A stretch of 23,985 nt of DNA, taken from IMG/VR virus record IMGVR_UViG_3300023179_006039, positions 1 to 23,985 of that record. One strand, written 5' to 3'. The notes beneath the pieces were generated by a model, which ran no database searches, was not told the origin of the DNA, and saw only the letters and a list, made by a program, of their open reading frames with translations. The position numbers and the translations under genes are program-made. Below are positions 1 through 23,985 of this stretch, piece after piece. This DNA comes from a virus. Each line of letters opens with the position of its first letter. The stretch's first letter is position 1.

Positions 1-1
1 A

Positions 2-847
2 ATTGAGGCAGCAGTTTCTGCTCAAAAAGCAGGTGTACTACCAGTGTTTATTATTACTGAGATGAAGTGGAATTGGGAACACGCAACACAAATGGGTTTA
101 CAAGTAAACACTCAAGTAAACGAAGAAACAGGTGAGGTTGGAAACTACAGTGGATTTTTCCTTTATGTAGATAGGGAAACTCTAAACACAATCGAAGACG
201 TGGCCGCATTTATTTTGGATTTAGTAGATGAACAGAAAAAAGGTAACTTACCGTACGATTTATTGTTCCTTTGGGACTCAATCGGTTCAGTACCTTGTGA
301 CCTTTCAGTTCGTTCAAACAAAAACAATAACGAATGGAATGCTGGTGCAATGAGTACACAATTTGGTAACAACGTAAACCAAAAAATTACATTATCACGT
401 AAAGAATCCTCACGTTACACTAACACATTAGTATGTGTAAATAAGGTTTGGACAGCAAAAGCTGAAGTACCTATGGGTCAACCTAAGTTGATGAATAAAG
501 GTGGGTTTGCTATGTGGTTTGATGCTACGTTTGTAATTACTTTTGGTAATGTTTCAAATGCTGGTACTAGTAAAATCAAAGCTATTAAAGATGGTAAACA
601 AGTTGAATTCGCTAAGCGTACTAACATTCAAATTGATAAAAACCACATTAATGGTATTACAACTCGAGGTAAAATTATTATGACCCCACACGGTTTTATT
701 AATGATACTGATAAAGAAATCAAGACCTATAAAGATGATCATGCTGCCGAATGGAGTAAGATTTTAGGTGGTATGGATTTTGATATCTACGAGGAAGAAG
801 ATGTATTGGAAAGCTCAATGAATATTTTTGAACAAGAACCTGATTAA
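2..847 (+). CDS. uvsX: UvsX/RecA-like recombinase, 5' end cut off by the window
   Basis: This is the C-terminal part of a RecA/UvsX-type strand-exchange ATPase, which coats single-stranded DNA and drives recombination-dependent replication and repair. The reading frame is open from base 2, so the true start and the Walker A P-loop lie upstream. The visible 281 residues contain a Walker B-like strand (LLFLWDSIGS), then a stretch with NNNEWNAGAM and FGNNVNQKI in the place of the RecA DNA-binding loops. The tail is acidic (EEEDVLES...EQEPD), as in RecA-family C-termini. A 5' nuclease and a replicative helicase follow directly, as expected in a T4-like replication cluster. The RecA-family call is firm. 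Choosing UvsX over a bacterial-type RecA rests on context. The GTG at 44 is an internal valine codon, not a start. Confidence 0.85.
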   Translation: MEAAVSAQKAGVLPVFIITEMKWNWEHATQMGLQVNTQVNEETGEVGNYSGFFLYVDRETLNTIEDVAAFILDLVDEQKKGNLPYDLLFLWDSIGSVPCDLSVRSNKNNNEWNAGAMSTQFGNNVNQKITLSRKESSRYTNTLVCVNKVWTAKAEVPMGQPKLMNKGGFAMWFDATFVITFGNVSNAGTSKIKAIKDGKQVEFAKRTNIQIDKNHINGITTRGKIIMTPHGFINDTDKEIKTYKDDHAAEWSKILGGMDFDIYEEEDVLESSMNIFEQEPD

Positions 848-877
848 TTAGGTTTAGTCAAAGAGATTTATTATATT
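848..877 (+). promoter_or_regulatory. Promoter-like site (TTAG-N20-TATATT) before the 5' nuclease gene
   Basis: TTAG at 848-851 is followed by exactly 20 bases and TATATT at 872-877, the same geometry as six other sites in this window. It resembles the Bacteroidetes -33/-7 promoter. The -33 box has one mismatch to TTTG. Only 8 bases separate the -7 box from the ATG at 886, so a transcript starting here would be leaderless or nearly so. Confidence 0.6.
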
Positions 878-885
878 CCAATCGT

Positions 886-1923
886 ATGAACAAGAACGAA
901 CTATTAAACCTCCTAAACCAAATGGATAAGCAAGAAGAAGGTTTTGCTAATCCTCATGATCGAGTATTGTTGATTGATGGGCTAAATTTGTTTTTCAGGA
1001 ACTTTGCAATGATGAACTTTGTAAATGAACAAGGTGTTCACATTGGTGGTTTAGGGGGTTTTATTCGTTCTTTAAATTCATTAATTAATCAAATTAAACC
1101 AACCTCTGTTTACGTAGTATTTGATGGAACAGGTTCATCAGTAAACAGAAAAAATTTATTACCCGAATACAAATCAGGCCGTAACTTGGTTCGTATTACA
1201 AACTGGGATTCCTTTGATTCATTGGAGGATGAACATGATTCCAAAATCGATCAAATTGTAAGGTTAATCCATTACCTAAAATGTCTACCAGTTAAAACAT
1301 TAAGTTTAGATAAGGTGGAGGCCGATGATATAATCGCATATTTAAGTAATATATTGCCTAATAAACACAATTCTCAGGTTTTCATAGTATCCAACGATAA
1401 GGATTTTGTTCAATTAGTAGACGAGAAAGTTATACTTTTCCGTCCTGGGGATAAAGAATACTACACTAAAAAATTAGTAAAAGAAAAATTTGGTGTATTA
1501 GCTGAGAATTTTATTTTATACAAAACATTATTAGGTGACCAATCAGATAAAGTAGCTGGTGTAAAAGGATTAGGTGAAAAAGGGTTACTTAAAAAGTTTC
1601 CTGAGTTGGCAGAACGTGTACTAACATTTCAAGACATTATTGAAATAAGTGCTCAAAAACATAAAGAACACGTTGTGTACTCAAGAGTAGTATTTGATAT
1701 GGAACGCTTAGAAAATAATTTCCGTATTATGGATTTAGGTAATCCGTTAATGGATGATCTTGAAAAAGAATACATTGAAGATATTACAGAAGAATCTACT
1801 CCAGCTTTGAATACACAAGCTTTTTTATTACTTTACAATGAGGATGGAATAGGTCACATGATTAAAAATCCAGAATTTACAATTAACGACACATACAAAG
1901 TATTAAACAGTTTTACAAAATAA
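886..1923 (+). CDS. 5'-3' exonuclease, FEN / T4 RNase H family
   Basis: A structure-specific 5' nuclease of the FEN/PIN superfamily, expected to remove RNA primers and flaps during lagging-strand synthesis. The metal-binding acidic motifs are visible: VLLIDGLNLF with D31 near the N-terminus, VEADDII with E145, D147 and D148, and SNDKDF with D171 and D173. A helix-hairpin-helix (H3TH) region follows with GDQSD (D218, D221) and GVKGLGEKG. At 345 residues it is close to the size of T4 RNase H (305) and of Pol I 5'-nuclease domains. It lies between the recombinase and the helicase and appears to have its own promoter 8 bases upstream. No polymerase domain is fused. Confidence 0.9.
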   Translation: MNKNELLNLLNQMDKQEEGFANPHDRVLLIDGLNLFFRNFAMMNFVNEQGVHIGGLGGFIRSLNSLINQIKPTSVYVVFDGTGSSVNRKNLLPEYKSGRNLVRITNWDSFDSLEDEHDSKIDQIVRLIHYLKCLPVKTLSLDKVEADDIIAYLSNILPNKHNSQVFIVSNDKDFVQLVDEKVILFRPGDKEYYTKKLVKEKFGVLAENFILYKTLLGDQSDKVAGVKGLGEKGLLKKFPELAERVLTFQDIIEISAQKHKEHVVYSRVVFDMERLENNFRIMDLGNPLMDDLEKEYIEDITEESTPALNTQAFLLLYNEDGIGHMIKNPEFTINDTYKVLNSFTK

Positions 1924-1927
1924 AGTT

Positions 1928-3292
1928 ATGACACTCAATAATTTAAATGCCTACGGCGTCGGTTTCCAGATTAAAGTATTATCCTCTTTGTTAACACACA
2001 AGGAATTTCTCCTGAACATTCAGGATGTGTTAAGTGAAGAATACTTTGATAACCAAGCACATCGTTGGGTTATTAAAGAAATTCTAAAGTATTACCAAAA
2101 ATACCATACTTGTCCTACAATGGATGTTCTTAAAGTAGAACTTAAAAAGATTGACAATGAGGTATTACAAGTATCAATTAAAGAACAATTACGTGAGGCC
2201 TATAAATCATCAGACGAGGATCTTAAATACGTAGAGGAAGAATTTTCTAACTTCTGTAAAAACCAACAGCTTAAAAAAGCGTTATTAACAAGCGTAGATT
2301 TTTTAAACGCTGGAGACTATGATTCAATCAGGACAATTGTTGATAACGCGTTAAAAGCGGGTCAAGACAAAAACCTTGGACACGAGTACAACAAAGACAC
2401 TGAATCACGTTATAGAGAAAACCACAGAGTAGTAGTTCCTACACCTTGGGAACCATTTAATGAATTATTACAAGGTGGATTAGGTGATGGTGACTTTGGA
2501 TTGATCTTTGGTAGTCCTGGTGGTGGTAAGTCTTGGTCATTAGTTGCCTTAGGTGGTTATGCTGTTAAGTTAGGTTATAATGTTTTACACTATACACTTG
2601 AGTTAGGAGCTGATTATGTAGGTAGACGTTATGATGCCTTCTTTACAGATATTCCAGTAGGTGATATTACTAAACATAAAAATAAAGTTGAAGAAATTAT
2701 TCCTCAATTAGAAGGTCAACTTATTATTAAAGAGTTTCCTACAGGAAAAGCAACGATTTCTACAATAGAATCGCACATTAAAAAATGTATTGACTTAGAA
2801 TTCAAACCAGATTTAATTTTAATTGACTATGTTGATCTTCTTCGTTCAAAAAGAAAGAATGGTGAGCGTAAGGACGAGATAGATGATATTTATATTAGTA
2901 CTAAGGGTCTTGCTAGAGAATTAAAACTACCTATTTGGTCAGTATCTCAAGTAAATCGAGCTGGTGCAAAAGATGATATTATTGAAGGTGATAAAGCCGC
3001 CGGTTCCTATGATAAAATGATGGTTACCGATGTTGCTATATCCTTATCAAGGAAACGTCAAGATAAAGTAAATGGGACAGGAAGATTTCACATTATGAAA
3101 AACAGATACGGAATGGACGGTATGACCTATTCTGTCAAAATAGATACATCAACAGGACACTTTGATGTATCATCCCATATTGAAGAAGATGATGACCAAG
3201 TAGTATCACAGCAACAAAGTACCAGATTTGGAAATATCGATTCTGTAGACAAAGCCCTTATTAAACAAAAATTTTTCGAACTATCTAACTAA
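1928..3292 (+). CDS. Replicative DNA helicase, DnaB / T4 gp41 family
   Basis: Hexameric 5'-3' fork helicase of the RecA-like SF4 family. An N-terminal helical region (about residues 1-150) precedes the ATPase core. Walker A is GSPGGGKS (G195 to S202). Walker B is LILIDYVDLL with D300. A sensor-like WSVSQVNRAG motif comes next, and an RKRQDKVNGTGRFHIMKNR segment may hold the basic finger. The acidic tail EEDDDQVVSQQQS is probably disordered. The gene starts 4 bases after the 5' nuclease stop and is co-transcribed with it. No separate helicase loader or primase is recognisable in the window, so the primase must lie elsewhere or be supplied by the host. Confidence 0.9.
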   Translation: MTLNNLNAYGVGFQIKVLSSLLTHKEFLLNIQDVLSEEYFDNQAHRWVIKEILKYYQKYHTCPTMDVLKVELKKIDNEVLQVSIKEQLREAYKSSDEDLKYVEEEFSNFCKNQQLKKALLTSVDFLNAGDYDSIRTIVDNALKAGQDKNLGHEYNKDTESRYRENHRVVVPTPWEPFNELLQGGLGDGDFGLIFGSPGGGKSWSLVALGGYAVKLGYNVLHYTLELGADYVGRRYDAFFTDIPVGDITKHKNKVEEIIPQLEGQLIIKEFPTGKATISTIESHIKKCIDLEFKPDLILIDYVDLLRSKRKNGERKDEIDDIYISTKGLARELKLPIWSVSQVNRAGAKDDIIEGDKAAGSYDKMMVTDVAISLSRKRQDKVNGTGRFHIMKNRYGMDGMTYSVKIDTSTGHFDVSSHIEEDDDQVVSQQQSTRFGNIDSVDKALIKQKFFELSN

Positions 3293-3307
3293 ATTATTAA
3301 AACACAA

Positions 3308-5164
3308 ATGTTAACCACAGAATCACAAATTTTGTCTGAAATTACTACCCACCTCAAATACGCGAAATTCGTACCTGACAAAAACAGGAGAGAAACATGG
3401 GACGAGCTAGTAACTCGAAACAAGGAAATGCACTTAAAAAAGTTTCCTCAATTGGCTGAAGAAATTGAAGCCGCTTACCAGTATGTTTATGACAAAAAAA
3501 TATTACCATCAATGCGTTCAATGCAGTTTGCCGGTAAGCCTATTGAAATAAATAATGCTCGTATTTTTAACTGTTCTTACTTACCAATTGATGACTTTAG
3601 AGCATTTTCAGAAATTATGTTCTTATTGTTATCAGGTTGTGGAGTAGGATATTCTGTTCAATCACATCACGTTGAACAACTACCCGAAATTAGAAAACCT
3701 TTAAAATCAAAGCGTTATTTAGTAGGTGATTCTATTGAAGGATGGGCTGATGCCGTTCGTATGTTGACCAAAGCATATTTTGGACAAACATCAACTTGTC
3801 CTATATTTGACTTTAGAGACATTAGAGCTAAAGGTGCCTCTTTAATTACTGTTGGTGGTAAAGCACCTGGTCCTGAACCATTAAAAATTGCTTTAATTCA
3901 TATGCAAGCTATTTTGGACCGTAAACAAGATGGTGAAAAATTAACAACAGTTGAGTGTCATGATATTATTTGTCACTTAGCGGATGCAGTATTATCAGGT
4001 GGTATCCGTAGAGCAGCTCTTATTGCTTTATTTAATTTACATGATGAGGATATGTTGACTTGTAAGTTTGGTAATTGGTGGGAAAATAATCCACAACGTG
4101 GCCGTGCTAACAATTCAGCAGTATTGCTTCGTAATTTAATTGATAAAGAAACATTTATGGGATTGTGGGCTAAAATTGAGGCATCTAATAGTGGTGAACC
4201 TGGATTTTTATTTACAAACGATAAAGATGCTGGTACTAACCCATGTGCTGAAATTAACTTAAAAGCTAATCAATTCTGTAACTTATGTGAAATCAATGCT
4301 TCAGACATTGAAACACAAGAAGAATACAATGCAAGAGCTAAAGCAGCAGCATTTATTGGTACATTACAAGCCTCTTATACTGATTTCCATTACTTAAGAG
4401 ATGTTTGGAAAAAAACAACAGAAAAAGAAGCATTGTTAGGTATTGGAATGACAGGTATTGCCTCAGGTGCTGTATTTAAATTAAATATGAAAGAGGCAGC
4501 TAAAGTAGCTGTTGAAGAAAACGAACGTGTAGCCAAAGTATTAGGTATTAATAAAGCAGCTCGTGTAACTACAGTTAAACCTTCAGGTACTACATCTTTA
4601 GTATTAGGTACTAGCTCAGGTATTCATGCTTGGCACGATGATTTTTACTTACGTAGAATCCGTTTAGGTAAAAATGAGGCCTTATATTCTTATCTAAGCA
4701 TGTACCATCCAGAAATGTTGGAAGATGATTTCTTTAAACCAACATTACAATCAATTGTTTCTGTTCCTCAACGTGCTCCAGAAGGTTCTATTACTCGTAG
4801 TGAATCAGCTATGGATATGTTAGAGCGTATTAAAACAATTAACAAAAACTGGATTAAACCAGGACATAGAAAAGGTGCTAACATGCACAACGTATCAGCT
4901 ACAGTAACTATCAAACAAGATGAATGGCCTGCAGTTGGAGAGTGGTTGTATGAAAACAAAGAATACTTTACAGCATTATCATTCTTACCGGAAGACTTAG
5001 GTACTTATAAGCAAGCTCCTTTCGAGACAATTACTGAAGAACAGTTTAACGAGGCAGTAAAATCATTAAACCAAGTAGATTTATCAAAAGTAATTGAAAT
5101 GACTGATAATACAGCTCTAATGGACCAGCAAGCCTGTGCAGGTGGAGCTTGCGAAATAGTATAA
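3308..5164 (+). CDS. nrdJ: Class II (adenosylcobalamin-dependent) ribonucleotide reductase, monomeric type
   Basis: Reduces ribonucleotides to deoxyribonucleotides for phage DNA synthesis. The layout fits the monomeric class II enzyme of the Lactobacillus leichmannii RTPR type. RIFNCSYLP carries one redox cysteine (C89). LLLSGCGVGYSVQ follows. NPCAEIN carries the presumed thiyl-radical cysteine (C313), just before a second active-site cysteine in FCNLCEI. The C-terminus ends CAGGACEIV, with the C610/C615 pair in the C-x4-C spacing used to re-reduce the active site. At 618 residues it is shorter than the roughly 740 of RTPR. No small subunit or class I/III partner is present, so cobalamin must come from the host. 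Two thioredoxin-like proteins downstream (11405, 14066) are candidate reductants (inference). Confidence 0.88.
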   Translation: MLTTESQILSEITTHLKYAKFVPDKNRRETWDELVTRNKEMHLKKFPQLAEEIEAAYQYVYDKKILPSMRSMQFAGKPIEINNARIFNCSYLPIDDFRAFSEIMFLLLSGCGVGYSVQSHHVEQLPEIRKPLKSKRYLVGDSIEGWADAVRMLTKAYFGQTSTCPIFDFRDIRAKGASLITVGGKAPGPEPLKIALIHMQAILDRKQDGEKLTTVECHDIICHLADAVLSGGIRRAALIALFNLHDEDMLTCKFGNWWENNPQRGRANNSAVLLRNLIDKETFMGLWAKIEASNSGEPGFLFTNDKDAGTNPCAEINLKANQFCNLCEINASDIETQEEYNARAKAAAFIGTLQASYTDFHYLRDVWKKTTEKEALLGIGMTGIASGAVFKLNMKEAAKVAVEENERVAKVLGINKAARVTTVKPSGTTSLVLGTSSGIHAWHDDFYLRRIRLGKNEALYSYLSMYHPEMLEDDFFKPTLQSIVSVPQRAPEGSITRSESAMDMLERIKTINKNWIKPGHRKGANMHNVSATVTIKQDEWPAVGEWLYENKEYFTALSFLPEDLGTYKQAPFETITEEQFNEAVKSLNQVDLSKVIEMTDNTALMDQQACAGGACEIV

Positions 5165-5172
5165 ATATTTAT
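5160..5172 (+). promoter_or_regulatory. Degenerate relative of the 13-base TAATATTTATAAT motif before the membrane-protein gene
   Basis: TATAAATATTTAT spans the stop codon of the reductase gene, six bases before the ATG at 5178. It contains AATATTTAT in common with the exact 13-mers at 7765, 13479, 19096 and 23793, and also a T4-late-like TATAAATA on the + strand. No TTTG box sits at the spacing used by the other promoter class. Promoter function is inferred only from resemblance and position. Confidence 0.35.
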
Positions 5173-5177
5173 TAGAT

Positions 5178-6404
5178 ATGTGGAATAGTATAAAAGAAAG
5201 GATATTTCCTTTAATAATAGCGCTTTCTGCACTATCTGTAAGTGCTTCAGCTGCCGTTTATAGTGTTACTGGTCTCAGCATGTTATTTGCTGGGGCTAGT
5301 ACCGCTGTAATTATTATGGCGGCTTCTTTAGAAATAGCAAAACTAGTAATTGCCTCTTTATTGTACCAATACTGGGATAAACTAAATAAAATTTTAAGAG
5401 TATATTTAACTATAGCAGCCGCAGTTTTAATTTTAATAACATCAGCAGGTATTTATGGTTATTTATCTTCTGCATACCAAAAAACAGCCGACCAAACTAA
5501 TATTGTTGATTCTAAAGTAGCATCTTTAGAAACTAAAAAGAAACTCTATGAAAATACTAGGACAGGTATTCTACAAGAAAAACAATCCTTATCAGAATTA
5601 AAAGGTACTTTATCTAAAGGTTCTACTACCCAATTTACAGATCGTAAAGGTAATCTAGTAGTAAGATCTAATAATGCCTCTATTAAACAAATAGAAAACG
5701 CCTCTAAATCAGATGATAAATTATCTTCTAAGTTAGATGTAGTAAATGATTCTATATTTGCTTTAGAAACTAAAATATTAGAAGTTAAAACTAATGCCAC
5801 AGCAACTAGTGAGTTAGGTCCTTTAAAATATTTAAGTGCTCTTACAGGTGTTGCTATGGACCGTATTATTAACTGGTATATATTAGTTATTATATTTGTA
5901 TTTGATCCATTAGCTATTGCTCTTGTTATAGCCGCTAACTTTGCTTTTGCTCAATTGCGTAAAACGCCTATAGACGAATTAACTGAGGAAGATAGAGAAT
6001 GGTTAGAAGCTGATTTAGATAGATGGGAAGATGATGAAGACAAACAATACGAGATCTATAAGGAACAAGATAAAAAATATTATCAAAAAAATAATTTAGA
6101 TTTAGATGGTGATGGTATTGTAGAGGCAGAAGAATTACAACAAGTGTTTGATAATGCTGATACTAATAATGATGGTATAATAGATGAAGAAGAAGCAAAA
6201 GCAGCAAATTTAGACTATGAAAATGCCTTAAAATTAAATCAATTTAATGAATCATTAGAACGATTAAAAACTGTAACTAATAGTTTTACAGGTGCCGAAC
6301 ATGGTAAAAAAATGGAAGCCTTAGAAGAAGTTAATAAATTAAAAGATTTACTAGCAAAACAATTCCAACCTAAAAACGACGACAATACAATAACTTATTT
6401 TTAA
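5178..6404 (+). CDS. Membrane protein with coiled coil and two EF-hand-like calcium loops
   Basis: I do not recognise the family. Hydrophobic segments lie at about residues 9-30, 33-64, 72-97 and 232-256. Between the third and fourth is a long polar region (about 100-225) rich in K, E, S and L that looks coiled-coil. The tail after the last membrane segment is very acidic. It holds two textbook 12-residue EF-hand loops: DLDGDGIVEAEE (308-319) and DTNNDGIIDEEE (328-339), with D/N/E at the ligand positions. The loop starts are only 20 residues apart, shorter than a classical EF-hand pair but seen in bacterial EF-hand proteins. Odd neighbours: it sits between the nucleotide reductase and small early-type genes. 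A role in envelope sensing, superinfection exclusion or lysis timing is possible, but nothing in the sequence decides it. Confidence 0.75.
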   Translation: MWNSIKERIFPLIIALSALSVSASAAVYSVTGLSMLFAGASTAVIIMAASLEIAKLVIASLLYQYWDKLNKILRVYLTIAAAVLILITSAGIYGYLSSAYQKTADQTNIVDSKVASLETKKKLYENTRTGILQEKQSLSELKGTLSKGSTTQFTDRKGNLVVRSNNASIKQIENASKSDDKLSSKLDVVNDSIFALETKILEVKTNATATSELGPLKYLSALTGVAMDRIINWYILVIIFVFDPLAIALVIAANFAFAQLRKTPIDELTEEDREWLEADLDRWEDDEDKQYEIYKEQDKKYYQKNNLDLDGDGIVEAEELQQVFDNADTNNDGIIDEEEAKAANLDYENALKLNQFNESLERLKTVTNSFTGAEHGKKMEALEEVNKLKDLLAKQFQPKNDDNTITYF

Positions 6405-6409
6405 AGAGA

Positions 6410-6439
6410 TTTGGCTCCCCGAAGGATTGTTCGTATATT
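6410..6439 (+). promoter_or_regulatory. Promoter-like site (TTTG-N20-TATATT)
   Basis: TTTG at 6410-6413, 20-base spacer, TATATT at 6434-6439. The stretch GTTCGTATATT (6429-6439) is shared with the sites before 7257 (except the first base position context) and 20111, so this subgroup has an extended -7 region. The gap to the ATG at 6461 is 21 bases, with an A-rich leader ending in GGTTATG. Confidence 0.65.
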
Positions 6440-6460
6440 GACGACATAGAAATAAAGGTT

Positions 6461-6691
6461 ATGAACATCGAAGAAATTTACCAAGCAGAACAAGAGTTAG
6501 AACGTTACAACTCCATTATGTCGTTTAAAGAAATCCTTACTCAAGAGGATTATGATTTTTGTAAAGAATGGGATGCAGAAGAAGCATTTCAATGTTTGAA
6601 TGATCTTGGTAATGGTCGTTATTTGAATATCAATGTGTATTCTGAGGCAGATAAAGAAGATTATGATTTAAGAAGGGAGCAAGGTATATGA
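6461..6691 (+). CDS. Small acidic protein, function unknown
   Basis: A 76-residue acidic protein rich in E, D and Y, with no motif I recognise and no membrane segment. It opens a two-gene unit behind a TTTG-N20-TATATT promoter. Its stop overlaps the next start as ATGA, which supports both as real and translationally coupled. The sequence context before the ATG (AATAAAGGTT) is A-rich without a Shine-Dalgarno, as for its neighbours. Small acidic proteins directly behind strong promoters are often host-takeover factors in T4-like phages. That role is only an inference here. Confidence 0.65.
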   Translation: MNIEEIYQAEQELERYNSIMSFKEILTQEDYDFCKEWDAEEAFQCLNDLGNGRYLNINVYSEADKEDYDLRREQGI

Positions 6692-7200
6692 GCATGATTG
6701 AAGATTGTCTAAAGTGGAAAGCCACTTATGACCCAACCCCCCCAAAGCCAAACAAAACTTACAACAAGTTTTTTTGGTGGAGGCGTTATCAAGAACACAA
6801 AACATTGTCTAAGATGGCCTCTATTTGGGATAAGGTCAAAAACGGTGATTATGATGTTACTCCGTATTACAAACAACGAGAGTATGAATTTTGGTTTGAA
6901 GAACAGGAAATTTCCAAATATAAAGCCAATTATACCGGTTCTCATGAAAATATCAACTGGCAAGAACGTCAAATATCAAAATTGTATTGGCAACGTCGCA
7001 AACGTTTGTTAAATGATGCTGAACGTGATGAACTTAACCGTTGGACCACATTTGTCAAAGATGTTAAAACGTGTTTTGGTGGTACTGAGGAACAAATTAA
7101 AGATATGTTTGAATCGTTTGAAGGAACCATACCTGAGTTTTTAGAGGCATATAGAGCTACAAGAAATCTTCCAAAACTTCAGCCTGTTCCTAAATTTTAA
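6688..7200 (+). CDS. Hypothetical protein, Trp/Tyr-rich and basic in its first half
   Basis: A 170-residue protein that I do not recognise. The first two thirds are rich in aromatic and basic residues (FFWWRRYQEH, NWQERQISKLYWQRRKR), which suggests nucleic-acid or protein binding. The C-terminal third is more acidic and ends in a proline-rich stretch (LPKLQPVPKF). No signal peptide or membrane segment is visible. It is coupled to the upstream gene through an ATGA overlap and ends just before the next promoter, so these two genes form a short unit of their own. Confidence 0.65.
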   Translation: MSMIEDCLKWKATYDPTPPKPNKTYNKFFWWRRYQEHKTLSKMASIWDKVKNGDYDVTPYYKQREYEFWFEEQEISKYKANYTGSHENINWQERQISKLYWQRRKRLLNDAERDELNRWTTFVKDVKTCFGGTEEQIKDMFESFEGTIPEFLEAYRATRNLPKLQPVPKF

Positions 7201-7201
7201 C

Positions 7202-7230
7202 TTGGGGGGTTAAAATAGGGTTCGTATATT
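7202..7230 (+). promoter_or_regulatory. Promoter-like site (TTG-N20-TATATT)
   Basis: TTG at 7202-7204 (CTTG from 7201), exactly 20 bases, then TATATT at 7225-7230 inside GTTCGTATATT. The run TATATTTATG that follows is a good fit to a Bacteroidetes -7 element. The leader to the ATG at 7257 is 26 bases and A-rich (AATAAACATAAAAAC). The -33 box lies immediately after the stop codon of the preceding gene. Confidence 0.65.
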
Positions 7231-7256
7231 TATGACATATTAATAAACATAAAAAC

Positions 7257-7496
7257 ATGGATAACTTTGATTTAAAAAAGTACTTAGTAGAAAACAAGGT
7301 AACTACTAATTTTAAAATGACAGAAGAAACATCAAATAATTTAGCTATCGAAAAAGCTAAAAAATTGGTAGAAACATTCGGTAAAGAACTTGCTGTAAAA
7401 GTAGTAGAAGAAATTCAGAATACAAAAGCAGTATATGCAAGTGATACTGAGTATGACTATTGGGAAGAAGTTAAACAAGCAATAGAAAAATTATGA
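7257..7496 (+). CDS. Small hypothetical protein
   Basis: A 79-residue protein of unknown function, mostly predicted helical by eye, with alternating K/E and hydrophobic residues (AIEKAKKLVETFGKELAVKVVEEI). It begins MDNFDLKKYLVENK, a style of N-terminus I associate with short proteins in Bacteroidetes phages, but I cannot assign a family. It is the first gene behind its own promoter and overlaps the next gene by ATGA. No cysteine, signal peptide or membrane segment is present. Confidence 0.6.
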   Translation: MDNFDLKKYLVENKVTTNFKMTEETSNNLAIEKAKKLVETFGKELAVKVVEEIQNTKAVYASDTEYDYWEEVKQAIEKL

Positions 7497-7723
7497 CAAA
7501 TAGTAAACAACAAATGGCAGTGGATTTTTTAGTTGAAAAAATGCTAACCCAAGATTGGTACACTTATAAATCTTTAGAGTATATCAACCAATCTAAAGAA
7601 ATAGAGAAAGAAAAAATGATAGATTTTGCTTGCCTATGTATGTTTGGAGATAAAAATGTTGGTATTAATTTAAGAAATGACTTTGTTAGAAAATACAACG
7701 AAATCTACGGAGGAGGTGAATAA
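7493..7723 (+). CDS. Small hypothetical protein
   Basis: A 76-residue protein with no recognised domain. It has a mixed-charge helical middle (YINQSKEIEKEKMIDFACLCMFG) with two cysteines two residues apart, and an aromatic C-terminus (YNEIYGGGE). The start overlaps the upstream stop as ATGA, supporting translational coupling. It is the last gene before the hairpin at 7738, so it ends a two-gene unit that began at the promoter near 7202. Confidence 0.55.
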   Translation: MTNSKQQMAVDFLVEKMLTQDWYTYKSLEYINQSKEIEKEKMIDFACLCMFGDKNVGINLRNDFVRKYNEIYGGGE

Positions 7724-7737
7724 TAAAAAATTTAAAA

Positions 7738-7756
7738 GAGCCCTGTAAAAGGGCTC
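7738..7756 (+). terminator. Probable intrinsic terminator hairpin
   Basis: GAGCCC (7738-7743), a 7-base loop, and GGGCTC (7751-7756) form a perfect 6-bp G+C-rich stem, which stands out in this AT-rich sequence. On the + strand the following bases (AAATTCTG) are not a clear U-tract. On the - strand the stem is followed by TTTTAAATTTTTT. It closes the unit ending at 7723 by position. Efficiency on the + strand is uncertain. Confidence 0.5.
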
Positions 7757-7761
7757 AAATT

Positions 7762-7799
7762 CTGTAATATTTATAATCGACCAAAATTATAAATTACAG
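7762..7799 (+). repeat. Inverted repeat enclosing a TAATATTTATAAT motif, just before the homing endonuclease
   Basis: Left arm 7762-7777 (CTGTAATATTTATAAT), 8-base loop, right arm 7786-7799 (ATTATAAATTACAG). The arms pair throughout except for a two-base bulge. The left arm holds an exact copy of the 13-mer TAATATTTATAAT (7765-7777). The last base of the right arm is the first base of the GTG start codon of the GIY-YIG gene. Readthrough mRNA would fold the start region into the stem. A transcript started inside the element would not. Confidence 0.6.
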
Positions 7800-8431
7800 T
7801 GATACATATTACATACATTTATTTTCTTCATAAAGGTGATAATATACCTTTTTATATAGGAAAAAGCATTAATCCTGATTTAAGGAAAGCAGAACACAGA
7901 TGGAAAAAAAAAGGTGGAACTAAACCTGATTTTGTTATCATAGATGAAGTTCCTACTAGTGAATGGCTGTTTTGGGAAAAGTGGTATATTGAATTATTTA
8001 AAAGTTGGGGATTTATTTTAGAAAATAAAAATCATGGCGGGGGAGGAATGGTGAAACATTCGGATGAATCAAGATTAAAAATTTCAAATTCATTAAAAGG
8101 AAAAATCCATTCTAAAGAAACAAAAGAAAAAATGAAAAATAGTGCCTTGGGGAGACATCATACAGCACCCCAAAGTGAAAAATTATCCCAAAGCCTTAAA
8201 GAATATTATTTAAATAATGATGGAAGTTTTAAGGGAAAAAAACATACTATTGAAACAATATCTAAAATATCTAAACCTATTTATGCTTTTGATAAAAAAG
8301 GAAATCTAATAGAAGAATATGATTCTTTAAAATCCGCTGGAGAGGCACATCAAACTCACAGTGGGAATATTATAAAAAGTATAAAAAGAAATGGTTCTCT
8401 TCATGGTTTAATTTGGAAATATAAAAAATAA
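7799..8431 (+). CDS. GIY-YIG homing endonuclease with NUMOD3 and NUMOD1 modules
   Basis: A free-standing mobile endonuclease of the I-TevI/SegA type. The N-terminal catalytic domain has Y6-I7-Y8, Y19-I20-G21, R29, H33 and a candidate catalytic E60 in WEKWYIELF. The middle (about 83-155) has NUMOD3-like repeats (HSDESRLKISNSLKGK, HSKETKEKMKN, HTIETISKIS), which bind DNA. The C-terminus (about 158-208) matches NUMOD1 (PIYAFDKKGNLIEEYDS ... GLIWKYK). The only reasonable start is GTG at 7799: an in-frame stop lies at 7790 and the first ATG is around residue 83. It sits between intact genes, not inside one, so it is not within an intron. The hairpin-plus-motif leader suggests gated expression. Confidence 0.88.
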   Translation: MIHITYIYFLHKGDNIPFYIGKSINPDLRKAEHRWKKKGGTKPDFVIIDEVPTSEWLFWEKWYIELFKSWGFILENKNHGGGGMVKHSDESRLKISNSLKGKIHSKETKEKMKNSALGRHHTAPQSEKLSQSLKEYYLNNDGSFKGKKHTIETISKISKPIYAFDKKGNLIEEYDSLKSAGEAHQTHSGNIIKSIKRNGSLHGLIWKYKK

Positions 8432-8441
8432 TTCATATATT
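8412..8441 (+). promoter_or_regulatory. Promoter-like site (TTTG-N20-TATATT) inside the end of the endonuclease gene
   Basis: TTTG at 8412-8415, 20-base spacer, TATATT at 8436-8441. The -33 box lies in the last codons of the GIY-YIG gene. TATATTCCAATC is identical to the site before 886. Only 6 bases separate the -7 box from the ATG at 8448, so a leaderless transcript is predicted. It would drive the 7-deazaguanine operon. Confidence 0.65.
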
Positions 8442-8447
8442 CCAATC

Positions 8448-9242
8448 ATGTTTAAAGTAAATCACGAAGTACCTTTATGTTTATTAGAAGATAGTAAAGA
8501 TTTTAATGACTATGAGTTTATTCTTCCCCATTTATTAGATCAAGATGAAGACTATATTCAATACATGGTTCAAGCAAAAAAAGAAAACCGTTATATAATA
8601 ATGGATAATTCTTTACATGAATTAAAAGATGTAAATGATGGTCAAGCATATAATGAATCTCGTTTACTACATTGGGTTAATGAATTAAAACCAAATGAAT
8701 TTATTGTTCCTGATGTTTGGCAAGATACAAACGCCTCTATTGTTAATGCTAGAAAATGGGCTCAAATTAAATTGCCTAAAGGCGTTACTAAAGTAGCAGT
8801 TGTACAAGCTCAAAACTTTTTAGATGCTGTTTTATGTTATCAAACATACAAAGATTTAGGTTATAAAAAGATTGCATTTTCTTATGGAGCTGAGTATTAT
8901 TTGGACCATAGTTCACATCCTAATAAAAATATCGCAAAAGCATTAGGTCGTGTTCAAGTAATAAGCAGAATGTATAGTATGGATTTAATATCTAAAAATG
9001 ATAGAGTACATTTATTAGGTTGTCAGGTACCACAAGAATTCAATTTATATAAAGATATGCCTTTTATAGAAACAATTGATACATCAAATCCTATTATGGC
9101 TACTCTAGATGGTATTCAGTACAGTCACAATGGATTAACAGAAAAACCAAAAGCCAATATGAATGATCATTTTTACACAACAGATTTAGATTATAATTTG
9201 TTAGATTGGAATTTACGAATGTTTAGAAAACTACTAAAATAA
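8448..9242 (+). CDS. dpdA: TGT-like base transglycosylase, probable DpdA-type DNA-modifying enzyme
   Basis: Resembles the queuine tRNA-ribosyltransferase (TGT) barrel fold as used by phage DpdA proteins, which exchange guanine for a 7-deazaguanine in DNA. Family landmarks can be placed in order. IIMDNSLHE (D53) sits where TGT has the DSGG aspartate. FIVPDVWQD (D89, D93) matches the second acidic strand. VAVVQAQN (Q120) corresponds to the VQG region. HLLGC (188-192) matches the H-LG motif. ETIDTSNP with D211 is a candidate nucleophile position. It has 264 residues, much shorter than bacterial tRNA-TGT (about 375), and lacks the CxCxxC zinc site, as expected for a DpdA-type protein. It heads an operon that also carries QueC-, QueD- and QueE-like genes, which supports the call. 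Which DpdA subgroup it belongs to cannot be told from here. Confidence 0.7.
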   Translation: MFKVNHEVPLCLLEDSKDFNDYEFILPHLLDQDEDYIQYMVQAKKENRYIIMDNSLHELKDVNDGQAYNESRLLHWVNELKPNEFIVPDVWQDTNASIVNARKWAQIKLPKGVTKVAVVQAQNFLDAVLCYQTYKDLGYKKIAFSYGAEYYLDHSSHPNKNIAKALGRVQVISRMYSMDLISKNDRVHLLGCQVPQEFNLYKDMPFIETIDTSNPIMATLDGIQYSHNGLTEKPKANMNDHFYTTDLDYNLLDWNLRMFRKLLK

Positions 9243-9247
9243 AATAT

Positions 9248-9403
9248 ATGGATAAAATTATTAAATACGGTATTCCCGTTACGATTGGAGCTAATGTAGC
9301 TTGTGCTATTATGAATGTTGTTTTGAGTCATTACACTCTTGGTATGAATCAATTATCATTAGCTATTTTTATGTTTTTGTATTATAAAGAAATTAAAAAA
9401 TAA
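9248..9403 (+). CDS. Small membrane protein, 51 residues
   Basis: A short gene opening 5 bases after the transglycosylase stop and closing 3 bases before the next start. It is basic at both ends (MDKIIKYG and YYKEIKK) with two hydrophobic stretches, about residues 8-26 and 33-46, consistent with one or two membrane passes. No family is recognised. The tight fit in the operon and AT-rich start context (AAAATATATG) support it as a real gene. Confidence 0.55.
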   Translation: MDKIIKYGIPVTIGANVACAIMNVVLSHYTLGMNQLSLAIFMFLYYKEIKK

Positions 9404-9406
9404 AAT

Positions 9407-9649
9407 ATGGAAAAATTTATGTCATTGTATGACTACCTAGGTAAGCCCGCAGGTAGCGATTTGGGAAATCAAGTATTTAGAGCAGCTAGTGCCTCTAGAA
9501 TCCCCGTTAAAACTAAAGAAGTAACTACCCAAGCTTACAAGGGAAAGATTATGATGTATCCTGAAAATTGGTTGATTGGTTACTTTAGTACTGGTCAAAG
9601 TAATTTTGGAGAAAAAGATTTGGAAACAGTAATTGGTCTTTTCCTATGA
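9407..9649 (+). CDS. Small hypothetical protein
   Basis: An 80-residue protein starting MEKFMSLYDYLGKPAG, with no motif I recognise. The middle (FRAASASRIPVKTKEVTTQAY) and end (WLIGYFSTGQSNFGEKDLE) suggest a small folded domain, possibly soluble. The start is 3 bases after the upstream stop, and its own stop overlaps the next ATG as ATGA. Short proteins of this look sit in many Bacteroidetes phage operons. No link to DNA modification can be shown beyond operon membership. Confidence 0.55.
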   Translation: MEKFMSLYDYLGKPAGSDLGNQVFRAASASRIPVKTKEVTTQAYKGKIMMYPENWLIGYFSTGQSNFGEKDLETVIGLFL

Positions 9650-9783
9650 GTCCAGTAGATATCAATCCAGCTTACGAGGCTGAAATTAAAAAGTTATTAG
9701 ACGCTATTTGGGAAAATCGTTTTCGCTTAAGCTTGTCTAATTTAGAACAGTTACGTAGATTAGCAAATAAAACAAAACTATAA
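9646..9783 (+). CDS. Small hypothetical protein, 45 residues
   Basis: Begins at an ATGA overlap with the previous gene and ends one base before the next ATG (TAATATG), which is the typical junction style of this operon. The product is a basic helical peptide ending RFRLSLSNLEQLRRLANKTKL, amphipathic by eye. No family is recognised. The call rests on the two tight junctions and on the even amino-acid use. Confidence 0.5.
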   Translation: MSPVDINPAYEAEIKKLLDAIWENRFRLSLSNLEQLRRLANKTKL

Positions 9784-9784
9784 T

Positions 9785-10132
9785 ATGGAAACATTTACAA
9801 CTACAGGAACTCTATCAGGCAGCCCTAGTACCTACCTAACTGACTTCAGGTTCAGTTCTGGAACTACAGCATCACCCCACTCATTATCACTTTCAAACCC
9901 AATCAATTTTACACAATCAACATCAAAACAAATTATGCAAAACAAAGTAGCAGTCTTTCAAATCGTGAGAGACGAAGACGACAAAATCATTAAGACCGAG
10001 TTTATTAAAGAACTTTGGGTAGAAACCAAAAATGGACAATCAGTAGACTTTCAAGTAGCTAGAGATAAAGATTTAGCTGAGTATGAAATGTCTGATTTGT
10101 CTATTAGAACCATTTATTCAGTATCATTCTAA
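9785..10132 (+). CDS. Hypothetical protein with Ser/Thr-rich N-terminus
   Basis: A 115-residue protein in two parts. Residues 1-50 are rich in Ser, Thr and Pro and look disordered or exposed (TFTTTGTLSGSPSTYL). Residues 51-115 look like a compact domain (KVAVFQIVRDEDDKIIKTEF ...). An internal ATG at 9935 would give only the second part (65 residues), so either start is possible. I prefer 9785 because it directly follows the upstream stop. The stop overlaps the queC-like start as TAATG, so the two are translationally coupled. Function unknown. Confidence 0.55.
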   Translation: METFTTTGTLSGSPSTYLTDFRFSSGTTASPHSLSLSNPINFTQSTSKQIMQNKVAVFQIVRDEDDKIIKTEFIKELWVETKNGQSVDFQVARDKDLAEYEMSDLSIRTIYSVSF

Positions 10133-11013
10133 TGACAAAAAAAGCAGTATTATCGTTAAGTGGTGGAATGGATAGTTCCACCCTACTGCTTCATCTACTT
10201 GCCGATGGCTATGAAGTAACATGTTTATCCTTTGATTATGGACAAAAACACAATGTAGAATTACAACGTGCTAAAGAATTAGTAAAGTATTTAAACAATC
10301 ATTCTCGCTATGAGGACGAACAATACTATGCTAAAGTAAAACATCAAGTAATTACACTAAAAGGATTAGACAAATTACTTAACTCTGCTTTAGTAAAAGG
10401 TGGTGATGATGTTCCTGAAGGACACTATGCTGAAGATAATATGAAAGCAACTGTAGTTCCTAATCGTAATAAAATCTTTAGCTCAATTATTCAAGCGGCT
10501 GCTTTATCAATTGCTGAACAAACAGGTAAAGATTGTGCCATTGCTATGGGAATACATGCAGGTGATCATTCAGTTTATCCTGATTGTAGACAAGAATTTA
10601 GAGATGCTGATTTTGAGGCATTTAAATTAGGTAACTGGGGATCTGAAAAAGTATATCTTCATACACCTTACTTATCAGGTGATAAATTTGATATTTTAAA
10701 AGATGGGGAAAGATGTTGTGAGTACTTACACTTAAATTTTGATAAGGTATATGCTAAAACAAATACATCTTATAAACCAATCAAATTAAAAGTTTATTAC
10801 AATGAAGGTGAAGACATAGTTGAATCAGAAGAATGGTTTAGTGATTACAAATCAGCCTCATCTGTTGAACGAGTAGAGGCATTTATAAAACTAGGTCGCA
10901 AAGATCCAGTTCAATATGCTGACGAGTTTGGACCAGTAACTTGGGAATACGTAAAAGAGTTCGTATCTTCCGTGTTAGAAAATTATGAGGACGCCAAAAC
11001 GACTAATATCTAA
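10132..11013 (+). CDS. queC: QueC-like 7-cyano-7-deazaguanine (preQ0) synthase, zinc site lost
   Basis: An ATP-dependent PP-loop enzyme. In QueC the activity converts 7-carboxy-7-deazaguanine to preQ0. The pyrophosphate loop SGGMDSS (S10 to S16) is intact, followed by FDYGQKH, the VPNRNKIF motif and YPDCRQEF, all QueC signatures. The C-terminal zinc site is altered. QueC normally has a cysteine in T-W-S-C-Y and three more in C-G-x-C-x-x-C-V-E-R. Here the matching positions read T210-N-T-S213-Y and D238-Y-K-S241-A-S-S244-V-E-R, so all four cysteines are replaced while the flanking residues still align. At 293 residues it is longer than the usual 220-230, with an insertion around residues 50-95. 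No glutamine amidotransferase domain (as in Gat-QueC) is fused. Coupled upstream by TAATG. Confidence 0.85.
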   Translation: MTKKAVLSLSGGMDSSTLLLHLLADGYEVTCLSFDYGQKHNVELQRAKELVKYLNNHSRYEDEQYYAKVKHQVITLKGLDKLLNSALVKGGDDVPEGHYAEDNMKATVVPNRNKIFSSIIQAAALSIAEQTGKDCAIAMGIHAGDHSVYPDCRQEFRDADFEAFKLGNWGSEKVYLHTPYLSGDKFDILKDGERCCEYLHLNFDKVYAKTNTSYKPIKLKVYYNEGEDIVESEEWFSDYKSASSVERVEAFIKLGRKDPVQYADEFGPVTWEYVKEFVSSVLENYEDAKTTNI

Positions 11014-11020
11014 AAACCCA

Positions 11021-11197
11021 ATGTATGTTGTTATCAACAGGGAGGGGGAAGTATACACGGGACTAATTAGAGGATACACTCAGTGGTCCTATGATTGGAA
11101 ACAAGCTAAACCCCTCTATGTTGAAAACACCTCTATACTCCTAGAGGAAAATAGAGGAGCAGAATTAATTAATGAAGAAGAAATTTATGGAAACTAA
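11021..11197 (+). CDS. Small hypothetical protein
   Basis: A 58-residue product starting MYVVINREGEVYTGLIRGY, which looks like a small beta-rich domain with a WSYDW aromatic patch and an acidic end. I chose ATG 11021, 7 bases after the queC-like stop. An in-frame ATG at 10985 would add 12 residues but overlap the upstream gene by 29 bases. No family recognised. The coding sequence contains a nested inverted repeat (11113-11157). The next gene begins inside its last 26 bases. Confidence 0.5.
   Translation: MYVVINREGEVYTGLIRGYTQWSYDWKQAKPLYVENTSILLEENRGAELINEEEIYGN
11113..11157 (+). repeat. Nested inverted repeats within a coding region
   Basis: CCTCTAT occurs at 11113-11119 and 11130-11136. 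Its complement occurs as TAGAGG at 11142-11147 and ATAGAGG at 11151-11157. The inner pair makes a 6-bp stem with a 6-base loop. The outer pair extends it after an asymmetric internal loop. No U-tract follows, so this is not an obvious terminator. It lies upstream of the overlapping gene start at 11172 and may shape the mRNA there. Confidence 0.4.
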
Positions 11198-11408
11198 GAA
11201 AGTACAACCCAAAACAAATGTGTGGGCAGAACCACATAAAGAAATTGATTTTAAAAATATCCCTGATCCTAAAAAGCACCAATTAGTTAGCTTTTTGAAA
11301 TCAGCTGTTAGAATTACAGGTTATGTAGCTTTACCTTTTGGTATTGGATTGGGAGTATTTATTTTAGTTCTTAGTGAACTTATCGGAATTATAGAAGAAC
11401 TAGTATGA
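11172..11408 (+). CDS. Small single-pass membrane protein
   Basis: A 78-residue protein with a polar, basic N-terminal half and one clear hydrophobic segment at about residues 49-70 (GYVALPFGIGLGVFILVLSE), giving a likely N-in single-pass membrane protein. Starts at 11172 or 11187 are both possible. They overlap the upstream gene by 26 or 11 bases. The stop overlaps the thioredoxin-like gene as ATGA. No family is recognised. Confidence 0.5.
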   Translation: MKKKFMETKKVQPKTNVWAEPHKEIDFKNIPDPKKHQLVSFLKSAVRITGYVALPFGIGLGVFILVLSELIGIIEELV

Positions 11409-11650
11409 AACAAATATTTTATTTTACAAGTCTAGGTTGTGTGCCCTGCCAGACTCTTAGTCCTGTAATGGATAGGGTAGCAAAATCAATATCCGTAGAG
11501 AAAATAACTACCGATTATGAAATGGATCGAGCACGTGGTGCTAATGTAGGAAGTGTTCCTACTGTAATACTCGTGGAAAATGGACAAGAGGTTCGTAGAT
11601 TCGTGGGTGCAAGATCATATGAACAAGTAATGCAATTTATAAATGGGTAG
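11405..11650 (+). CDS. Thioredoxin-like protein (CVPC active site)
   Basis: An 81-residue minimal thioredoxin fold. The redox motif is C12-V-P-C15 in SLGCVPCQTL and the cis-proline loop is SVPT (P52), both at the expected places. The short length resembles phage thioredoxins and glutaredoxins such as T4 NrdC (87 residues). It probably supplies electrons to the class II ribonucleotide reductase or another redox enzyme, but its position inside the deazaguanine operon leaves other partners open. It overlaps the genes on both sides (ATGA upstream, 8 bases downstream). Confidence 0.85.
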   Translation: MKQIFYFTSLGCVPCQTLSPVMDRVAKSISVEKITTDYEMDRARGANVGSVPTVILVENGQEVRRFVGARSYEQVMQFING

Positions 11651-12110
11651 TTTTAGGTCAACTAAAGTATTTGACGGTTATTCAACTGTGTTTCGTCAAT
11701 GGAGAGCTGAAAATACTCATTGTCAGTTTCTTCATGGTTATGGAGTATCATTTAAAGTATGGTTTGAAGGTGAACTTGATGAGCGTAATTGGGTTTGGGA
11801 TTTTGGAGGTATGAAACGAGCTAAAGGTAATATTGATGGTATGAATCCTAAATCATGGATGGACTATATGTTTGATCATACTGTTATTATATCTGAAGAT
11901 GATCCATACTTAGAAAATTTTAAGGAAATGTGGAAAGATGGAATTATCCAATTACGAGTAATACCAACAACCGGAGCAGAACAATTTGCAAAATACATTT
12001 ACGAAAAACTAAATACCTTTATTCAAGAAGAAACTAACGGACGTGTAAAAATAGTTCAAGTTGAATTTAGGGAACATGAAAAAAATACAGCATTTTATAC
12101 AGAACAATAA
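11643..12110 (+). CDS. queD: QueD-like 6-carboxytetrahydropterin synthase with altered zinc ligands
   Basis: Belongs to the PTPS/QueD family, which makes 6-carboxytetrahydropterin from dihydroneopterin triphosphate. Recognisable positions: C27 (catalytic cysteine), H31 of the LHG motif, WDFGGMK (DF at 53-54), FDHT with D78 and H79, and TGAEQF with E113. The family's zinc triad is two histidines in HGH plus one about 15 residues earlier. Here HGH reads H31-G-Y33 and the earlier histidine is absent, with FRQWRAENTHC in its place. H26 next to the cysteine could be a substitute ligand. The length (155) is somewhat above E. coli QueD (121). The stop and the queE-like start share TAATG, which ties the two steps together. 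Confidence 0.85.
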   Translation: MGSFRSTKVFDGYSTVFRQWRAENTHCQFLHGYGVSFKVWFEGELDERNWVWDFGGMKRAKGNIDGMNPKSWMDYMFDHTVIISEDDPYLENFKEMWKDGIIQLRVIPTTGAEQFAKYIYEKLNTFIQEETNGRVKIVQVEFREHEKNTAFYTEQ

Positions 12111-12901
12111 TGGAAAAAGAAATTAAAAAGCCAGGTCGTATTCTCGATTATAACAAAAAATTACCTGTACTTGAGGTTTACACTTGTATTCAAAGTGAAG
12201 GTTCAAGACAAGGTCGCCCAACAGTAGCTATTAGGGTTACAGGATGTACTCACAGGTGTTGGTTTGGTGCCGGTGGATGGTGTGACTCTTGGTACACGAG
12301 TATCCACCCAGAAAAAGGTATTTTTACGTTTAACGACATCATTAAAATCTATGATGAGAATCCTGAAATAACTGAAATGATGTTAACTGGAGGTTCACCA
12401 ACAATGGTTCCTGATTTATGTAATGAACTTACTCACTTTGCTCACGAACGTGGTATATGTATAACCATTGAAACAGAAGGTAGCCATTATGTTGAAACCG
12501 ATTATCCGTTTGGGTTGGTATCTTTATCTCCAAAGTTTAGTAATTCTGTTCCTAGCCTTGACACTACCACTCCAATGGGTAAGCTCGTTGATCAAAAAAT
12601 GATTGACCAGCATAACAAGCTTAGATTAAATAAAGAGGCAATTCGTAAAACTTTAGATTACCATACTGATTTCCATTACAAACCAGTTTATGATGGAACT
12701 CAAGCTACAATGGATGAAATTGAGGCATTTAGAATTGAAATGAATATTCCTAAAAACAAAACTTGGTTAATGCCAGCTGGAGATAATAGAGAGGAATTGA
12801 TTAAACAATATCCAATTTCATTAGAAAAAGCATTTGAAATGGGTTATAATTGGACTGGTAGGGATCATATAATTTCATATGATCAAAAGCGGGCGGTATG
12901 A
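12110..12901 (+). CDS. queE: QueE-like radical SAM 7-carboxy-7-deazaguanine synthase, unusual cluster motif
   Basis: Radical SAM enzyme that contracts 6-carboxytetrahydropterin to 7-carboxy-7-deazaguanine, between QueD and QueC in the pathway. The N-terminus has VYTCIQSEGSRQGRPTVAIR, typical of QueE, then the iron-sulfur motif. The cysteines are C46-x3-C50-x7-C58-D, where the common form is C-x3-C-x2-C-D. Five extra residues (around FGAGG) lie between the second and third. The SAM-binding GGEP motif is GGSP here (LTGGSPTM). LSPKFSNS and the ending WLMPAG also fit QueE. At 263 residues it is longer than usual (about 210-225). QueE insertions of this type exist (Burkholderia QueE has a longer spacing), so activity is plausible. 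Overlaps QueD by one base and the next gene by four. Confidence 0.87.
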   Translation: MEKEIKKPGRILDYNKKLPVLEVYTCIQSEGSRQGRPTVAIRVTGCTHRCWFGAGGWCDSWYTSIHPEKGIFTFNDIIKIYDENPEITEMMLTGGSPTMVPDLCNELTHFAHERGICITIETEGSHYVETDYPFGLVSLSPKFSNSVPSLDTTTPMGKLVDQKMIDQHNKLRLNKEAIRKTLDYHTDFHYKPVYDGTQATMDEIEAFRIEMNIPKNKTWLMPAGDNREELIKQYPISLEKAFEMGYNWTGRDHIISYDQKRAV

Positions 12902-13302
12902 TGGATTTACTATCAACACATCCTGTTAAAAAATCAGATTTAGGTTTCCACGGTAATCTATTCGGCGGCAAATTGCTTAGCTGGTTAGATGCCGCGGTTG
13001 CTGCTTATGCTATGGAAAAATGTAGAAGTCAAAACATGATTACTATTGCTATGGATAAGTGTGTATTTTTAAAACCTGCCAAAGAAAAACAGCTTATTAA
13101 AATTTATGCTGAAATGATTAAACTTGGAAACACATCAGCTACATTTAATGTAGAGGCAAGAGCATATAATGTTTTTAGGGGTGATGAAATGGTTTTATTA
13201 GCTACAAGTATGACCTTTGTAAGGGTAGATGAAGAAGGTGCTCCAATCCCTATTTCAGAACAAGTTAAAAGAATATTTAATACCCCACCTTCTAAACTAT
13301 GA
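12898..13302 (+). CDS. Acyl-CoA thioesterase-like hotdog protein (YciA/4HBT type)
   Basis: A 134-residue single hotdog domain. The signature GNLFGGKLLSWLDAAVAAYA (N20 to A38) matches the YciA/BACH acyl-CoA hydrolase family, with D31 at the conserved acidic position on the hotdog helix. FLKPAKEKQLIKIYAEMI and TSMTFVRVDEEG fit the strands of the fold. Such enzymes hydrolyse acyl-CoA thioesters in the cytoplasm as oligomers. The gene overlaps the queE-like stop by ATGA (a second ATG follows at 12901) and is followed by another ATGA overlap, so it is an integral operon member. A hotdog thioesterase is unexpected in a DNA-modification operon. It may act on a modified-base precursor, on host lipid metabolism or simply be a host acquisition. 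Confidence 0.78.
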   Translation: MMDLLSTHPVKKSDLGFHGNLFGGKLLSWLDAAVAAYAMEKCRSQNMITIAMDKCVFLKPAKEKQLIKIYAEMIKLGNTSATFNVEARAYNVFRGDEMVLLATSMTFVRVDEEGAPIPISEQVKRIFNTPPSKL

Positions 13303-13481
13303 CCGAGCCTGAAAAGTTAGCTTTAATATCTAAATTAGATTATGAGATGACTAAGGCTATTTTAAACGGACATAAATCTGTTGAGGGAGATAAATTTCAA
13401 GGACATAGGGATACTTTATTAAAATTACGAATAGAATTATTCCCCAATTCGATTTGGGCATTAGGGACAAAACAAGACTAA
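13299..13481 (+). CDS. Small hypothetical protein
   Basis: A 60-residue, mostly helical protein (EPEKLALISKLDYEMTKAIL ...) ending FPNSIWALGTKQD. No family is recognised. It overlaps the thioesterase stop by ATGA. Its stop codon overlaps the TAATATTTATAAT motif at 13479 that precedes the nuclease gene. Confidence 0.5.
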   Translation: MTEPEKLALISKLDYEMTKAILNGHKSVEGDKFQGHRDTLLKLRIELFPNSIWALGTKQD

Positions 13482-13491
13482 TATTTATAAT
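13479..13491 (+). promoter_or_regulatory. Exact 13-mer TAATATTTATAAT before the secreted nuclease
   Basis: One of four exact copies of this 13-mer, all in gaps just before gene starts. It begins in the stop codon of the preceding gene and ends 2 bases before the ATG at 13494. No TTTG box at a 20-base spacing is present. Proposed as a second promoter class or another regulatory element. By resemblance to T4 late promoters, its reverse complement contains TATAAATA. Confidence 0.5.
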
Positions 13492-13493
13492 AT

Positions 13494-14069
13494 ATGAAAA
13501 AGCTATTATTAATTTTGTTTTTGTTACCTTTAGTTGTGTTTTCTCAAAGAGACTCTGTCTACATTAAAACAGATATTTTTACTACAGTCTACTCAGAGAT
13601 ATTACAACAACCTAAATGGGTTAAATATACAGTACAATGTCCTACAGGTACTGCTCCTCGTACAGGAATGGATTTTTATCCCCAATCAGGATTAATTACA
13701 TCAGACAATAATGATTATGTTGATAATGTTTGGGATAAAGGACATTGCGCTCCAGCTGCTGATTTTAATTGTACAAAAGAAATGTTGTATAAAACCTTTA
13801 CTTATGCAAACTGTGTATTACAACACGAACGTTTAAATCGTGGAGTTTGGCGTTTATTAGAGTCATATGAGCGCGAACTTGCTAAAACCAACACCGTCAA
13901 CGTAGAAATTAAAATGGTGTATAGTACAACGTCTTTAAAATTACCTACAGGAGCTACTGTACCTGATGGATTCTATAAAACAATTAAGTTTGGAAATAAA
14001 ATTGAAAAATATTATTTTCCAAACACTTCACCAACATTAAGTCTTTTTAAATTATATTTGATAAAATGA
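13494..14069 (+). CDS. Secreted NUC1-type DNA/RNA non-specific endonuclease
   Basis: A Serratia-nuclease/NUC1-family (beta-beta-alpha metal) endonuclease that cuts DNA and RNA without strong sequence preference. An N-terminal signal peptide is clear: KK, then LLLILFLLPLVV, ending FSQ at about residue 18. The DRGH active site reads D81-K-G-H84 in WDKGHCAPAAD, with H84 the expected general base. N106 (in ANCVLQ), N115, W119 and E123 (in LNRGVWRLLE) match the metal-binding asparagine and the following conserved positions. At 191 residues it is a compact family member. It should act in the periplasm or outside the cell. A TAATATTTATAAT motif lies immediately upstream, and the stop overlaps the next gene by ATGA. 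A role in destroying host or competitor DNA is inferred. Confidence 0.85.
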   Translation: MKKLLLILFLLPLVVFSQRDSVYIKTDIFTTVYSEILQQPKWVKYTVQCPTGTAPRTGMDFYPQSGLITSDNNDYVDNVWDKGHCAPAADFNCTKEMLYKTFTYANCVLQHERLNRGVWRLLESYERELAKTNTVNVEIKMVYSTTSLKLPTGATVPDGFYKTIKFGNKIEKYYFPNTSPTLSLFKLYLIK

Positions 14070-14326
14070 AACCAAAATTAACATTTTTTTATACCAACGA
14101 GTGTGGTAAATGTGCTGATCTAAAACCTATTATTAATGAGTTTTCTCAACACTTAAACATCCAACAAGTAAATACTTATGAAGATGATTTACTTACTGAA
14201 TCTAATGGGGTACAATGGGTACCTACATTAGTAATTGAAGATCAAAACGGAAAACATAAATTTGAAGGACCCCAAGAAATTAAAAAAGTTTTGTATGAAA
14301 TTGTATCTCCATCAAAAACAAATTGA
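14066..14326 (+). CDS. Thioredoxin/glutaredoxin-like protein (CGKC active site)
   Basis: An 86-residue thioredoxin-fold protein with C13-G-K-C16 in TNECGKCADL and a cis-proline loop WVPT (P53). It differs from the CVPC protein at 11405 in active site and in most of its sequence, so the two are not recent duplicates. There is no signal peptide, so it should be cytoplasmic despite following the secreted nuclease. Probable disulfide reductant for ribonucleotide reductase or another enzyme. Overlaps upstream by ATGA. The phosphoribosyltransferase gene starts inside its last 32 bases. Confidence 0.8.
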   Translation: MKPKLTFFYTNECGKCADLKPIINEFSQHLNIQQVNTYEDDLLTESNGVQWVPTLVIEDQNGKHKFEGPQEIKKVLYEIVSPSKTN

Positions 14327-14810
14327 AAATCGTATTCATGAGTTAGCTCATGAAGTAAACGATGCTCATTACTTGGATGATAATCCATTTGTAATGGTAG
14401 GAATCCTTAACGGAGGATTTATGGTGTTTGCTGAATTTGTAAAACACTTAAATATCCCTATTGAATGTGACTTTGTTAGAGCAAAATCATATACTGGTAA
14501 AAAACAAGGTAAAATTGAAATTACTAAAGATATTGAGTGTAATATTGATAACAAACACGTTTTTTTAATTGATGATTTTGCTGACTCAGGAAAAACAATT
14601 CAACACTTAATTGCTGATTTAGACTTTAAAGGAGCCAAAACAATTTCAGTAGTTACTTTATTTAAACGTAAATCATCTCCTAAATTAATTTTACCGGTAG
14701 ATGGAATTCATTATAATGGATTTGATGTAGATGAGGAATGGCTAGTAGGATATGGTTTAGATGATGAAAACGGTTATTACAGAAACTTATCAAATGTTTA
14801 TTCCATTTGA
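14295..14810 (+). CDS. Hypoxanthine/purine phosphoribosyltransferase family protein
   Basis: A type I phosphoribosyltransferase, the family that joins a purine base to PRPP. The PRPP-binding loop is VFLIDDFADSGKT, with two acidic residues before the D-S-G-K-T turn. Upstream is VGILNGGFMVFAEFVKHL, the hypoxanthine-PRT type loop. The C-terminal part (VDEEWLVGYGLDDENGYYRNL) matches the conserved W/F-VGYGLD end of HPRTs. I chose ATG 14295 because the product then begins MKLYLHQKQIENRIHELAHE, like an HPRT. The ATG at 14235 would overlap the thioredoxin gene by 92 bases. It could salvage purines from degraded host nucleic acid, or act on a deazaguanine base. The second possibility is speculation. 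Confidence 0.82.
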   Translation: MKLYLHQKQIENRIHELAHEVNDAHYLDDNPFVMVGILNGGFMVFAEFVKHLNIPIECDFVRAKSYTGKKQGKIEITKDIECNIDNKHVFLIDDFADSGKTIQHLIADLDFKGAKTISVVTLFKRKSSPKLILPVDGIHYNGFDVDEEWLVGYGLDDENGYYRNLSNVYSI

Positions 14811-14840
14811 TTTGTTTATTTAAAAAATTATTATTATATT
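14811..14840 (+). promoter_or_regulatory. Promoter-like site (TTTG-N20-TATATT) before folE
   Basis: TTTG at 14811-14814 directly after the preceding stop codon, a 20-base AT-only-rich spacer, TATATT at 14835-14840. The ATG at 14853 is 12 bases further, so the leader would be very short. Same geometry as the sites at 848, 6410, 7202, 8412, 16394 and 20062. Confidence 0.65.
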
Positions 14841-14852
14841 ACAATATAAGTT

Positions 14853-15545
14853 ATGGAAAATAAAAAAACATTTACACTCGATTTAGAGTGTGTAAAACAA
14901 GGTTATGCCAACGGTATTGCACCCGGTTTCCCATTTACCGAAAAAGAGAAATGGTCAATGGTAGATGAGGCAGCAGAAGCCTATGGTAAATTTTTAGATG
15001 CTTTAGGATGTGATTGGAAAAACGATCCCAATAGTTCAGATACACCTCGTCGTGTAGCAAAAGCTTATGTATTTGATTTATGGAAAGGTCGTTACGAGCC
15101 AATGAGTGAAATTACATCATTCCCAAGTGATGGTTATGATGGTATTGTTATTGAACGTAACATTCCACTTACTAGTATGTGTTCTCATCACCACCAAACA
15201 ATTGGAGGTGTAGTTCATGTTGGATACATTGTAGGTGAAAATGGTTCTGTAATTGGTTTATCTAAATTAAATCGTATTGTAGAACATTTTGGACGTAGAG
15301 GAGCTATCCAAGAACAATTAACATCAGCAATTCATCAAGCAGTAGACAAAATCTGTGAAAACAACAGAGGTGTTATTGTTACTGTAGTAGCAACTCACAA
15401 TTGTGTAAGCTGTAGGGGTGTTAAACATCAAGGTGCTTCAATGGTAACAACTAAAGCATCAGGTGTGTTTATGGAAAACACAAACCAAGCTCGTAAAGAA
15501 TTCTTTGACAGCTTAAAGATTAATAACGGGGGACATCAAATCTAA
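14853..15545 (+). CDS. folE: GTP cyclohydrolase I
   Basis: Converts GTP to 7,8-dihydroneopterin triphosphate, the first step to folate and to 7-deazaguanines. The type IB-unlike, classical FolE signature is present: SMCSHHHQTIGG with zinc ligands C110 and H113, VIGLSKLNRIVEHFGRR, QEQLTSAIHQAV, and HNCVSCRGVKHQGA with C184 as the third zinc ligand. At 230 residues it is the normal size. It has its own promoter and feeds the QueD-, QueE- and QueC-like enzymes encoded just upstream, so the phage supplies all four steps from GTP to preQ0 rather than relying on the host. The start at 14853 is preceded by AATATAAGTT, the usual start context here. Confidence 0.93.
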   Translation: MENKKTFTLDLECVKQGYANGIAPGFPFTEKEKWSMVDEAAEAYGKFLDALGCDWKNDPNSSDTPRRVAKAYVFDLWKGRYEPMSEITSFPSDGYDGIVIERNIPLTSMCSHHHQTIGGVVHVGYIVGENGSVIGLSKLNRIVEHFGRRGAIQEQLTSAIHQAVDKICENNRGVIVTVVATHNCVSCRGVKHQGASMVTTKASGVFMENTNQARKEFFDSLKINNGGHQI

Positions 15546-15547
15546 TT

Positions 15548-15700
15548 ATGGAAAAAAGAACATATACAGTTACTGTTAAGGAAAAAAACAGTATCTCAAC
15601 TACAACAAACCACGTTCAAGCCGAAAGTGAACAAGATGCAAGACGAATTATAGAATCTCGTGGTGCTAAAGTAATTCAAATCCAATACGGAAAAATCTAA
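15548..15700 (+). CDS. Small hypothetical protein, 50 residues
   Basis: Starts 2 bases after the folE stop (TAATTATGG) and ends in TAATG shared with the next start. The product (MEKRTYTVTVKEKNSISTTT ... RGAKVIQIQYGKI) reads as a small beta-alpha-beta unit. It resembles short phage proteins with an E-S-E-x-D-A-x-x-I-I core, but I cannot name a family. Both junctions support it. Confidence 0.55.
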   Translation: MEKRTYTVTVKEKNSISTTTNHVQAESEQDARRIIESRGAKVIQIQYGKI

Positions 15701-15870
15701 TGAAGCTAGGTGGTTTTGTTGAAATACTAATCCGTGTGATTACATTTGGGCAAGGCCACCGAATTGCTTTATTCATAGCTAAAAAAATGGGTTATGATGA
15801 TTGTGGTTGTAAAGCAAGAAAAGATAAGTTAGACTTGTTTTGGGACAAAGTATTAAGTAAATTAAAATAG
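15700..15870 (+). CDS. Small hypothetical protein with DCGCKARKDKL motif, 56 residues
   Basis: Overlaps the upstream stop as TAATG and ends one base before the dCTP deaminase-like start. It has a moderately hydrophobic N-terminal helix (FVEILIRVITFGQGHRIALF) followed by DCGCKARKDKLD. A cysteine pair next to an R/K-rich turn of this type recurs in short phage proteins, whose function I do not know. Possibly membrane-associated. Confidence 0.55.
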   Translation: MKLGGFVEILIRVITFGQGHRIALFIAKKMGYDDCGCKARKDKLDLFWDKVLSKLK

Positions 15871-15871
15871 T

Positions 15872-16369
15872 ATGTTATTAAATTCAAATCAAATATCAAG
15901 TCACGTTATTGAATCAGAATTCTCTAAACGTGCACAAATTGGCATTGACTTGTCAGTATGTAAAATTGAGCGTATTGATGTGGGTTCTGTTGTCTATAAA
16001 GACAAAACTCATATTGATGCGACAGGTTATCATGAGCTTCCAACTCAACTTATAGACAATAAGGATTGTTGGAGACTAGAAAAGGGTGTTTACTCGGTTA
16101 CATTTAACGAGGGTATTAAAGTGCCTGCTGATGCTGCCGCTAAAATCACTCACCGCTCATCTTTGTATCGTACAGGAACTATCATCGAATCACCTTGGTG
16201 GGATCCAGGATTCTATTGTGATCAAATGAACACAACAATGATTGTTAATAGTGTTATTATCATTGAAAAGAATGCTAGGGTTGCTCAGATTGCCTTTTGG
16301 CGATTAGAGGAAGTAGGAGAAACTTACGATGGCCAGTGGCAAGGATTAAACACTGCTTACAAAAAGTAA
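15872..16369 (+). CDS. dcd: dCTP deaminase / dUTPase family protein
   Basis: A 165-residue member of the dCTP deaminase/dUTPase trimer family, which makes or clears dUTP to feed dTTP synthesis. Visible signatures are GIDLSVCKIE near the start, the nucleotide-binding HRSSLYRTG (R95, S97, R100), WWDPGF (D111 to F114), RVAQIAFWRLE, and the C-terminal YDGQWQG that resembles the closing arm. In E. coli Dcd the catalytic glutamate follows the DPG motif by about 10 residues. Here that stretch reads YCDQMNTTMIV without an obvious glutamate, so it may be a dUTPase-like or divergent form. It is the last gene before a strong terminator. Confidence 0.8.
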   Translation: MLLNSNQISSHVIESEFSKRAQIGIDLSVCKIERIDVGSVVYKDKTHIDATGYHELPTQLIDNKDCWRLEKGVYSVTFNEGIKVPADAAAKITHRSSLYRTGTIIESPWWDPGFYCDQMNTTMIVNSVIIIEKNARVAQIAFWRLEEVGETYDGQWQGLNTAYKK

Positions 16370-16390
16370 TTTTTACATTTTCTTAATTAA

Positions 16391-16415
16391 GAGCTTGGGA
16401 AACCAGGCTCTTTTT
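16391..16415 (+). terminator. Strong intrinsic terminator with GAAA tetraloop
   Basis: GAGCTTGG (16391-16398), GAAA loop, CCAGGCTC (16403-16410) form an 8-bp stem with one G-U pair and a GNRA tetraloop, followed by five Ts (16411-16415). It ends the unit containing folE and the dcd-like gene. Its stem also contains the -33 box of the next promoter. Confidence 0.88.
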
Positions 16416-16423
16416 ATTATATT
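16394..16423 (+). promoter_or_regulatory. Promoter-like site (CTTG-N20-TATATT) embedded in the terminator, before the DNA polymerase
   Basis: CTTG at 16394-16397 lies in the left arm of the terminator stem. Exactly 20 bases later is TATATT at 16418-16423, which follows the U-tract. The ATG of the polymerase is 8 bases further, so the transcript would be leaderless or nearly so. Confidence 0.62.
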
Positions 16424-16431
16424 GACACCAC

Positions 16432-19098
16432 ATGTATCAAGCTGTATTTTACGACAAAAACGAGAAACAATATTATTTACGTGATGATAGGTGGGATGGT
16501 TTTAAAACTGTCCAACATTGGCCTACCTATTATGTAGCTGATCCAGATGGTGAGTTTGTAACCTTAGAAGGTACACCTGTATCTCCTGTAAAAAAGATGG
16601 ATGATTGGAAAAATCCTAAATACTTTGAAAAGGATGTAGATAAGGATACTCGATTATTAGTTGATTATTATTACGAATCAGACGATACTCCTAAATTTCA
16701 CAACATTGTATTTTTAGATATTGAGTGCGAAATAGCAGGAGCATTAACTCCAGAAAACATTCGTAATCCTAAAGGTAAAATCACTTCAATTGCTCTTTAT
16801 GACAATAATTCTAAAAAATATTATTGTTTAGTTTTAGATGAAAAACAAATTATGAGTCCTAAATCTCATGATTTTAAAGAAGTTATCCCTTACATTAGTG
16901 AAAAGGATTTATTAAATGGATTCTTAGAGTTGTGGATTAAATTAGATCCTACAATTTCATCAGGATGGAATAGTGCATTTTTTGATATGCCTTATTTGTA
17001 CTTCCGTATGAAAAACATTTTAGGTGAGGAAACAGCATCTTACTTGTCTCCAATAAATAAAGTTATATATAACGAATATAACAGTGATGACCCGCTAACA
17101 ATTGGTGGTATTAATCACTTAGATTATATGTTGTTATTTAAAAAGTTTATCACTAAACAAGAACCATCTTATCGTTTGAATGATATTGGTACTAAGTATG
17201 TTAAGTTAGGTAAGATTGATTATGAGGGTTCGCTTGATAAATTGTTTGTAGACGATATAGATAAGTTTATTGATTATAACTTACGAGACGTAGAAATCAT
17301 TGTTGAGTTAGAGAAAGCACAAAAATATATTGAGCTGACAGTTAATATTTGTCACTTATGTCATACTCCATATGATACAATTTATTATTCAACGGTTTTA
17401 AATGATGGAGCTATTTTAACTTACCTCAAACGTAAAGGTGTAGTTTCACCTAATAAACCAACTACTTACAACCCAGGCTTAAGAGACATTAGTGTTAAAA
17501 AGGCTAAATTTGAATATGAAAAGGGTAATATTACAAAAGATGAATACGATGAAATAATATTATTAGCAGAATATGCTGGAGGTTATTTAAAAGATCCAAT
17601 CCCCGGTTTATATGAGTGGGTTATTGACTTAGATTTCACTTCATTGTATCCTTCAATCATTCGTTCACTTAACATGGGAATTGAAACATTAGTTGGTAGG
17701 GTTGTACATAGTGGTAAATTTGACAACCAGTGGTCATTAAAGGAATTAAAACAAATGGACCCTAAAAGAGTTGTTGATATTGAAAAGGTTAAAAAAGATA
17801 GAACACTTTCTATCTCTAAAATTAAAGTAGGTGACCTAGTAGAACTTATTGAAGAAAACGATTTATATATTTCGGCACCTGGGGTAATGTTTCGTAAAGA
17901 CAAGTTAAGTGTTGTTTGTGAAATTTTATCAGACTGGTTTGCTAAACGTCAAGAATATAAACGTTTAATGAAAAAAGCATATAAGGTTGATAAAGACCCT
18001 GTAATGGGGGCTTTTTATGATAAACGTCAACATGCTTATAAAATTAAATTGAATGATGTTTATGGTGTATTTGCTATTAATGGTTGGAGATACACAGATG
18101 GTAATAAGTTTATTAGTAAAGCTATTACTTTAACAGGACAACGCTTGTTACAAGAAAGTATTTCCAATATGAATGTTTATCTAAACAAGGAATTAGGTAA
18201 CGAAACACCAGTAGATTATATTATTACAAGTGATACAGATTCACTCTTCATTCAGTGTAAGGATTTATTAAAAGCAAGACATCCTGATATTGACTTTACT
18301 AATCATGAGGATGTAGTTAAAAAAATATTAGTAATTGCTACTGAGTTACAAGCAATGGCAAATAAGTTTATTGGTGAGTTTGCTGGAGAGGCTTTTAATT
18401 TAGGAGATGATGCCTTACACTATTTTGAATTAAAGCAAGAGGTTGTACTTGATAGAGGTTATTTTGCAGGTAAGAGAAGATACGCCCAACACATTATTAA
18501 TAAAGAAGGTGTACCAACAGATGAGCTAGATGTCAAAGGATTAGATTTGATGAAATCGAATTTCCCCCCATTGTTTAAAAAGTTTGGTGAACATCTTATT
18601 AATGAAATTATGTTTGGCAAGCCTAAATCAGATATTGATAAACAAATTCTTGATTTTAGAGCATCTGTAAGGACAATTGATTGGAGGAAAATTTTAAAAC
18701 CAACAGGACTAAAGATTCTAAAAGAATATATTGCCTCTGCCCCTAGATCAGGTGAGGTATTTTCTAAGTTAGGTTTAAAATGCCCTATTAATACTAAAGC
18801 AGCTATTTTCTATAATGATATTTTACGTTTTAAGGGATTAGATAAAAAATTCCCAACATTCCAAATAGGAGATAAAATGTATATTGCTTATTTAAAAGAC
18901 AATCCATACAGAATTGATGTTGTTGGTTTTAATGGTTATAATGACCCCCCAGAAATGATGGAGTTTATAGAAAAGTACATTGACAGAGATGGTTTATTTG
19001 ATTCAGTTATGAAAAATAAATTAGAGTCATTATATTCCGATTTAGGGTGGGGAGGTGTAGTGCTTAACCAAAACGTACATAAATTTTTTAAATTCTAA
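16432..19098 (+). CDS. Family B replicative DNA polymerase, T4 gp43 type
   Basis: The phage replicative DNA polymerase with proofreading. Exonuclease motifs: Exo I FLDIECEI (D96, E98), Exo II SGWNSAFFDMPYL, Exo III YNLRDVEII. Polymerase motifs: A DFTSLYPSI (D401), B K537-IKL-N541-DVYG, C TSDTDSLF (D601, D603). All catalytic acids are present. At 888 residues it matches T4 gp43 (898). It follows the overlapping terminator and promoter directly and is followed 18 bases later by the sliding clamp, its processivity partner. The C-terminus ends NVHKFFKF, the kind of short hydrophobic tail that binds the sliding clamp in gp43. That role is inferred. There is no intein or intron in this copy. Confidence 0.95.
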   Translation: MYQAVFYDKNEKQYYLRDDRWDGFKTVQHWPTYYVADPDGEFVTLEGTPVSPVKKMDDWKNPKYFEKDVDKDTRLLVDYYYESDDTPKFHNIVFLDIECEIAGALTPENIRNPKGKITSIALYDNNSKKYYCLVLDEKQIMSPKSHDFKEVIPYISEKDLLNGFLELWIKLDPTISSGWNSAFFDMPYLYFRMKNILGEETASYLSPINKVIYNEYNSDDPLTIGGINHLDYMLLFKKFITKQEPSYRLNDIGTKYVKLGKIDYEGSLDKLFVDDIDKFIDYNLRDVEIIVELEKAQKYIELTVNICHLCHTPYDTIYYSTVLNDGAILTYLKRKGVVSPNKPTTYNPGLRDISVKKAKFEYEKGNITKDEYDEIILLAEYAGGYLKDPIPGLYEWVIDLDFTSLYPSIIRSLNMGIETLVGRVVHSGKFDNQWSLKELKQMDPKRVVDIEKVKKDRTLSISKIKVGDLVELIEENDLYISAPGVMFRKDKLSVVCEILSDWFAKRQEYKRLMKKAYKVDKDPVMGAFYDKRQHAYKIKLNDVYGVFAINGWRYTDGNKFISKAITLTGQRLLQESISNMNVYLNKELGNETPVDYIITSDTDSLFIQCKDLLKARHPDIDFTNHEDVVKKILVIATELQAMANKFIGEFAGEAFNLGDDALHYFELKQEVVLDRGYFAGKRRYAQHIINKEGVPTDELDVKGLDLMKSNFPPLFKKFGEHLINEIMFGKPKSDIDKQILDFRASVRTIDWRKILKPTGLKILKEYIASAPRSGEVFSKLGLKCPINTKAAIFYNDILRFKGLDKKFPTFQIGDKMYIAYLKDNPYRIDVVGFNGYNDPPEMMEFIEKYIDRDGLFDSVMKNKLESLYSDLGWGGVVLNQNVHKFFKF

Positions 19099-19108
19099 TA
19101 TTTATAAT
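19096..19108 (+). promoter_or_regulatory. Exact 13-mer TAATATTTATAAT before the sliding clamp gene
   Basis: Begins in the polymerase stop codon and lies 8 bases before the clamp ATG at 19117. Identical to the copies at 7765, 13479 and 23793. No TTTG-like box lies about 20 bases upstream, which separates it from the other promoter class. Confidence 0.5.
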
Positions 19109-19116
19109 AAACAGTT

Positions 19117-19857
19117 ATGATTAATAAAGCAGATTTAGTTTCGATTATTTCAAAGTATTACCTGAATGGACTTATAGAGTCTGTTAAGTGGGAAATTGAA
19201 GACAAAAACCTTACTATCAAATTTACATCTAATGATAGAACTATGTTAGGTAAAATTACCTACAAAGGTATTGATTTAGAGGATTCGGTTATTGGTATTA
19301 GTAATACAACCCAATTAAACAGGTTGATTGCTATTACAAATGGTTATATTGATCTGAAGTATGTTAAGCAACACAAGATGATTACTAAACTAATCATTTC
19401 AGATAACCAATTCACTACAAATTATGCTTTAGCTGACACTATGATTATTCCTAAATCAGGAGAATATATTGGTGATGGTGTTTATAATATTGAGGCCGAA
19501 TTAGATAACGAAAGTATTAACGCTATTGTAAAAGCAAAATCAGCTCTTGTTGATAGTGATACAGTTGTTTTTAAACCTTACACAAATGCTGATGATGAAC
19601 TTCAGCTTGAAATGCAATTTGGAGGTAATGTTGAGCATGCAAATAAAGTATCATTTTTTGCTCCAAACATTACTACTAATAATTTACCATATGATTTTAA
19701 GGTTCAATATCTTTCAAACATTATTAAAGAAATTATGTATTGTAATAAGGATGTAGTATACTGTAAAATGAGTATTAATCTAGATGGAGTTATGAGACTT
19801 GCCTTTGATAATAAAAATTTACAAAGTGAATATTTTATTGTAGCAAAAGAAATTTAA
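19117..19857 (+). CDS. DNA polymerase sliding clamp, T4 gp45 type
   Basis: A 246-residue protein with the two-domain, strand-rich pattern of the gp45/PCNA-type trimeric clamp. T4 gp45 has 228 residues. It has no catalytic motif, as expected. Segments such as LVSIISKYYLNGLIESVKWE, KVSFFAPNITTN, YLSNIIKEIMYCNKD and GVMRLAFDN are typical of the clamp halves. The call rests largely on length, fold pattern and position: directly after the family B polymerase and in the same window as the gp44-like clamp loader. In T4-like phages gp45 also couples late transcription to replication, which would fit the late-type motif upstream, though this is inference. Confidence 0.85.
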   Translation: MINKADLVSIISKYYLNGLIESVKWEIEDKNLTIKFTSNDRTMLGKITYKGIDLEDSVIGISNTTQLNRLIAITNGYIDLKYVKQHKMITKLIISDNQFTTNYALADTMIIPKSGEYIGDGVYNIEAELDNESINAIVKAKSALVDSDTVVFKPYTNADDELQLEMQFGGNVEHANKVSFFAPNITTNNLPYDFKVQYLSNIIKEIMYCNKDVVYCKMSINLDGVMRLAFDNKNLQSEYFIVAKEI

Positions 19858-19858
19858 T

Positions 19859-20074
19859 ATGAATATCCCATTAATTGCTGTTAAAGACGAATTGTATCAT
19901 GTTATCAGACTAATTCCCGAACACTCAGGAATTGATACAAACTTATTTAAGGGTTATACAAATACAACGCATGTATTTAGAAAAGAAGGAATGTTTTGGT
20001 TTGTTCGCTTAATAGAGGAAGCCGAAATTATTGAAGAAGAACAACCACTTCTTGAAGAAAATTTGGAGGTATAA
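19859..20074 (+). CDS. Small hypothetical protein
   Basis: A 71-residue protein starting one base after the clamp stop (TAATATG). It contains a beta-rich core (MFWFVRLIEEAEIIEE) and an acidic C-terminus (EEEQPLLEENLEV). I do not recognise it. The -33 box of the next promoter lies within its last codons (20062-20065). In T4 the small RNA polymerase-binding proteins and clamp-loader partner gp62 lie near gp45, but no similarity is visible. Confidence 0.55.
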   Translation: MNIPLIAVKDELYHVIRLIPEHSGIDTNLFKGYTNTTHVFRKEGMFWFVRLIEEAEIIEEEQPLLEENLEV

Positions 20075-20091
20075 GGGAGAGTTCGTATATT
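20062..20091 (+). promoter_or_regulatory. Promoter-like site (TTTG-N20-TATATT)
   Basis: TTTG at 20062-20065 inside the end of the preceding gene, 20 bases, TATATT at 20086-20091 within GTTCGTATATT, as at 6429. The leader to the ATG at 20111 is 19 bases and ends in CTGTTATG. It would drive the groES-groEL unit. Confidence 0.65.
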
Positions 20092-20110
20092 ACCGGAAAT
20101 AAAGACTGTT

Positions 20111-20431
20111 ATGACAAAAGAAAAAGAAGAGTTATCCAACAACACGTTTATTAGAGACGTAAAAATCGAACCTTATTTTATTGGTAAGGATTCACATTGC
20201 TACACAGTTTATGAAACTATTACTCCCGATATTCGTTATACGGAGAATAATATAGCTGGAAAGGATTATACTAAAGCATTAGGACATTATAGTAATTTTG
20301 GAAATTGCCTAAAAGCAATTGCTCGTAACAAAACAAACGACAAACAAAATTATAGTTCCATTTTAGAGTATCTTGAAACATACAGACAAATGGAAACATC
20401 AATCAACGAATTAATTAACACAGGAATATGA
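20111..20431 (+). CDS. Hypothetical protein preceding groES
   Basis: A 106-residue soluble-looking protein with no recognised motif. It begins MTKEKEELSNNTFIRDVKIE and has a central YENTITPDIRY-like region (actual residues TVYETITPDIRY), then a helical C-terminal half (LKAIARNKTNDKQN ...). It is first in the unit driven by the promoter at 20062 and is coupled to groES by an ATGA overlap. The style fits a family of small proteins common in Bacteroidetes that report a P-D-x-R-Y motif, but I cannot name it. Confidence 0.55.
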   Translation: MTKEKEELSNNTFIRDVKIEPYFIGKDSHCYTVYETITPDIRYTENNIAGKDYTKALGHYSNFGNCLKAIARNKTNDKQNYSSILEYLETYRQMETSINELINTGI

Positions 20432-20739
20432 AACTAGAAGCATTATACAACGCAGTTATCGTTAAACCAGTAGAGGCAGAGGAAACCTCATACGGTGGTA
20501 TTATTGTTCCCGATTTGGGAAATGAAAAGAACAAACTTGGTAAAGTAGTAGCAGTAGGTAAAGGTTATTATTCAGTAACTGGAACTTATATTGAAACTAT
20601 TCTTAAAGAAGGGGACACCATTATTCTACCTACAATGGGTTTCAGTAAATTAGAGCATGAAGGTGATGAGTACTGGATTGGTCCTGAAAACCAAGTATTA
20701 GGACGTTTAGTGGAAGATTTAAGTGAAGTACCATTTTAA
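20428..20739 (+). CDS. groES: GroES-like co-chaperonin
   Basis: A 103-residue Cpn10. LEALYNAVIVKPVEAEE leads into the mobile loop SYGGIIVPD, which binds GroEL. KLGKVVAVGKG, EGDTIILP and DEYWIGPENQVLGRL complete the beta-barrel pattern. Length and motif order match host GroES (about 97) rather than the divergent T4 gp31 (111). It is followed 10 bases later by GroEL, so the phage carries a complete chaperonin pair. It is coupled upstream by ATGA. Likely to help fold the major capsid protein or another phage protein. Confidence 0.9.
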   Translation: MKLEALYNAVIVKPVEAEETSYGGIIVPDLGNEKNKLGKVVAVGKGYYSVTGTYIETILKEGDTIILPTMGFSKLEHEGDEYWIGPENQVLGRLVEDLSEVPF

Positions 20740-20746
20740 TAAATAA

Positions 20747-22363
<1,617 letters not shown>

Positions 22364-22373
22364 ATTTACAAAT

Positions 22374-22562
22374 ATGAGAGATGCAGTATCATTAATCGGA
22401 AAAATTATTAACATTGATGGTAAATTAATTACCATTAAAGCGTTACATTTTGTTCCTGGTACTGATAGGATTTATGTAGGTGTGGCCACAGCAGGTCATA
22501 TCTACATAAATTATCCTATTGAAGAATTAATTCCATATTTTAAAGATCAAATCAAGTTATGA
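22374..22562 (+). CDS. Small hypothetical protein
   Basis: A 62-residue, beta-rich protein (VSLIGKIINIDGKLITIKAL ... IYVGVATAGHIYINYP). The glycine spacing suggests a small barrel-like domain, but I cannot assign it. It starts 10 bases after the groEL stop and is coupled to the next gene by ATGA. Confidence 0.55.
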   Translation: MRDAVSLIGKIINIDGKLITIKALHFVPGTDRIYVGVATAGHIYINYPIEELIPYFKDQIKL

Positions 22563-22828
22563 GAAAAAAAGAAGTTATAGAAAAAAATATTGAAATTGCG
22601 AATCGTATTCCCCCCGGTGATAGATGGCAAGTAATTGGTGTTGAAGGGATTCAAAACGGATTAACAGATGCTTTAGAAGCTTATTATAATGTGTCTACTG
22701 TTAAACCAAATGCCTTTAGACTAGGTTTAACTGAAGGTAAACTTTATGCTATCATCAGTAACGAGATTGAAGTTAAAGAACCAGAACCTAAAAAATATTC
22801 TATTTACGGAGATTATATTGTAGAATAA
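22559..22828 (+). CDS. Small hypothetical protein
   Basis: An 89-residue protein of unknown function. It has a basic, helical start (RKKEVIEKNIEIANRIPPGD) and a proline-rich acidic tail (KEPEPKKYSIYGDYIVE). It sits between chaperonin genes and the clamp loader and is coupled upstream by ATGA. In T4 the small clamp-loader subunit gp62 neighbours gp44, but this protein is about half the size of gp62 and shows no similarity that I can see. Confidence 0.55.
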   Translation: MRKKEVIEKNIEIANRIPPGDRWQVIGVEGIQNGLTDALEAYYNVSTVKPNAFRLGLTEGKLYAIISNEIEVKEPEPKKYSIYGDYIVE

Positions 22829-22831
22829 GTT

Positions 22832-23767
22832 ATGGCAAGAAGAGAACATACTTTATGGGTTGAGCTTTATAGACCTGATAGTCTAGAAGGTTATGTTGGT
22901 AACGAAAATATCAAACAAACAATTAACCACTACCTTCTTCAAAACGATATTCAGAATTTTTTATTCTATGGACCTCCAGGATGTGGTAAAACTACATTAG
23001 CAAAACTTATTGTTAATAATCTTGATTGTGAATATTTGTACATCAATGCAAGTGATGAAAATGGGATTGACACAATTCGTGAAAAAGTTAAAGGTTTTGC
23101 CTCTGTTGCCTCATTCAAACCATTTAAAGTAATTATTTTAGATGAAGCAGATTATATTACAATTCAGGGCCAAGCAGCACTTCGTAATATTATTGAAACA
23201 TTTTCAAGGTCAACTCGTTTTATCTTAACTTGTAACTATATTGAACGTGTAATTGATCCTTTACAATCTCGTTGTCAGGTATTAAAAATTGTACCTCCTT
23301 CAAAACAAGAGATTGCTTATCATATTATGAATATCTTTAAACAGGAGGAAGTTGATTGTAGTGCTGATGATTTGAAATTAGTTATTAATCAACACTATCC
23401 TGATATTCGTAAAATGCTTAACACACTACAAATGAGTGTTAACGGCAATGAAATAGTTGTAGATAAGAGTATATTAGTGTCTAATAGCTACAAAAACAAG
23501 GTGCTCGCGGAACTATGTAAACCAACATCTAAATCGTTTAATAACATTAGACAAATAATTGCTGATTCAAATGTAAGTGATTTTGAAGACATGTTTAGGT
23601 TCCTATATGATAATGTAGAAAAATATGCTCCACTAAGTGTAGGTGAGGTAGTAATTTATATTGAAGAGTATCAGTACCACTCAAACTTCAGAATTGATAA
23701 AGAAATCAATTGTGCTGCGCTTATTAGTAGGATTTTATCTTTAATTCTTCCAAAAAGAATTTTGTAA
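22832..23767 (+). CDS. Clamp loader ATPase, T4 gp44 / RFC small-subunit type
   Basis: An AAA+ ATPase that loads the sliding clamp onto primed DNA. Walker A is GPPGCGKT (G47 to T54), Walker B is IILDEAD (D104, E105, D107), and sensor 1 is RFILTCNY. The SRC motif (LQSRCQV) carries the arginine finger used across subunits. The start LWVELYRPDSLEGYVGNENI is characteristic of RFC small subunits and gp44. At 311 residues it matches gp44 (319). No obvious gp62 homologue lies beside it. It closes the unit that began at the promoter near 20062 and is followed by an inverted repeat and the second homing endonuclease. Confidence 0.93.
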   Translation: MARREHTLWVELYRPDSLEGYVGNENIKQTINHYLLQNDIQNFLFYGPPGCGKTTLAKLIVNNLDCEYLYINASDENGIDTIREKVKGFASVASFKPFKVIILDEADYITIQGQAALRNIIETFSRSTRFILTCNYIERVIDPLQSRCQVLKIVPPSKQEIAYHIMNIFKQEEVDCSADDLKLVINQHYPDIRKMLNTLQMSVNGNEIVVDKSILVSNSYKNKVLAELCKPTSKSFNNIRQIIADSNVSDFEDMFRFLYDNVEKYAPLSVGEVVIYIEEYQYHSNFRIDKEINCAALISRILSLILPKRIL

Positions 23768-23770
23768 AAG

Positions 23771-23820
23771 ATTATTTCTTTATCTATTTTGATAATATTT
23801 ATAATAGATAAGGAAATAAT
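23771..23820 (+). repeat. Inverted repeat with TAATATTTATAAT in its loop, before the second GIY-YIG gene
   Basis: Arms 23771-23788 and 23803-23820 are 18 bases each and pair with a single G-T mismatch. The 14-base loop and first bases of the right arm contain the exact 13-mer TAATATTTATAAT (23793-23805). The ATG at 23826 is 5 bases beyond the repeat. The same layout occurs before the first GIY-YIG gene (7762-7799) although the arms are different in sequence. May also serve as a terminator for the clamp loader unit. Confidence 0.65.
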
Positions 23821-23825
23821 TCATT

Positions 23826-23985
23826 ATGGTAATATATTTAACTACAAATAAAATAAATGGTAAAAAATATTTAGGAAAAGATGTACAAAATAATCCCAAA
23901 TATTTAGGAAGTGGTTTAGATTTAAAAAAGGCCATTAAAAAATATGGTGCTGAAAACTTTAAAAAAACTATTTTAGAAGTTTGTA
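23826..23985 (+). CDS. GIY-YIG homing endonuclease, 3' end cut off by the window
   Basis: The first 53 residues of a second GIY-YIG endonuclease. VIYLTTNKINGKKYLGK gives the variant V2-I-Y4 and Y15-L-G17 motifs, and YLGSGLDLKKAIKKYG matches the stretch that follows in many phage GIY-YIG proteins. The catalytic arginine and glutamate region and any NUMOD domains lie beyond the window. It is distinct in sequence from the endonuclease at 7799. Inserted directly after the clamp loader gene, whose reading frame is intact, so it is free-standing rather than intronic as far as can be seen. Confidence 0.8.
   Translation, partial: MVIYLTTNKINGKKYLGKDVQNNPKYLGSGLDLKKAIKKYGAENFKKTILEVC

Follow-up and report, generated by a model that had tools for sequence, protein, structure and literature searches.

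The start-proximal hairpin and the promoter-like 13-mer of a GIY-YIG homing endonuclease gene very probably form a self-contained late-expression switch carried by the gene itself, as judged from sequence and RNA folding, namely the computed hairpin, the strand and gene-class specificity of the 13-mer, a gating specific to endonuclease genes, unrelated stems with compensatory changes, and the mobility of the cassette. The arrangement was identified in a 23,985-bp IMG/VR virus fragment (the window, i.e., the whole stretch of DNA analysed), which carries T4-like replication genes and a queC/queD/queE/folE-like set (names read from translations, mostly without a profile search) and closely matched none of 50,697 phage records at the DNA level. 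According to the proposed mechanism, readthrough transcripts from upstream genes would hold both arms, and the hairpin would occlude the start codon and early codons, presumably leaving the endonuclease without early translation; from the gene order, such RNA is presumed to extend to the gene early. Late transcription, probably via a phage gp55-like sigma factor, would then start at or just after the 13-mer, at a predicted position, and the resulting RNA would lack the 5' arm, leaving the start open and allowing the endonuclease to be made.

Homology searches supported the identity of the gene, with Pfam matches to NUMOD3 (7e-9), GIY-YIG (4e-4, just under the cut-off), and NUMOD1 (7e-4), and a PHROG match to the homing endonuclease family phrog_314 (6e-16), such that the catalytic domain and the NUMOD DNA-binding motifs of a GIY-YIG homing endonuclease are both present (Table 1). 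The Rfam search of the whole window matched no family; therefore, there is no sign of an intron at the endonuclease gene, and it does not classify as group I intron-encoded. A Shine-Dalgarno (SD)-like sequence was not found upstream of 7799, and only 1 of the 20 long ORFs of the window had such a motif. In the hairpin, positions 7762-7768 pair with 7793-7799 and 7771-7777 with 7786-7792, leaving a 2-nt bulge (7769-7770) and a loop (7778-7785), with G7799 serving as both the last base of the stem and the first base of the GTG. Its minimum free energy was -7.8 kcal/mol (z -4.55), which none of 200 shuffles equalled, confirming the proposal of the sequence-only reading that a hairpin here holds the 13-mer in one arm and abuts the GTG with the other. 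The stem (CTGTAAT../..ATTACAG) is AU-rich and of moderate stability, and the fold excess was weaker in the 75-nt context (z -1.45). In the second case, the stem is stronger, the 13-mer (23793-23805) lies in the loop and the 3' arm, and the hairpin sequesters the start region of a GIY-YIG gene that continues beyond the window end.

Table 1. Features of the window that bear on the hairpin, the 13-mer, and the endonuclease genes.
Feature	Position	Strand	Evidence
Mobile 5' cassette, approximate extent from the stem through the 13-mer hairpin and GTG to the first codons	7732..7830	+	Near-identical copies elsewhere
GAGCCC...GGGCTC stem, 5' of the hairpin	7738..7756	.	Fold and terminator-like scan
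5' arm of the start-sequestering hairpin (register W)	7762..7777	+	RNA fold z -4.55
13-mer TAATATTTATAAT, late-promoter-like, in the 5' arm of the hairpin	7765..7777	+	Exact copies; virion genes in relatives
3' arm of the hairpin, last base = G of the GTG start	7786..7799	+	RNA fold
3' arm in the alternative register S, complementary to 7765-7779 and covering the start region and codons 2-5	7797..7811	+	Register comparison with relatives
Free-standing GIY-YIG homing endonuclease gene, 210 aa, GTG start	7799..8431	+	Pfam, PHROG
13-mer without gating hairpin, 2 nt 5' of the non-specific endonuclease gene (13494); negative control	13479..13491	+	Fold test
Ungated 13-mer upstream of ORF 19117-19857 (negative control)	19096..19108	+	Fold test
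Second case: 17-bp hairpin around the 13-mer, before the GIY-YIG gene at 23826	23774..23828	+	ddG 12-15 kcal/mol

Gating was scored as ddG, i.e., how much more energy is required to open the start region (-20 to +13) in readthrough RNA than in RNA begun at the 13-mer end; this opening-energy difference replaced a first score based on spanning pairs, which was too loose to separate the gene classes. The measure assumes that transcription begins near the 13-mer end, and a 3-nt shift of that point changed little. At 7799, opening the start region cost 9-11 kcal/mol in readthrough RNA versus ~2.5-3 kcal/mol in RNA begun at the 13-mer end (ddG ~6-9 kcal/mol), and ddG was higher in the second case (Table 1). 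The endonuclease genes had a median ddG of 7.5 kcal/mol (>6 in 21/37), compared with a median of 1.3 in other genes with the same 13-mer (>6 kcal/mol in 1/50), and 13 of 200 unrelated ORF starts exceeded 6 kcal/mol. When distinct 5' cassettes were counted, 14 of 28 endonuclease cassettes exceeded 6 kcal/mol versus 0 of 38 non-endonuclease 13-mer cassettes (p = 1.7e-7), which bears out at the family level the T4-like gating logic that had been suggested for the window, with about half of the endonuclease cassettes showing weak or no gating by this metric. By computation, the hairpin sequesters the start in readthrough RNA both in the window and in the family, as in the T4 type. T4-like logic is thus the best-supported reading, strongly favoured by the controls at the family level, and the strong support for gating comes from these family-wide tests, not from the window hairpin alone. 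The 7799 cassette, which stood in the 37-gene set as an identical copy in L214, had a ddG of 5.2 (p = 0.049 vs shuffles) when a narrower region (-8 to +9) was used. This modest value, the weaker signal in the 75-nt context, and the AT-only composition of the 13-mer would suit an incidental hairpin, arising from chance self-complementarity of an AT-rich promoter beside an AT-rich start; that explanation is already disfavoured and highly improbable, given that the other 13-mer genes lack hairpin gating, that random ORF starts rarely pass the 6 kcal/mol level, and that GC-rich stems occur in several endonuclease cassettes (e.g., GAGACTCCG/CGGAGTCTC and GTGTGATCC/GGATCACAC).

The stems were mostly unrelated in sequence between cassettes, as illustrated by the window stem, the two GC-rich stems (of which GTGTGATCC/GGATCACAC spans the ATG), AATGGCAC/GTGCCATT, and TTCCTGTCATAT/ATATGACAGGAA. 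Compensatory changes were found in three cassette families, the alignments being small (6-8 rows) and some shuffle controls not extreme. One family changed from GATCC/GGATC to GTTCC/GGAAC with wobbles kept and 98.9% of cells paired, the count of pairs changed on both sides being reached by 303 of 500 shuffles. The family of the second gene of the window (23826) showed A-U to G-C and U-A to A-U changes with mismatched intermediates present. In the window cassette family, 73.6% of cells were paired in register W (the hairpin at 7762-7799), compared with 85.8% in register S, in which the partner of the 13-mer strand is the start codon with codons 2-5 and which showed C-G to U-A and U-A to G-C changes. 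Register S is imperfect in the window and near-perfect in L264, L265, L269, and L225. Accordingly, the exact stem described by the sequence-only reading is present, but another pairing, register S, is better conserved within its cassette family; as register S lies partly in coding sequence, its conservation could in part reflect protein constraint. Repeats that flank or overlap a promoter-like element might also constitute a DNA operator, through which a protein, perhaps the endonuclease itself, represses the late promoter, and I-TevI indeed binds an operator overlapping its own late promoter in an autorepression of this kind (PMC2988022). However, arms that are mostly unrelated yet complementary, with compensatory changes that include G-U wobbles, favour RNA pairing over a protein site, and in several cassettes the 3' arm extends past the start codon into the coding region, making an operator very unlikely as the explanation of the repeats; an operator and RNA hairpin gating could coexist.

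Four different endonuclease bodies carry an identical or near-identical cassette, from the GAGCCC stem to the first codons, and occupy three genomic contexts: two of the bodies precede ORF 8448-type genes, and the others precede an ssb-like gene and a homologue of ORF 19117, respectively (the names ssb-like, DpdA-like, and clamp-like were given by resemblance and position). In L012, L013, L016, and L027, a homologue of the gene at 6688-7200 is directly followed by a homologue of ORF 8448, and therefore the endonuclease gene and two small ORFs (7257-7723) represent extra DNA in this genome. Small ORFs with a DNFDL(K/R)K-like beginning recur beside endonuclease genes or behind the 13-mer (7257-7496 in the window, 1077-1403 in L214, and in L216, L158, and L160), and no Pfam match was obtained for the window copy. 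Taken together, it seems rather likely that the endonucleases spread with a portable timing cassette in which the late promoter strand doubles as the anti-start arm, with the cassette swapped among bodies and the arms repeatedly re-evolved, including their register, while gating is kept, and with the start codon hidden without a Shine-Dalgarno sequence, often in nearly leaderless late mRNAs.

For the 13-mer itself, which the sequence-only reading called a Bacteroidetes-type motif, the strand bias, the association with virion genes, and a phage sigma-fold protein point to a phage late-promoter element. The window has four exact copies of TAATATTTATAAT, all on the plus strand, versus 0.6 expected, and no copies with one mismatch. 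No reverse-strand copy was found in the 90 loci fetched first, in which shorter cores of the 13-mer occur on the reverse strand at low frequency. A minus-strand reading of the element was rejected because the copies are strand-specific and lie just 5' of same-strand genes. In relatives, the 13-mer occurs upstream of portal (phrog_213), tail tube (phrog_4542), and large tail-like genes, and five of the 13-mers at these genes directly follow a terminator-like hairpin. In Flavobacterium phage immuto (NC_055915), the core ATATTTATAAT occurs seven times forward and never in reverse, including before sheath, tube, spike, and fibre genes, and with at most one mismatch it lies upstream of 8/48 late genes versus 5/183 others (p = 0.001). 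In addition, the 13-mer (at most two mismatches, at most 60 nt upstream) preceded 23/31 GIY-YIG genes, most of them identified from their domain, not from the motif, versus 138/937 ORFs (p = 7e-13), a background set that may omit the ORFs of the window itself, with minor effect. About half of the exact 13-mers have a start codon 1-3 nt downstream (e.g., L122, L125, L133, and 13479 in the window), a spacing that predicts nearly leaderless late mRNAs. One such start, behind an ungated 13-mer, belongs to a gene (window 13494-14069) for a non-specific endonuclease, Endonuclease_NS, that may have a signal peptide. Another motif, GTTCGTATATT, recurs before other genes (window 6429-6439, 7220-7230, and 20081-20091) and is possibly an early or middle promoter. 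Reverse-complementing the T4 late box TATAAATA gives TATTTATA, which is also found within the 13-mer at 7765-7777; this may be a coincidence.

A candidate for the corresponding sigma factor was found in six relatives, all of at least 89 kb, as an orthologous sigma-fold protein of ~235-250 aa that is not in the window. Its best PHROG match was phrog_234, the gp55 late sigma family, at a weak E of 0.008-0.02. The best structural match of its AlphaFold model, of moderate confidence (pLDDT 70), was the T4 gp55 open-complex chain 7d7c_F (Z 11.0, rmsd 7.9 over 113 aa), and nearly all remaining structural matches were sigma factors, suggesting that the group encodes a sigma-fold protein resembling T4 gp55. 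The hhalign comparison with the T4 gp55 sequence was not significant, and a PDB sequence search with the candidate returned nothing relevant; of the three, the structural comparison gave the most information. The search with phrog_12791 matched no genome and was uninformative. Considering that the 13-mer is strand-specific, lies before virion genes, and occurs in a group with a gp55-like sigma-fold protein, it is probably the late promoter of this phage group, as deduced from gene class and strand.

Start sites and cleavage sites are indistinguishable by sequence alone, and an element before late genes also fits the processing of long late mRNAs, such that the 13-mer might instead be an RNA processing site, with late cleavage in or after it freeing a 3' part with an open start; gating would be the same and only its trigger would differ. 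This is unlikely, since several tail genes have the 13-mer directly behind a terminator-like hairpin, a place that calls for a new transcript, since anything from ~1 to 50 nt separates the element from the start, and since the protein best matching gp55 is present. Alternatively, the hairpin might act mainly as a transcription terminator or attenuator of readthrough RNA, with a late promoter in the loop letting only late RNA proceed. Several cassettes do have a terminator-like stem just upstream, and in cassette G017:C1:26025 (in L137), a GC-rich 11-bp hairpin with the element in its loop, followed by seven T, stands right before the ATG. Nevertheless, most cassettes, including that of the window, have no T tract after the hairpin, and the sole match of the terminator-like scan in the window hairpin region was on the minus strand, leaving little probability for termination as the main role. 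The endonuclease hairpin of G017:C1:26025 looks like a terminator that late RNA alone escapes. The GAGCCC...GGGCTC stem has a T tract on the minus strand only in the window and is terminator-like on the plus strand in L225 and L264.

Hairpin-gated endonucleases of the T4 type have been described in a few phages of Enterobacteria and Aeromonas. The present group is T4-like but distant, and it appears to use the same gating logic with another promoter, without a Shine-Dalgarno sequence, and recurrently before many endonuclease genes; no paper in the literature collection searched combined homing endonuclease, late promoter, Bacteroidetes, and phage. Gating was computed for roughly half of the endonuclease cassettes examined and for no non-endonuclease cassette with the 13-mer, a pattern suggesting selection for delayed expression in the mobile genes themselves. 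Moreover, many natural variants are on hand for testing how a start-codon hairpin gates translation without Shine-Dalgarno pairing, and a candidate late promoter is now available for Immutovirus-like Flavobacterium phages. The closest isolate, by the portal protein of a relative, was Flavobacterium phage vB_FspM_immuto_2-6A (Immutovirus, 58% identity), which carries a similar set with queC/D/E, folE, GroEL/ES, and DpdA and has the 13-mer core before late genes, but whose annotated T5orf172 (GIY-YIG-like) and HNH genes have no element directly upstream.

Reviews describe a hairpin/late-promoter logic for I-TevI, I-TevII, I-TevIII, segB, Aeh1 mobE, and the T4 genes e and soc (PMC2988022, PMC3014915). 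Similar to the three I-Tev systems, a hairpin in readthrough RNA would hide translation initiation here, with the putative promoter positioned to yield RNA without the 5' arm, and the endonuclease gene would lie within an early or middle transcription unit, as assumed from the gene order (PMC2988022, PMC3014915). Unlike these intron-encoded T4 endonucleases, the window gene is free-standing with no intron found, the start codon and early codons are hidden in place of a Shine-Dalgarno sequence, and the host is probably a member of the Bacteroidota, as assigned via the nearest isolate; the element on the coding strand is TAATATTTATAAT and not the T4 late promoter TATAAATA. T4 segB and mobE of Aeromonas phage Aeh1 are likewise free-standing endonuclease genes with an I-TevI-style promoter/hairpin arrangement (PMC2988022), but they are single genes of T4-type phages, whereas many unrelated stems and a portable cassette common to different endonuclease bodies were found here. 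T4 gene e is also similar, in that the 5' strand of its inhibitory start hairpin contains a late promoter (PMC3014915); e and soc are lysis and virion genes, whereas the non-endonuclease 13-mer cassettes examined here were ungated. In summary, the best-supported reading is that the switch would work like the gating of I-TevI, segB, and mobE, while differing from the T4 type in the strict sense in its promoter and in the role of the Shine-Dalgarno sequence.
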